The notes beneath the pieces were generated by a model, which saw nothing but the letters and a program-made list of their open reading frames with translations, made no database searches and was not told the DNA's origin. Positions 1 to 58,877 of a stretch of 58,877 nt of DNA are shown here, piece by piece. Position 1 is the stretch's first letter. The number at the start of each line of letters is the position of its first letter. The stretch covers positions 1 through 58,877 of the forward strand of contig JAKAPM010000005.1 of assembly GCA_021807085.1 (NCBI GenBank), in the 5' to 3' direction. The position numbers and the translations under genes are program-made. This DNA is from Nanobdellota archaeon. Lineage in GTDB: Archaea; Nanobdellota; Nanobdellia; Parvarchaeales; Parvarchaeaceae.

Positions 1-2
1 TC

Positions 3-3000
3 CGATCTGATTCTGCCAACTATGCTTACGTTGAGGCATCTAACCTACAGAACGTAGAATTTTTCTATTCCAACGGCACGGTGATACCTTCTTGGTTGGA
101 ATCCGGCAATATCGCTAGTTTTACCGATTCCCTTCTGAACGTCAGCAGCGTGCAGAATTTCCCAACCAATTATTTCACAGTCGGCTTGTGGCTTTATTCA
201 TACGGCAACACTGTAAGCAACCCGGGCGGAACATGTGACCATGATCCCCTGATAAAGGGCCAGTCGGAAGCCGCGTCCAACAGGTTCGGGATAGCGGGAG
301 GTTGCAATACAAACACCATAACCGCGGAGATAAACAACGGGAATACACTCTACTACCCAATCAATACGAATCAGTGGTATTTCGTGGTCGAGACTTACAA
401 CGGAAGTGCGCTGAAGCTGTACGTCGACGGGACTGTGGTTGAGCAGAACAATTCCGTTGGTGCGTTCGTAACCAACAGCTATCCGCTTTACTTAGGCGGG
501 GACGGCGCTGGTGGAAGGTACTTCAACGGATCCATGGCGGACGTTTCAGTTTATGACACTGCTTTGTCCGCTTCCAAAATCTCTACATTGTACGGCGAAG
601 GTATGGGTGCCTCGCCGGTAAGCGGCGCAGGACTGGCTGAGTGGCTGCCTTTGAATGGTACGACCAAGGATTATAGCGGTAACGGAAACAACGGTGTTTC
701 GGACGGCATCACTCCTGTAACTTACAACGCAGTGGCTTCTTCGAGCACAAACACAACCTATTGGCTCAAGCTTCCAAGTATCCTTGCTTTCTCTTCGATA
801 ACTGTTTACATGGGCTTCGCTTTAACATCAACAAACTTCTTTAACACAGTAAACGACGGTGAAGCTCCACAGCTTTCATCCACTTATGGCCAGTATGATG
901 ATGGTGTCAACATCTTTAGCTTCTATGAAAACTTCGCAGGTGCTAGCTTACCTAGTGGATGGCAAGAATTGTCATCGACTGTTGATACTTACTCGGTAGA
1001 TAATGGGATAACATTTACAAATGCAGGCAGACAAGATGACGTTTCGGTAGGTACCACATCGGCTGTTGCTACGCCTGGTGTTTTAGAGATGGATATTACA
1101 TCAGGGAGTGATGCGAGACCTCTCTTGGAATTATCTACAACTGATACTCAAGTAGGGGGGGGACCTACAATTATGTATGGAGATGGTTATGGGATGGCGT
1201 ATGGGATGTACTCTGGAGACATGCAGTTCGAAATACAGACAACTACCTATAGCAATATACCGAATGTCAAAAAGGCTTATAATTCCCCTTTAATTGTAGG
1301 TGCAGGATGGCCAGCTACAGGAACTCAATTATTAGAAACTTACCAGCCTGGATACATAAATCTACAGACTGTCCTAGAAAGTAATACCGCTAACACTATC
1401 GCATCTTCATTATTTATAGTGCTGGGGCAGGGAGGCGCCGGTTCAACTTCTGATACAGGCGGGTTTACTGCAAGTTGGGTTCGGGTTCGTGCCTTTCCGC
1501 CGAACGGCGTTATGCCTTCTGTTAGCATCGGGGCGCAGCAGCCTTCCGTAACTGTATTTGTAAACGGTGTGAAGAACGGCAACAACGGCATAAGTTTCGG
1601 AACCGAGACTAACATAACTGCAACATCAAGTCCGTTCCTGCACTTAGGTCTTGAAATCAACAGCAGCACTGTAGTGCCAATCGGCTCCGGAAAATTCACT
1701 TACGCCAACAATTTGAATCCAGGCCTGTACAACATAACGGTCGTGTCGAATAATTCCTTCGTTAAAAATGTGACGTACTGGGAAGCTGTGGCTTCGCTGC
1801 CGGCTAACGTTGAAGATTTCATCCCGTTGACTATAACTAACGGTTACACGCAGTCCACCCCTTCACCGTTTCAGCAGCGCATAAGCATAGATTCCCTCTC
1901 TCTTGCAAAATACGAGAACGATTCTCTGAGCAACATCGAGTTCTTTACACCGTCCGGCAAGCTAATACAGTCTTGGTTGGAGGGAGGCAACGTTCCATAT
2001 TTTGACGGAGCGAACAGTCAGATGAACTTACCGGAGAATATTCCAGTAGCTCCCAACGCACAGTTCAGCGTCTCTATATGGTTCAAGACCACCAGCGACG
2101 GAGGCGTACTGTGGAACGGCAACAATCTTCCTGGCAACAGCCCAACTGGCTATTCAAACATTATTTACGTCACTACCTCCGGAGACTTAGCCGGTGGAGA
2201 CTGGGTTGGATCAGAGCCCTTTTACACAAACATAAATGTTGCGAACGGTAAATGGCACAATGTTGTTATAACCCAGACAGGTTCCGAACAGATACTTTAC
2301 CTAGACGGTACAGAAATAGCATCGCAGTCCGGCGCCCCACAATCGCTTTCACCGTATTACTGGACCGTTGGATACGGATACGGCGGATGGCCAGGCATGG
2401 GCAGCAGCCCTTTTTACTTCAACGGCTACATCTCGAACCTGCAATTTTACGGCCAGATTCTGTCGCCCACACAAGTGGCTAATCTGTTCGATGAGGGCAC
2501 CAGCGGCTCGCCTCTCAACAGCTCCGATTTGATAGCCTGGTGGCTTCTTTCCGGCAACGGCAACGAAGCGAACGGAAACAACAACATTGCAGCATCAAAT
2601 GTGGCCTTCAACGGAGTTTCATCCATAAGCACGAACACGACCTACTGGCTTAAGATAAATTCCAGTCTCAGCTCATCGGCACCGTACATAGCATTCCTCG
2701 GATTCACAGCTCCAAGCATCGATGTGTTCAACACTGTGAACACAGGCGAAGCTCCGCAGTTGTCGCCCACTTATGGACAATATGATGATGGGGCTAACGT
2801 ATTTAATTACTATCAACGATGGGGCGGTCTGTCTTCTCTTCCTTCCGGTTGGGTGGAATTCGGCGCAGATTATTCTCTTACTTATGGAGCAACTTATTTG
2901 ACCATTACAACAACAGATACTGGCAGCACTTATGGCGGGGTATATACAACAACACAAGTTCCTTCCATACCTTCAATATATGAATTTTACGGAAACATCT

Positions 3001-3413
3001 ACACCAGTACAAGCAATTCGGGTTATTACAATATAGTCGGTATATTAGATACATCTACTCCATCTTCTAGTCCATATTCCAATTCGGCGTATGTTATTCA
3101 AGTTGGCAGTAGATCTGATTTTAGTATTGTGGGGGATAATAATGGTTATTATTACGACACGGGATATGCAGATCAAAATATAACCCAAATATACGGACTG
3201 GCGATACCGACATCAACATCCGCACAATTTTTTTACAGTTACAATCCGACACCAGTAACAACAGGTATGACATCAGAGACTACAAATTCTTTTGCATTTA
3301 CTGGTAGTGGCGGTAGCCCATTATATATTTATTGGTATCGTGTCCGTGCCTATCCACCAAATGGCGTGATGCCATATGTGAGTATGAGCTACCTGAACGG
3401 CAGAGTTTCCTAA
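3..3413 (+). CDS. Large LamG/concanavalin-like and DUF2341-like repeat surface protein (5' end outside window)
   Basis: Frame is open to the window start (..RSDSANYAYVEASNLQNVEFFYSNGTVIPSWLESGN..); two LamG-like modules with duplicated motifs. Confidence 0.75.
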   Translation, partial: RSDSANYAYVEASNLQNVEFFYSNGTVIPSWLESGNIASFTDSLLNVSSVQNFPTNYFTVGLWLYSYGNTVSNPGGTCDHDPLIKGQSEAASNRFGIAGGCNTNTITAEINNGNTLYYPINTNQWYFVVETYNGSALKLYVDGTVVEQNNSVGAFVTNSYPLYLGGDGAGGRYFNGSMADVSVYDTALSASKISTLYGEGMGASPVSGAGLAEWLPLNGTTKDYSGNGNNGVSDGITPVTYNAVASSSTNTTYWLKLPSILAFSSITVYMGFALTSTNFFNTVNDGEAPQLSSTYGQYDDGVNIFSFYENFAGASLPSGWQELSSTVDTYSVDNGITFTNAGRQDDVSVGTTSAVATPGVLEMDITSGSDARPLLELSTTDTQVGGGPTIMYGDGYGMAYGMYSGDMQFEIQTTTYSNIPNVKKAYNSPLIVGAGWPATGTQLLETYQPGYINLQTVLESNTANTIASSLFIVLGQGGAGSTSDTGGFTASWVRVRAFPPNGVMPSVSIGAQQPSVTVFVNGVKNGNNGISFGTETNITATSSPFLHLGLEINSSTVVPIGSGKFTYANNLNPGLYNITVVSNNSFVKNVTYWEAVASLPANVEDFIPLTITNGYTQSTPSPFQQRISIDSLSLAKYENDSLSNIEFFTPSGKLIQSWLEGGNVPYFDGANSQMNLPENIPVAPNAQFSVSIWFKTTSDGGVLWNGNNLPGNSPTGYSNIIYVTTSGDLAGGDWVGSEPFYTNINVANGKWHNVVITQTGSEQILYLDGTEIASQSGAPQSLSPYYWTVGYGYGGWPGMGSSPFYFNGYISNLQFYGQILSPTQVANLFDEGTSGSPLNSSDLIAWWLLSGNGNEANGNNNIAASNVAFNGVSSISTNTTYWLKINSSLSSSAPYIAFLGFTAPSIDVFNTVNTGEAPQLSPTYGQYDDGANVFNYYQRWGGLSSLPSGWVEFGADYSLTYGATYLTITTTDTGSTYGGVYTTTQVPSIPSIYEFYGNIYTSTSNSGYYNIVGILDTSTPSSSPYSNSAYVIQVGSRSDFSIVGDNNGYYYDTGYADQNITQIYGLAIPTSTSAQFFYSYNPTPVTTGMTSETTNSFAFTGSGGSPLYIYWYRVRAYPPNGVMPYVSMSYLNGRVS

Positions 3414-3445
3414 TCTTTAAATCTATGGGATTGTTTCTTTAGGCT

Positions 3446-4792
3446 ATGAAGTACAACAAAGTAAAGACGGTCGTAACAATAGGCCCCGCGTCCGACAGCT
3501 ACGAGGCGATAAAAGGGCTCATGACGTCCGGAGCCGATGTATTCAGGCTCAACCTCTCGCACGGAAACGCCGCCTACTTCAGAAAGGTAATTTCCAGGAT
3601 AAGGAAAGCCGAAAGGGAGCTGTCCAGGAGAATTACGGTGTTCTTCGACCTGCCCGGCCCTAAACTCAGGACGGGAAAAGTGCATGGGGAAAGGATGCAG
3701 ATAAAGGAGGGCAGTGAATACACCCTCGGGAAGAAAGGGCAGATAGACGTTTCCAACGACATAATCAGAAGGATAAACCCAAGGAACAAGATACTGCTGT
3801 CTGACGGCAAGATAGAGCTCGAACCTATCAAGAAGGACGGTAACCTGCTGGTGGTAAGGGCACTCAACAACGGGCTCTTATACAACGAGCAGAGTATAAA
3901 CTTCAAAGGTATAAGCTATCCGGGCAAATACCCCACTAAGAGGGACGTCGCCGGGATAGCTTTGGGAAAGAAACTCGGCATAAGGACATTCGCGCTATCT
4001 TTCGTTTCCAGTGGCAGGGACGTCGCGAGAGTGAGGGCTCTGGCGGGAAAGGACGCTGTGCTGATAGCCAAGATCGAGAGGGTGGAGGCGGTAAAAAGGT
4101 TCGAAGAGATAGTGAACGAAGCGGACGTGATAATGGTCGCACGAGGGGACCTGGGACTAAATATGGATATAGCCGAAGTGCCGGAGATACAGAAAAAACT
4201 CATAACTTCCGCCAACGAGCACAGCAAACCCGTCATAACAGCCACACAGATGCTGGAGTCAATGACAAACAACATAATGCCAACTAGGGCCGAGGCCGAT
4301 GACGTTTTCACCGCAATATCGGAAGGTACTGACGCGGTGATGCTGTCTGAGGAGACGGCGATAGGGGATTACCCGCTGAAGGCAGTGAAGATGCTCGTAC
4401 ACATAATATCAAGGTATAAGTACAGGCAGTACGAGGAGCGGAAATACAGGATAAGGGACGAGTACGAGGCGATAATAGACGCGCTTGCGGACCTCTCCCT
4501 CAAGTCCAAAATAGAAAAGGTCATGGCGGTGACCATAGATGGGAAGAGCGTGCTAAGACTGTCGAGATACGACCTGCCGATAGAGATATTCGCCCTAACC
4601 AGCAGCGATACCACGCTGGACAACTTGTCTTTTGCAAGAGGTGTGGTAGCGACGAAAGTGCCGTCCATGCGCGGACTGAACAAGACGTTCGCGACCATAG
4701 CCGAGAGGAACAGGATAGAGAAGGCCATAGTGGTGTCGGCGCTCTCGAGAAGCTACAACTCCACGGAGAGCATAAGGATAATGAGTTTCTAG
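3446..4792 (+). CDS. pyk: Pyruvate kinase
   Basis: KTVVTIGPAS, FRLNLSHG, DLPGPKLRTG, VARGDLGL, ATQMLESM motifs. Confidence 0.95.
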   Translation: MKYNKVKTVVTIGPASDSYEAIKGLMTSGADVFRLNLSHGNAAYFRKVISRIRKAERELSRRITVFFDLPGPKLRTGKVHGERMQIKEGSEYTLGKKGQIDVSNDIIRRINPRNKILLSDGKIELEPIKKDGNLLVVRALNNGLLYNEQSINFKGISYPGKYPTKRDVAGIALGKKLGIRTFALSFVSSGRDVARVRALAGKDAVLIAKIERVEAVKRFEEIVNEADVIMVARGDLGLNMDIAEVPEIQKKLITSANEHSKPVITATQMLESMTNNIMPTRAEADDVFTAISEGTDAVMLSEETAIGDYPLKAVKMLVHIISRYKYRQYEERKYRIRDEYEAIIDALADLSLKSKIEKVMAVTIDGKSVLRLSRYDLPIEIFALTSSDTTLDNLSFARGVVATKVPSMRGLNKTFATIAERNRIEKAIVVSALSRSYNSTESIRIMSF

Positions 4793-4856
4793 TTAACTAT
4801 TTAAAGCTAAACTATTTATATCTAAAAATAAGCCTTTATTAGTCTGTAATAATCTT

Positions 4857-5807
4857 ATGGGACACCAGATAACGAAGAAAGAGACGCCGAGAAGGGGCAG
4901 TCTGCAGTATTACCCTATAACAAGGAGCGACAGGGCCTACCATAACTTTCCGAATTTCGGCAAGCTTGACGCCAAGGAACTCAGCAGCTTCGCTGGTTAC
5001 AAAGTAGGGATGGTGCAGCTCGTGTATTCTGACGTGGACAAGAACTCCCCGACTTTCAAGATGGACGTCGTGACGAACGCGACTGTGATAGAATGTCCTC
5101 CTCTTATCGTAGCCGCTCTCAGATTCTACAAGAACAGAAACACCGTGGGCGAGACGTGGGCTGCAGGCCTCAACAAGTACGTTTCAAGAAAAGTAAGGTT
5201 CAAGGAGAACAATTCAAACCCAGACGAACTGAAGGCTAAGTCAGACGACGTACGTCTACTAGTGTCGACTCAGCCATGGCAGATAAAACTGAAGAAGAAA
5301 CCGGAACTGTTCGAAGTGGCAGTGGGAGGAAGCGTCGACGAGAAATACCAGCACGCCAAAGAACTGCTCGGAAAGGAGGTGGACGTTTCTTCCGTGATAA
5401 AAGACGGGACATTCATAGACGTGTCCTCGATAACCAAAGGCAAAGGGTTCACCGGGTCCGTCAAGAGGTACGGAGTCAAGATATACCCCGTCCACGCTAG
5501 CAAGTCAAGAAGGAAGGCCGGCAACCTCGGCGCCGAATCTATGGCAAAGGTCCAGTTCACCGTACCACAGCATGGGAGGCTCGGGTTCAACGCCAGAATA
5601 GAATACAACAAGTTCGTACTCAAGAGCATAAAGAATCCCGACGACGTAAACATCGCCAGTGGCTACACAAGATACGGTAATGTCACAAGCACGGCACTCC
5701 TTATAAAGGGGTCAGTGCCCGGAAGCACAGGCAGGCTGATCCTCATGAGAAAAGCCCTCAGGCCTGTCAAGAAGGCAGAGCCTGTGAGAGTTGAGATACT
5801 AAGGTAG
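4857..5807 (+). CDS. rpl3: Ribosomal protein uL3
   Basis: Archaeal/eukaryotic L3 pattern (GFTGSVKRYGVK); first gene of the ribosomal cluster. Confidence 0.95.
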   Translation: MGHQITKKETPRRGSLQYYPITRSDRAYHNFPNFGKLDAKELSSFAGYKVGMVQLVYSDVDKNSPTFKMDVVTNATVIECPPLIVAALRFYKNRNTVGETWAAGLNKYVSRKVRFKENNSNPDELKAKSDDVRLLVSTQPWQIKLKKKPELFEVAVGGSVDEKYQHAKELLGKEVDVSSVIKDGTFIDVSSITKGKGFTGSVKRYGVKIYPVHASKSRRKAGNLGAESMAKVQFTVPQHGRLGFNARIEYNKFVLKSIKNPDDVNIASGYTRYGNVTSTALLIKGSVPGSTGRLILMRKALRPVKKAEPVRVEILR

Positions 5808-5808
5808 T

Positions 5809-6597
5809 ATGGCGACAATACTCTCTGTGGACAACAAGAAATTGGAGGATATAGAACTGCCGGAAATTTTCGCGCAGAAACTCAATTCGGGAGTGCTCCG
5901 CAAGGCTTTCCTTGCAGAGGAATCCGGTACTTTCCAGAAGAAATATACCGACCCATTAGCAGGAAAAAGGAAAGTTGGAGAGCTCACTAAGAGGCGTAGG
6001 TCATACAAGACCGTGTACGGCAGAGGGTATACCAGGACGCCGAAAAAGGTCCTTTCCAGGAACGGTACGCAGTTCTATTACGTAGGCGCGGTGGCACCGC
6101 ACACAGTGGGCGGAAGGCAGGCACACCCACCCAAAGCAGAGAAAAACCTGGTCAAGAAGCTGAATAAGAAAGAGAGGGCGATTGCAATAAGGATGGGAAT
6201 AGCGGCTTCGGCGGACAGAAACCTCGTCTCAAAATTCCACAGGGTTGCCCAGATGAACGACTTCCCGCTCATAATAGAAGACAAGCTCAATGATATAAAG
6301 AAGACGAAGGACCTAGAGAAGACGCTCTCGGCCCTCGGACTTGGTGAGGAGATAGGAAGGATAACGGAGAGAAAGATAAGGGCTGGAAGAGGCAAGCTCA
6401 GGGGCAGGAAATACAAGAAAAAGTTGGGCATAATCATAGTTACGTCAGACAACTCCAACATATCCGCATCGGCAAGAAACCTGAACATAACGGCGCTCAG
6501 GCCGGAGCAGTTATCCGTAAGGGACGTGTCGAACGCCGGTAGGCCGGGTAGACTGATAATCTGGACGAAGGGCGCTGTAGCGTCGATGAAGAAGTGA
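5809..6597 (+). CDS. rpl4: Ribosomal protein uL4
   Basis: L4 pattern (VAPHTVGGRQAHPPKAEK) and gene order. Confidence 0.93.
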   Translation: MATILSVDNKKLEDIELPEIFAQKLNSGVLRKAFLAEESGTFQKKYTDPLAGKRKVGELTKRRRSYKTVYGRGYTRTPKKVLSRNGTQFYYVGAVAPHTVGGRQAHPPKAEKNLVKKLNKKERAIAIRMGIAASADRNLVSKFHRVAQMNDFPLIIEDKLNDIKKTKDLEKTLSALGLGEEIGRITERKIRAGRGKLRGRKYKKKLGIIIVTSDNSNISASARNLNITALRPEQLSVRDVSNAGRPGRLIIWTKGAVASMKK

Positions 6598-6866
6598 AAA
6601 TGGAAAAAGAGAACCCGAGGGCGATAAAGAGCATACTGAGCGGCGAGAAGGCGACACGTTTGATGCAGGAGCAGAACAAGATTTCATTCCTAGTGGAGGG
6701 ATGGTCGAACAAGATAATGATAAAGAGGGAAGTGGAGAAGGATTTCGACGTGAAGGTTTCATCGGTGAACATACTCAACAAGATGGACGGAAGCAAGGTA
6801 GCGATAGTAAAGCTCAGGCCGGAGTACATGGCAATGGACCTCGCCACCAAGCTCGGCATGATATAA
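6594..6866 (+). CDS. rpl23: Ribosomal protein uL23
   Basis: L23 pattern (FLVEGWSNKIMIKREVEKDFDVKVSSVNIL..KVAIVKL) and gene order. Confidence 0.9.
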   Translation: MKMEKENPRAIKSILSGEKATRLMQEQNKISFLVEGWSNKIMIKREVEKDFDVKVSSVNILNKMDGSKVAIVKLRPEYMAMDLATKLGMI

Positions 6867-6929
6867 ATTTCGACGTCGATTTCAGTTATACACAAAAACG
6901 TTTTTAAACACTAATTACATTAAATAGCA

Positions 6930-7139
6930 ATGTTAATTGGAAGTCGCGTTATGTGTAAGGATAACGGTATAAAAGGTAAGGTGATAGACGAGACCAGAAA
7001 CACACTGGTGTTAGAAGTGGCTGGAAAAAGGAAGACCTTGATGAAGAGTGGCAACAGGTTCGTGGTTGAATCCGGCGGGAAAACGCTCAGAATAAGGGGA
7101 AACGACATAAGAATGAGGCCTTGGGAATATGCACTATAA
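6930..7139 (+). CDS. rnp1: RNase P protein component 1 (Rpp29/Pop4-like), short
   Basis: LIG..V......GIKGKVIDETRNTLVLEVAGKRKTLMKSGNRFVVESGG pattern; position before S17. Confidence 0.8.
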   Translation: MLIGSRVMCKDNGIKGKVIDETRNTLVLEVAGKRKTLMKSGNRFVVESGGKTLRIRGNDIRMRPWEYAL

Positions 7140-7440
7140 TGATCTTGTGATGCCGGAGAAAACGTGCGACGACAGGAACTGTCCGTACCATGGGGACCTG
7201 CGGGTGCACGGGAGGCATTTCGATGGCGTAGTGACGTCGTCAAAGGCGTTCAGGACGGTTACAGTCAGCTGGGAGAGAGTGAGGAAGCTGGAAAAATACG
7301 AGAGGTTTGTAAGGAACAGGACCAGCGTGCTGGCCCACAATCCCGACTGCATAAACGCCAAACAGGGCGATAAAGTGGTGGTTTACGAGACTCGACCGAT
7401 AAGCCGCTGGAAAAGGTTTGTGGTCGTAAGGAAGGTGTAG
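7129..7440 (+). CDS. rps17: Ribosomal protein uS17 (real start may be 7150)
   Basis: CDDRNCPYHGDLRVHGRHFDGVVTSSK...NPDCINAKQGDKVVVYETRPIS. Confidence 0.93.
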   Translation: MHYNDLVMPEKTCDDRNCPYHGDLRVHGRHFDGVVTSSKAFRTVTVSWERVRKLEKYERFVRNRTSVLAHNPDCINAKQGDKVVVYETRPISRWKRFVVVRKV

Positions 7441-7441
7441 T

Positions 7442-7873
7442 ATGGGAACGGGGAGAAAGGGTGGAGGTTTAAAGCCCATCCGTGCCAAGATAAACAAAGC
7501 AATCAACGTCGGAAGCTGGATAACGGTAGCCGACAACTCCGGTGCGAAGATAGCCAAGGTGGTCAACATCAGGGGATACCACGGTGTAAAGGACAGGCAG
7601 CCAAAGTGCGGCGTGGGCGACACAATATTCGTAGTCGTCAAGAGGGGGAACCCCGACACTATACACAAGAAGTTCCCTGCGGTCGTAGTCAGACAGAAGA
7701 AGGAGTACAGGAGGCTTGACGGTACCAGAGTCTCCTTCGAGGACAACGCCTGCGCGATAGTGAAGGACATAGACAAGTACGAGCCCCAGGGCACTATAAT
7801 AAGGGGCCCAATAGCCAGAGAGATATCGCTTAGGTTCCCGCACGTCACCAAGATATCGTCCAAGATAGTATGA
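7442..7873 (+). CDS. rpl14: Ribosomal protein uL14
   Basis: VADNSGAKIAKVVNIRGYHG, NACAIVKD..PQGTIIRGPIARE. Confidence 0.95.
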   Translation: MGTGRKGGGLKPIRAKINKAINVGSWITVADNSGAKIAKVVNIRGYHGVKDRQPKCGVGDTIFVVVKRGNPDTIHKKFPAVVVRQKKEYRRLDGTRVSFEDNACAIVKDIDKYEPQGTIIRGPIAREISLRFPHVTKISSKIV

Positions 7874-8262
7874 AACATGAATTCAGCAGAAGTTGGGTGT
7901 CTAGTTCCTCTCCGAAGAAACAGAGGAAATACAGGATGAACGCCCCCCTGCACATCAAGAGAAGGATGCTGTCCGCGCACCTGTCGAAGGAACTCAGGAA
8001 ACAGTACAAGACCAGGAACCTGCCGCTCAGGAAGGGGGATACAGTTCTGATAATGAGGGGAAAATTCAAGGGAAGCGAAGGAAAAGTCGACAAGATATAC
8101 ACAAAACAGATGATGGTATCAGTCGATTCCGCCAAGAACACAACAAAAAAAGGCAACAAAGTGCCCCTCAAGCTAAGGCCGTCGTTACTGCTTATCAAGG
8201 ATATAAACCTTTCAGACAATAAGAGATTGGAGAAAATAAACAGCTATGGCAAAACACGGTGA
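7870..8262 (+). CDS. rpl24: Ribosomal protein uL24
   Basis: KOW motif GDTVLIMRGKFKGSEGKVDKI; order. Confidence 0.93.
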   Translation: MKHEFSRSWVSSSSPKKQRKYRMNAPLHIKRRMLSAHLSKELRKQYKTRNLPLRKGDTVLIMRGKFKGSEGKVDKIYTKQMMVSVDSAKNTTKKGNKVPLKLRPSLLLIKDINLSDNKRLEKINSYGKTR

Positions 8263-8908
8263 ATCGAAACACTTCAAGAGGACAGTGGTCACAGGAGCGC
8301 TGGTCATACCGAGAAAGAAGTACAAATACTTCGTGAGACAGTACCCCGGCAAGCACAGGAACAAAGACAGTGTGGCGCTCTCGGCGCTCCTTAGGGACGT
8401 TATGAAGATAGTCGACAACGCGAAGGAAGCCAGGTTCCTGATAAAGAACGGCTATGTCACGGTCGACGGAAGGACGGTCAAAGAGGAAAAATTCGGCGTT
8501 GGTTTCGGCGACCTGATAGGCGTGAAGGGCGACAGGTTCGAGATATCCGTGAACGATAGGGGAAAGATAACGGTGGTAGAGGACAAGAGGGACGGCAGCC
8601 TGAAACTTGTGAAGATAGTGTCAAAACTCAAGGGAAGGGGCGGAAATACGGTGCTGTTCACAAACGACGGCAGGAACATGATACAGGAGGGCGGGAAGGG
8701 ACAGATAGGCGACTCTGCGCTCCTTAACGTGCTAACCGGCAAGATAGACCGTGTGATACCGCTGGAACAGGGCGCCGAAATCTTTATTTTCACAGGCAAG
8801 AACGCAGGGAAGAGGGGCAAGGTCGTCGAGATAAGCGGAGATTCCGTCGTACTCGAAAGCAAGGAAGGAAAGTTCGTTTCAACGCAGGCCTCCTGCATGG
8901 CGGTTTAG
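8246..8908 (+). CDS. rps4e: Ribosomal protein eS4
   Basis: S4e pattern (LLRDVMKIVDNAKEARFLIKNGYVTVDGR; C-terminal KOW); order. Confidence 0.93.
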   Translation: MAKHGESKHFKRTVVTGALVIPRKKYKYFVRQYPGKHRNKDSVALSALLRDVMKIVDNAKEARFLIKNGYVTVDGRTVKEEKFGVGFGDLIGVKGDRFEISVNDRGKITVVEDKRDGSLKLVKIVSKLKGRGGNTVLFTNDGRNMIQEGGKGQIGDSALLNVLTGKIDRVIPLEQGAEIFIFTGKNAGKRGKVVEISGDSVVLESKEGKFVSTQASCMAV

Positions 8909-8909
8909 G

Positions 8910-9422
8910 ATGGAACAGGAAAACAAGATGAGGGAGCTGTTGGTCGAGAAGGTTACGCTTAACGTTGGTGTTGGAGAACCGGGCGAGAGGCTCGAGAAGA
9001 TAAAGGACCTCCTCGAGCAGATATCCGGCGCCAGGGCCGTCAAGACCAGGACAAACAAGAGGATACCGGAGTGGAACATACGCCCGGACCTGGAGATAGG
9101 AGTGAAGACAACTGTCAGGGGCGAACAGGCATCGGAACTGCTGAAAAGGCTACTGCAGGCCAACGAGAACTCCGTGCGCACGTCTAACTTTGACTCCAGA
9201 GGAAACCTGTCTTTCGGCATATCAGAATATATACACATACCAGGAGCGCGTTACGATTACACCGTAGGGATAGTGGGGCTTTCCGTGGCGGTTACGATAA
9301 CTAGAAGGGGCTTCGCGATAGCCAGGGGAAGGGAAAAGAGAAAGATAGGCAGGAAACACCTTATAAGTAGGGAAGAAGCCACCGAGTTCATAAAGAAGAG
9401 GTACAACGTATCAGTTGTCTGA
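8910..9422 (+). CDS. rpl5: Ribosomal protein uL5
   Basis: KVTLNVGVGEPGERLEK...FGISEYIHIPG. Confidence 0.93.
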   Translation: MEQENKMRELLVEKVTLNVGVGEPGERLEKIKDLLEQISGARAVKTRTNKRIPEWNIRPDLEIGVKTTVRGEQASELLKRLLQANENSVRTSNFDSRGNLSFGISEYIHIPGARYDYTVGIVGLSVAVTITRRGFAIARGREKRKIGRKHLISREEATEFIKKRYNVSVV

Positions 9423-9427
9423 TAAAT

Positions 9428-9664
9428 ATGGAAACATCCTTCGATAAGATACTAAAAGTGCACGCAAACAACCCCGCGAAGAGGGCCAGATTCCTCAAGT
9501 TCAACAAGCACAAGATGACATCACACGACAGGCGGGCCAACCCGTGCATCAGGTGTGGGAGGGCCGAAGCGCACATAAGCGTGCAGGGTCTGGATTACTG
9601 CAGACAGTGCTTCAGGGAAGTCGCCCCAGAGCTCGGCTTCAAGAAATACGGCAAGGAGGCTTGA
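9428..9664 (+). CDS. rps14: Ribosomal protein uS14
   Basis: NPCIRCGRAEAHISVQGLDYCRQCFREVAPELGFKKY. Confidence 0.93.
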   Translation: METSFDKILKVHANNPAKRARFLKFNKHKMTSHDRRANPCIRCGRAEAHISVQGLDYCRQCFREVAPELGFKKYGKEA

Positions 9665-9666
9665 TC

Positions 9667-10053
9667 ATGGCAGACACACTATCCAATATTTTCAACGTTA
9701 TGAACATATCCAGACGGGTTGGGCACACGAGCTGCGTTGTAAGTCCAAGCAACAAGCTAGTCATAAATCTGCTGAAGATGATGAAGGACAGCGGATACCT
9801 GGACAACTTCGAGCTCATAAACGACGCCAGAGGCGGATTCATAAAAGTGGAGATAAACGAGAGCATGAACAAATGCAAGGCGATAAGGCCGAGACTCCCG
9901 ATAAAAGCCAGCGAAATAACCAAGTACGAGAAGAGGTTCCTGCCGGCGCTGAATTTCGGCATAATAATACTTTCGACTAACAAAGGGCTCATGACAAATG
10001 AGGAAGCCAAGAAACTGAACATGGGGGGTGTACCGCTGGTGTATGTCTACTAA
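9667..10053 (+). CDS. rps8: Ribosomal protein uS8
   Basis: S8 pattern; ATG at 9667 preceded by AAGGAGGC; the supplied ORF is over-extended upstream. Confidence 0.92.
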   Translation: MADTLSNIFNVMNISRRVGHTSCVVSPSNKLVINLLKMMKDSGYLDNFELINDARGGFIKVEINESMNKCKAIRPRLPIKASEITKYEKRFLPALNFGIIILSTNKGLMTNEEAKKLNMGGVPLVYVY

Positions 10054-10564
10054 ATTCAAGGTCTCACTTAAGGGTGCGGATGTCACAGTATCCGGGAGCA
10101 CGATAACAGCAAAGGGAAAAGAAGGTTCGCTGACCGCCGAAATAAGGTACCCGTTCATAAAGGTAAGGAAAGAGGACGAGACGATGTTCATAGACGTAGA
10201 CAAGGACACTGCCTACCAGAAGGCGATAGGAGGTACGCTGGCAGCGGAAGTCAGGAACATGGTTGCAGGCGTAAACAAGAAATACACCGCAGAACTCGAA
10301 CTGGTATACATGCATTTTCCCGCGACGCTAAAGGGGGTCGGAAACAGGCTGATAGTCGAGAATTTTGTGGGGGAGAGGAAGGCAAGGGAGGTCGTCGTGC
10401 CGGACGGCGTCAGCATAAAAGTTAGCGGCACGAAGATAACGCTGTCCGGGATAGACAAGTACCTGGTCGGCCAGGCCGCCGGAACTATAGAATCCAAGAT
10501 ACAGATAAAGAACAAGGATAGAAGAGTGTTCAAGGACGGTGTATTCATAACCAAGAAACCGTGA
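10043..10564 (+). CDS. rpl6: Ribosomal protein uL6
   Basis: L6 pattern; likely start MSTKFKVSLKGADVTVSG. Confidence 0.92.
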   Translation: MSTKFKVSLKGADVTVSGSTITAKGKEGSLTAEIRYPFIKVRKEDETMFIDVDKDTAYQKAIGGTLAAEVRNMVAGVNKKYTAELELVYMHFPATLKGVGNRLIVENFVGERKAREVVVPDGVSIKVSGTKITLSGIDKYLVGQAAGTIESKIQIKNKDRRVFKDGVFITKKP

Positions 10565-10920
10565 TGCTTATGAGATTCACAAAACACGACTCTGGCAAGT
10601 TGAAGAGGGTGGGAAATTCCTGGAGAAAGCCCACCGGTAAGAAGAACAGGACAAGGCTCGGTTGGAGGGGCCACAAGCCTATGCCGTCCGAAGGCTTTAA
10701 AAGGAGTGCGGCGCTAAGGTTTAGAATCGCAGGGAAGATTCCAGTGCGCGTGTTCGCTCCCAAAGAGGTCGACGCGTTGTCTGACTCGAACATCGTCATA
10801 ATAGGGGCTTCCGTCGGGAAACTGAAGAGAAAGGCAATAGCCGACAAGTGCGCCGCCAAGAACATAAAAATGGTAAACTATGAAAGGATCGTTGAAAACT
10901 CAGAAAAGACTGGCCAGTGA
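10561..10920 (+). CDS. rpl32e: Ribosomal protein eL32
   Basis: SWRKPTGKKNRTRLGWRGHKPMPSEGF; order. Confidence 0.92.
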   Translation: MMLMRFTKHDSGKLKRVGNSWRKPTGKKNRTRLGWRGHKPMPSEGFKRSAALRFRIAGKIPVRVFAPKEVDALSDSNIVIIGASVGKLKRKAIADKCAAKNIKMVNYERIVENSEKTGQ

Positions 10921-11329
10921 CCTTCTGGGCGTTGGCGATAAGAGGGTGTGGCTTGACCCTACCAAGTTCAAGGAGATAAAAGAAGCCATAACCAAGGCGG
11001 ATATAGCCGAGCTTGTGAAGAAAGGCATGATAAAGAAGAAGGCGCTTGTAGGCCAGTCTAGGAGTAGGGCAAGGGCTCTCCATGCGAAGAAGAGAAAGGG
11101 ACACAGGAGGGGGCTCGGTAGCAGAAAAGGCAGCAAGAGCGCGAGAGCAGATTTCGAATGGGTCGACAGAGTCAGGGCGCTTAGAAACGAGCTCTCCAAG
11201 CAGAGGAAGAACGGCAACATAGACAGGAAGCAGTTCAGGATCCTGTACAAGAAGATAAAAGGAAACGCTTTTCACAGTGTTACGCACATGCGCAACTACA
11301 TAGATAATATGAAGAGGGGAATGGTATGA
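10880..11329 (+). CDS. rpl19e: Ribosomal protein eL19
   Basis: QKRLASDLLGVGDKRVWLDP..SRSRARALHAKKRKGHRRGLGSRKG. Confidence 0.94.
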   Translation: MKGSLKTQKRLASDLLGVGDKRVWLDPTKFKEIKEAITKADIAELVKKGMIKKKALVGQSRSRARALHAKKRKGHRRGLGSRKGSKSARADFEWVDRVRALRNELSKQRKNGNIDRKQFRILYKKIKGNAFHSVTHMRNYIDNMKRGMV

Positions 11330-11850
11330 TGCTGACGAAATCAAACAGGAAGACAAACTACAGGAACAGGCTCAAGCTGCTGAAATCCGGCAAACCGAGG
11401 CTGGTCATAAGGAAGACAAACAGCCAGATAATAGCGCAGGTTACGGAGTACGGCGAGAAAGGAGACAAAACCGTCGCCAGTGCCCACGGCAACGACCTGA
11501 AGAAGTTCGGATGGTCCCTGAGCTGCAAGAACACCCCAGCTGCGTATCTCGTTGGCTTCCTGCTCGGCAAGAGGAGCGACAGCAAAGAGGCTATAGTCGA
11601 TAAGGGAAATTCTACGCTGAAGAAAGACAGTTACATATATTACGTTATGAAAGGCGCCAAGGACGCAGGGATGGATGTGCATTCCGACAAAATACCCGTC
11701 AGCGAAGGCAGGCTGTACGGAGACCACATCTCCGGCTACTTCGAGGCCAGAAAAGGAAACCAGTTTTCCTCGGTCGGAGACAAGGTCAGGAATATAAAGA
11801 AAGAGGTCGAAGAGACGGTAGCGAAGATAAACCAACATGGAAGAGAATGA
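11326..11850 (+). CDS. rpl18: Ribosomal protein uL18
   Basis: KTNYRNRLKLLKSGKPRLVIRKTNSQIIAQV. Confidence 0.93.
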   Translation: MMLTKSNRKTNYRNRLKLLKSGKPRLVIRKTNSQIIAQVTEYGEKGDKTVASAHGNDLKKFGWSLSCKNTPAAYLVGFLLGKRSDSKEAIVDKGNSTLKKDSYIYYVMKGAKDAGMDVHSDKIPVSEGRLYGDHISGYFEARKGNQFSSVGDKVRNIKKEVEETVAKINQHGRE

Positions 11851-12595
11851 AGAGAAGACGGTGAAAGAGTCGATAGAGACAGAAGTCGAGGCGAACAAAG
11901 GCGCTGCGCCGGCTCCTAACAGGCTCGACAACCACAATTTCAAGACCGCCCTCGGGATAGCCGTCAAGAACGGGGAAATAAAAGACATAGACGAGATACT
12001 CGCAAAGAACATCAAGATGCTGGAACCGGAAATAGTCGATTACCTGCTTCCAAACCTGCAGACCGGCTATCTTTTTGTCGGACAGTCGAAGGGGAAACTC
12101 GGCGGGGGTAAGAGGAGGATAATAAGGAATACCCAGAAGGTCACTTCGAAGGCGAAACGCCAGCATTTCTCCGCGATGGCAGTGGTCGGGGACGGCAACG
12201 GCCACATAGGCGTAGGGAAGGGAAGGGGCCTGGAATCCGTTACCGCGAAGGAGAAGGCTGCGAAGAGCGCCAAGATGAACATGATAAGGATAATAAGAGG
12301 CTGCGGGAGCTGGGAGTGCGCCTGCAAGGGCTCGCATTCCATACCTTTCAAGATAGTCGGCAAGACCGGCTCCGTGATAGTTACGCTGCTGCCGGCGCCG
12401 AAGGGCATCAGTTTCTGCGTGTCCGACGACCTCAAGACCGTGCTGTCCCTTGCCGGCATAAAGGATGTCTGGTCCAGGGTCAAGGGGCAGACCAGCACAA
12501 GGATGAACTTAGGATATGCTGCTTTCGACGCCCTCAAAAAACTCAATTACTACAGGCTGTTGCCAGTGGAAAGGGAGACTCTAGGGGTAAAGTAG
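11837..12595 (+). CDS. rps5: Ribosomal protein uS5
   Basis: FSAMAVVGDGNGHIGVGKGRG; APKGISFCVSDDLKTVLSLAGIKDVWS. Confidence 0.94.
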   Translation: MEENEEKTVKESIETEVEANKGAAPAPNRLDNHNFKTALGIAVKNGEIKDIDEILAKNIKMLEPEIVDYLLPNLQTGYLFVGQSKGKLGGGKRRIIRNTQKVTSKAKRQHFSAMAVVGDGNGHIGVGKGRGLESVTAKEKAAKSAKMNMIRIIRGCGSWECACKGSHSIPFKIVGKTGSVIVTLLPAPKGISFCVSDDLKTVLSLAGIKDVWSRVKGQTSTRMNLGYAAFDALKKLNYYRLLPVERETLGVK

Positions 12596-12596
12596 G

Positions 12597-13046
12597 ATGG
12601 AAAAACTCTGCGTCATAAAGATACGTTCCAGCATGAAGAAGAGCAAGAGGATACAGGAGACAATGGATGCTCTCGGGCTCGGTAAGATGTATTCCTGCGT
12701 GGTTGTCGACAAATCCCCCTCCTACATGGGAATGCTGAAAGAAGTGGAGAGCGTGCTTACCTACGGGGAGATAGACAAGGACACTTTCAAGCAGTTGCTT
12801 AAGAAGAGATCGGAACAGAGCAATAAGAATAGGTATGAGTGGAAGGACGACGACCTCAATGCTTTCGCCGACGAGTTCTTCGACGGCAGGAAAAAACTGT
12901 CCGACACGGGGATAAAAAGGACGTTCAGGCTCCATCCCCCTAAGAAAGGTTTCGAGCGTGGAGGCAAGAAGATGCCATACAGCATGAAGGGGGCTTTCGG
13001 CTACAGGGGTGGAAAAATAAACGACCTTCTCAAGAGGATGATATGA
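12597..13046 (+). CDS. rpl30: Ribosomal protein uL30
   Basis: L30 pattern (VIKIRSSMKKSKRIQETMDALGL..FRLHPPKKGFERGGKK); order. Confidence 0.92.
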   Translation: MEKLCVIKIRSSMKKSKRIQETMDALGLGKMYSCVVVDKSPSYMGMLKEVESVLTYGEIDKDTFKQLLKKRSEQSNKNRYEWKDDDLNAFADEFFDGRKKLSDTGIKRTFRLHPPKKGFERGGKKMPYSMKGAFGYRGGKINDLLKRMI

Positions 13047-13444
13047 ACAGGAAACACCTTCGAGGCAGTTCCACGGCAGGAAGAGGCTCTGGAAAGAGAG
13101 CAAGGCACGCCGGTAACAGGGGGGGCGTCGGAAGGGCAGGAGGAGGGAAAAGGGGACAGCAGAAGATGGTCTCCATAAGGGCGCACGAGCACACTTATTC
13201 TTACTCTAGCGCCAGGAAGATACCCCTCAACCTCAACAGGATAGGCAATATTATAAGTTCGCTCGAGAAGAGGGGCGAGCTGAAAAAGGATCAGGATCGT
13301 ATAGTAATAAACCTTGCCGATCTGGGTTATTCCAAGGTCTGCGGCCGGTTCACTAGAGACAAGGCCAAGCTGGCCGTTTATGGTAAAGTCTCAGAAAAGG
13401 CCAGGACGGAGATAAAAGCTGCGGGTGGCGAGGTCTATGAATGA
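13043..13444 (+). CDS. rpl15: Ribosomal protein uL15
   Basis: LRGSSTAGRGSGKRARHAGNRGGVGRAGGGKRG; order. Confidence 0.92.
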   Translation: MNRKHLRGSSTAGRGSGKRARHAGNRGGVGRAGGGKRGQQKMVSIRAHEHTYSYSSARKIPLNLNRIGNIISSLEKRGELKKDQDRIVINLADLGYSKVCGRFTRDKAKLAVYGKVSEKARTEIKAAGGEVYE

Positions 13445-14834
13445 GAACATCAAGAAGATACTATCCAACCTCCCTTCTGTGCCGGTACCTGAGAAGAAGC
13501 TGGACCTGAAGACAAAGTTCAGTTGGACGTTCATCGTTCTAATCCTATTTATAGTTATGTCGTTCATACCAGTGTTCGGCGTCAGCAGCTCATACAATCT
13601 TAATTTCGAGATACTACAAGTTCTGATAGCGTCGCACTTCGGGTCGCTATTGTCGTTGGGGATAGGACCGATAGTTAGCGCTAGCATAATAATACAGATG
13701 CTCCAGGGAACCGACATAATCCACATAGACACCTCCACGAAGGACGGGAGGGTGCTTTTTCAAGGGATACAGAAAATCGCGTCATTTGCTTTCATAGCAT
13801 TGGAGAACGGCGTGTATGTGTTTAGCGGGGCTCTGTCTCCCGCCGGCCCTGGGATATCGTTTCCTCTAATAATGTTCGCACAGCTTTTCGCTGCCGGGGC
13901 GATACTGCTCTTCATGGATGAGATAGTCAGCAAGTGGGGGATAGGCTCCGGTATAAGTCTCTTCATACTCGCGGGCATCTCGCTGCAGCTGATAAATACG
14001 ACCTTCAACCCCTTCACAAGCCAAATAGGGGCGATACCGTCGATAATAGAGTCGTTCATAGCCGGAGTGCCGCTCAACGCCTTGTTTCCGTTCATAGCCT
14101 TGGGGTCGACGGTGGCTCTGTTCGCCGTTGTGATATGGCTGCAGGGTATAAAGGTCGAGCTGCCGCTATCTTTTGGGAGGCTGAGGGGATATTCAATAAG
14201 GTGGCCGGTGTCCCTGTTCTACACCAGCATAATACCGATAGTACTGGTGGTATCCATGGTGGCGGGTATACAGTTCTTCGCCCTAACCCTCTCAAACGCA
14301 GGCAACCATCTGCTCGGCACATTCACGAAGGAGAGCACCTTGTTCGGCACGCAATCCATCGCGACTGGAGGTCTGGCCGCCTATCTATCTCCCCCGACCA
14401 TACAACAGCTCTACGTCAGCGCAACATCAACGGGCATAACCGCCCTCCAGATAGAATCCATGGCGATATACACCCTGATACTTGTGGTCGGCGCCGCTGC
14501 GTTCTCCTATATATGGATGTACTTGGGTGGACAGGATCCAAAGTCCGTGGTCAAGCAGATAATGGAATCCGGGCTTTCCATGCCGGGTTTCAGGCGGGAT
14601 GAGAGGGTGCTTATAGACATATTCAAACGCTACATAATACCGCTGGCGATACTGGGCGGTGCTTTGACCGGCCTGGTCGCGGCGCTCGCAACTTTTCTGA
14701 ACACACTGACGGCCGGCATAGGAATACTGCTGATAGTGATGATAATCTACCAGTTCTACAATTCGCTGATGCAGGATAACAAAGAGGAATTCGGACCTAT
14801 AAAGGACAGGATAGTCGGCGAATCGATGGAGTGA
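13437..14834 (+). CDS. secY: Preprotein translocase subunit SecY
   Basis: Multi-TM; SASIIIQMLQG, GSGISLFILAGI, position after L15. Confidence 0.94.
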   Translation: MNENIKKILSNLPSVPVPEKKLDLKTKFSWTFIVLILFIVMSFIPVFGVSSSYNLNFEILQVLIASHFGSLLSLGIGPIVSASIIIQMLQGTDIIHIDTSTKDGRVLFQGIQKIASFAFIALENGVYVFSGALSPAGPGISFPLIMFAQLFAAGAILLFMDEIVSKWGIGSGISLFILAGISLQLINTTFNPFTSQIGAIPSIIESFIAGVPLNALFPFIALGSTVALFAVVIWLQGIKVELPLSFGRLRGYSIRWPVSLFYTSIIPIVLVVSMVAGIQFFALTLSNAGNHLLGTFTKESTLFGTQSIATGGLAAYLSPPTIQQLYVSATSTGITALQIESMAIYTLILVVGAAAFSYIWMYLGGQDPKSVVKQIMESGLSMPGFRRDERVLIDIFKRYIIPLAILGGALTGLVAALATFLNTLTAGIGILLIVMIIYQFYNSLMQDNKEEFGPIKDRIVGESME

Positions 14835-14853
14835 CGCCAGGCGATACAGATTC

Positions 14854-15159
14854 TTACAGTCCTAGTTTAGCCCTGGCTTCGTCAGATATCATATCCTTCG
14901 TCCAAGGCGGGTCGAACGTGACCTCGACAGTCACGTTTGTGGCTCCGGACAGCTCCCCCACCTTTCCCTTTATGTCGTTTAGCATGTAATCGGATATAGG
15001 ACAATACGGCGACGTCATCGTCATGAGTATCTTTACGTTCTCCCCCTGCACGTTTATATCATAGATTAGCCCCAGGTCGTATACGTTGACTGGTATCTCT
15101 GGGTCGTAGCACTCCTTCAGTGCCGCTACCACCACCTCCTTGTCCACTCCAACTTTCAT
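14854..15159 (-). CDS. MIP18/DUF59 family Fe-S assembly protein
   Basis: ALKECYDPEIPVNVYDLGLIYDINVQGENVKILMTMTSPYCPISDYM; start corrected to 15159. Confidence 0.88.
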   Translation of the reverse strand: MKVGVDKEVVVAALKECYDPEIPVNVYDLGLIYDINVQGENVKILMTMTSPYCPISDYMLNDIKGKVGELSGATNVTVEVTFDPPWTKDMISDEARAKLGL

Positions 15160-15163
15160 AACC

Positions 15164-16039
15164 CTATAATAAGGTTGCAAGAATATATAAAGCGAAAGCC
15201 CCAAGCTGCAGCGGGCCTATCACTGCCATGGCCGGGTACGCCTTGCCCTTTCTGCCGAATATCAATATCAGGGACAGCCCCGCCATCGCGGCAGCGGCTA
15301 CTATGAACGCGGCAGGCAGCGGATACGCTAGGGACACTCTACTGACCATTATTGCGGGGAAAACCAGGTCCCCGCCCCCAAGCATCATCCTTCTTTTCTC
15401 TTGTCTTTTCCTGGCCATCAGAGATATGGAGGAGAAGAGTATAGTGTCAGCCGTCCCTTTGGCAAGAGTTATCATGTGTTTGGTCACGAAAACAGAGATA
15501 TAATCATACAGCGCTATTGCAGCTATGAGTATCAGCACCGTCGCTACGTTCAGGTACACCGATATGAAGCCGGCCACCGCAGCGAACAGAGCCACGTTCA
15601 TGACGTTTCTCGCCGTCCTTCCGGCGAATTTTATATAATACACTGTGAACAGCACTGGAAGAAGATATACTAAGATGGTGACAGCCTCGACACCAGGGGA
15701 ATTCGATAGGAGATTCAGCCCGTCAACTATTGCGGTGTCGAGTACGGCTATGCTGATTGCCGCGTACGACAGGAAGAAAACGAATACTACGTTTAATACA
15801 GAAAGGACCTTGAGAAGGCGGTATCTTATCAGAAGTAGCAGCACACCCGTGAGCACTAGCACCCCTGCCAGTATATAGAGCAGCTCGAATTCTGGAGACA
15901 CCATGGTAACGCCCATGTGCAGGACAGACGACGAATAGCTGTAGAAATAGATGGCAGCCCTAGTGAAAACCTGGCTGCCCACTATCACGATAAGCATTAT
16001 CAGCAGGAGTGTGGTGAGTATTCGGTACTTGTCTTCCAT
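15164..16039 (-). CDS. Presenilin/signal-peptide-peptidase-like intramembrane aspartyl protease (A22)
   Basis: Multi-TM with YD motif (ALYDYISVF), GGGDLVFP (GxGD) and PAL-like YPAMAVIG. Confidence 0.8.
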   Translation of the reverse strand: MEDKYRILTTLLLIMLIVIVGSQVFTRAAIYFYSYSSSVLHMGVTMVSPEFELLYILAGVLVLTGVLLLLIRYRLLKVLSVLNVVFVFFLSYAAISIAVLDTAIVDGLNLLSNSPGVEAVTILVYLLPVLFTVYYIKFAGRTARNVMNVALFAAVAGFISVYLNVATVLILIAAIALYDYISVFVTKHMITLAKGTADTILFSSISLMARKRQEKRRMMLGGGDLVFPAIMVSRVSLAYPLPAAFIVAAAAMAGLSLILIFGRKGKAYPAMAVIGPLQLGAFALYILATLL

Positions 16040-16042
16040 CTT

Positions 16043-16705
16043 TTAGACAATCTTTGCGCTCTTCTGGTCGTACATCGCAGAGCATATCAGCAGGGCTATC
16101 CTCGGGTTCCCCTCCGATTTCTTGTATATCTTCTGGTATTCGTCTTCCGTGAACGGTTCTATACTGTCCGACCTCTTCTTCCTTACGCTGTTCAACCTGT
16201 TGATTATCACCCTCTTCAAGTCTTCCTTCGACAGGCCGCCCAGTTCCATCTCATCGAAACGTCTACCCAGCCTCTTGAAATCCTTCTCCACACCAGAATC
16301 CCTGTTCTCTATCAGCACTATCGAGAGTTCGCTGGATATCGAATATATCAGGTCCGTCATCTTTTCCTGGCTCCCTTTGTCAACGAGTTCCAGGTTGTTG
16401 AAGTCATCCAGTATCATAAGCTTCTTTTTCTGTCCTCGGAGATTCATCTTCCGGATCATGTTGTAAACTGCCGGCGTGAAATCCTCCCTTATCACCTCTA
16501 TTTTGCTGGATTTTTTCAGGTCCTTCAGAATCACGCCCACCAGCGTGCTCTTTCCCACGCCGGGTTTTCCTTTTAGTACTATTACGCCGCCGGAAAGCAG
16601 TATCCTGCTTATCCCCATCTGGAGGTCGACCTTTTCGTTGATCCTGTCCACTACTATATCGTTCTCGTTGAACGTTATGCTTATGAAGGGGTTGTCCGCG
16701 GTCAT
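16043..16705 (-). CDS. AAA+ (ORC/Cdc6-like) P-loop ATPase
   Basis: Walker A GKPGVGKST, Walker B KLMILDDF. Confidence 0.7.
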   Translation of the reverse strand: MTADNPFISITFNENDIVVDRINEKVDLQMGISRILLSGGVIVLKGKPGVGKSTLVGVILKDLKKSSKIEVIREDFTPAVYNMIRKMNLRGQKKKLMILDDFNNLELVDKGSQEKMTDLIYSISSELSIVLIENRDSGVEKDFKRLGRRFDEMELGGLSKEDLKRVIINRLNSVRKKRSDSIEPFTEDEYQKIYKKSEGNPRIALLICSAMYDQKSAKIV

Positions 16706-16770
16706 AGATTGAAATTAAATGCGCATTCTATATATATCTTTAAAATGTTAAGATTGTATAAATTCCGTGT

Positions 16771-16844
16771 GCCCTCGTAGTTTAGCTTGGACAGAATCCC
16801 GGTTTCCTAAACCGGTCACCCAGGTTCAAATCCTGGCGAGGGCA
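16771..16844 (+). tRNA. tRNA-Arg(CCT)
   Basis: Acceptor GCCCTCG/CGAGGGC-A; anticodon stem-loop CCGGT-TTCCTAA-ACCGG; T-arm CCAGG TTCAAAT CCTGG. Confidence 0.95.
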
Positions 16845-16984
16845 TTCGTCTTTATGTCAGCCGTGATGTAACAACACGGTTGAGATACATAGGGAAACGT
16901 ATCTAACCCGCACCGGGAAACATGTGTGCGCACAATACGCAGAAGTCACGCCGGCTGGAGGCCAAAGCTTCGGGCCAGACTCCA

Positions 16985-17467
16985 TTAATCAGCTGACACG
17001 CCCCCGCCGCGGGCAATGTCTATGTAATCCTGTTTACCGTTCTTTAACCCGGAAATGTATTTTGCTATCGTCTTTTTCAACACCACTTCGTCTACGCTCG
17101 CCAGCGCGTCCTCCGGTTCAAACCACTCGTATCCCGTAGTTTCCCTGCCGTCGAGTCTTATCTCCTTCGCCCCTTCTGTCCTGCACACAATCTCGAAATA
17201 CATGAAATGTGCCTTCCTGTGAAAATCACGCGGAAAGATATCCTCTCCTATGACCAATACGCCTTCCGGCACGACATCTATGCCAACCTCTTCCTTGACT
17301 TCCCTTGCTACACAGTCAAAGACGGTCTCGCCGAGGTCGATGTGTCCTCCCGGAACCATCCACCTTTCCCCCCATTTCGGGCTCTTTACGAGGAGGAGCA
17401 TGCCTCTGTCGTCGAATACGTACGCTCCAGTGACTGCCTCCGGCACCACACCTCTCATCTTCGCCAT
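16985..17467 (-). CDS. NUDIX hydrolase
   Basis: GGHIDLGETVFDCVAREVKEEVGI Nudix box. Confidence 0.92.
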   Translation of the reverse strand: MAKMRGVVPEAVTGAYVFDDRGMLLLVKSPKWGERWMVPGGHIDLGETVFDCVAREVKEEVGIDVVPEGVLVIGEDIFPRDFHRKAHFMYFEIVCRTEGAKEIRLDGRETTGYEWFEPEDALASVDEVVLKKTIAKYISGLKNGKQDYIDIARGGGVSAD

Positions 17468-17507
17468 TCCAGTACGAGGCTGTCTTCTAATTAATAGTTT
17501 GGCGGGT

Positions 17508-18329
17508 CTACGGCCAGTTCTTCAGCGCCTTTTCGTACAATTCGAGGTTGTCGCACGGCAGCCACTTCCCGCTGTAAACGAAGCCGGATACGAGCCCCTT
17601 CTCTGCGGCCTTCTCCATAAGTTTTGACATGTTGAATGGCCCCTCCGGCATGAACGCGAAGAACGATGGGTTTATTACATGTATACCCGTGTTAATCAGG
17701 TGCGACTTCGGCTTTACTTTTGGTTTCTCTATGAACTTAGTTATCTTTGTGCCGTCCAGCTCGACTACGCCGAACTTCGACACATCCTCTTGGTTCGTGA
17801 GTCCTATCGTGACTATTGCCTTCTCCTTCTTGTGGAATTCGTATATCTCATTCAGGTTGAAATCGAAAAGGTTGTCTCCGTTTATGACGAAGAAGTCGTC
17901 GTGGAGTAAGCCTTCTACTGCCTTAACCGCGCCGCCAGTACCCCGCGGCGTCCTCTCATCGATGTATCTTATCGCTACCCCGAATTTTTCGCCGTTTCCG
18001 AAATACTCCTTCACCTTGTCGCTCTTGTAGCCGGTCGTGACTACTATTTCGGAAACATCTGCGAGTTTCAGTCTGTCTATTATATACTCCAGTATTGGTT
18101 TTCCCTTTATAGGTATCATAGGTTTCGGTATCTCGTACGTCAGCGGCCTGAGCCGAGTGCCCTCTCCTCCCGCAAGTATTATTGCGACTCTGTTAGCCTT
18201 CGGTCTAAGCCTTTCCCTCAGAAGTTTCTCGATCGCGAACGACCTGTTTGGCACGTCGATTCCGTTGACCGTCTTGTCCACCTCCTTTATGAGCTCCCCG
18301 CTAAGAGTCACGCTTATTCTGTTTTTCAT
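17508..18329 (-). CDS. Sugar nucleotidyltransferase with N-terminal ribbon-helix-helix-like segment
   Basis: N-term MKNRISVTLSGELIKEVDKTV..RSFAIEKLLRERL (RHH-like) then AIILAGGEGTRLRPLTYEIPKPMIPI. Confidence 0.88.
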   Translation of the reverse strand: MKNRISVTLSGELIKEVDKTVNGIDVPNRSFAIEKLLRERLRPKANRVAIILAGGEGTRLRPLTYEIPKPMIPIKGKPILEYIIDRLKLADVSEIVVTTGYKSDKVKEYFGNGEKFGVAIRYIDERTPRGTGGAVKAVEGLLHDDFFVINGDNLFDFNLNEIYEFHKKEKAIVTIGLTNQEDVSKFGVVELDGTKITKFIEKPKVKPKSHLINTGIHVINPSFFAFMPEGPFNMSKLMEKAAEKGLVSGFVYSGKWLPCDNLELYEKALKNWP

Positions 18330-18431
18330 ACTTAATATTACTTTGTATTACTTTTTAAACCTGCCGTTTCCCGCAGCCGGTATCTTGTCTTTATATCGTG
18401 GCGTAGGCTAATTGTATAACGCAGAGAAGAT

Positions 18432-19196
18432 ATGGCACGCAGCCCACCTAGCAGAGGAAGAACCGCGAAGGAAATGAAGGCGGGCTGGCTCAGGCCATGG
18501 GTCCGCGCGGAGAGGAACGCGAGGAGAATGGGCGGAGCGGCCGTCGAACTGCTCGGGTACACTCCTCTTCCGACAGAATACGGCGACTGGACATACATGG
18601 TATTCGGAGACTACACGACCGGTGAAGAGCATACAATGCTGGTCTACGGGGACTTTGACAGCGGTTCGCTAACCGCAGGGGAGGACGTTCTTGTCAGGAT
18701 ACATTCGGCGTGCGCGACCAGTGAACTCTTCCACGCCACAAACTGTGAGTGCAGGCAGGAACTAGAAGAGGCGATGAGGAGGATAAGGAAGGAGGGGAGG
18801 GGGGCGATAGTGTACCTGTATCAGGAAGGGGGCGGAAACGGGCTTCTCAGCAAGACGCTCGCGTACAAGGAAACTTTCTTCTGGAAAGGCAACAGGATAC
18901 TCTCTGCAGATAAGACAGTGTACGACGGGTACATTAGACTGGGCTACAAACCAGAGAACAGGTCGTTCGCAGTAGCCGCATCCATGCTGAGGGCGGTAGG
19001 AATAAATTCCGTCAGACTGCTCACCAACAACCCCAAAAAGATAGACGATTTGAAGAAGTTAGGATTGGGCGTAAAGCGTGTCGGAATCCACATAAAACCG
19101 ACGAATCCCACAATGGCGAGGCATGTAGGTGCGAAAGCCTCCCAACTCGGCCACCTTATTCCAGATAAACGTTCGCGGAAATGGCGCACGCGTTAG
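18432..19196 (+). CDS. Divergent GTP cyclohydrolase II (RibA-like)
   Basis: RIHSACATSELFHATNCECRQEL...YLYQEGGGNGLLSKTLAY...VRLLTNNPKKI. Confidence 0.82.
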   Translation: MARSPPSRGRTAKEMKAGWLRPWVRAERNARRMGGAAVELLGYTPLPTEYGDWTYMVFGDYTTGEEHTMLVYGDFDSGSLTAGEDVLVRIHSACATSELFHATNCECRQELEEAMRRIRKEGRGAIVYLYQEGGGNGLLSKTLAYKETFFWKGNRILSADKTVYDGYIRLGYKPENRSFAVAASMLRAVGINSVRLLTNNPKKIDDLKKLGLGVKRVGIHIKPTNPTMARHVGAKASQLGHLIPDKRSRKWRTR

Positions 19197-19249
19197 GTGC
19201 AGTATCACATTCGTTAACTATTAATAATTGTTGCCATCTGATTCCTTTT

Positions 19250-20002
19250 ATGGTGGCAGACAGCGATCATCTGTACGAATTCGTGCTCAAGAAATACGTG
19301 ACCAAATCCGACAGCCTGCTTTTGGGGATTCCAAATAGGGAAGAGCTGAAGATTATACAGAGCAGCGATTCATTCGACTGGGACAACGGCTCCGGTTTGT
19401 ACGAGAACCTGATCGTGGCCAAGGGCCTGAAGACGGATAGGATAAAGAGGTTGGACAATCTTCTCGACGTCCACACAGTTAGGAGGGGGAGTTTCGATAG
19501 ATTAGACAGGGCGTATTCTATCCACGGCGAACTGACGGGAGACCAGGAACGCTATGTCTACAAGGATGACAGGCCGTCGGTCAAACAGCTAAGTCTCAAG
19601 ATGTCCGTAAGTTTCTGCCACGACGACGTCTGCAGGGACGGTATGGTGGATCTAAGAAAATACAGGATAGGCGTGTCGGAAAGGGTGATAGAATACCTAG
19701 ATACAAAAGGGTCGACGAACAAATCCGTATCGGTGCAGTTTTACAGCCGGAATCCGTCGAAACGCGGGATAACTATAGTGTACAGGATGACAATGGAAGC
19801 CGGCAGAATTGCCAATTCGAGGCTGTACGTGTCCCTCGGTAACAGGCTGAAGCCGCTGGATACGGGCAGAAACTTCAGACTAGCTTCCTTCATGTCGGCA
19901 GTGGACTACTGGCACGACAACAGGCTAGTCGAGAGTTCTGCAGAACTTACCCGCATAGGCACGGGCACAATAGAACCGGAATACATGTCCCTATATTCAT
20001 AG
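19250..20002 (+). CDS. Hypothetical protein
   Basis: Long ORF; likely start MVADSDHLYEF; no recognised family. Confidence 0.65.
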   Translation: MVADSDHLYEFVLKKYVTKSDSLLLGIPNREELKIIQSSDSFDWDNGSGLYENLIVAKGLKTDRIKRLDNLLDVHTVRRGSFDRLDRAYSIHGELTGDQERYVYKDDRPSVKQLSLKMSVSFCHDDVCRDGMVDLRKYRIGVSERVIEYLDTKGSTNKSVSVQFYSRNPSKRGITIVYRMTMEAGRIANSRLYVSLGNRLKPLDTGRNFRLASFMSAVDYWHDNRLVESSAELTRIGTGTIEPEYMSLYS

Positions 20003-20278
20003 TTTTACAGCTCCGTCCTTTACAGCAAGGTTGACTGCGATTATGTGGGAGCACAGCTTGTTCTGCAGGGTGTACCATTTGCAGTCGCATTGCCACCTCT
20101 TTGATCCGGGTTTTTCGCCGAAATACATCACGCTGTGCTCCTCTTCGCCCTTCACTATGAACGAGATATGCTTGCCAGTCTTGTAATCCAACCTCACGCT
20201 TCTCATTATCTTAATGCCCTTTATATACAGCCTAGAATCCGCTTTGAGTTCTTTTTCGGGTATTATCTCCATGTCCAT
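19997..20278 (-). CDS. SWIM zinc-finger domain protein
   Basis: CDCKWYTLQNKLCSHI (CxCx(n)CxH). Confidence 0.8.
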   Translation of the reverse strand: MDMEIIPEKELKADSRLYIKGIKIMRSVRLDYKTGKHISFIVKGEEEHSVMYFGEKPGSKRWQCDCKWYTLQNKLCSHIIAVNLAVKDGAVKL

Positions 20279-20324
20279 GATAACGTATTAATAAACGCCC
20301 TATATAATATAATTGCGGTGCTGT

Positions 20325-20560
20325 ATACAACAGACCATAAAAGGAGGAAGTCCGTTCACTTCAAAGAGTGTACCGCAGCAATGCGGTGTGCTAACGCACA
20401 GGCTACCGAGCAGAAACGGACCCTTGCCGCGGCAATAGATGATCTAGACTGATAGCTGCGTCACGGGATGAAACGGCGGACCTACACGGTGCAAACCGGA
20501 ATTCCGGTGCTTAGTCGAATGTTGTAGTGCGAACAGAGACGCTGTGTACGCGGCGGAGTC
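20325..20560 (+). ncRNA. rnpB: RNase P RNA (approximate ends)
   Basis: CR-I-like GGAGGAAGTCCG at ~20340; GCTTAGTCGAATG (CR-IV-like) at ~20510; ACAGA near 3' end; TATA-like CTATATAATATA ~25 nt upstream. Confidence 0.8.
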
Positions 20561-20637
20561 GCAACAAAAAACGGGCTATTCAGCGCCGCTTATATTCCCT
20601 TAACGGATTTAAATTGCCATATCATAATATTTATTAT

Positions 20638-21495
20638 ATGACGATGTCGACTAAGGAGCTGGCCAATAGGATACTCAGCGACTCCTACAAGATATACTCG
20701 GATGTTTCGAAGATAGACAAGGCCGTCGTTAACTCTGCGGCGACTCTCGGTATGTCACTACAGAACGTTCAGATGCTGGAATTCGACAGCAAGGAGATAG
20801 TCTTTCCAAGGGAGAAGAAAGGTATATTGTTCCACGAAGGGGCGAAGCCGGAGGCAGCAGCTAAAAAGGGCCTGTTTGTGGGACTGTTCGGCGGAGGACG
20901 AACGGGCAGAGCGTCGGCCCCCCTTCAGATATCCAACAGGACGGTCGTCACACCCTCCCTGGCAAAACAACCGATAATAGCGATACCGGAGCCCGAACGC
21001 GCAGCGGTCGGGCAGACCCACATAAAACTAGATGCGAGCGAGGCGCCTACGCCTGTAAAGCAGGTACGTCCGAAGCTAACGCCGCTGGGTACAGTTATAC
21101 CGGCGAAATCCAAGATAACAGTGTCGGAACCCATAAAGCCGGAAGAGGTAGTAACGAAGATGCCGGCCAGTCCGGTTCCGATGCCGAAAAAACTTGAGCC
21201 GGTGGCGGTCAAGCAGCAACCCATAAATCCAGCCATGATAGCTGCGACCACCGTACACGTGAAAGAGGGGAAAGGAGAGAGGGAAACGTCCATAGACGGG
21301 ATAATGCCGACTGACAACCCGATTTCAAAGCTCCTAGAATTGGTGAAGAGCAGGGGCAACATAACGATTACGGACGCAGCTAAGGAAATGAACGCTCCGA
21401 GGGATCTTGTTGAAAAATGGTCCAGGATACTTGCGCAGAGTCTTCTTATAAAGCTTAAATACCAGCTTGTTGGAGATGTCATATTGGAGGCTTGA
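20638..21495 (+). CDS. Hypothetical protein with C-terminal winged-helix-like domain, paired with KaiC-like ATPase
   Basis: C-term LLELVKSRGNITITDAAKEMNAPRDLVEKWSRIL; Pro-rich linker; start corrected to 20638. Confidence 0.7.
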   Translation: MTMSTKELANRILSDSYKIYSDVSKIDKAVVNSAATLGMSLQNVQMLEFDSKEIVFPREKKGILFHEGAKPEAAAKKGLFVGLFGGGRTGRASAPLQISNRTVVTPSLAKQPIIAIPEPERAAVGQTHIKLDASEAPTPVKQVRPKLTPLGTVIPAKSKITVSEPIKPEEVVTKMPASPVPMPKKLEPVAVKQQPINPAMIAATTVHVKEGKGERETSIDGIMPTDNPISKLLELVKSRGNITITDAAKEMNAPRDLVEKWSRILAQSLLIKLKYQLVGDVILEA

Positions 21496-22232
21496 TGATG
21501 GAAGAAAATACCGCCGGCGAAACCAAGGGCCCTGCAACCGCAGTGCAGAGGGAGAAATCCGGGATCCCGGGTCTCGACGATGCGCTCAAAGGGGGCTTTC
21601 CTGCTAGGAACATAATCTTAGTGACTGGTACGCCGGGTGCGGGTAAAACCACTATGGCCATGCAGTCCCTCGTTTATGGGGCCATCAACGGGGAGAAAGG
21701 GATATACTTCACGCTCGAAGAGAGCGTAGACGATGTGATAGACCAGTTTTCAATGTTCGACGGGGTGAGCATAAAACAATTGACAGAAAAGGGCATGCTC
21801 AAGGTCATATCGATACCACTTGTCGACTACGATTCACTGAAGGATATGATATCGAACGAGATAGATTCTATGGGCGCGAAGAGGGTTGTAATAGACTCGA
21901 TAACCTACCTCCAGCTGTTTTTCTCGGATGTTATGTCGATAAGGAGGGCCATAATAGAGGTTGCAGCACTCCTAAAATCCAAGAAGTGTTTCGGTATTTT
22001 TGTGGGGGAGATGTCGTACGGCGACCCGAAGATGTCTTCTTTCGGCGTAGAGGAATTTGCAACAGATGGTGTAATAGCGCTTTACATGCTGGAGAAAAAC
22101 ACCACTTTCATAAGGGCGCTCAGGATAATAAAGATGAGGAAGACCGACCACATCACGAAATACATACCGATAGAGATAACCGACAAGGGCGTAGTCACGC
22201 ACCCGAACGAAGAGCTGTTCACAGAGATATAG
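21492..22232 (+). CDS. KaiC/RadA-like ATPase
   Basis: GIPGLDDALKGGFPARNIILVTGTPGAGKTTMAMQ; YFTLEES. Confidence 0.9.
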   Translation: MMMEENTAGETKGPATAVQREKSGIPGLDDALKGGFPARNIILVTGTPGAGKTTMAMQSLVYGAINGEKGIYFTLEESVDDVIDQFSMFDGVSIKQLTEKGMLKVISIPLVDYDSLKDMISNEIDSMGAKRVVIDSITYLQLFFSDVMSIRRAIIEVAALLKSKKCFGIFVGEMSYGDPKMSSFGVEEFATDGVIALYMLEKNTTFIRALRIIKMRKTDHITKYIPIEITDKGVVTHPNEELFTEI

Positions 22233-22268
22233 ACATACACTTTTATTTTAACAGATGGATAATAGACT

Positions 22269-23279
22269 ATGCCAGCAAACTCCAAGGAAAAGACCGACGA
22301 CAAGCCCGCACAGGAGCAGCCGCAGAAGCAGAATTCCTTGTGGGTGGAGAAATACAGGCCTAAGAATTTCGATGAGATAATCGGCCAGGGCGACAGCGTC
22401 GAGAAGCTCAAGGCAATGCTCTCGAAGGGGGAAGTGCAGCACATGATTCTCTCGGGCCCCCCCGGTGTCGGCAAAACCACGTCTGCCGTCGTGCTCGCAA
22501 AGATGGTCTTCGGGGACAACTGGAACCAAAATTTTATAGAGCTCAACGCTTCCGACGACAGGAAGCTGTCTGTGATACAGGGTAAGGTCAAGGAGTTCGC
22601 CAGGACCAAACCCATAGACGCGCCTTTCAAGATGATACTTTTCGACGAGGGGGATTCTCTGACCCAGGAAGCACAGCAGGCTCTGAGGCGTATGATGGAG
22701 GAGTACAGTAGCACGTGTAGGTTCCTTTTCAGCGTCAACTACCAGAACAACATAATAGAGCCACTGCAGTCGAGATGCGTGATACTGAGGTTCCAGCCGC
22801 TGCTACAAAAAGACATAGAAGCTTACATAGGCAGGATAGCAAAGAGCGAGGATCTGCAGATAGACGCCAACGCAATGGAAGCGCTTTACTACGTGTCAAA
22901 AGGAGACCTTAGGCTTGTGACCAACTTGCTCCAGTCGCTGTCCAACGTTTCTAGGAAGATAGACGCCAGCACAGTGTATACCAACAGCGGAGTGCTAGAC
23001 ACCGGAAAGATACTAGAGGGAGTCAAGACTGCACTTGGGGGAGATTACATAAAATCTAGGGAGATATTCGCCGATCTTCTAGATTCGGGAGTTAACACGA
23101 GGGAACTGCTTCTGCAGATATTCAACATAGTGATTTCAAACGAAGAACTTGTCGACCAGAAAGCCAAGGGCTATATAATCGAGAAGCTCGCGGAAGTGGA
23201 CTACAGGATAGTCGAGGGGGCCACCCCTTTCATACAGTTCCAGGCCCTTCTAGCTTTCCTTGCGACCTTCAACAAGTGA
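22269..23279 (+). CDS. rfcS: Replication factor C small subunit
   Basis: LWVEKYRPKNFDEIIGQ, GPPGVGKTT, ILFDEGDSL, SRC motif (LQSRCVILRF). Confidence 0.95.
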   Translation: MPANSKEKTDDKPAQEQPQKQNSLWVEKYRPKNFDEIIGQGDSVEKLKAMLSKGEVQHMILSGPPGVGKTTSAVVLAKMVFGDNWNQNFIELNASDDRKLSVIQGKVKEFARTKPIDAPFKMILFDEGDSLTQEAQQALRRMMEEYSSTCRFLFSVNYQNNIIEPLQSRCVILRFQPLLQKDIEAYIGRIAKSEDLQIDANAMEALYYVSKGDLRLVTNLLQSLSNVSRKIDASTVYTNSGVLDTGKILEGVKTALGGDYIKSREIFADLLDSGVNTRELLLQIFNIVISNEELVDQKAKGYIIEKLAEVDYRIVEGATPFIQFQALLAFLATFNK

Positions 23280-23282
23280 TGT

Positions 23283-24263
23283 ATGCTGAAACTTTTCAAG
23301 CCTACGTTCGAGAATTTCGTTGAGAATTATACCGGTAGCATAAAGAACAAGTTCCTTTCCGCGATAGACGGCGGAAAGACGAAATTCGTGTTCAACGGCC
23401 CTTCCGGCGTCGGCAAGAATTTCCTGGCGGAAGCCCTCGCGATAAGCCGTGGATTCTCCATAGAAAAGATAAACGTGTACACTATAGAAGGCGACGAGAA
23501 GGAGGGCGTTTCAGAGAAGATGGCAGACACTATAAAGAATGCAGCCATATCGACTTCCCTTTTTGGGGATTCAAAGAAGATAGTGTACATAGAGGACGCG
23601 GAGAAGGTTCTGTCCGTCGACCAGACTATCTTCAAAAAGATGAGCTCCGTGCCTGGGATAATCATATTCGAGTCAGTATCTGGCGACGTTTTCAAGAGCC
23701 GTTATAGGTCTGCACTATCCGGTTACGAGATGATAAGATTCTACAAGCTGAATTCCAAGACGGTTAGGTCGTACATATCCAGGCTGCAGGCGCTGAATAA
23801 ACTGGTTCTGGATTATGAGGTAGTCGACGAACTGGTGAGGAATTCCAAGGGCAACCTGTCCAGCGTGATAAGCGACCTGAACATGCTCCTCATAGCGGGA
23901 AACTCGTCGAAGGTGTATCCGAGGTACAGCGAGGACTCTATCTTCACGCAGTTGTCTTCAGTTTTATCTGGTGACACAGGGAACACGAACGTCTACTTCG
24001 CTTCCGACATGGAAGCCAAGAATTTCGAGATATGGCTCTCGGACAAGGCCCCTCTCGCAGTGAAGGGCGAAAGGCTCTACAAGTTCTTCGAGCGCCTGTC
24101 AAACGCAGATATAGTCCTCAACAAGATAAAGAAACAGAACTGGGGCTTGCTCAGATACGTGCAGAGCCTTCTTGTTTTCGGGACTTCCCTGAATTCATCT
24201 AGCACACCGGTCGAGATAACCTACACTGCGCCGGACTGGAACACGTACTACCGGGCAGAGTGA
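23283..24263 (+). CDS. Divergent replication factor C large subunit-like protein
   Basis: Adjacent to rfcS; AAA+ layout with degenerate Walker A GPSGVGKN and KKIVYIEDAEKV. Confidence 0.65.
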   Translation: MLKLFKPTFENFVENYTGSIKNKFLSAIDGGKTKFVFNGPSGVGKNFLAEALAISRGFSIEKINVYTIEGDEKEGVSEKMADTIKNAAISTSLFGDSKKIVYIEDAEKVLSVDQTIFKKMSSVPGIIIFESVSGDVFKSRYRSALSGYEMIRFYKLNSKTVRSYISRLQALNKLVLDYEVVDELVRNSKGNLSSVISDLNMLLIAGNSSKVYPRYSEDSIFTQLSSVLSGDTGNTNVYFASDMEAKNFEIWLSDKAPLAVKGERLYKFFERLSNADIVLNKIKKQNWGLLRYVQSLLVFGTSLNSSSTPVEITYTAPDWNTYYRAE

Positions 24264-25045
24264 GGTTTTCTCCGTACTCTTATATCGAAACAGAGCCTGT
24301 CGACGAATGGGGCCACCTCCCCAGTCCTGTAGGATTTTATCGACGTTACCGTCAAGTCCCTGTCCGAATACGACCGTATCATCTTCTTTACCGCCAGTTC
24401 GTCCTCCCCTCCCCGCTTGGCGAATGCGTACAAGTGCACGACAGCCCTCTTCGCCGCCGAACCTAACGCCTGTTTAAGGAATGACTTCGCATCCATGGGA
24501 AAATTCATTATTATCCTGTCAAACTCGCCGTCCAGCTTCGGGACTATCCTCCTCGCGTCGCCGCACGCGTACTCCACGTTGTAGGCCTTGTTTATTTTCA
24601 CGTTCTTTTTCAAAAGGTCTATCGCTTTCCTGTTTTTATCTATTGCGTAAACGCTTCCGGCTTTCTTCGACGCCTCTATCGTGTATGGCCCGACCCCGCA
24701 GAACATGTCGAGGATATTCTCTCCGGTCTTTATCTGTCCGGTTATCCTTGCCCTCTCGTTGGACAGGCGAGGTGAAAAGTATACTCTCCTGACATCTACG
24801 TAGAAAAGGCAGCCGTTCTCCCTATGTACGGTAACCGTACCCCTTCTTCCTGAAACGTATCTCAGTTTTGCCACTCTCTCTTCCCCCGACGTTTTGCCTA
24901 CGCGGTTGTAAACCGATTTTATGTTCTTGTTCATCGACATTATTTCGAGTGCTACCCTCTTCTTCATCCGGCTGCCGACCGTATCAGGCAGCCTGACGAG
25001 GGCTATGTCTCCTACGGCGTCGAAGCTCCTATGTCTTTTTTCCAC
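24248..25045 (-). CDS. trm5: tRNA (guanine37-N1)-methyltransferase Trm5 family
   Basis: ILDMFCGVGPYTIEASKKAGSVYAIDKN, IIMNFP. Confidence 0.88.
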   Translation of the reverse strand: MEKRHRSFDAVGDIALVRLPDTVGSRMKKRVALEIMSMNKNIKSVYNRVGKTSGEERVAKLRYVSGRRGTVTVHRENGCLFYVDVRRVYFSPRLSNERARITGQIKTGENILDMFCGVGPYTIEASKKAGSVYAIDKNRKAIDLLKKNVKINKAYNVEYACGDARRIVPKLDGEFDRIIMNFPMDAKSFLKQALGSAAKRAVVHLYAFAKRGGEDELAVKKMIRSYSDRDLTVTSIKSYRTGEVAPFVDRLCFDIRVRRKPHSAR

Positions 25046-25181
25046 GCATCCTCCCTAGCACCGGTATGAATGGTATGAAAAATAATACAACGAAAACCAG
25101 CGTGTGGAACACGAATATAAAGGCCAGAGACGCCGCTATCGCGGCCACACTGACTGATGCGAACAGGCACGTGTCTTTCAT
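25029..25181 (-). CDS. Small (50 aa) membrane protein
   Basis: MKDTCLFASVSVAAIAASLAFIFVFHTLVFVVLFFIPFIPVLGRMRGKKT; overlaps the leuS stop (ATGA) and the trm5 start. Confidence 0.55.
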   Translation of the reverse strand: MKDTCLFASVSVAAIAASLAFIFVFHTLVFVVLFFIPFIPVLGRMRGKKT

Positions 25182-27904
25182 GATATAGTGAGCGCCGGCT
25201 TGCCAGGTATGGCTTTGTCGTCGTCACTGCTCTCCACTATGACCTCGCAGCCGAAAATCCTAGATATCGACTCTTTCGTCTCCTCGAATAGCTTCGTCTC
25301 TGTATCGTGGTCCAGTCCGTTCTCCGGCAGCCTGTTCGGATTTTTCAGGAGCTTGTCGGCTAGTTTGGAGGAAGACCTTATCTTCTTTCTTATCTCGTTT
25401 GCGTTCCTGGTGTTTTTTGTCTCTTCGACTATCCTGTTGTAAAGGTCGAAGTTTTCCGGTTTGGATATTCCTATCCGGACCTTTTTAGGGGATATCTTGA
25501 GTATTTTTGTAAGGTTCCTTATATCACTTATCGTGTTTCTTACAACCTCTACCTCGCTGTCTATCAGCCGGCTTATCTCGCGCTCGTCGTACTCCGGCCA
25601 GCTCTTTCCGCCCTCCAGGAGTTCCTTCCCCCCCATCGCGCTGTTGAGCTCCTCGGTCACGAACGGGAATATTGGGTGGTTGAGTCTGACTATCCTTCGA
25701 ATCAGCTCCCTCAGCGTCTCGCCGTTGTATCCGCCGAGTTCAAGATATTCCTTAAGCAACTGAACGCCGTCGAAAAAGGTGCGCTGTACCGCGCTCCTGA
25801 GGAGCATATTGCCGTAATCTTCCGTAGCGTCCCTGGTTATTCTGGCTGCCTTCGAGAGTGCATACTTGTCTATAAGTTTTTTGTGGCCTTTGAAGTCATC
25901 CAGTATCTCGATAAGGTCCATGAGAGTCTCTATTTTCTGGTACACGGTGTTTATGTTGCTAGTGTCCCACTCCGCGTCGTCAATCCCGTCGGATGCCGTA
26001 GCTATCAGCCTTACGGAGTCGGTTCCATAGCTTTCAACAGCTTCGCTTATACCCATCGTGTTGCCCTTAGATTTTGACATCTTCTGCTTGTTCACAACCA
26101 GCCATCCGTTTATCGACATGGCTTTCGGCCACTTGTCCCTGTCGAATATGGCGACGTGGTTCGCTATAAAGAACACCATATGGTTAGGCACAAGTTCCTT
26201 TGCCGTAGTCCTCATGTCTACCGGGTACCAGTACAGGAATTCCTTCCTCATTTTCTCCGCTTCATCCGGATACGGCGAGGAATCCTTCTTGCCCAGGAAT
26301 ACATAATCGAACAGCCTGTCATCCAGCTCTTCCGGTCTCATCTTGTTTGCTGTATCTGCTATCGTGTAGTACGCCATGTATATCGTAGAATCGCTCAGAG
26401 GTTCGATCAACCAGTTCTTATCCCACGGAAGGGGCGTGCCAAGTCCGCCGTGTCTGGCCGCCGCCTTGTCTTCCAGACCGTTTATAGCCGATACGAGCGG
26501 CACTCTGACTTCTTCGGGGCATATTTTCATTTCCTCGACCGCTCTCAGCATCTTCTCCTTTAGTTCTCTGTCGGAATAGTGTATGAACCACTGGTTCTCG
26601 AGAAGCTTTACGACACCGTTCGCTCCGCACCTACATACCACGGCACCGGACGGTTCGTACATGTCCTCGTACGATCCTTTCTCACGGAGCAAGTCCTTTA
26701 TCTTTTCCCTCGCCTTGTCGACCGCGGTGTTCGCGAATTTCCCGCAGTTCGTGTTGAGAATCCCCGAGGAAAACTCCTTCTTGTAGACGTACTTTGTCGC
26801 CTTGTCTAGCCCCTCGGGCGTCTCGCCAAATCTTTTTATCGCGTCTTCGACAAGGTTCTCTTCCCCCTCCACGTCTATTATCTTCTTCGGCCTGCCGCCC
26901 AGCTTTTCCAGCGCGCCGCTCCTGTTGGCATACACGAAATCCACAGGCGCATGCATCGGAACGCTCATGACGACTCCTGTCATGGCGTCTCCGTCTACAA
27001 AATCTGCGTCGAATACAGGAACGTCCGCACCGTTCAGAGGGTTCTTGGCGTTCTTTCCCATTACGCTACTTACATCGAAATCTTCCTCCTTTTTCACAGT
27101 CTTGAGCAGGTATCTTATCTTCCTAGCGAACTCTCCGGACACTATCCATTCCTCCCCGCTGTCCAGCGTAAGTTTCTTGTATGCTATCCTGCTGTTAAGC
27201 CAAAGGTTGGCCACCCCAAACATCGTCTCAGGCCTGAGGGTCCCAACCGGAAGGATATAATCCTCCATTCGGAATTTTATGACAGAAAATTTTAGGGGGC
27301 TCTCGCCCTCACCGCTGAGCCTGTCGTGGTCGCCGAGGGGAGTATCCTCCTTCGGGCACCATATAACCGGGTGCGTTCCCTGCACTATGAGGCCGAGTCT
27401 CTTCAGCGTGTTGAACTGCCACTCAACGAACTTGGAATACTGTGGAGTCTGCGATAGTATGAACAGTCTCCTCCAGTCTATCGACATTCCCGCAGCGTCG
27501 AAATCCTTTATGTAAGTGTCTGAGAAGTAGAGTCCGAGCGCTATAGGGTCGTTTGAAAATTTCTCTATCTCCTCGTCGCTGACCCCTTGGTCCTTCATCA
27601 TATCGACGGCCTTCTTCTCCCTGTTCTTTAGCCTCAGCGACATCCCGACCATCGGTCCGCCAGTCATGTGGAAACCTTGTGGGAACAGCACGTTGAAACC
27701 CCTCATCCTCATGAACCTCGCGTATATGTCAGCCCTGGTCCATGTGTACAGGTGCCCCAGGTGGAGGAGACCGGTCGGGTATATGACCGGCACGGTTGTG
27801 AAGAACTTTTCCCTGTCATTGTCTATCTCCGGCTCGTATATCTTCTTCTCTCCGAAAATCTTTCGCCATTTGCTCTCTATTACTTTCGGGTCGTACTTCG
27901 GCAT
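25178..27904 (-). CDS. leuS: Leucyl-tRNA synthetase
   Basis: YPTGLLHLGHLYTWTRADIYARF, KMSKSKGN; start MPKYDPKVIESKW. Confidence 0.95.
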   Translation of the reverse strand: MPKYDPKVIESKWRKIFGEKKIYEPEIDNDREKFFTTVPVIYPTGLLHLGHLYTWTRADIYARFMRMRGFNVLFPQGFHMTGGPMVGMSLRLKNREKKAVDMMKDQGVSDEEIEKFSNDPIALGLYFSDTYIKDFDAAGMSIDWRRLFILSQTPQYSKFVEWQFNTLKRLGLIVQGTHPVIWCPKEDTPLGDHDRLSGEGESPLKFSVIKFRMEDYILPVGTLRPETMFGVANLWLNSRIAYKKLTLDSGEEWIVSGEFARKIRYLLKTVKKEEDFDVSSVMGKNAKNPLNGADVPVFDADFVDGDAMTGVVMSVPMHAPVDFVYANRSGALEKLGGRPKKIIDVEGEENLVEDAIKRFGETPEGLDKATKYVYKKEFSSGILNTNCGKFANTAVDKAREKIKDLLREKGSYEDMYEPSGAVVCRCGANGVVKLLENQWFIHYSDRELKEKMLRAVEEMKICPEEVRVPLVSAINGLEDKAAARHGGLGTPLPWDKNWLIEPLSDSTIYMAYYTIADTANKMRPEELDDRLFDYVFLGKKDSSPYPDEAEKMRKEFLYWYPVDMRTTAKELVPNHMVFFIANHVAIFDRDKWPKAMSINGWLVVNKQKMSKSKGNTMGISEAVESYGTDSVRLIATASDGIDDAEWDTSNINTVYQKIETLMDLIEILDDFKGHKKLIDKYALSKAARITRDATEDYGNMLLRSAVQRTFFDGVQLLKEYLELGGYNGETLRELIRRIVRLNHPIFPFVTEELNSAMGGKELLEGGKSWPEYDEREISRLIDSEVEVVRNTISDIRNLTKILKISPKKVRIGISKPENFDLYNRIVEETKNTRNANEIRKKIRSSSKLADKLLKNPNRLPENGLDHDTETKLFEETKESISRIFGCEVIVESSDDDKAIPGKPALTIS

Positions 27905-28008
27905 AATCCATTTAATCTCCACCGGAAGTTTTAATACTTTCCAAAATTGTCCCTGTGTCCGCCCGCCGAAGCAGTAAGATATTAATCTCCCGAATCCGAA
28001 TCATAATA

Positions 28009-29445
28009 ATGGCCGACAGGATAAAGGTTAGGAAAGAGGACGACATAATAGGGTGGTACAACCAAGTGCTACTGAACTCCGAAGTGGTGGACTTCTCGGA
28101 CATCAAAGGATTCGCGGTCTACAGGCCGTACGGATACGAAATGTGGGAATCGTCCATGTACTACCTCGACAGTGTTTTCAAGGAGAGGGGTGTCAAGAAC
28201 GCTTATTTTCCCCTTCTGATACCAGAGAGCCTGCTTACAAGGGAGAAGGAGCACGTGAAACACTTCAATCCTGAGGTCGCATGGGTCACGATGGGCGGGG
28301 ACTCTCTGCTGGACGAGAGGCTTGCCATAAGGCCCACGTCCGAGACAATAATGTACAGGAGCTATTCCAAATGGATACAGAGCTACAGGGACCTGCCGAT
28401 GCTGATTAACCAGTGGAATACCATGGTCAGATGGGAGACAAAGGAGACAAGGTTCTTCCTGCGCGGGAGGGAGAATCTCTGGCAGGAAGGGCACTGCGTA
28501 TTTGCTACCGAGGAAGAGGCAGTAAGCAACGCAGAGGACATGATACGGGTGTACAAGAAGTTCTCCGAAGAAGTACTTGCCTTCCCCGTCCTTATGGGGT
28601 TCAAGAGCGAAGGCGAAAAGTTCGCTGGAGCTGTGCGTACGTACACGATAGAAGCCGTTCTTCCGAACAACTTCGCTTCGCAGGTCGGCACTTCGCACTA
28701 TCTCGGGCAGAACTTCTCCAAACCGTTTGACGTTAAGTTCTTGGACAGAGGCAACCGCTCGCAGTACGCGTACCAGACGTCTTGGGGCGTATCCGCAAGG
28801 GCTATAGGCGTAATGATCCTTATACACGGAGACAACAGCGGTCTGGTCCTTCCCCCTTCCATAGCGCCCATACAGGCAGTAGTGGTCCCCATAATGAACG
28901 GCAAATCAGGAGAGTCTGTCGAGGCGTACGCCGGCGAAGTGTACGGCGCGCTCAAAGCCCTCGGAATAAAGGTCCTGCTCGACGACAGGAGGGAATATTC
29001 TCCGGGATGGAAGTTCAACGAGTACGAAATGAAAGGCGTGCCCATCCGGGTCGAGGTGGGCGAGAAGGAAGTAAAGGAAAGGAAGGTTTCCCTAAAGACC
29101 AGGTTCAACGGCAGCAAAGACGAGGTGCCGTTCGACGCTATAAGCACTATACCGGACAGGCTGGCAGACATACAGAGGGAAATGTTCGAGAGAGCGGAGG
29201 CTTTGATGAAATCCGCCCTCACAGTGGAGACCGATAGAGGGGAGTTCGTGAAGAAACTCAAGGAAGGAAAATACATAGTAAAGGCAGCATGGTGCGGAAA
29301 TCCGATGTGCGAAACCAAGATTGGCGATGAGACCGGCGCGGTTTCAAGGATGATTCCCATGACCGACGATGAGCTTCTCGACAAAAAGTGCATATTTTGC
29401 GGCCAGGAAGCAGAGCACAACGCCTATTTCGGGCAGTCGTACTGA
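28009..29445 (+). CDS. proS: Prolyl-tRNA synthetase
   Basis: Class II: RPTSETIMYRSYSKWIQSYRDLP, RWETKETRFFLRGRE; archaeal-type C-terminal domain. Confidence 0.95.
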   Translation: MADRIKVRKEDDIIGWYNQVLLNSEVVDFSDIKGFAVYRPYGYEMWESSMYYLDSVFKERGVKNAYFPLLIPESLLTREKEHVKHFNPEVAWVTMGGDSLLDERLAIRPTSETIMYRSYSKWIQSYRDLPMLINQWNTMVRWETKETRFFLRGRENLWQEGHCVFATEEEAVSNAEDMIRVYKKFSEEVLAFPVLMGFKSEGEKFAGAVRTYTIEAVLPNNFASQVGTSHYLGQNFSKPFDVKFLDRGNRSQYAYQTSWGVSARAIGVMILIHGDNSGLVLPPSIAPIQAVVVPIMNGKSGESVEAYAGEVYGALKALGIKVLLDDRREYSPGWKFNEYEMKGVPIRVEVGEKEVKERKVSLKTRFNGSKDEVPFDAISTIPDRLADIQREMFERAEALMKSALTVETDRGEFVKKLKEGKYIVKAAWCGNPMCETKIGDETGAVSRMIPMTDDELLDKKCIFCGQEAEHNAYFGQSY

Positions 29446-29930
29446 TGGATTCGGTCGATTACTACAACGCCATAGCCGGCAGCTACAACAGCCTGTATTA
29501 CAGCGAGCAGGGGCAGAAGATAGACAAAATCATCGACATAGTGAAACCCCGCGACGGCGAGACAGTTCTAGACATCGGAGCCGGCACGGGTATACTCGAG
29601 GGTAAACTGAAAGGGTTCAGCATACTCGCCGTCGAGCCATCCGACCTTGCCGATAGCATTGGAAAAGATTCCAACGTGACGGTGGATAGGAGAAGGATAG
29701 GCGATTTCGGCACCGACAGGAAATTCGACTTGATATTCTGCATAACTGTTCTTCAGGACCTGCCAGAGGAAGAAAGAAGGGCAGCAGTGGAGAAGATGTT
29801 CTCGTACGCGAATCCCGGCTCCAGGATAGCAGTGTCGGTACTGGAGGTGTCCGGAATAGACCTTTCGGACATGTCTCCCGACGCGACCGGAGAAGCCGCC
29901 AACGACAGGTACTATATATTCCGCCGTTAG
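29445..29930 (+). CDS. Class I SAM-dependent methyltransferase
   Basis: VLDIGAGTGILEGKL; ATG overlaps proS stop. Confidence 0.82.
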   Translation: MDSVDYYNAIAGSYNSLYYSEQGQKIDKIIDIVKPRDGETVLDIGAGTGILEGKLKGFSILAVEPSDLADSIGKDSNVTVDRRRIGDFGTDRKFDLIFCITVLQDLPEEERRAAVEKMFSYANPGSRIAVSVLEVSGIDLSDMSPDATGEAANDRYYIFRR

Positions 29931-30013
29931 GGCGCGTAAAAAACCTTTAATAAATACGTAGTGTATACTTTTAGTACAAATGACAGTCATTTTGGACTAA
30001 AGGGAGGTTGATT

Positions 30014-30286
30014 ATGAGCGGTGTCACGAAAGGTGAGAGAATAGATGCCAAGTCGATAGTCGGTAAGACGGTAGTCGGCAAGAGCGGTAAGAAAATAGGG
30101 GTCGTCAGCGACCTGGTGTACGAAGTCAGGACCGGCGAGCTGGTCTATCTGACGATAAAAAGCGCAACTTCGTACGCAAACACTTTCCAGTTCGAGAAGG
30201 ACGAGCACGGAAACGAAGAGATACCATACAACGCGGTCATCTCGGTCGGCGATTTCGTAGTTGTTGCCGAGGAAGAGATAATATAA
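30014..30286 (+). CDS. PRC-barrel domain protein
   Basis: SIVGKTVVGKSGKKIGVVSDLVYEVRTGELVYLTI; SD GGGAGGTTGAT. Confidence 0.85.
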   Translation: MSGVTKGERIDAKSIVGKTVVGKSGKKIGVVSDLVYEVRTGELVYLTIKSATSYANTFQFEKDEHGNEEIPYNAVISVGDFVVVAEEEII

Positions 30287-30290
30287 TGGG

Positions 30291-30443
30291 CTGGAACAGC
30301 TCCTGAAAAATAAAGAGTACCTAGAAATGGCTAGGTTGCAGGATGAAGTTATAGATAAGCTGTACAGCATTGATACTAGATTAACATTTCACGGCGGCAC
30401 ATCTATTTGGGGATCCAGAAACGCACGGCAGATCGCGTTCTAG
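30291..30443 (+). pseudogene. Remnant of AbiEii-like nucleotidyltransferase toxin
   Basis: LEQLLKNKEYLEMARLQDEVIDKLYSIDTRLTFHGGTSIWGSRNARQIAF*; FHGGT core then stop. Confidence 0.45.
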
Positions 30444-30666
30444 CTACGTACACCAAAACCGGTGGTTCCAGTCTTATCATCTGTAGTAAAAATTACACTG
30501 GCGACTCGCAGAATCACAAGAAATCGTACTTAGCTATGATAACTGTCATTTATAAATTAACTAAATCCGACTTTCTAGCTAAATTACGAATATTATTCTT
30601 TTGGCTTTAAGGATTCGTAGAATACACTGTTTGGTGGCGCCTGCAGCCTAATCGCCGGAAGTTCCG

Positions 30667-30739
30667 CCTATCAACCGCCGCTCTGTCCTGTCATATTATT
30701 ACCTATCAACCGCTGCTAGATTGTCCTGTCATATTATTA
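30667..30739. repeat. Two tandem copies of a ~36-bp intergenic repeat
   Basis: CCTATCAACCGC(C/T)GCT...TGTCCTGTCATATTATTA at 30667 and 30702. Confidence 0.8.
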
Positions 30740-30808
30740 TCTATTGCGGTATACGTATATAAACCTAAGTAACGATAATTTGTAACTTAGGTAACTAAAG
30801 TTGTTGAG

Positions 30809-30890
30809 GCCAATCAGGTGCTCCCAAAATTTCTATGAAAACTTGAGATTTCGTAAGCCTGCGGACGTGTAAGTCCTGTATGCGATTGGC
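30809..30890 (+). ncRNA. Candidate structured RNA (unidentified)
   Basis: Closing stem GCCAATC(30809)/GATTGGC(30884), internal GGAC..GTCC hairpin, upstream TATA-like GTATATAAAC. Confidence 0.3.
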
Positions 30891-30914
30891 ACTTTTCGCT
30901 CTACTGGAACAATA

Positions 30915-30986
30915 AGCCTCGGGCGAGGATCGGACTCGCGATCTTTTCCTTACCAAGGAAACGCTTTACCACTGAGCCACCGAGGC
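30915..30986 (-). tRNA. tRNA-Thr(GGT)
   Basis: GCCTCGG/CCGAGGC acceptor; anticodon loop TTGGTAA. Confidence 0.95.
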
Positions 30987-31103
30987 GCAAAGCACATTCC
31001 TATAATAAACTCGTTTTATTTAAATTGCTTTTAGTCCGGGACCGTCAGCGCAGCCCAATCAGGAAACAAATGCTTAAATACACGCGTGTTTGTCTATTAT
31101 ACA

Positions 31104-31322
31104 ATGGGACGTATAAGAGGCAGAATCATAAGATCCGCAGCGATAGAGGTGCTTAAAAAGCACAAGGCGGAGTTCACCGGAGATTTCGAGGCTAATAAGG
31201 AAGTGCTGAACAAAGTCGTGCTCACGAACAAGACTAACAGGAACAAACTGGCCGGATTCCTGACAAAGCTGGCTAGGAGCAAAAAAATAGAAGAGTTCAT
31301 GATAGAGCACGCTTCCAGGTAG
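31104..31322 (+). CDS. rps17e: Ribosomal protein eS17
   Basis: MGRIRGRIIRSAAIEVLKKHKAEFTGDFEANKEVLNKV..RNKLAGFLTKL. Confidence 0.85.
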   Translation: MGRIRGRIIRSAAIEVLKKHKAEFTGDFEANKEVLNKVVLTNKTNRNKLAGFLTKLARSKKIEEFMIEHASR

Positions 31323-31338
31323 GGGCGCGCTTCCCAGG

Positions 31339-31695
31339 TCACAGCAGGCTGTTCAGCTCTTCTACGTACATTATGCCGGACCTTCTGAAGCTCTCCATAT
31401 ACGAAGTGTCCAGTTCCGCGTCGTAACCATTGAAATATTTGACGAAGCGGTTGGTCCTCTCGCGCCCGCTCCTATCGTTGTCGAACAACAGCACTATCCT
31501 GCTGTTTTTCGGGCTGGATACCAGTTTCTCGAAATAGCCGCACGTCCTGTACGCTGCCCTGTATATTCTCGACTTGTCTATCCCGCCGTTGACGAGGGCC
31601 ATCTCGTCCCTTTTACCCTCCACAAGAATCTTCGAGTCTTCTTGAGCAAGAGAAATCAGTATCCTAGTCAGCTTCTGCGGCTTTGGATGCTGCAT
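31339..31695 (-). CDS. TOPRIM domain protein
   Basis: ILVEGKRDEMAL, IVLLFDNDRSGRERTNR. Confidence 0.85.
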   Translation of the reverse strand: MQHPKPQKLTRILISLAQEDSKILVEGKRDEMALVNGGIDKSRIYRAAYRTCGYFEKLVSSPKNSRIVLLFDNDRSGRERTNRFVKYFNGYDAELDTSYMESFRRSGIMYVEELNSLL

Positions 31696-31734
31696 GGTTA
31701 GTTATCGCTTTCATAATATTTAAGACCTCTTTTT

Positions 31735-33501
31735 TCACATTTTCACTCTCTCTATCGTGAATTTTCCCGCGGGAAGCATCTTGTCTATCTTGTCCCTGTC
31801 CGGCGAGAAGCCGAGCCTCTGTTCGATTATCTTCCTTATCCTCTTTACGGTCTCTTCCCTCGACTTGCTTCCCGGCCTAACCAGCAGGTATTTTCCCCGC
31901 GGTTCGTGGCCGTAAATCAATATCCTGTATTCGCTGTCGTCGCTCTCCACTCCGATGTAGACGCCGAGTTCTGCGTTCTTCACATAGTTCCTCTTCCCTT
32001 TTATGTAGAACGCCCCCTTCTTCAGAGATTCCCCCGACGGTGGCGTCTTTGTGGCTTGTTCCGGCTCTACGTAGTACACATCCAGTGCCATAGCCCCAGC
32101 CCTCCACGCCGAAGAATACGAACATACGAGCGACGCGCACTCCTTCTTCTCCTCTTCGGAAAGCCCCTTGCCGCCGGATTTCACGAGCCCGAATGGGCTG
32201 CCGAATATGTCCGCGTGGAACAGCACGTCGTTCTTTTCACCGTGTTTTTCCACAAGGACTGCATTCTGGTTGACATCCCTGCCGATGACAAGCAGTTTGC
32301 CGGTCCCGGTCGTGGACCACCTGAACTTCCCGTACCAGGCGTCGGTGTCCGAGAATTTTAGTCTTTTTGTGGTCTCCTTACCGGTCTCCCGCCTGTCGAG
32401 CCCCTTCCTTGCCCTTTTTATCTTGTCGTAAACGTCGGATATCTGCTCTCTCAGCGGGATTATCAGGTCGACGCTCACAGAGGAATCACTCGTGTTGGTC
32501 ATCGTCCTGCCCGAGAGTTCCCAGCCGGATTCCTTTAGCATCTTAGTCCTCTCCTCAAGAGGAATACTGGAAGTGCGCGCCGTCCTTATCAATCCAGCAA
32601 TGCTGTCGTAGTCGCTCTCCAGGAGGACTGCAGCCCTCCCGTACTCTTCCACCTTTTTTCCCGTCTTTTCAATTTCCTGTTCTATTCTGTTCTCTCTCCT
32701 ATTTTCAGGTCCAGTACCGGAAAAGAAGGAAGTTACCGCCGAGTTAACCCCATCGAAATATTCTTTTTTGCCGTCGATGTGCGTGAGTTCTATAACGGAG
32801 AAGATTTTGCCGTCGACCACGTTCGGTTTCGGCGCCCCTTTCACTACGCCCTCGTACGCCTTCACTATCGCGGAAACTCCTTCGTCCGTTACATCTGCCG
32901 GCCTGGTGTTTTTGTCCACTCCCGACCTGAACACCACTTCCTCCGCGTACGTTCCCCCTAAGTAGAAATCTATGGCTAGGGCCTTTACTACGCTTTCTCT
33001 GTCGGATTCCCTGAGGACTCTGCCCGCGTCTTCGGCCGGCATCTCCAGCCCGCGCATCGTGCCTGGGGGATAGGAGTACTCTACGCCTTCCCTGATGTTG
33101 CGGGTCCCGTAGCTCCTGGTATAGAGCGCCATGACTATCTTCCCGTTGTCTGTGAGTACTAAGTTGCCGCTGGAGAAGAGCTCGACTATCAGCTTCACGT
33201 TCCCCGAGGACACTTCCACTATGCGGTCCGGTTCGTGCATTCTGAGCGAGACTCTCTTTCCCTTCAGCAGGCTTTTCGCCTTCAGGGTGAACGGAAAATC
33301 CACTGTGTCGGCCGGTTTTTCGCTGACAGCGCACATGTAACTGCCTGGTACGAACCTGATCCACGCCTCCTTCTTCCCGAAAAGCTGGAGGTAGAACTCA
33401 TTCTTCCTGCTCTTCACGTTCCTTACGAACGCCGTTTCTCCCAGGTCGAGCTCCTCAAGAAGCTTGTATATATCCAGAGAGGCCAGCGCCTTCTTTGGCA
33501 T
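31735..33501 (-). CDS. rqcH: RqcH/NFACT family protein
   Basis: NFACT-N/R/C layout: LVLTDNGKIVMALYTRSYGTRNIREGVEYSYPPG; WYGKFRWSTTGTGKLLVIGRDVNQNAVLVEKH. Confidence 0.9.
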   Translation of the reverse strand: MPKKALASLDIYKLLEELDLGETAFVRNVKSRKNEFYLQLFGKKEAWIRFVPGSYMCAVSEKPADTVDFPFTLKAKSLLKGKRVSLRMHEPDRIVEVSSGNVKLIVELFSSGNLVLTDNGKIVMALYTRSYGTRNIREGVEYSYPPGTMRGLEMPAEDAGRVLRESDRESVVKALAIDFYLGGTYAEEVVFRSGVDKNTRPADVTDEGVSAIVKAYEGVVKGAPKPNVVDGKIFSVIELTHIDGKKEYFDGVNSAVTSFFSGTGPENRRENRIEQEIEKTGKKVEEYGRAAVLLESDYDSIAGLIRTARTSSIPLEERTKMLKESGWELSGRTMTNTSDSSVSVDLIIPLREQISDVYDKIKRARKGLDRRETGKETTKRLKFSDTDAWYGKFRWSTTGTGKLLVIGRDVNQNAVLVEKHGEKNDVLFHADIFGSPFGLVKSGGKGLSEEEKKECASLVCSYSSAWRAGAMALDVYYVEPEQATKTPPSGESLKKGAFYIKGKRNYVKNAELGVYIGVESDDSEYRILIYGHEPRGKYLLVRPGSKSREETVKRIRKIIEQRLGFSPDRDKIDKMLPAGKFTIERVKM

Positions 33502-33510
33502 AATCTATAC

Positions 33511-33978
33511 CTACGCAAAGTGGGCTTGCAGCACTGATTTTATGTTCTGTATCTCGTTCTCGAATGCCTCTCTCCTCTGCCTTGTGACTTCCGAGTTCAT
33601 CTTGTCGTAGACCGGTCTAACGAACTTAGACACGCCGGTGGTCCATTTGTTAAGGTAATCGAGAAGTATGTCGGACGTGAGCTTGACCTCTACGGTGCCG
33701 GTCTTTGCCTTTACAGACTTGCCGTCCTTCATAGCCGTTGTCTCGGTTATGCCCCTGTAGTTGAGGTCTATCGTTATCCGGTACGCCATATAATCGTCCA
33801 CGACCTTCTTTGCGTCCCACCTTATGACGTAGTTTGCGCCGGCGAACTGTATGTACGACGTCTCGGTGAGGTCGTATCCATACCCTTTCAATGTATCCTT
33901 GAGGAAATTGTAGAACTGCTGGTCATCCAGGAGGCCCTGGTACTGAAAAGCAGTGGTTCCCAACGGTATCACTTCCAT
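33511..33978 (-). CDS. Hypothetical protein
   Basis: MEVIPLGTTAFQYQGLLDDQQFYNFLKD...; start corrected to 33978. Confidence 0.7.
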   Translation of the reverse strand: MEVIPLGTTAFQYQGLLDDQQFYNFLKDTLKGYGYDLTETSYIQFAGANYVIRWDAKKVVDDYMAYRITIDLNYRGITETTAMKDGKSVKAKTGTVEVKLTSDILLDYLNKWTTGVSKFVRPVYDKMNSEVTRQRREAFENEIQNIKSVLQAHFA

Positions 33979-34105
33979 TATATGTCTATGAAACGTAGCG
34001 GATTTAACCTTTTCGCAGGTTGCGGCGGCTAGCGCGTTTTGCGCACTAAACTTTAAATATGCGATAATCGTTATTATTCTATCAAATCGCTGGACGCGTA
34101 CCCTT

Positions 34106-35452
34106 ATGGACAACGAACACCCTGAGCGCAAGGAGCCCGAGAAAAAGCCAGACGATGAGCTGGAGGGGCTCAGGAAGGAGAACGAACGGCTCAAGGAGAT
34201 GCAGCGCCTAAGGGAGGAAAACGCGAAACTGTCGTCGGCAGGCAGCGGGCCTGCGAAACGCCCCAAGACACCGTACATTATCGCAGGTGTGGCCGTAGCC
34301 GCGGTGGCGGTCGTGCTTGTCGTATTCCTGCTTCTGAATCTCCTATCCTCTTCCAGTTCTCTATCGACCCTTAAGGCGACGGTGAATCCCACGACTTCTG
34401 GGCAATTTTTTCTGGGACCTGTAGGAGAATCGCTGGGCTCCACGTATACCACCGGTCTTTCTGACCTTGGCACACAGCTTGCGTCGGTCGGTTCCCAGCA
34501 GCTCAACGGTTCGTTCATCTACGAGAATGCCACTACCAGTCCCAGAGGCCCCGCGCCTGGGTACTATGTACTGGTGTACGACGGCGGCAAGGATTATAAT
34601 CTTGTGCCGATGCAGACCAACGGCAACTACTCGCAGCTCTCCCTCTCGCCGAACGGCAAGCCTACTGTAGTATATCTAGGGGCTCAGGGGTGTCCTTTCT
34701 GCGCGCAGCAGCGCTGGATACTTGCGGTGGCGCTGTCGAGGTTCGGCAACTTCACCAACCTGTTCTATGACAGGTCCGCAACAGTAGACGGCGACGTTCC
34801 GACGCTTATGTTCAATTTCTCATCCTCGATATTCAACGAATCCACTTATCCTGCCGCACTGTCGGCGTCGAGCGGCAAGTTCCCGTACGGAGACCAGTAC
34901 CCTACTCCTTTCTTCTCCGGTTCCTACTATACTTCAGGCTATGTTAACTTCGAGCCTTTCGACGAGGCTGGTTCATCCTTCCTAGTAAACACGACCGGTC
35001 TGCCGGGCAGTATATATTATAACGTGTACGAGTCCGCGATGCACGGTTTCAACGCGACTTCCAGCGCCTACAAAGCAGCGGACGGCTTCGGTCTCCTCAA
35101 CTTCTTTCTTGGTGGGGTTCCTTTCACCGACATAAACAACCAGTTCGTCTTCGACGGGGCGATAAGCGATTCCAATACGCTGTTTTCCAGCAGCGCCACC
35201 GTCCAGTCCCAGTACTCAACCCACGCGGATATACTGTCCTCAATAGAGAACCCGACCTCGGGATCGTTCGGACAGACTGTACTGGGGGGTGCGAACATAC
35301 TCACAGCCCAGATATGTTCGGTCATAAACAACACTGCGCCAGTGTGCAGGCTGTCATACATATCTAGACTCCAGTCGCTCATATCCAGGCTGAACTACTC
35401 TGCCAGCTACTGCACTCCTGCCGTCAACGCGACCACGTGCCCTATCAAATAG
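34106..35452 (+). CDS. Membrane-anchored DUF929-like thioredoxin-fold protein
   Basis: N-terminal coiled coil + TM; VVYLGAQGCPFCAQQRWILAVALSRFGNFT. Confidence 0.75.
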   Translation: MDNEHPERKEPEKKPDDELEGLRKENERLKEMQRLREENAKLSSAGSGPAKRPKTPYIIAGVAVAAVAVVLVVFLLLNLLSSSSSLSTLKATVNPTTSGQFFLGPVGESLGSTYTTGLSDLGTQLASVGSQQLNGSFIYENATTSPRGPAPGYYVLVYDGGKDYNLVPMQTNGNYSQLSLSPNGKPTVVYLGAQGCPFCAQQRWILAVALSRFGNFTNLFYDRSATVDGDVPTLMFNFSSSIFNESTYPAALSASSGKFPYGDQYPTPFFSGSYYTSGYVNFEPFDEAGSSFLVNTTGLPGSIYYNVYESAMHGFNATSSAYKAADGFGLLNFFLGGVPFTDINNQFVFDGAISDSNTLFSSSATVQSQYSTHADILSSIENPTSGSFGQTVLGGANILTAQICSVINNTAPVCRLSYISRLQSLISRLNYSASYCTPAVNATTCPIK

Positions 35453-35525
35453 GCTAAATTAAGTACTACTTTTAAGTTAATATAAATAGTAAAGTATTTA
35501 TAGTGGTGAATACCATAATAGTAGT

Positions 35526-36482
35526 ATGAAAAAGATAATGGCTGACTCTAAGCTGGAGAAAATGCTGGCTAGGGGCAACCTGGAGTTATCGCCCCGGATA
35601 GAGAAGGAGCAGATAAGGCCCGCTTCGATAGACCTACGGGTCGGAAAAATCTACGACGCGATATACCACCGTGAAAGGCACGCTTACTACCCCGGGAACG
35701 AGGTTGGAAAGGATGCGGACGGAGTCTACCACTTGAAGGCAGGTAGACACTACTGTGTCGAGACGCTCGAAAAAGTCGATTTCAAAGGAGGGGCCGACAG
35801 TTTCTACGTCATACCAAGGAGCTCGTTCGGGCGTTCGCTGGTCAGCGTTGGTCTTCTAGAGGAGAACTTGCACAATTCAGGCGGAGTACGTCATGCAGTT
35901 TCTGACGCTTCAGAATACGAGGAAAAAAGGGAGGACAGCACGATAAAGCCAGGCTACAGCGGCAAGATAGCGCTTTCTCTCTCCTCCGCATCGTTCGGAG
36001 TGGACCTCAAGAAAGGCGACCGTATCGTACAGCTGGTCGGCATCGAAGGCGAGGGAGAAGGTGGAAATACTTACAGCATGCACATCGGCAAGTTCCTCGG
36101 CTCTCTGCTAGGGAAGACTGTGAAACCAGCGAACGGCGTAAAGGATGACACTCTGTTCACTGATATGTATCTAGAGTCTCTGGTGGCTTCCGAAAAGACT
36201 GCAGTTAAATGCCAGACAAAGGAGACTGTGAACTATTCCGATGACATGAGAGCTGCGATAGTCCTCTGCTACAGCAAGGGAAGGGCTCTCGACAGCGACA
36301 GGAGCGTAAACGTCAGCTACGTGGATCCTGGTTATTCCGGCAGACTCTTTGGGATGCTATCCGGCGACGGCGTTCCGGAAGTGGTTAGGACAGGGGACAG
36401 GCTTCTGTATGTCAAGGAGTACAAGGTATCTGGAATAGTGAAGCGCAGCTACGCCGACAAAAAAACAGGTTCCCACTACTAA
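35526..36482 (+). CDS. Two-domain dCTP deaminase/dUTPase-fold protein
   Basis: IRPASIDLRVGKIYD, IPRSSFGRS, IKPGYSGKIALSL and a second VDPGYSGRLFGML. Confidence 0.7.
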   Translation: MKKIMADSKLEKMLARGNLELSPRIEKEQIRPASIDLRVGKIYDAIYHRERHAYYPGNEVGKDADGVYHLKAGRHYCVETLEKVDFKGGADSFYVIPRSSFGRSLVSVGLLEENLHNSGGVRHAVSDASEYEEKREDSTIKPGYSGKIALSLSSASFGVDLKKGDRIVQLVGIEGEGEGGNTYSMHIGKFLGSLLGKTVKPANGVKDDTLFTDMYLESLVASEKTAVKCQTKETVNYSDDMRAAIVLCYSKGRALDSDRSVNVSYVDPGYSGRLFGMLSGDGVPEVVRTGDRLLYVKEYKVSGIVKRSYADKKTGSHY

Positions 36483-36524
36483 ACTAAACCGTGGCTTCCG
36501 TATTTTTGTTTCTGGTCAGACAAT

Positions 36525-36550
36525 GAGCATTATCCCACAAGAAAGATAGC
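36525..36550 (+). repeat. Direct repeat, left copy (22 bp exact plus flank)
   Basis: GAGC-ATTATCCCACAAGAAAGATAGC, repeated at 40322-40347. Confidence 0.9.
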
Positions 36551-36906
36551 GGGATAGTGGGCAAACCGCCTATATTACGTCGACGGGAAACGGATCATGC
36601 TCAAGAACAGGATGCAGGAAGCCGCCTTTCTGTATTACAGGGGCTTGAAAAGCGAGTCTGATTCGATAACAAAACCCATACTCGAACTGTTATCCATCGA
36701 CGTCACCGGGAACAAAATCAAGAGATTTAGCCGACGTTAAACCATAACAAAAGAACGATGCCCCGACCCGGCGCTGTCTTTCTCTTCATATTAGAATAAT
36801 TATTTTAGGAGCTGTGGGCATCTAAAAGTATATGTTTACTACAACGTTAATCCCTCCTTCTAATGCATACAATCAGTAAATCAAGAAAAGGGCAATAAAA
36901 ACCATA

Positions 36907-37623
36907 TCAGTGGTAGCGCGCGTCAAGTATCCTTTCAGCATTCTTATGCAGTATGTTTGCCATATCATTTTCGCTTATCCTCGCCCTCCTGATTTTCATA
37001 AGCTCTATCTCCTGGTCCGAATACGGAAAGTCCGATCCGAAGAGTATCTTCTCTGAACCTATCTGTTTCACACGCGTCTCCACTATCATCGGAGAAGAGA
37101 CTATTGAAGTTTCCACGAAAGCGTTATCATACTCACTTATCCTGCCAAAAAAGGCTTCTGAATCGTTGGCGAAATGGCCGAATACAAATTTTATTCCAGG
37201 ATACGAGCTTGCCAATCCAAGTATCCTGTCCGGGTCAGTATTCGGATTGTTCTCTTTCCTAGTGTGTATTATAACCGGCTTTTTTAGTCTGTTTATAGCG
37301 CACAGAAAAGGTTCGGCGACCGTGCCAAAAGGATCAAAATTTTCTGCTCGGGGGTGCAGTTTAAATCCGCAAAATTTCGCCGCCGCCTCATTAAACTCTT
37401 CCATTGACATTTCGTTCGGATCCAGTCTAAGGAACGGGGAAAATTTTCTGCCGGAGTATTCCATGTTTTCCCTGTTCCTTATGGACAGGTTCTGATAGGA
37501 GGACTGCTTCATCGGAAATATGACGGCACGGTCCACCCCGTTGAGCTCCATCATATTCTCTATGTCTCTCATAGAGAACCTCTCCATGTCATTTCTTGTA
37601 TGAAGGTGAAAATCTATTACCAT
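36907..37623 (-). CDS. Amidohydrolase family (TIM-barrel) protein
   Basis: IDFHLHTRND, GFKLHPR, PVIIHTRKE, ILFGSDFPYS. Confidence 0.82.
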   Translation of the reverse strand: MVIDFHLHTRNDMERFSMRDIENMMELNGVDRAVIFPMKQSSYQNLSIRNRENMEYSGRKFSPFLRLDPNEMSMEEFNEAAAKFCGFKLHPRAENFDPFGTVAEPFLCAINRLKKPVIIHTRKENNPNTDPDRILGLASSYPGIKFVFGHFANDSEAFFGRISEYDNAFVETSIVSSPMIVETRVKQIGSEKILFGSDFPYSDQEIELMKIRRARISENDMANILHKNAERILDARYH

Positions 37624-37657
37624 ATTTTATCCACCGTGGGCCAAAAAGGCCTAAAAA

Positions 37658-38242
37658 TCACCAAAGACAACCTCCTGTGTACCGTCTCCCTACTGGAAGA
37701 GACAGGCTGAAGTTGATAAGGAAAGCATCCCCTCTCGTGTAGTCTAGTGTAGAATAGGCCTCATCCAACCGTTGATTCCCCGATTTTGGTATGTCGTTCG
37801 TAAGCAGCCTGCCAAAAACGGCCGGTTTGTAGCTGTGGCTAACGCTGTACCCGTTTATTTTTCCGACAGCTATCATGTCCTCCAGTATGTCCTGTATAGT
37901 CTTCTCAACTATCGGGTTCTGAGTTCTTGTATTGATGTCCTTTCCGCCTTCTGAAATGGCCATGTCAAGTCTCAACCTGGTGAGTTCTTTGTACAGTCCG
38001 CTTTTTCTTTTCTCCGGGTCCACAACAGCTGCAGAAAAGTAGAATGACGTGTCCGTCTGTTCTACGATACCGGCAAAACCGACAGGCTTGTCTCTTTCAT
38101 ACGCTACAAACAACGTATCTGCATCCAAGATATGTTCCCTGACTTCGTCGTGTGTCATACCACTGCCGAATGACCTTACACCGAGATCGCACAGTTTATA
38201 AAGAATTTCGTCGCTCGGGCCGTCATCTTTAGGGTAAGACAA
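37658..38242 (-). CDS. GNAT-like acetyltransferase, probably frameshifted at its 5' end
   Basis: LFVAYERDKPVGFAGIVEQ..AAVVDPEKRKSGLYKELTRLRL; upstream fragment in another frame starts at 38351. Confidence 0.6.
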   Translation of the reverse strand: MSYPKDDGPSDEILYKLCDLGVRSFGSGMTHDEVREHILDADTLFVAYERDKPVGFAGIVEQTDTSFYFSAAVVDPEKRKSGLYKELTRLRLDMAISEGGKDINTRTQNPIVEKTIQDILEDMIAVGKINGYSVSHSYKPAVFGRLLTNDIPKSGNQRLDEAYSTLDYTRGDAFLINFSLSLPVGRRYTGGCLW

Positions 38243-38772
38243 TATCCTGTAAAGGCTCTTATCTTTTATTTCCCCACCACCGAGAGTTCATTGCGTCGTC
38301 TTTAACGACTCTGTGCGAGCCGCTGTATATCCTATTCCCTTCTTTTTTCATATTTTACCTCCCTTTTTGTTTTTAAAAAGCCATATACTTTGGTATACGG
38401 ACAAAATATGAATTCAGGGCTGTCTGCAGACTGGCACGGGCTATAATATAAATATATAGAAAATTTTGGATAGATATCTCTAAGCGTTAACCTTGCAAAC
38501 TCATTGCCAGAGATATGCCTCATTATCCATGTTGTATATAAGGAAAAAACTATTATAAAAGCTTATCTCTGTGACTTAAGCTTGATCATCGTTAGTGCTA
38601 TCTGCAGACGCCCTCTGGATTCTCTCGAATATTTTATCAAGATTGGTGCTGCCCATCCGCCTTTCTCACAACACTTATAAACCAAAAACGATAATTTAGC
38701 AAAATGGACGGAAAATCCAGCGTGCTTTCAGCAGCGGGAAGATTTCACATTCCTGCAGTCAGGTTTTGATTT

Positions 38773-40029
38773 ATGGATTCAAAAGATGGCGCCAGTCCTA
38801 ATGATGTTGATAGGACTTTCAGGTTCTTTCTAGCGTCGAGGGCATTCAGAAGCGTCGGTCTAATATTCGTTACTCTTGCGATACCCCTCTATTTGTTCGC
38901 ACTGAGATATAGTTTGATAACGATAGGACTGATTTATTTTGTGATAATAAGCTTCAATGTGGCCCTTGTGCTTCTACTGGGTGCGTTCGGAGACAGGGTC
39001 GGTTACAAAAAAGCGCTTATAGTCGGGGAGTTTTTCCCGCTCGCGGCTCTGATACTTCTGGCTTTGTCCACAAACATATACTATGTCATAACCGCGGCCA
39101 TAATAGGAGGTGTGGCGGGTGTAGCTGGCGGCATGAGGGGGACTTTCTCGCCCGGTTCGACGGCGCTTATAGTGAGCAATTGGCACGGCGAGAAAGACAG
39201 GGTGAATAGGTTCGGTAAGATAACGGCTGTCGGCTCGGCTGCGTCGATTTTCGGCGCGCTCCTGCTTTCATTCCACGGTTTCCTTTCAGATTATATTAGC
39301 AGTGTATACGCTTTCAGACTGTTTTTCGGGGTTTCAGCGTTTTTTGTGTTTTTATCCTTGATTTCGCTTTTTTTCGTGAAGGAGGTGAGAAGACCCAAAA
39401 AAACCACGAGGATAATGAAGAAATCGAGCTTCAAGTATTCCTTCAGGGTGATTATAGCAAACATTGTAAATGGGTTTGGGTTGGGGATAGCACTGCCGCT
39501 CCTGCCACTTTGGTTTAGCGTCAGTTACGGCGTGAACACTACACTCATAGGCTACCTTTATATGGTTTCGTATGCTTCGACGTCTATAGGCGGATACATC
39601 GCTTCACGGTCCGCTTATTCTGAGAAGTTTTCTGCCCTCAACACCGCTTCGTATACCCGTTCTTTCATGGGGATTGCATTAGTCGGCATAGCACTCTCTC
39701 CGTTCTTTGCCATTGCTGGAGCCATATTCGTCGTTAGGTCGTTGATAGCCGGCATAGGCTCCCCTTCCCGCAGCGCTGTAAACCTAAGAGGGGTTGATAC
39801 GCAGGATTATGGCACGGCCTCGAGTGCGATAGGCGTTGCAAACCGTCTGTCTCTGACAAGCTCCGGCCTTTCCGGCTATCTTATGGATGTGTCTTTGCCC
39901 TCGCCCATGTTTTTGGGCGGTATAATGCAGATTTTTGGAGGGCTCCTGTATCTCAGGATATTGAAGCCAAAAAACGTTAACGCGAGGGGCATCAAGCAAG
40001 GCGGACGATTGCACCACCGAAGCCGTTGA
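38773..40029 (+). CDS. Major facilitator superfamily transporter
   Basis: ~12 TM; GAFGDRVGYKKALIVGE between TM2/3. Confidence 0.88.
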   Translation: MDSKDGASPNDVDRTFRFFLASRAFRSVGLIFVTLAIPLYLFALRYSLITIGLIYFVIISFNVALVLLLGAFGDRVGYKKALIVGEFFPLAALILLALSTNIYYVITAAIIGGVAGVAGGMRGTFSPGSTALIVSNWHGEKDRVNRFGKITAVGSAASIFGALLLSFHGFLSDYISSVYAFRLFFGVSAFFVFLSLISLFFVKEVRRPKKTTRIMKKSSFKYSFRVIIANIVNGFGLGIALPLLPLWFSVSYGVNTTLIGYLYMVSYASTSIGGYIASRSAYSEKFSALNTASYTRSFMGIALVGIALSPFFAIAGAIFVVRSLIAGIGSPSRSAVNLRGVDTQDYGTASSAIGVANRLSLTSSGLSGYLMDVSLPSPMFLGGIMQIFGGLLYLRILKPKNVNARGIKQGGRLHHRSR

Positions 40030-40073
40030 CAGAGTAGATAAACGACATAGTGAGAAAACAGGGTATTTGAGTC

Positions 40074-40337
40074 TCAGGTTTTTCTACCTACAAACAGCAT
40101 GTGCTCTGGCTTCAAATTTCTTGATATTTTTGTGTAGTCTTTAAGCTTTAACGGTTGCAGTTCAGAAAGTTTATTTGGTTGTTTGCGGAATAATTTTTGT
40201 AGGAAATTTCCTCTTGAGAAGGTTAAATCTCTAATTTGAAAAGATAATTTTTTACCTTGTAAAATAGATGGAACATTATATCTGTTTAAATTAGACTTAT
40301 CAGAGGACTCTATACCTAATGGAGTATTATCCCACAA
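40074..40337 (-). CDS. Hypothetical protein, possibly a fragment
   Basis: 87-aa ORF whose first codons lie in the 22-bp repeat. Confidence 0.35.
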   Translation of the reverse strand: MWDNTPLGIESSDKSNLNRYNVPSILQGKKLSFQIRDLTFSRGNFLQKLFRKQPNKLSELQPLKLKDYTKISRNLKPEHMLFVGRKT

Positions 40338-40347
40338 GAAAGATAGC
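40322..40347 (+). repeat. Direct repeat, right copy, overlapping the 3' end of tRNA-Gln
   Basis: GAGT-ATTATCCCACAAGAAAGATAGC. Confidence 0.9.
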
Positions 40348-40416
40348 CCCGGCCGGATTCGGACCGGTGTCTAGGGCTCCAAAGGCCCTCGTGCTTGGCC
40401 GCTACACTACGGGGCT
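40344..40416 (-). tRNA. tRNA-Gln(TTG)
   Basis: AGCCCCG/CGGGGCT acceptor; anticodon stem-loop AGGGC-CTTTGGA-GCCCT. Confidence 0.95.
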
Positions 40417-40501
40417 GCGGCTCTACAATAAAATCTAACACACCAATTGATTATAAATCAATCCAGAATAGCCTTAAATATGGACTTTTTCTAATAATAG
40501 A

Positions 40502-41605
40502 ATGCTTACGGAATTGTTGGTTTCGGGATTGGCAACCCTCATTTCTGTTCTTTTCGCCGGCAGGCTGGTCGCTCCACTCCTGGTGCGCGTAGGACTGGTG
40601 GCACAGGACATAAACAAGAAGAAGCACCCCATCCTGCCCGCAAGCGGCGGTCTTATCCTGCTGATAGGTATCTTCGTCGGCGTTCTCGTGTTCGTTGCGT
40701 CGCTCAATTTCTTCACGAACGCGAGCGTAAACAAGGAATTCCTGCTCCTCGGGCTCCTGAGCATCATAGCTGTATCGTTCGTCGGCTTCATAGATGACCT
40801 GATGGGCGGCAAGATACGCACTTCAAAAGCGGACGCGTCCAGGATGACCAGGAACTATTCGCTGTTCAACGGCGGCATAAGGCAGTGGCAGAAGCCGCTC
40901 CTCACACTAATAGCCGCGCTGCCGCTGATGGTGGCGAATTTCGGCACTTACATACCGCTGCCGTTCATAGGCAACGTGTTCGTAAACCCTATATTCTACA
41001 TCCTCATCTTCGTGCCGCTGGTAGTGGTCTTCCTGTCGAACTCTTTCAACATGCTGGAAGGACTGAACGGGCTCAGTCTACAGATGGCGCTTGTCGTGTT
41101 TGTTACCCTGGCGATATTCACCTACCACATACAGGCATACACGGCGTTCTCCCTCGCCGTTATGTTCGCCGCGGGAATCATCGGGTACTCTTACTACGGT
41201 TTCTACCCAGCAAAACTCCTTCCCGGCGACAGCCTTACGTACATGCTAGGCGGGGGGGTGGCAGCGGTTTTGATACTCGGGAACACCAACATAATCTTCA
41301 TACCTGCGGGAGGAATCTACGGCATACAGGCCATACTGCAGCTTAGGAGCGTATGGACAGTCGGCCTTATACTGGCCATACCGTGGATAGCAGAGTTCAT
41401 ACTGAAGGCGAGGGTAAAATTCCACGCGCATTCGTGGGGCATCCTGAAAAAGGACGGCAGACTGTCCTCGCCCCACGGAAACAAGGTATATTCGTTGACA
41501 CATCTATTCCTGAGGACAGGTAAGTTCAAGGAATGGCAGATAGTCCAGTTCTTCACAGTGATAGAGATAATACTCGCCTTCTTCGCGCTACTTGTTGCCT
41601 GGTAG
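40502..41605 (+). CDS. GT4-family UDP-GlcNAc-1-phosphate transferase (MraY/WecA/AglH-like)
   Basis: GFIDDLMG, NSFNMLEGLNGL, YGFYPAKLLPGDSLTYMLGG. Confidence 0.9.
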   Translation: MLTELLVSGLATLISVLFAGRLVAPLLVRVGLVAQDINKKKHPILPASGGLILLIGIFVGVLVFVASLNFFTNASVNKEFLLLGLLSIIAVSFVGFIDDLMGGKIRTSKADASRMTRNYSLFNGGIRQWQKPLLTLIAALPLMVANFGTYIPLPFIGNVFVNPIFYILIFVPLVVVFLSNSFNMLEGLNGLSLQMALVVFVTLAIFTYHIQAYTAFSLAVMFAAGIIGYSYYGFYPAKLLPGDSLTYMLGGGVAAVLILGNTNIIFIPAGGIYGIQAILQLRSVWTVGLILAIPWIAEFILKARVKFHAHSWGILKKDGRLSSPHGNKVYSLTHLFLRTGKFKEWQIVQFFTVIEIILAFFALLVAW

Positions 41606-42067
41606 AGGGCACATCTCTTTCAGAACTATTTTGTTGCCGTAGAAATCGTGCGCCCCGTAGCCGTCACCGTAGTAATCAAGATTCTGTCTCGCCAGCCTCG
41701 CCAGGCCGTCATAGAACCTCGTCTCTGCTTTTTCTCGCCCCTCTCTCATCTCCTTCCTTTCCTCCTCTAGCCTCTCCTCTATCTCCCTGTTTTCTTTTTT
41801 TCTTACAAAGTACAGCCCAGACCCTATGTAGCCGAATGCCAGAGACACACCGCCTAAAAACAGCCCTGCGCCGGTTAGGCTGTGCATATAGGTGGTGCTG
41901 TAAACTATAAATGGTATGCCTATTAGTCCCCTGTTCATGAGGTTCTCGCCGAACATTTCGCTCCCACTCCTACCAATGAATACGAGTTTAAGGTAGCTGC
42001 CGAGCCTGTGTGACATGGATTCATCAGAACGGCCCCCTCCCAGCGCTTTCTCGAGCCCGCTCTCCAT
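41588..42067 (-). CDS. Membrane protein of unknown function
   Basis: TM segments and acidic/basic coiled-coil; start MESGLEKALGG. Confidence 0.6.
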   Translation of the reverse strand: MESGLEKALGGGRSDESMSHRLGSYLKLVFIGRSGSEMFGENLMNRGLIGIPFIVYSTTYMHSLTGAGLFLGGVSLAFGYIGSGLYFVRKKENREIEERLEEERKEMREGREKAETRFYDGLARLARQNLDYYGDGYGAHDFYGNKIVLKEMCPLPGNK

Positions 42068-42127
42068 ATCAATATTACTGCGTGGGAACTTATAAATGAT
42101 TCCCTGTCGCTGGAGAAAAAGGAAACC

Positions 42128-42241
42128 TGGGGCTGCCAGGATTTGAACCTGGGTCAAGCGGTTTCTTCTAATCATCCTTTTTCAAGTCATTTTTCCAGTC
42201 AAGCTGGAGCCGCCTATTCTGCCTGGTTAGACTACAGCCCC
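42128..42241 (-). tRNA. tRNA-Trp(CCA) with ~41-nt intron
   Basis: GGGGCTG/CAGCCCC-A acceptor; GGCGG-CTCCAG-[intron]-A-CCGCT; T-arm CCAGG TTCAAAT CCTGG. Confidence 0.85.
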
Positions 42242-42774
42242 TAAGTGAATATCCTGTACTTGTCCTTGTTCTCCATCTCCTCTATTATCCTGTCCTCTAT
42301 GCTCTTTGCCACGTTGTAGGACGACCCCACCCTCTGTTCCATTTCCTGGTAGGATTCGAAAGGCCTCTTCTCGCGCTCTTCTATGACTTTCTGCACCATT
42401 TTCTTCCCTATCCCCGGTATCAGGCTTAGGGCGTGCAGCCGCACGTTGACAGGGCCTATCTTGTCGATCACTTCTATGTATTTTTTTTCGTTCTGTAGCA
42501 CGTTCTCTTTTATCTTCTCCCTCAGCAGCAGCATGCCGTTCTCGCTCAGCTTGTCTGGGCTTATCCTCTCTATTATATGGTGGACTTCTTCGCGCTTATT
42601 CTCCCCTATATACACCCTCAAACCGGCTTCGAGCGGCTTGGACTCCTTTTTCAGCGCCACAAGCAGAAGTCCGAGCGAATCCGTCAGTATTATCGCCGAC
42701 GGTCTCCTGTCCTTAGAACCAGCCAGGCCGTACGGCAGGTACTCTAGGACATACGCATATTCATCCCTTGCCAT
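42241..42774 (-). CDS. DUF655 family (HhH RNA-binding) protein
   Basis: LIPGIGKKMVQKVIEEREKRPFESYQEMEQRV; next to Rpb4. Confidence 0.85.
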   Translation of the reverse strand: MARDEYAYVLEYLPYGLAGSKDRRPSAIILTDSLGLLLVALKKESKPLEAGLRVYIGENKREEVHHIIERISPDKLSENGMLLLREKIKENVLQNEKKYIEVIDKIGPVNVRLHALSLIPGIGKKMVQKVIEEREKRPFESYQEMEQRVGSSYNVAKSIEDRIIEEMENKDKYRIFT

Positions 42775-42795
42775 AAGACAGTTAAAACCAGCCGT

Positions 42796-43119
42796 CTATA
42801 AATGCTTTTTTACAACCGCGAGGATTTTTTTCAAATCTTCCTCTTTTATGTTGGATTTCAGCGGGGACAGGATGGCCCTCAGCTGCTCTACAGAAGTCGG
42901 GATAGCATCTATCACCATTCGTACGTAATCCTCCCTTATGCCCAGCCCAAGTTCGTTTATCTCGTTGAAGGCGGCCTCGAAATCGTTCACCTTAGCATTT
43001 TTCTGCACGTGCTCCACCAGCCTCTTACCCATTTCGCTGCCTTTGTCGACGAATTTGAGGTAGCTATCCTTCAGTTCCGTCTCGCTGATTATCTTCTCGT
43101 CTATAACGTCATATTCCAT
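42796..43119 (-). CDS. rpoF: RNA polymerase subunit F/Rpb4
   Basis: Rpb4-like HRDC pattern; gene order L21e-Rpb4-DUF655. Confidence 0.82.
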   Translation of the reverse strand: MEYDVIDEKIISETELKDSYLKFVDKGSEMGKRLVEHVQKNAKVNDFEAAFNEINELGLGIREDYVRMVIDAIPTSVEQLRAILSPLKSNIKEEDLKKILAVVKKHL

Positions 43120-43120
43120 A

Positions 43121-43390
43121 TTACAGTTTCCTCATGTGCACTGCCAGCAGGTCGATCCTTTTCGCCTTGCCCCCGAAGAGCACTTCCACAGTGTAAGCTT
43201 TTCCTTTCCTCCCGAGGACGACACCGTTCGAGCCGAAAAAGCTCCTGTGCGGTATGTTCCTCTGTATCCTAGGATCCGGCTTTATCATCACGCGGTCGCC
43301 GGCGCTGAAGGACTGCAGGACCCTCTTCATGTCGGTCTTCCCCCTCTCGTTGACGCTCAGCCTTAGCTTGTTCCTCGACCTCTTGTGCAT
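43121..43390 (-). CDS. rpl21e: Ribosomal protein eL21
   Basis: SAGDRVMIKPDPRIQRNIPHRSFFGSNGVVLGRKGKAYTVEV. Confidence 0.92.
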   Translation of the reverse strand: MHKRSRNKLRLSVNERGKTDMKRVLQSFSAGDRVMIKPDPRIQRNIPHRSFFGSNGVVLGRKGKAYTVEVLFGGKAKRIDLLAVHMRKL

Positions 43391-43628
43391 TCCGTTGCCT
43401 GTTATCGACATAATTCTATCTTATTCACAGTTTAGTATTTATATCTTTATTCCTCCACGTAGAACGAACAGTATCTCCTCTCTCAGAATTCTCTTTATGT
43501 AAGAATCTGTGTTGCCGGGTATTATCCCGCCCGCCAAAAGAAAACATCCCCTCGCGGTAAAAGAGGCCCAGCTTAAAAATTACGTCAGTCGAAAACTATA
43601 AAACTTTTCTCTTCTTTAAGATAGTATC

Positions 43629-44213
43629 ATGCAGAAGAGAGTCTTCATAGTACACGGTTGGGGAGGCAGCCCCAACGGTACGTGGATACCGTGGCTCGTT
43701 AGACGGGCCGGAGGGGCTGGAATCCATGCCATGGCGCTTTTCATGCCGGATCCCGACGAACCGGATATCGATACGTGGGTATACCACCTCGGCAAGGTGG
43801 TCGAGAATCCCGACCAGGACACTTTCTTTGTGGGGCACAGCATCGGATGCCAGACTATCCTCAGGTACATGTCCACATTAGACGCAGGAGTCAGGATAGG
43901 GGGCGCCGTTCTGGTCGCGCCCTGGATACACTTGAACAACGCGGCTTTCGACGGCGAGACCGACGTATCGATAGCAGAGCCATGGCTAGAGACTCCTATC
44001 GAATGGGACAAAATAAAAATCCATACTGACAGGTTCATTACTATATTCTCCGACAACGACCCATACGTGCCGATAGCCGACTCCAAGGCTTTCGAAAAGG
44101 AACTCGGGGCCAAGACGATCATAGAGAGCAAGAAGGGGCACTTAGACGATGTGCTGGAGCTCCCCCGCGCAGTTTCATCCCTTCTCGAGATGGCCGGCAT
44201 CGGAAAAAACTGA
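43629..44213 (+). CDS. RBBP9/YdeN-like alpha/beta hydrolase
   Basis: VFIVHGWGGSPNGTWIPWL, FVGHSIGCQTILRY, FSDNDPYVP, GHLD. Confidence 0.88.
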   Translation: MQKRVFIVHGWGGSPNGTWIPWLVRRAGGAGIHAMALFMPDPDEPDIDTWVYHLGKVVENPDQDTFFVGHSIGCQTILRYMSTLDAGVRIGGAVLVAPWIHLNNAAFDGETDVSIAEPWLETPIEWDKIKIHTDRFITIFSDNDPYVPIADSKAFEKELGAKTIIESKKGHLDDVLELPRAVSSLLEMAGIGKN

Positions 44214-44223
44214 TGCCGGTGTC

Positions 44224-44520
44224 CTATTTTGTCCTGCTTCTCGACGCGTTCCTCTTGTACCCTGCAAATAGGGCGTACAGCACGGCGAAAGACGAGGCAG
44301 ACGCGGCCACAGTTACGGCCGCTGCAAGGTAGACGGAGAACCCGTAGAAAGCAGCGGCGATGACAGACAGTGCGACTACGACCGTCAACTCTATGGGTAC
44401 GACGGCTATCGCCAACATCAGGCGCGAGATGTCCCTTGTCAGCGGAGAATCCAGCCTAGCAGCCGCTTTGCCGTAGCGCTTTATCCGCACCTTTCCTCGG
44501 GAATATTCGTACGTTTTCAT
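44224..44520 (-). CDS. Small membrane protein
   Basis: Two hydrophobic segments; 98 aa. Confidence 0.6.
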   Translation of the reverse strand: MKTYEYSRGKVRIKRYGKAAARLDSPLTRDISRLMLAIAVVPIELTVVVALSVIAAAFYGFSVYLAAAVTVAASASSFAVLYALFAGYKRNASRSRTK

Positions 44521-44530
44521 GCGTCAAGAC

Positions 44531-44613
44531 TGCAGAGGGAGGGATTTGAACCCTCGAAGGCCTGAGCCATAAGGTCCTTAGCCTTACGCGTTTGACCGCT
44601 TCGCTACCCCTGC
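44531..44613 (-). tRNA. tRNA-Leu (type II; anticodon reads AAG)
   Basis: GCAGGGG/CCTCTGC-A acceptor, TAAGG-CTAAGGA-CCTTA anticodon arm, long variable arm, GAGGG TTCAAAT CCCTC T-arm. Confidence 0.9.
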
Positions 44614-44614
44614 A
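44592..44614 (+). repeat. attL core direct repeat (within tRNA-Leu 5' part)
   Basis: TTGACCGCTTCGCTACCCCTGCA. Confidence 0.85.
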
Positions 44615-44636
44615 ACAAGAGGTAACCTAGAGGGTT

Positions 44637-44657
44637 ACTTCGCTACTTTGCCCCTAA
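44637..44657 (+). repeat. Subterminal inverted repeat, left
   Basis: ACTTCGCTACTTTGCCCCTAA; 20/21 inverted match with 54207-54227. Confidence 0.8.
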
Positions 44658-44786
44658 AGGGGCGGAAACTGCAAGCCTCCGCCCAAGCAATAGGAGATAC
44701 CAAATGGAAATACGTAATGTCAGAATAAAAAGCTTTCTGCGGTCTTTAGGTAATTTTGCTGTTAGAAATTTAAAATTTGCTAATTT

Positions 44787-44960
44787 AGACCCACACACAC
44801 ACCTAAAAAATTACCTATATTATATTCGTATTAGGTTATGTACATATATATGTATACATATATATGTAGACACATATATGTCGACATATATATGTAGACA
44901 CATATATGTCAATAAGCTGATTGAATTTTCTAAAAATCAAACTGAGGTGTGTGTGTGTCT
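44787..44960. promoter_or_regulatory. Iterated palindrome cluster flanked by CA/GT inverted repeat
   Basis: Five ACATATAT(AT)GT units at 44842, 44856, 44872, 44884, 44900; flanks AGACCCACACACACACCT and AGGTGTGTGTGTGTCT. Confidence 0.7.
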
Positions 44961-45275
44961 ATGAAAACATCTCATTTAGCCACACAATCAGCTAAAAAAG
45001 AGATTATAAAGATTTTAAATACCTATCAGGCTCGCTATGGTCTTGATCCAGCAAAATTAGTTAAAGAATTAGCACGGGATTTCGATGTAATTAAAGAGAA
45101 AAAAGTAGTGAAATGCCCTTACTGTGGACGCCAATTTTACGGTCATGAATACAACTATAAGATGCACCTATTTTCCGCACATGGCATCAACAACCTAGAT
45201 GAGTTTAACGATCCTGTCGTACCAAAAATGTCCGAGAACTCGGCAGGATCTACGGAGGTAAAACATGGAATTTAA
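44961..45275 (+). CDS. C2H2 zinc-finger viral protein
   Basis: CPYCGRQFYGHEYNYKMHLFSAH. Confidence 0.8.
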   Translation: MKTSHLATQSAKKEIIKILNTYQARYGLDPAKLVKELARDFDVIKEKKVVKCPYCGRQFYGHEYNYKMHLFSAHGINNLDEFNDPVVPKMSENSAGSTEVKHGI

Positions 45276-45396
45276 GATGAGTTGGGAAGAAAGCCTTAGT
45301 CTTGTTAGAATACAGGACCTAGCAGAGCGCCATCAGCTGATAATTACGGTGGACGGCGACAAGCAAAGCGTCAGTTTTAAGAGGGCAAATGTATGA
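45265..45396 (+). CDS. Small viral protein (43 aa)
   Basis: MEFKMSWEESLSLVRIQDLAERHQLIITVDGDKQSVSFKRANV; SD GGAGGT; overlaps neighbours. Confidence 0.6.
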   Translation: MEFKMSWEESLSLVRIQDLAERHQLIITVDGDKQSVSFKRANV

Positions 45397-45668
45397 AAGG
45401 TGCACCACAAGATTTGAAATTGATTCTAGAAGATCTAGAAGATACACGGCAAAGATTGCATAATGTTGTTAAAGATCTTGAAGATGCACGCAGAGCAAAT
45501 AAACAACTTACACAAGAACTGGAATTGGAACAAAGTAAAATTACTGTTATAAAAAATCTTTGGAATATCGCAGTTTTAGTAAACCTTAACGACGACTCGG
45601 ACTTGCAAGTACTCAAAGAACCCATCAATTGGTTTCTAAATTCAACACTAAAGGAGGAGGATAAATAA
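45393..45668 (+). CDS. Coiled-coil viral protein
   Basis: Heptad-rich LEDLEDTRQRLHNVVKDLEDARRANKQLTQELELEQ. Confidence 0.7.
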   Translation: MKGAPQDLKLILEDLEDTRQRLHNVVKDLEDARRANKQLTQELELEQSKITVIKNLWNIAVLVNLNDDSDLQVLKEPINWFLNSTLKEEDK

Positions 45669-45931
45669 TGGAAAAACCGATTAAGTGCCGCTGGTGCGAC
45701 CGCACATTTGACAACGAGTTTGATCTCAGCGAACACTTGGCGATGGCACATTACAGCACACGAGGAAACCTTAAAGCAACTTACTCTTGTTTCTGCGGTA
45801 AAAAACTAACTTACGCAGCCGAACAGCCGAAGATCATGCTGCATCTAATCGCACACCTCCGGCAAACATCGGATCCTGATCTCAGAAAAAGGATCCTGTT
45901 AGAAATCGACACTTTAACGAGGCAGCACTAA
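45668..45931 (+). CDS. Double zinc-finger viral protein
   Basis: CRWCDRTFDNEFDLSEHLAMAH and CFCGKKLTYAAEQPKIMLHLIAH; SD GGAGGAGG. Confidence 0.8.
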   Translation: MEKPIKCRWCDRTFDNEFDLSEHLAMAHYSTRGNLKATYSCFCGKKLTYAAEQPKIMLHLIAHLRQTSDPDLRKRILLEIDTLTRQH

Positions 45932-46404
45932 TGGAAAATAAACTACTCTGTCTCTGTGCCGAAGATTTTGCAGCGGTTGGAGATCTCGTAGCACACCGTC
46001 AACACTGTGAAATTTGGCAGCGCTTTATGGCAAAACAAACTTTACTCTCACAACAACAAGACGCCTCACGGCAACTCGGAACTCCTGTACAGCAGAAAGT
46101 AGCAGATCAGCCATTACCAGTCTGTGAAATCTGCGGTACAAGAGCCATCGGTTGGAAAGCGGGCAGTTTGTTGTGTGATCAACACTGGAATAAGGAGGTA
46201 ACAAATATGGCAAACGAAAACGTAGTATACACCGGCAAGCCGGAGGAGAACAAAGCGGAGGAAAAATCTGTTGAGCCAGCAGCTGCTCAGCCTGTAGAAA
46301 ATCAGGCACCGCAGCCGGTGCAGGAACAGGCTTCGGAACAGCCAGCACAACCTGAGGAGGAAAAACAGGACGAGCAGCCTAGCGCTGCCGCTCCTGCGGC
46401 GTAA
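45931..46404 (+). CDS. Zinc-finger protein with P/E/A/Q-rich tail (possible internal start at 46207)
   Basis: CLCAEDFAAVGDLVAHRQHC, CEICGTRA..LLCDQHW; AAGGAGGT upstream of internal ATG 46207. Confidence 0.7.
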   Translation: MENKLLCLCAEDFAAVGDLVAHRQHCEIWQRFMAKQTLLSQQQDASRQLGTPVQQKVADQPLPVCEICGTRAIGWKAGSLLCDQHWNKEVTNMANENVVYTGKPEENKAEEKSVEPAAAQPVENQAPQPVQEQASEQPAQPEEEKQDEQPSAAAPAA

Positions 46405-46406
46405 AC

Positions 46407-46559
46407 ATGGTATCTGATAGAAATTGGTACTGCGTCCGCTGCAAAAAACCACAAACAGTACACGACATCAAAAAATACAAGACACTGAGAAACGGCATAA
46501 TGTACACAGCGAAAGACAAGGAGGGACACAAGGTCTTTAAGATCTTTGCCAAAAAATAG
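46407..46559 (+). CDS. Small CxxC protein, DUF5679-like
   Basis: MVSDRNWYCVRCKKPQTVHDIKKYKTLRNGIMYTAKDKEGHKVFKIFAKK. Confidence 0.6.
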   Translation: MVSDRNWYCVRCKKPQTVHDIKKYKTLRNGIMYTAKDKEGHKVFKIFAKK

Positions 46560-46563
46560 ACCT

Positions 46564-46707
46564 ATGTTCCACTGGTTGAAACGTCGATTGAAAACAGGAC
46601 TTTATCTCAGCTACTACGTAGCTGGGATCAGAGTCTACGAAGTCAAACCTGTTGAGGCTGTGCGAGATCTCGTTAAGAAAGTAACAGGTAACGAGGAGGA
46701 TAAATGA
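46564..46707 (+). CDS. Small viral protein (47 aa)
   Basis: MFHWLKRRLKTGLYLSYYVAGIRVYEVKPVEAVRDLVKKVTGNEEDK. Confidence 0.5.
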   Translation: MFHWLKRRLKTGLYLSYYVAGIRVYEVKPVEAVRDLVKKVTGNEEDK

Positions 46708-47324
46708 TGGAAACCTTTGTTGAAAAAGTCGATGCCGAAGATAACGGCATACAAGGAATTGCCAAAGCGCAGTTTGATCAGCTGTCCAAAAAAGAGACGC
46801 TGGACGATGCGGAAAAACAGATCTCGGTAGCAAAGATAGATCAAAAGATGGAGAAGTTGGGACTAGCCAACGCACCGACAGGACAAACTACGCTAAATGA
46901 TAAAGCCGCCGCAAACGATCAACCTATCGAAAAGCCGGAGGATCCTGAAGCTGAGATCAGCGTTTTGGGCGCGCTCGAAATACCTGAGGTTGCATATTTT
47001 GAGATCTTGCAGACTGTGGGTTACGATTTTAACAAATACGGCGACAGGGACAGTGCTGATATTGAGGAATACACATCACAGCTGCTGCGTAAGCATCATG
47101 CGGAAAAGATGGCTGCCAGTGTCGAATTGGCTGCTGTGTTAGTATGGTTGAAACCTGCAGGCAGAGTGATCATGGCACGTCTCGCAAAATCAAAGCCGAT
47201 AGCAAACCTGCGTGCTAAGATCCGGACAGCAATACAAAAGGCAACAGGTAAAGTTGAACAGAAAACACCTGAAAATCAGGAGAATTTAGGTCAAGGAGGC
47301 AATAATGGATCTTCACTTCAATAA
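46704..47324 (+). CDS. Viral protein of unknown function
   Basis: 206 aa; SD GAGGAGG; directly upstream of ATPase. Confidence 0.7.
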   Translation: MMETFVEKVDAEDNGIQGIAKAQFDQLSKKETLDDAEKQISVAKIDQKMEKLGLANAPTGQTTLNDKAAANDQPIEKPEDPEAEISVLGALEIPEVAYFEILQTVGYDFNKYGDRDSADIEEYTSQLLRKHHAEKMAASVELAAVLVWLKPAGRVIMARLAKSKPIANLRAKIRTAIQKATGKVEQKTPENQENLGQGGNNGSSLQ

Positions 47325-47952
47325 CGCACAGCGAATAGGTATTTTAGGCAGCACAGGATCAGGTAAAAGTATCAACTTTTACTCAATAGCCAATGAACTA
47401 TTAGGTAAAGGGATAACGATATTTTACTACAATACCAGCAAAGAGCAGAAATACAAACAATACATCAAACCGCAATACCTAAAGCGCTTTATTGTGTACA
47501 TGCCACCGGACATAAAGGCACGCAACCTGCAGCATTTTGAGTTATGGCTTGCACACATCAGGGCAACATACAAGTCCGGCAACGGCAAATACTACACTAC
47601 CGCCGTCGACGATATAGATCTTTTCTATAACAGCTACAACTACACCAAGGATCTGTCTGAGGTGCTTAAGTCTCATATCGGAGAGGGCAGAAAAATCGGC
47701 ATCGGTTTTATTTGGCTATGCAAGCAGGTGCAGTATATTCCAGCGACTCTGTTCGATAACTTAGACTGGATCATAATAGGGCGGTTTAACACCATCAAAG
47801 GACTGCAGCAGCTAAAGAACTTTGCGACAGTCGACACGATCCTGACACTAAAGGAACGAAAATTTATCTGCACTGATCTGCGTCCGGAGGGACACGGAGA
47901 GCAGGCAATTATAACAGTAAAAGGAGGGAAAATATGCGAAGAGAAGATATAG
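47305..47952 (+). CDS. FtsK/HerA-superfamily (A32-like) genome-packaging ATPase
   Basis: Walker A GILGSTGSGKSINFYS; Walker B TTAVDDIDLFY; ~215 aa; SD GGAGG. Confidence 0.8.
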   Translation: MDLHFNNAQRIGILGSTGSGKSINFYSIANELLGKGITIFYYNTSKEQKYKQYIKPQYLKRFIVYMPPDIKARNLQHFELWLAHIRATYKSGNGKYYTTAVDDIDLFYNSYNYTKDLSEVLKSHIGEGRKIGIGFIWLCKQVQYIPATLFDNLDWIIIGRFNTIKGLQQLKNFATVDTILTLKERKFICTDLRPEGHGEQAIITVKGGKICEEKI

Positions 47953-48293
47953 GTAGAAACGAGGAAAGAAAAAAAGAGGATCCACAAAAGGCGGAAACTC
48001 AACAGCAGCCGAAACCTGAACAACAGGAAAAACCAAAGGATGTGGCGGAAAGCTTTGAACAAATGGATCAGATGGCTAAAAGTGACTCTGAGGGTAGCCC
48101 ACAGACTCAAAATACAGGATCGCAACAAACTTTGGTGCCGGTGGATCAACCATCAACCCAACGGCAGCGAAAAGGACACAGAAAGTACAGCTTTAGAAAG
48201 GACGCAGCGATCATTTGCGAGAAGTGCGGTCAGAAAATGCACACAGAGGCGCAGCTAGCGATGCACCTGAGGCGTAAGGACCATGCGAATTGA
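47934..48293 (+). CDS. C2H2 zinc-finger viral protein with charged N-terminus
   Basis: CEKCGQKMHTEAQLAMHLRRKDH. Confidence 0.75.
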   Translation: MRREDIGRNEERKKEDPQKAETQQQPKPEQQEKPKDVAESFEQMDQMAKSDSEGSPQTQNTGSQQTLVPVDQPSTQRQRKGHRKYSFRKDAAIICEKCGQKMHTEAQLAMHLRRKDHAN

Positions 48294-48429
48294 AAGGTTT
48301 TTGTTTTGGAGCGAGTGCAATACGTGCGGAGAAAAGACTCTCTGTAAGCGAGTATATCCCGAATATCCTCACGATACGAAAAAACATCACGACTACTGCT
48401 ACAAGTGCTTTAAGGTGTTCTATGGTTAG
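48283..48429 (+). CDS. Zinc-ribbon mini-protein (48 aa)
   Basis: MRIERFLFWSECNTCGEKTLCKRVYPEYPHDTKKHHDYCYKCFKVFYG. Confidence 0.6.
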   Translation: MRIERFLFWSECNTCGEKTLCKRVYPEYPHDTKKHHDYCYKCFKVFYG

Positions 48430-48592
48430 GGCTGTGATCGGGATCACGATCGAGTATAGGCTGCATGAAAAGGTAACGCAGAGGTTGAGCGAACAGAAAC
48501 CTAAAAAAGGTTTCTCTACGCTGATCACTGAACTGTTAGAAAAATGGCTGGTACAGGAGGGTAAAGATGGTACAAAAGCACGTCAAAAATAG
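48422..48592 (+). CDS. Ribbon-helix-helix-like DNA-binding protein
   Basis: MVRAVIGITIEYRLHEKVTQRLSEQKPKKGFSTLITELLEKWLVQEG; supplied ORF over-extended. Confidence 0.65.
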   Translation: MVRAVIGITIEYRLHEKVTQRLSEQKPKKGFSTLITELLEKWLVQEGKDGTKARQK

Positions 48593-48812
48593 ACTTTTAT
48601 ATTTTAAACAGAGAATAGTTACCATGACTGATGATGCTGGCAAAGCGATTCTTGCTATTTTAGGGCTGCTCTTCGTTGCAGTAGTCGGTAAAGTTGTGTG
48701 GGATGCGGCCACTAAGAACTATCGATGTCCACGTTGTAATTATCCTGTAAGTAAAAATCAAATGTCTTGTCCGAATTGTAAGCAGCCTTTGGATTGGAAA
48801 GATGTGAAATGA
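48567..48812 (+). CDS. TM protein with zinc ribbon (start may be 48624)
   Basis: One TM then YRCPRCNYPVSKNQMSCPNCKQPL. Confidence 0.7.
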   Translation: MVQKHVKNRLLYFKQRIVTMTDDAGKAILAILGLLFVAVVGKVVWDAATKNYRCPRCNYPVSKNQMSCPNCKQPLDWKDVK

Positions 48813-49114
48813 TGGAATTAGAAGCTAAACGACCCATTCCAGAAAAGAACTGGTTAATAAAGTGTGTCAGTGCTGTTATCACTTGCGTACATGCTTTAAG
48901 TGCTATACTTTTGGTAGTAAGTGCCTTTTCTGTGCTGTATTATTATATTTTAATCATGTTTGGTAACCTACCTTCTCCATTACAAATTCTACAATTAAAT
49001 TACAGTATCTATGTACTTGGTGGATCTACGGTTTTCTTATTTCTATATAGTGCAAAGATCCAAGAGCGTATCGAGACTTGGTTAGGGATTAGAGAAATTC
49101 AGAAGACAGATTAA
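48809..49114 (+). CDS. Viral membrane protein
   Basis: 2-3 hydrophobic segments. Confidence 0.65.
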   Translation: MMELEAKRPIPEKNWLIKCVSAVITCVHALSAILLVVSAFSVLYYYILIMFGNLPSPLQILQLNYSIYVLGGSTVFLFLYSAKIQERIETWLGIREIQKTD

Positions 49115-49329
49115 TTTGCTCGTAGCTCTGCTACAGGTACTCTAAGATCCTGATCTTTCCTGTGTTTGAGAAGATAATTGATGGTCCATGCAGCAGATAT
49201 AATAGTGCCGGCAAAGGGAATGCTATTTACTGCTACACCGAAGAGATCCTGCTGAGTAAGCCGATGATCTTTTAACCACTTGTTATGGGCATCGTTCACT
49301 TTAATCCAGTCTATGCCTAAAAATGTCAT
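49111..49329 (-). CDS. Small viral protein with one hydrophobic segment
   Basis: 72 aa; overlaps next ORF by 4 nt. Confidence 0.6.
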   Translation of the reverse strand: MTFLGIDWIKVNDAHNKWLKDHRLTQQDLFGVAVNSIPFAGTIISAAWTINYLLKHRKDQDLRVPVAELRAN

Positions 49330-49568
49330 CGAGAATTGAGCCTGTTCATTATGTCATCGAGGCGGTCCTGCTGCGCTTTGATCCTTTCAGATAGAGCTAT
49401 AAGCCTTTGATCCTGTTCGTATAGTCTAGCCTCCTGATGCTGGATGTGGTTATAGATCCCTTTGTTGATTTTTCTGATGTATTTTAATGTGGTAATAACT
49501 ATGCCGCCAAAAGATCCTATACTAGAGAGTGCTGTGGTAAGGGTTACGAGGTCCATTAGATCACCCAT
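49326..49568 (-). CDS. TM + coiled-coil viral protein
   Basis: Hydrophobic N-term then HQEARLYEQDQRLIALSERIKAQQDRLDDIMNRL. Confidence 0.65.
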   Translation of the reverse strand: MGDLMDLVTLTTALSSIGSFGGIVITTLKYIRKINKGIYNHIQHQEARLYEQDQRLIALSERIKAQQDRLDDIMNRLNSR

Positions 49569-50113
49569 GAAATGATTACGGCACCAGCTTGTGATGTATT
49601 GCCAGACCCACCATAACCAGCGATTCCCCCATAAGTATTCACTCCTGCCCCGGATGCAGTCTCTCCCTGATAGCCGTATGGTGCACCGACATTTGGTAGA
49701 CCGCCCACTCCCGGAGAACTTCCAGCGTTACCACCTCCAGCACAGGATAATAAGACCGTTCCTTCTGAATTTTCTACAGTTGTAGCAGCACCACTGCCAC
49801 CACTCGCAATAACAATAGTGACTGTCTCTCCTGCTGTAACAGTCATAGGATATGCAGCGATTGTACCGCCTGCTCCCCCCTGATTATTTGTTCCGCCATC
49901 ATTCTGACCTGCACAGCCTTGTACAGTTACATAAATTAACGTCACATTTGAAGGAACAATAAATGACCCACTAGCTGTTATAAGTTGACTTTGGGAACTA
50001 ACAGCAGGTATGGTCACGGGAACGCTTTTTATGTACAATTCGCCTGCAGAATTATAGGCTAAAGTCGATCCATCAACGTTCAACTGCGATGTTGTTGCTC
50101 CTTCCCATCCCAT
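49556..50113 (-). CDS. Glycine-rich receptor-binding/spike-like protein
   Basis: GSFIVPSNVTLIYVTVQGCAGQ...GGAGG...GETVTIVIASGGSG...GYGGSGNTSQAGAVIISW. Confidence 0.65.
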   Translation of the reverse strand: MGWEGATTSQLNVDGSTLAYNSAGELYIKSVPVTIPAVSSQSQLITASGSFIVPSNVTLIYVTVQGCAGQNDGGTNNQGGAGGTIAAYPMTVTAGETVTIVIASGGSGAATTVENSEGTVLLSCAGGGNAGSSPGVGGLPNVGAPYGYQGETASGAGVNTYGGIAGYGGSGNTSQAGAVIISWVI

Positions 50114-50114
50114 A

Positions 50115-50498
50115 CTAAATATCGATTACCTCCGCCATCAGGTCTACCGAAAAGGACATCGCCTGCGTACTCTGACCTGTTGGATTATAGGCATAGATCT
50201 TAATGGATCCCTGCGAATTGACAGGTAAAAACTTTCCAGTAGGCACTACATTTAGGATCGCTGCAGCGGCATTCCACGCCTGAAAGGCATTGCTCTGCTG
50301 GACTATACCATCTATGACGATTTTATAGAACGCATTTCCCTGAAAACCGCTGTTAACCGAGATGTTGAGTTGATGCAATCTTAGGGGTAGGTTTCCTGCA
50401 TCAAACTCAAAAAGAGGCGTATCGGGTTCGGTCGTTTGGGTAAGCGATACGCTCACATTCGTTATGCTTTTCGTTATGATTGCTCCTTGTCCTGCCAT
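50115..50498 (-). CDS. Candidate minor capsid/penton (beta-rich) protein
   Basis: 127 aa beta-rich sequence between spike-like and TM proteins; SD GGAGGG. Confidence 0.5.
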   Translation of the reverse strand: MAGQGAIITKSITNVSVSLTQTTEPDTPLFEFDAGNLPLRLHQLNISVNSGFQGNAFYKIVIDGIVQQSNAFQAWNAAAAILNVVPTGKFLPVNSQGSIKIYAYNPTGQSTQAMSFSVDLMAEVIDI

Positions 50499-50927
50499 TT
50501 AAAACCCTCCAGTCCACGCCTTTACTTTCGGCTGTGGCAAGCCGGAAGCAGAAGCGTTTGTTACGCCGCTCTGTACGGCTGAATTGTTGTTTTCCGGTGT
50601 TGAAACGATCGTAGGTGCCTGATTATTCACTGAGATACTGGATGGAAGATTGGGCGCAGCGATAGATCCCAGCTGCGGTGCCTGAAAGTTGAGGGTAGGG
50701 TTGGTTTGGTTGAGCGCCTGGTCAAGCTGCAGCTGGTTGATCTCATCCTGCAAATATCCGCTAGTGGATCCGGATGCAGAAGCCACTGCTGCTGTATTCG
50801 TACTTTGCTGTGTGGCATTAGACTGGATGAGTGCATTCGTTTGTGAGGATTTATAGAACAGATAACCTATCGTGCCGACTAAGGCTGCTATCCCCCCTCC
50901 TATCAAGACTTTATATGCCGTTTTCAT
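50499..50927 (-). CDS. Virion membrane-associated protein candidate
   Basis: N-terminal TM then Q/N/S-rich region. Confidence 0.6.
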   Translation of the reverse strand: MKTAYKVLIGGGIAALVGTIGYLFYKSSQTNALIQSNATQQSTNTAAVASASGSTSGYLQDEINQLQLDQALNQTNPTLNFQAPQLGSIAAPNLPSSISVNNQAPTIVSTPENNNSAVQSGVTNASASGLPQPKVKAWTGGF

Positions 50928-51493
50928 AAAAGCGAACTCTTTTGCTGCACTATCAGCTTTTGCTGGTTGGTTGTCTTGTTAGTAAGATCGGGGTTCTGCT
51001 GGTTTTTGTACGAGTTTGTGTTGCTGAGGTTCGGATTTACGGTATACTCAGAGGTAACATTAACAGGAGTCGTATAGCTGACGGACTCTGAGGTCTGAGG
51101 CGCATAGCTGATAGTATAGGTAGGCGCCACAATTTCAGAATTGTTAGAAGCGTTAAGCGTAGGATTAGAAGCCAATCCATAAACCTGTGATGGATTCAAC
51201 TCCGATCCACCGGTTGTCGGGTTAGAGGCTGACTGTGGCGACGTCGCGCCTCCGCCACCTGTCGTGGATCCACTTTGGCTGTTAGACTGCTGGTCATTAC
51301 CCAAACCTGCGTTGTTGCCGCCACCGGCATTCTGTCCGCCCAAGCCACCCAATAAAAAAAGGGCTAGCAAACCTCCGCCGGCTGCTAGTGCTGTGGCTAT
51401 GATAGCGACTTTATGCTTCTTAACGAAAGAAGCGCTACTTTTAGCTGCCTTTTTCCCTGCTTCTAAAGCTTTTCCCTGTGGTGTTATTGCCAT
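50924..51493 (-). CDS. Virion membrane-associated protein candidate
   Basis: Basic N-term + TM (KVAIIATALAAGGGLLALFLLGG) then G/S/N-rich region. Confidence 0.6.
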   Translation of the reverse strand: MAITPQGKALEAGKKAAKSSASFVKKHKVAIIATALAAGGGLLALFLLGGLGGQNAGGGNNAGLGNDQQSNSQSGSTTGGGGATSPQSASNPTTGGSELNPSQVYGLASNPTLNASNNSEIVAPTYTISYAPQTSESVSYTTPVNVTSEYTVNPNLSNTNSYKNQQNPDLTNKTTNQQKLIVQQKSSLL

Positions 51494-51524
51494 ATCGGTC
51501 TTAGATAAGCGACCTGCTGTAGAT

Positions 51525-52481
51525 CTACTTGCGTGGCTCTATCCAGTACTCTCTCAGAATACCGCTAGTACCATTCAGCAAAGCTGGTGCGCTTGCGAAG
51601 TCTATGTTCAGTGCCGTAACGCCGCTTGCGTTGAACGGATCTGTGAACAGGTTAACTATCCCGTCTACGTGTCCGGAAACCGGATAGACTGTGTCTTCTC
51701 TGTCAATCAGGGATTGCAGAGCTATGTTCGGCAATTCCGGTGTCTCTCCGTTGGCAGCGAAGAAGATCGTGTCTATATTCGCATCGGCCCCGTACTGCAG
51801 GAACTGCGACTGTATGACTACGCCTTTGTCGTAGTTGTAGCCTAGATTCTGAGTGCCTGCGCCAAGATTGCTTATCTGTGCTGCCTTCAATATTGCTGTT
51901 GGAACTCCCTCTTTAGTGAAAGTACCGTAAACCTGCAGCCTTGCGGTGCCGCTTGAAAGAGCGGTGGATCCCGTCGTAAGACTGGCCAGTGTGTTAAGCT
52001 CGAATTCAGGTCTCAGATCGAAGTCGCTGAAATTTATACCGTAGGGTATGACAAGATTCCACACGTAAGTATAAGTGTCGCTTGCAGCCTGTCCGCTTGG
52101 CGTGGTGGAAGGTGTGTACTTGCCCTGAAATGTCAGGTACCTAGCCCAGATGCTTATATCGTTTTTAGTGCCGTCCATGTTGAAAAGCACCGATCCGCTG
52201 CCTTTACCGGACGAAAGTTGGAATTTCTTTAAGACTGTCTCTATAGGTGTGTTGCCGCTCGGTGCGGTTGAACCTGTAGTCTCTGTTACAGTGAGCGTAA
52301 GCTTCATGCCTTTAAGGTTTCTCTTACCATAAGGAGAGAAAACGTTGGGTGTCAAAGGTACTGTGTTAGCGCCTAGATTGACTTGTCCTGAGTCGTACAT
52401 CAACTGGTCCTTTAGATCAGGTACGGATGATCCGCCAGATGCTCCTGCCTTCTTAAATATTCCTAATATACTGAATCCCAT
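51525..52481 (-). CDS. Candidate major capsid protein (double jelly-roll-like)
   Basis: 318 aa beta-rich, no TM, strong SD AAGGAGGT, within structural module. Confidence 0.6.
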   Translation of the reverse strand: MGFSILGIFKKAGASGGSSVPDLKDQLMYDSGQVNLGANTVPLTPNVFSPYGKRNLKGMKLTLTVTETTGSTAPSGNTPIETVLKKFQLSSGKGSGSVLFNMDGTKNDISIWARYLTFQGKYTPSTTPSGQAASDTYTYVWNLVIPYGINFSDFDLRPEFELNTLASLTTGSTALSSGTARLQVYGTFTKEGVPTAILKAAQISNLGAGTQNLGYNYDKGVVIQSQFLQYGADANIDTIFFAANGETPELPNIALQSLIDREDTVYPVSGHVDGIVNLFTDPFNASGVTALNIDFASAPALLNGTSGILREYWIEPRK

Positions 52482-52493
52482 GTGTTTACCTCC

Positions 52494-52766
52494 TTACTGT
52501 TGTATACCTGCCTTAGCTAGACCAAGCCGAAGACTCGCTAAGGATACTACACCGATGCCGCTAGCTTCGAGTGCATCTGAGACACCATCGACTTTTGTTA
52601 TGTAGCCGACAAAAGCGGCTATTGCACCACCAGCAATCATCAGACCATCAGTGACATTACTATATTCAGGCGCTTTGTCTAGGACGTATGCTGCCACCGT
52701 TTCCTCTGCAACTGCCGCCCCTATAGTGAAACCTGTTGCTAAAAGTACTCTGTGTGCTGCTTTCAT
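52494..52766 (-). CDS. Small viral membrane protein
   Basis: 90 aa hydrophobic; SD GGAGGT. Confidence 0.65.
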   Translation of the reverse strand: MKAAHRVLLATGFTIGAAVAEETVAAYVLDKAPEYSNVTDGLMIAGGAIAAFVGYITKVDGVSDALEASGIGVVSLASLRLGLAKAGIQQ

Positions 52767-52769
52767 AAC

Positions 52770-53123
52770 CTAGTTACCTCCATTTTTACTGTCAGATGAC
52801 TGACCCTGTACGCCTTTTGCGGTGGCGTTGAACTGTACCAGATGCCAACTCATGGCGATCGGTACTGCGAATATCAAAGAAACGAGAACTACGAACAGCG
52901 TTATGCCAACTTTTGTAAAGACACCGAAGTATCCTAACAGGCAAGTAATCGCTATCAGCGTGAGCATGATCTCCAAACCGAGCCAAACGTGTTCATCGAA
53001 GCCGCCGTTCTTAAAAACGTGGAAAGTCGCATCCTGCAGCTGTACTGCTTTGGGTGCGGAAGGATCGGCAACCTGCGGCTTTGATGCTGCTGCATTTACT
53101 GGTGCTGGATTAGAATTTTCCAT
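52770..53123 (-). CDS. Small viral membrane protein
   Basis: Two TM segments. Confidence 0.65.
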   Translation of the reverse strand: MENSNPAPVNAAASKPQVADPSAPKAVQLQDATFHVFKNGGFDEHVWLGLEIMLTLIAITCLLGYFGVFTKVGITLFVVLVSLIFAVPIAMSWHLVQFNATAKGVQGQSSDSKNGGN

Positions 53124-53182
53124 CTCTACTTTTTAAGAGATGAGAACTCGCTTTTAAAGACCCTATTTATTTACCTATTTAC

Positions 53183-53932
53183 CTATTTATTTATAAGTGC
53201 TGATGCAACAGCTGATTTTATTTCTGCTCTTAAAAACTTAGCTAAATTCTGCTGTTTGTTTTGAGGTAAAATAGCCTCCGCCATCTCCTCAGCTGTCGGC
53301 TCCCTGATGTATCTTGTAGCTGCTCTCATGCGCTCATCTTTCCAGCCAGCTGCATATTGTATCAGGATCGGATTTCTAACCTTGCGCTTGTGAACAAGAA
53401 AAGAGAGCCTAGCACCTCTGAACAGATGAGGATTCAGGTCCGAGTGATCACAAAGATAACGGGTAACGCGCTTACGCAGCATGTTATCAACAGCAGGGAT
53501 ACGTTTAACGTTACCGCCCTTCATGCGCAGTGGACGCATGTAAGTATAGATCTGCGGATCTCCGAACAGATAGCTGTTTTGCTGCAGGTACTTGTGCTTA
53601 TTCATCCAATTATGTATTTCGCTGAACAGCAGATTGAACTCAGGCTCAAGAGGTAATACTGGCATGGCCTTAATAAAATTATCTGATCTCTTCCTGACTT
53701 TTATCTGAATGATGTAAGCGTCCTGATTCAACAGCCTGACCTGCTGCACATCCTCCTTTTTCAGCGTGCATATCTCTGAGATCCTAGAGGAGGTTAGATA
53801 AGCCATCGCTATTATCACTCTGTATTTCTGATGGGGTATCGCCATGATCCTGTAAAGGATCTCTTCCGCTGGCAGAGACTGCGCAAACTTCTTACGGATG
53901 TTGTAGTCTTGTATCCTAACAGCAAATACCAT
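53183..53932 (-). CDS. Tyrosine recombinase/integrase
   Basis: SRISEICTLKKEDV (Arg I), HLFRGARLSFLVH (HxxR), GWKDERMRAATRYI (catalytic Tyr). Confidence 0.9.
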   Translation of the reverse strand: MVFAVRIQDYNIRKKFAQSLPAEEILYRIMAIPHQKYRVIIAMAYLTSSRISEICTLKKEDVQQVRLLNQDAYIIQIKVRKRSDNFIKAMPVLPLEPEFNLLFSEIHNWMNKHKYLQQNSYLFGDPQIYTYMRPLRMKGGNVKRIPAVDNMLRKRVTRYLCDHSDLNPHLFRGARLSFLVHKRKVRNPILIQYAAGWKDERMRAATRYIREPTAEEMAEAILPQNKQQNLAKFLRAEIKSAVASALINK

Positions 53933-54021
53933 AAAGTTATTGTGAGAATAGCTATAGTATTTAAGCTTTTATTTCGTGTTATGAAGCAAAACTATTTAAA
54001 TACATAATTACTAAAAATACT

Positions 54022-54174
54022 ATGACAGAGACCCTCGAATTCGATGTTAACGTTCGAAAAAACCCGTCCGCTTTCGGCGAATACGGTAAAATCGTCTCAA
54101 AACACCTTGCACCTTTCATCGATAAGAGAGTTCACGTCAAAATTAAGCTGATCAAGGAGAATAAAAAGACTTAA
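54022..54174 (+). CDS. Small protein (50 aa), divergent from integrase
   Basis: MTETLEFDVNVRKNPSAFGEYGKIVSKHLAPFIDKRVHVKIKLIKENKKT; upstream TATTTAAATA. Confidence 0.6.
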   Translation: MTETLEFDVNVRKNPSAFGEYGKIVSKHLAPFIDKRVHVKIKLIKENKKT

Positions 54175-54206
54175 ATTTCAGCAATACATCACATCAAATA
54201 TCATAA

Positions 54207-54227
54207 TTAGAGGCAAAGTAGCGAAGT
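54207..54227 (-). repeat. Subterminal inverted repeat, right
   Basis: TTAGAGGCAAAGTAGCGAAGT. Confidence 0.8.
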
Positions 54228-54249
54228 TGACCGCTTCGCTACCTCTGCA
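54227..54249 (+). repeat. attR core: stranded 5' end of tRNA-Leu
   Basis: TTGACCGCTTCGCTACCTCTGCA. Confidence 0.85.
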
Positions 54250-54271
54250 TGAGTAGTTTTAACCAAGTTTT

Positions 54272-54284
54272 ACCTTATAAATTT
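54272..54284 (-). promoter_or_regulatory. Candidate stranded tRNA-Leu TATA box
   Basis: Minus strand AATTTATAAGG ~30 bp upstream of the stranded tRNA 5' end (54248). Confidence 0.5.
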
Positions 54285-54322
54285 ACCACACAGTTGCCGG
54301 GCACGGCCTTCGGCGGCGTTAC

Positions 54323-55549
54323 TCAACCCGTGAGGTTTATCGTTTTTGTGCTGCCGCCGACAATACTCGCGGTCCCGCTGTCGTACAGCATGCCGTTTGT
54401 TTGGTAGGAATAAATGGTGTAGTGTCCAGGCAATAGCGTGAGGAGCGCGCCGCCGTTCGAGTAGAGTATGGCGTTGCTGCCGTCGTATGTCTTGTTGAGA
54501 GTCAGGAAACCCGCACCGTTCCCGGCGTTCACGCTTAGGATTCCGACGTTCGAAAGGTTGTAGAACCACAGCGACCCCAGAGTTCCGCTCCCGCTAGTGA
54601 TTGTTGCCACGGGTACGCCAGTTCCTCCGCTTACAAGGTTGTCGGAGACGTTGTTTATGCCTTCCTCAGTATCGCACCCGTAATCGTACGCGTTGTAGAC
54701 CGACTGGTAGTTGCGTCCGTTCCAGTAGCTAAGTCCCAGCGACAGCGACGAGTTGACAAGTGTAGTGTTCAGGCCGCCTCCCCCACCGCCGAGTATCATC
54801 TCTGCGTCGTAGAACGTAGAGCCGGGAGTGTACTCCGCGCCGTTGACTTCCAGGCCTGCGTATCTTATCAGTGATGCGGTCTTGAACGTAACCTTGTCGT
54901 ATTCCACCCACCCTTTGCCTAGGTCGTAAGAAAACGCCATCTGTGGCTCCCCTGCATCGTTTATACTGGAATTTATGGCAAGCCGTACTGTGGTGGGGTA
55001 AGCGAGTGGGATGCCGTTGGGATTCTGCGAGAAGTTGTATTCGAAGAAGTAATATGTGGAATTTTTCCTGTCGGTTCCGACATACCCGCTTCCCGAAATC
55101 GCGGATTTGTTGATGCTGCCGTTGTACTCGGAGCTGTTCCACACATTGTCTATAATGTTCAACGTGTCCGTAGCTGTGTTTATGTAAGCTACGTTCTGCC
55201 CCCAGTAATCAAGCGTGCCGTTCGTCGCGTTGAAGGCGAGGTTGGCGTTGAGCTGTATAGACATGTTACTGTCCCCATAATAATTGGTGTGCAGGCTGGT
55301 TATGTTTGCAGTGCCTACGAACGAGCTGGTTATGTAACCGTAGGTCTGGCCGTACGCGGTGATTCCGTAGTCAGCAATCCCCATCGGCGCAGGCTGCTGG
55401 AACTTGCAGCCGTACAGATTCACTCCGCTTGTTATTATCGGTGCGCCGGAGGAGCCGTTCGAATAGGGAAACAAGGTAGCTACTGCAACCCCTATTATGA
55501 CCGCCGACCATAATAGTATATACAGAGCTTCGGTAGTGTTGGTGTTCAT
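54323..55549 (-). CDS. Thermopsin-like peptidase (A5 family)
   Basis: PAPMGIADYGITAYGQTYGYITSSFVGTANI, SIQLNANLAF..DYWGQNVAYI..NIIDNVWNSS, GGGGGG.NTT; start MNTNTTEAL at 55549. Confidence 0.82.
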   Translation of the reverse strand: MNTNTTEALYILLWSAVIIGVAVATLFPYSNGSSGAPIITSGVNLYGCKFQQPAPMGIADYGITAYGQTYGYITSSFVGTANITSLHTNYYGDSNMSIQLNANLAFNATNGTLDYWGQNVAYINTATDTLNIIDNVWNSSEYNGSINKSAISGSGYVGTDRKNSTYYFFEYNFSQNPNGIPLAYPTTVRLAINSSINDAGEPQMAFSYDLGKGWVEYDKVTFKTASLIRYAGLEVNGAEYTPGSTFYDAEMILGGGGGGLNTTLVNSSLSLGLSYWNGRNYQSVYNAYDYGCDTEEGINNVSDNLVSGGTGVPVATITSGSGTLGSLWFYNLSNVGILSVNAGNGAGFLTLNKTYDGSNAILYSNGGALLTLLPGHYTIYSYQTNGMLYDSGTASIVGGSTKTINLTG

Positions 55550-55633
55550 TCCTATCAATACTACGCCGGCAGATTTAAAACTTGACCGTATCCGGAGATA
55601 CATTTTTAATGCCGGAATATTCTAATTCATAGT

Positions 55634-56671
55634 ATGAAAACGTTCGTATACGCCCACAAGGCAGACTGCGACGGAATATGCTCCGCTGCTATACTAAAGC
55701 GCTACACAGACGCCGCCGGCGCGCACGGACACATAGATTTCATAGACTACGGTTCACTCGCAGAGGAAGCGTTCTCAAGGATAACTGCTCTGGAGTCCGG
55801 CTCGAGAGTGATAATAGTAGACTTCGGATGCGACAGCAAACTAATGACCGCTGCAGAGAACGCCATCTTAAGATTGAAGGAAAGGGGTGGCGCAGTCGCG
55901 TGGCTGGACCACCACAAATGGGACGGAGAGACCGTAAAGCGTATATCCGCCGTTGCAGATCTGAAGTTGTCCGCCTCAGACGAGATGTGCGGCGCAGAAC
56001 TGGCCTATAGAAACTATATGAAGGACGACGAAGTTTCGATGTGTTTGGCGAAGTTGGGAAGGGACTCAGACATAGACATGTGGAAGACCAATCCACCTTC
56101 CCCAGAGTACGCGCTGACGCAGCCGTTGGCGGACTTGATAACATATTACAACTATCTTGCCGGAGACGATAACGTAAAGAGGAGGAGTCTGCTGTTGTCG
56201 ATAGTCGACAGTCTGTCCACTGCGTCCCCCGATAGTGTGCTTGGGAAAGATTTCGCCCACCCGTTTTGGGACGGTGCGTTGCAGAAGAACTTTGACAAGT
56301 ACAAGACACTCGAAAAATCCAAACTCGAACAATGCCTAGATTCTGCCGAGACATTCGAAGCAGGAGGGCACACCTACGTGATAAGTTTTGCCGACAGAAT
56401 TCTGTCCCCCACAACAGCAGGTAATTCGCTGCTAAACAGGTACGGAACTGACGCGTCGCTTGTGTTCAGGGAAAGCGGCTTCATATCCGTGAGAAGGAAC
56501 ACTGGTAAGGATAACATAAAGTGCGACGAGATAGCCGGGCTTTTCGGTGGCGGCGGACATAAGTACGCGGCTGGGGCACAGCTTGGCCATTCCTTGAAGA
56601 CGGCGGAGGAACTCGAATCCGCAAAGTTGCACATAATCTGGACCGTAAAGGATTACTACTCGCGCCGGTAA
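55634..56671 (+). CDS. DHH/DHHA1 family phosphoesterase
   Basis: HKADCDGICSA, DHHKW, FGGGGHKYAAGAQL. Confidence 0.88.
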   Translation: MKTFVYAHKADCDGICSAAILKRYTDAAGAHGHIDFIDYGSLAEEAFSRITALESGSRVIIVDFGCDSKLMTAAENAILRLKERGGAVAWLDHHKWDGETVKRISAVADLKLSASDEMCGAELAYRNYMKDDEVSMCLAKLGRDSDIDMWKTNPPSPEYALTQPLADLITYYNYLAGDDNVKRRSLLLSIVDSLSTASPDSVLGKDFAHPFWDGALQKNFDKYKTLEKSKLEQCLDSAETFEAGGHTYVISFADRILSPTTAGNSLLNRYGTDASLVFRESGFISVRRNTGKDNIKCDEIAGLFGGGGHKYAAGAQLGHSLKTAEELESAKLHIIWTVKDYYSRR

Positions 56672-56714
56672 GACTCCCCACAATTGTTATAAATTCGCAA
56701 GTCCGATAAGATAA

Positions 56715-57140
56715 ATGAAGGGATGCGTGTTCTGCGATATAGAGAAAGATAAGGAGGAAATAGTGTTCGAAGACAGAGACTTCATCTCTTTTCTCGACAA
56801 CCTGCCGATATTCAAAGGGCATACGCTGCTGGTCCCGAAGGTCCACTACGAGACGATATTCGACGTGCCAGACGAGCTTCTGGAAAAAATGTCGCTCGTG
56901 CTGAAGAAGCTTTCGATAGCTGTCAAAGGCGGGCTCGGGTGCGACGGCATACTAATAATAAACAACAACATCATAAGCCAGAGCGTTCCGCACCTGCACG
57001 TGCATATCGTACCGAGAAAGAAGGGTGAGATACTGAAAGGATTTATGTGGCCGAGGCACAAGTACGATAGCGTCGGAGAAATGGAGACCTACGCTAGGTC
57101 GATAAGGAAAGAACTCGAAAAAACTGGCTCTAGTAGATGA
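56715..57140 (+). CDS. HIT family hydrolase
   Basis: CVFCDIEKDKEEIVFEDRDFISFLDNLPIFKGHTLLVPK, HLHVHIVPR. Confidence 0.93.
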   Translation: MKGCVFCDIEKDKEEIVFEDRDFISFLDNLPIFKGHTLLVPKVHYETIFDVPDELLEKMSLVLKKLSIAVKGGLGCDGILIINNNIISQSVPHLHVHIVPRKKGEILKGFMWPRHKYDSVGEMETYARSIRKELEKTGSSR

Positions 57141-57188
57141 CGTATCGCCAGAAACAACCTTTATAACCTTTTCTCATCTAATTGTTGT

Positions 57189-58004
57189 ATGGACCCTTTT
57201 CCGAGGAAACTGGAGGACATTCTGTCGCGTTCGTACGAGTTCAGCTTCAAATACAGGACCGCGGAGCTCAACTATACTTCTGTAAATGTCTCGCTCAAGG
57301 AGTTCGTACTGCCGCCCGCCAGCAAGCCATACGCAACAGATTACAACGAGATAGAGAAGGCGCCTGATTTCGGTATAATGATGCGTTTCCATTCCCACAG
57401 CTTTGAATCCAAAGGCATAAAATATCTGTCCCTGTTCGAGATGCCATTGCCCGCGCATATAACTACTTTCTCTGGCGGAGACGATTCCAAGGCTCTAGAC
57501 GGGCTGGTGCTGCCGCTGGTTCTGGGAATAACGAAGCAGTCTTTCCTGTCCATGATGGCCGGTAACCGCATAAACCAGACATACAACGAGATGAAGTTCA
57601 TAAACTATTTTACCGAACAGAAATTAATGCTGTATCAGATGCAGCTGGAATATGAAAATCACCCAGCCGTAAGCTTCGAGCCGGGCAGGGAGTACGTTGT
57701 GCCGAAGTCGGTCGTTTTACCCAACGGGGAATCACTGTGCCTGCACATGTACGCCGAAAAAAAGAACGGGACAGAAATGCTTAGTGTCGCCGGACACATA
57801 ATGTACGGCACGTCCGATGATGATACAAACTGGCGTTACATAAGCGGCAAGCTCAGTGAGCTCACCTCAAAGCTAAACATGCGCCAGAGGTTCACTGGGA
57901 AGAGCAGAAAGATGAGACCGGTGCTTGACGAGGGCGGGAGCAAATACATAATACCTTTTATAGTCGATCCAGAGAGCGACGACAGCTGGCGGCCAGACGC
58001 GTGA
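57189..58004 (+). CDS. Hypothetical protein
   Basis: 271 aa ORF with promoter-like upstream; no recognised family. Confidence 0.65.
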   Translation: MDPFPRKLEDILSRSYEFSFKYRTAELNYTSVNVSLKEFVLPPASKPYATDYNEIEKAPDFGIMMRFHSHSFESKGIKYLSLFEMPLPAHITTFSGGDDSKALDGLVLPLVLGITKQSFLSMMAGNRINQTYNEMKFINYFTEQKLMLYQMQLEYENHPAVSFEPGREYVVPKSVVLPNGESLCLHMYAEKKNGTEMLSVAGHIMYGTSDDDTNWRYISGKLSELTSKLNMRQRFTGKSRKMRPVLDEGGSKYIIPFIVDPESDDSWRPDA

Positions 58005-58207
58005 GCGGCCTGGAATTGCAGGAAAAGTATTTAAATCACAATAGTAACTTAAAGTAATTATCTGTATATCCCGGTTGTGCCGGATGGGTCACTCTTGTGA
58101 TTCTGTGATGGCGCGTTTCGTATACAGATTACAGTTCGATGCCTTTTTGGCAGATGAGAGGAATGAGTGCGTGAATTACATTCATGTATGATGATATCGA
58201 TGCACCA

Positions 58208-58877
58208 ATTCCAGTTGATCCTGCTGGAGGTCACTGCTATTGGGATTCGAATGAGACATGCAAGTCAATCTGTCAGGTAATGGCGGATGGCGAACGGCTG
58301 AGGCAACACATAGATAACGTACCGTGATGCGGCGGATACCCTCGGGAAACTGAGGCTAATACGCCATAGCAATGTTTTCTGAAACGATTTCATTGTGAAA
58401 GGTTTATTGTTGATACCATGGTAAAGCGCATTACGATCGGTCTATGCCCGATTAGACTGTTGGTGAGGTAACGGCCCACCAAATCTCAGATCGGTAGGGG
58501 CCATGGAAGTGGTTTCCCCCAGAAGGGTACTGAGACAAGGACCCTAGCGCTACGGCGTGCAGCAGTCCCGAAAACTCCACAATGCGCGTAAGCGTGATGA
58601 GGGAATCCCAAGTGTTTCTTCCTGATGGAAGAAACTTTTGCCGTATTCTGAAATTGTACGGCGAATAAGAGCTGGGCAAATAGGTGCCAGCAGCCGCGGT
58701 AATACCTATGGCTCTAGTTGTGACCATTTTTATTGAGTCTAAAGCGTTCGTAGCTGGTTTGGATAGTTTGTGCTTAAATCGTCCAGTTTAACTGGATGGC
58801 ATGGTACGAATACTTCCAGACTAGAGGTCGGGAGGAGTGCTGGGAACTTTTCAGGTAGGAGCAAAATCCTTTAATCT
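58208..58877 (+). rRNA. rrs: 16S rRNA, 5' portion (continues past window)
   Basis: ATTCCAGTTGATCCTGCTGGAGG 5' end; GTGCCAGCAGCCGCGGTAATACC 530-loop. Confidence 0.97.

Follow-up and report, generated by a model that had tools for sequence, protein, structure and literature searches.

A provirus of 9.6 kb is integrated at the 5' end of a tRNA-Leu(AAG) gene in the window, by which we mean the whole 58,877-nucleotide stretch analyzed here from a Nanobdellota archaeon (contig JAKAPM010000005.1). The element parts the tRNA gene (44531-44613, minus strand) from a copy of the tRNA 5' end (54227-54249) that is identical at 22 of 23 positions. The insertion is defined by the following features.

44531..44613, minus strand: tRNA-Leu(AAG), positions 1 to ~15 read as virus-derived and the remainder as host (ARAGORN, crossover geometry, genus tally)
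44592..44614, minus strand: attL core, 23 nt inside the active tRNA, GCAGGGG form (direct repeat)
54227..54249, minus strand: attR core, the stranded host tRNA 5' end, GCAGAGG form (direct repeat)
44614..54226, no strand: provirus body, missing from the collinear relative G017:C18
54218..54242, no strand: perfect 9-7-9 inverted repeat GTAGCGAAG-TTGACCG-CTTCGCTAC at attR, presumed integrase core sites with a 7-bp overlap
44618..44657, no strand: inverted arm at the left end with 80% complementarity to 54207-54246, presumed to be an additional site in attP bound by the integrase

ARAGORN called the tRNA at 44530-44614 on the minus strand, and the mature gene boundaries were read from the sequence. 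An earlier, sequence-only reading of this DNA had proposed that the att repeat spans the 5' part of tRNA-Leu, which holds. The direct repeat carries a single difference, C44609 versus T54244, corresponding to tRNA position 5 (G versus A), and its core occurs in only three copies in the genome bin. The G017 relative has the same host genes flanking the locus on both sides, without the provirus. Inspection of attR reveals an inverted repeat with 0 mismatches, for which the chance expectation is 0 even allowing 3 mismatches; a search of genome_contigs with the core palindrome returned seven bacterial matches, roughly the chance level for 18 fixed bases. The direct repeat begins exactly at the 7-bp spacer of the inverted repeat, which places the crossover in the D-loop and thus makes the first ~15 bases of the tRNA gene virus-derived. 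Crossover geometry, the genus tally described below and the empty G017 locus together bear out the proposal that the host 5' end was left at attR and that the 5' end of the active gene is viral. Within the limits of sequence comparison, the rebuilt tRNA gene and the stranding of the host 5' part with its putative promoter are clear.

The stranded side and the integrase gene toward which it points were examined next; the sequences upstream of 26 tRNA-Leu(AAG) genes in the genus supplied the promoter profile.

54273..54284 (about), minus strand: stranded host tRNA promoter AAATTTATAAGG, TATA-like (promoter profile)
53183..53932, minus strand: integrase, an uninterrupted tyrosine recombinase (PF00589 E 4e-7; phrog_1 E 4e-7)

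A TATA-like site had been noticed ~30 bp ahead of the stranded 5' end at 54248 on the minus strand, and the profile agrees, scoring it 5.9 at -39. This value is reached by 3.2% of random window anchors, and leave-one-out scores of the 26 real promoters range from 4.3 to 14.0. The integrase matches the tyrosine recombinase profile at 30.4 bits (PF00589 cut-off 27.1) and carries the complete R-K-HxxR-W-Y catalytic set as read from its sequence (R50, K81, H169, R172, W197, Y208). Its reading frame is intact and lies 294 bp from the att core. PF00589 is its sole match at E up to 0.01, with PF16795 (Phage_integr_3) absent, and no relatives were found in genome_contigs or among phages. The stranded promoter does face the integrase start at 53932, across 316 bp, as the sequence-only reading had it; an influence on integrase expression is conjectural. 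Control of the integrase, and through it of excision, by this promoter in the provirus is suggested by its direction and distance and by a like idea published for the C-terminal piece of the pTN3 integrase (PMC8371274). Other candidate promoters could serve the integrase, however, and a five-T run (54167-54163, minus strand) and an opposing small ORF lie in between, so that we hold such control to be somewhat unlikely.

A second, related provirus occurs in the same genome bin (contig C2). It lies at the tRNA-Leu(UAG) 5' end and likewise has GCAGGGG. The two proviruses are 96% identical over the tRNA plus flank. Contig C2 might instead come from another strain and have been mis-binned, such that the two proviruses were never in one cell: it is only 8 kb long and ends within the provirus, whose right end is absent from the assembly, and the MBF1-like gene that is the upstream neighbor of tRNA-Leu(UAG) was not found in the bin. 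Against this, C2 carries the bin's only tRNA-Leu(UAG) and estimated contamination is 1.3%, and we consider mis-binning a serious, if improbable, alternative. The second provirus, the 9-7-9 inverted repeat and the outer viral promoter-like site described next had all been missed in the sequence-only reading.

Loss of the host promoter raises the matter of how the rebuilt tRNA is expressed, for which two features on the viral side are relevant.

44722..44735, minus strand: candidate viral promoter AAGCTTTTTATTCT, upstream of the provirus tRNA, profile score 11.97 (12.0 bits)
44614..44702, minus strand: 5' leader inferred for the tRNA transcript, containing a hairpin

The earlier remark that no comparable TATA is seen upstream of the active tRNA stands only close to the gene. 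At -48..-28 the best viral site scores -8.4, under all 26 real promoters, and nothing promoter-like lies near -30. A strong promoter-like site is nonetheless present further out, at -122..-109; its sequence is the same in the two proviruses, and in the profile it matches the tRNA promoters of the genus with a score that only a fraction of 1.4e-4 of the positions in the window attain. In the leader hairpin the two proviruses differ by one compensatory change. The host encodes RNase P RNA (window 20315-20589), so a leader of ~90 nt could be removed. Host genes use the codons CUU and CUC often (89 occurrences in eight genes), and the genome bin yielded no further tRNA-Leu that reads them; tRNA-Leu(AAG) is therefore probably essential, which makes its expression a requirement. 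Most likely, the conserved viral promoter ~120 bp upstream drives transcription of the rebuilt tRNA, and RNase P removes the leader. Two observations count against this model, namely that no tRNA-Leu(AAG) promoter in the genus is nearly so distant from its gene as this site and that the ~90-nt leader needs removal. An ORF at 44704-44964 has a fair ribosome-binding site but was rejected as a gene, given that differences between the proviruses spread 11/15/12 over codon positions.

The geometry may also be right with no dedicated viral promoter serving the tRNA, which would then depend on leftward viral read-through or be poorly expressed, as tolerated by the host. The lack of a TATA at -48..-28 fits this alternative, but the probable viral genes between 44949 and 49114 lie on the plus strand and leave no obvious source of read-through. 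The conservation of the outer site in both proviruses, the standing of the tRNA as the only CUU/CUC reader found in the bin, and a TATA site that a provirus at tRNA-Ser brings at the usual distance (from -38, 9.2 bits) also argue against it, and we judge it distinctly unlikely.

The two att copies differ in acceptor-stem pairing as originally described: against the 3' strand CCTCTGC, the GCAGGGG of the active gene forms a G5.U68 wobble and GCAGAGG pairs fully. In a tally over 28 genomes, 36 tRNA-Leu genes of the genus share the 3' acceptor strand found in the window; 35 of them have GCAGAGG, and GCAGGGG occurs only in the window's gene. This tally and the empty collinear G017 locus support the suggestion that GCAGAGG is ancestral. 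An empty-site relative with GCAGGGG and another upstream region had been named as the case that would tell against it, and G017 is no such case: its tRNA does have GCAGGGG, yet the pairing strand is CTCCTGC and the adjoining upstream gene is the same. Comparison of these genes shows that the viral 5' part changes base 5 of tRNA-Leu(AAG) from A to G, replacing an A-U pair by a G.U pair. Within the genus, many tRNA-Leu(UAG) genes natively carry GCAGGGG. Just one base differs and single mutations occur, but a post-integration origin of the G is very improbable, for base 5 falls on the viral side of the crossover, the same G is found in the second provirus at another tRNA gene, and A is the genus form with this 3' strand.

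Taken as a whole, D-loop integration with a viral tRNA 5' part, a viral promoter and a stranded host promoter is an account in which we place high confidence. A circular archaeal viral genome would recombine with the host tRNA-Leu(AAG) via its tyrosine integrase, with crossover in the D-loop (CGGTCAA). The viral attP carries tRNA positions 1-22, of the kind found in many tRNA-Leu(UAG) genes, so that integration joins a viral 5' part to the host 3' part and leaves the host 5' part and promoter at the other end of the provirus. The viral promoter would then transcribe the rebuilt gene, with RNase P trimming the leader. In the free circle, this same promoter may point through attP to the integrase, a place that the stranded host tRNA promoter may take in the provirus.

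Integration into the 5' half of a tRNA gene is already known from pTN3 and TKV4-type elements of Thermococcales, which have the suicidal integrase IntpTN3 and the 5' half of a tRNA-Leu gene as attB; their rebuilt tRNA is cut off from its original promoter and is reported to use that of the integrase for its expression, while transcription of the C-terminal integrase piece has been suggested to come from the stranded tRNA promoter (PMC5495485, PMC8371274). The window provirus shares the target and the separation from the original promoter, as the 5' part of its tRNA lies within the att repeat and is contributed by the element. In contrast to IntpTN3, where attP lies within the integrase gene, the att is 41 bp and the family carries PF16795, the window provirus has attP outside an intact integrase that integration does not split, PF00589 without PF16795, and a 23-bp att with D-loop crossover. 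Its candidate promoter is non-coding and at the opposite end. It is a non-suicidal variant, whereas a 2021 review describes the pTN3-like (suicidal) integrases as unique in archaea for 5'-end tRNA integration. CalSub-E1 of Ca. Caldiarchaeum subterraneum is the sole such 5'-end case in the 39 tRNA insertions of one survey, whose passage on it mentions neither promoter nor base exchange (PMC6563490). Rare bacterial elements at tRNA 5' ends are summarized as supplying the upstream side (Zhao and Williams 2002; Williams 2002; via PMC6563490, PMC8371274), with bacterial rather than archaeal hosts and promoters. SSV1-type 3'-side integrations share the tyrosine integrase, the tRNA target and inverted core sites whose overlap falls in a tRNA loop (PMC8371274), but their canonical arrangement restores the tRNA 3' side and keeps its own promoter.

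A distant relative in another family (G253) probably sits at the 5' end of tRNA-Ser(AGA). Its repeat of 20/20 nt is on another contig, the provirus being spread over two contigs whose join is presumed, and its integrase gave no match to the window integrase. Integrase matches in G010 and G013 were short remnants, not proviruses at tRNAs, and the roughly 3 kb of sequence covered at each of 29 further integrase loci in the class contained no tRNA. We tentatively suggest, with less than even confidence, a virus family of small-genome archaea with non-suicidal integrases specialized in tRNA 5' ends, whose attP, carrying a tRNA 5' part and promoter, would put essential tRNAs under viral promoters; one 5' part would serve two leucine isoacceptors via a tolerated wobble, and integration would swap the promoter before the integrase. 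Elements at 3' ends leave the tRNA transcription start untouched, whereas those at 5' ends have to provide for the transcription of a gene that is probably essential. An archaeal integrase of different type does likewise at two tRNA-Leu genes; distinctive here are related viruses at two or three different tRNA genes, the third probably tRNA-Ser, and a host tRNA base visibly changed in one. The provirus thereby changes the acceptor stem of a tRNA of its host, and promoter swapping at tRNA genes becomes testable as a lysogeny switch.

Three further provirus reading frames were annotated.

47305..47952, plus strand: A32-like packaging ATPase (PF04665 E 1.7e-6; phrog_2666 E 1e-8)
51525..52481, minus strand: putative capsid protein, a guess from place and a homologue in the G253 provirus (G253:C37 E 8.9e-9)
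54022..54174, plus strand: small ORF of 50 aa between integrase and attR

The putative capsid gave no profile match, jelly-roll capsid included; its structure model (pLDDT 32) was too poor to use, as was that of the integrase, and a match in G170 was judged chance. The ATPase, without relatives in phages, scores above the PF04665 cut-off and falls with the A32/FtsK-type packaging ATPases of tailless DNA viruses. A small plus-strand ORF also occurs at the same place as the 50-aa ORF in the G253 provirus.

The window corresponds to one contig, C20, of a genome bin that totals 675 kb in 24 contigs and is 91% complete. The bin's relatives are small (0.4-1.4 Mb), which suggests an archaeon with a reduced genome. 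The tRNA promoters of the bin are of the TATA type, and an archaeal RNase P RNA scores above the family cut-off at window 20315-20589. Two features frame the provirus:

44531-44613, minus strand: tRNA-Leu(AAG)
54227-54249: second copy of the tRNA-Leu(AAG) 5' end, 23 nt, one difference, 9.6 kb from the tRNA

The stretch between them encodes a tyrosine integrase that is intact, an A32-like ATPase (PF04665, phrog_2666) and small zinc-finger-like proteins, together with a group of minus-strand genes, one of them for a putative capsid protein. Comparison with G017, a genome of the same genus whose contig C18 lacks the provirus, indicates that integration into the tRNA locus is real. Contig C18 is collinear with window 40.7-44.6 kb, continues with the tRNA and then directly with window 54.33-58.88 kb, such that the tRNA adjoins the orthologue of the gene beyond attR.

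Inspection of attR (plus strand, 54218-54242) reveals GTAGCGAAG TTGACCG CTTCGCTAC, a perfect 9-7-9 inverted repeat of a kind for which the chance expectation in the window is none, even allowing three mismatches. The direct repeat starts precisely where the spacer does, in the layout expected of integrase core sites that flank an overlap of 7 bp. This places the exchange within the D-loop, at CGGTCAA as read along the tRNA; tRNA positions 1 to ~15 (44613-44599) are therefore virus-derived, and the copy ending at 54248 is the host's. In attB the arm GTAGCGAAG belongs to the tRNA, and in attP viral sequence mirrors it; there, further inverted arms (44618-44657 and 54207-54246; 40 nt, 80%) would flank the core. 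The sequence-only reading had proposed integration at the 5' end, with a virus-derived 5' end on the active gene; the repeat layout and the empty locus of G017 bear this out. The observation is correct and has good support, and its structural interpretation is correct as well.

A second tRNA-Leu isoacceptor gene is targeted in the same bin. The left end of a related provirus (provirus 2) lies on contig C2, which is 8037 bp long; it is ~94% identical to the provirus of the window over 900 bp and sits at the 5' end of tRNA-Leu(UAG), which likewise reads GCAGGGG. The host side of this contig corresponds to the genes found downstream of tRNA-Leu(UAG) in relatives; the other end of provirus 2 was not found in the bin's assembly. 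Acceptor stems of tRNA-Leu(AAG) and (UAG) were tallied across the genus, in 28 genomes. Among the 36 genes whose 3' strand is CCCTCTGC, 35 have GCAGAGG, the window's GCAGGGG being the exception, and thus the host's own 5' end is GCAGAGG, as had been predicted, and GCAGGGG was brought by the virus. All 12 genes with TCCTCCTGC have GCAGGGG, the occupied gene on contig C2 among them. Of the other tRNA-Leu(UAG) genes, 10 of 23 show this form, as do two AAG genes. The empty site in G017 does not show the expected GCAGAGG, but its GCAGGGG is paired with a matching CTCCTGC and so leaves the assignment standing.

A homologue of the putative capsid protein (E 9e-9) is present in G253, a genome from another family of the class. 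There, a minus-strand tRNA-Ser(AGA) on contig C37 is followed by a provirus with zinc-finger-like, capsid-homologue and ATPase-like genes and an integrase truncated where the contig stops. Close to its start, that genome's own contig C2 has 20 nt that exactly repeat the 5' end of the tRNA-Ser; before them come an N-terminal integrase portion and a small plus-strand ORF, and after them ABC transporter genes. The two contigs likely adjoin. The order integrase, small plus-strand ORF, attR is common to G253 and the window, where the ORF at the same place (54022-54174, 50 aa, on the strand opposite to the integrase) is a candidate excision or regulatory factor.

To describe promoters, a redundancy-weighted profile was built from 26 tRNA-Leu(AAG) upstream regions of the genus. 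With a score of 5.9, the site at attR falls inside the range that real promoters give under leave-one-out scoring (4.3-14.0), and random anchors reach this value in 3.2% of cases; this upholds the earlier claim that a host TATA was stranded there. The companion claim, that no comparable TATA precedes the current tRNA, holds for -48..-28, where nothing on the viral side is promoter-like (best -8.4, same profile), but it was too pessimistic: AAGCTTTTTATTCT at 44735-44722 on the minus strand, starting at -122, scores 12.0, a value reached by 1.4e-4 of window positions, and is identical in provirus 2. An ORF overlapping this site (44704-44964) was rejected as a gene, as it has no coding signal. 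A transcript from AAGCTTTTTATTCT would start near 44702 with a leader of ~90 nt, which RNase P could trim. A leader hairpin is hinted at by a single compensatory change, one C-G pair being U-A in provirus 2; one G.U pair, which favours the tRNA strand, is A-U there. On the viral side of the G253 provirus, TTTTATAAAC lies at the usual distance (score 9.2, random 0.9%), which lends support to the view that such viruses bring a promoter along. In most relatives (L042-L064), an MBF1-like gene lies directly ahead of tRNA-Leu(UAG), which itself shows no clear promoter (upstream scores mostly below 5), and 5'-end integration would therefore cut the gene off from a shared transcript.

In this arrangement, transcription of the rebuilt tRNA would start at the viral promoter, which in the free circle would read across attP towards the integrase over ~400 nt; in the provirus state the stranded host promoter would take its place. 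Either may drive the integrase, but promoter-like sites belonging to the integrase itself are also present.

The principle of 5'-end tRNA integration is already known. A 2021 review of archaeal tyrosine recombinases calls pTN3-like integrases unique in archaea for their use of the tRNA-gene 5' half, describes expression of the rebuilt tRNA from the integrase promoter, and finds a similar situation seldom met in bacteria (PMC8371274). In pTN3 itself, a 41-bp att lies inside the integrase gene and tRNA-Leu is separated from its promoter (PMC5495485); a thaumarchaeal survey reported one further case, in tRNA-Ser (PMC6563490). A split integrase gene and PF16795, two defining features of the pTN3 type, are both absent here, and the window provirus is therefore a different, non-suicidal variant.

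Two species of the genus carry short, almost identical integrase C-terminal remnants (loci L066 14932-15342 and L068 4433-4855) that lie between the gene for a 417-aa ATPase and one for a surface protein whose start resembles a class III signal; they probably derive from an integrated element that has decayed. All CUU/CUC-box tRNA-Leu genes seen in the genus (window 44530-44614; L014-L062) have the anticodon AAG and none GAG, and the tRNA-Ser of G253 (L135 2999-3080) has AGA. A34 anticodons are unusual in archaea. A deaminase-fold protein (PF00383) is present in 16 of 27 genus genomes, that of the bin included.

The early intergenic region of the provirus contains an array of ~14-bp palindromes of the ACATATATATGT type (44842-44911), flanked by CACACACACACC and its inverted partner GGTGTGTGTGTG (~44791-44804 and 44946-44960), both of which the two proviruses share. 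The corresponding array of provirus 2 (L006 ~6370-6425) is made of different palindromes, ACATCTAGATGT and ACAGCTAGATGT, although the flanking DNA is ~94% identical. The arrays look like repeats of an operator or origin that have diverged in step, and such divergence could let two proviruses of this kind coexist.
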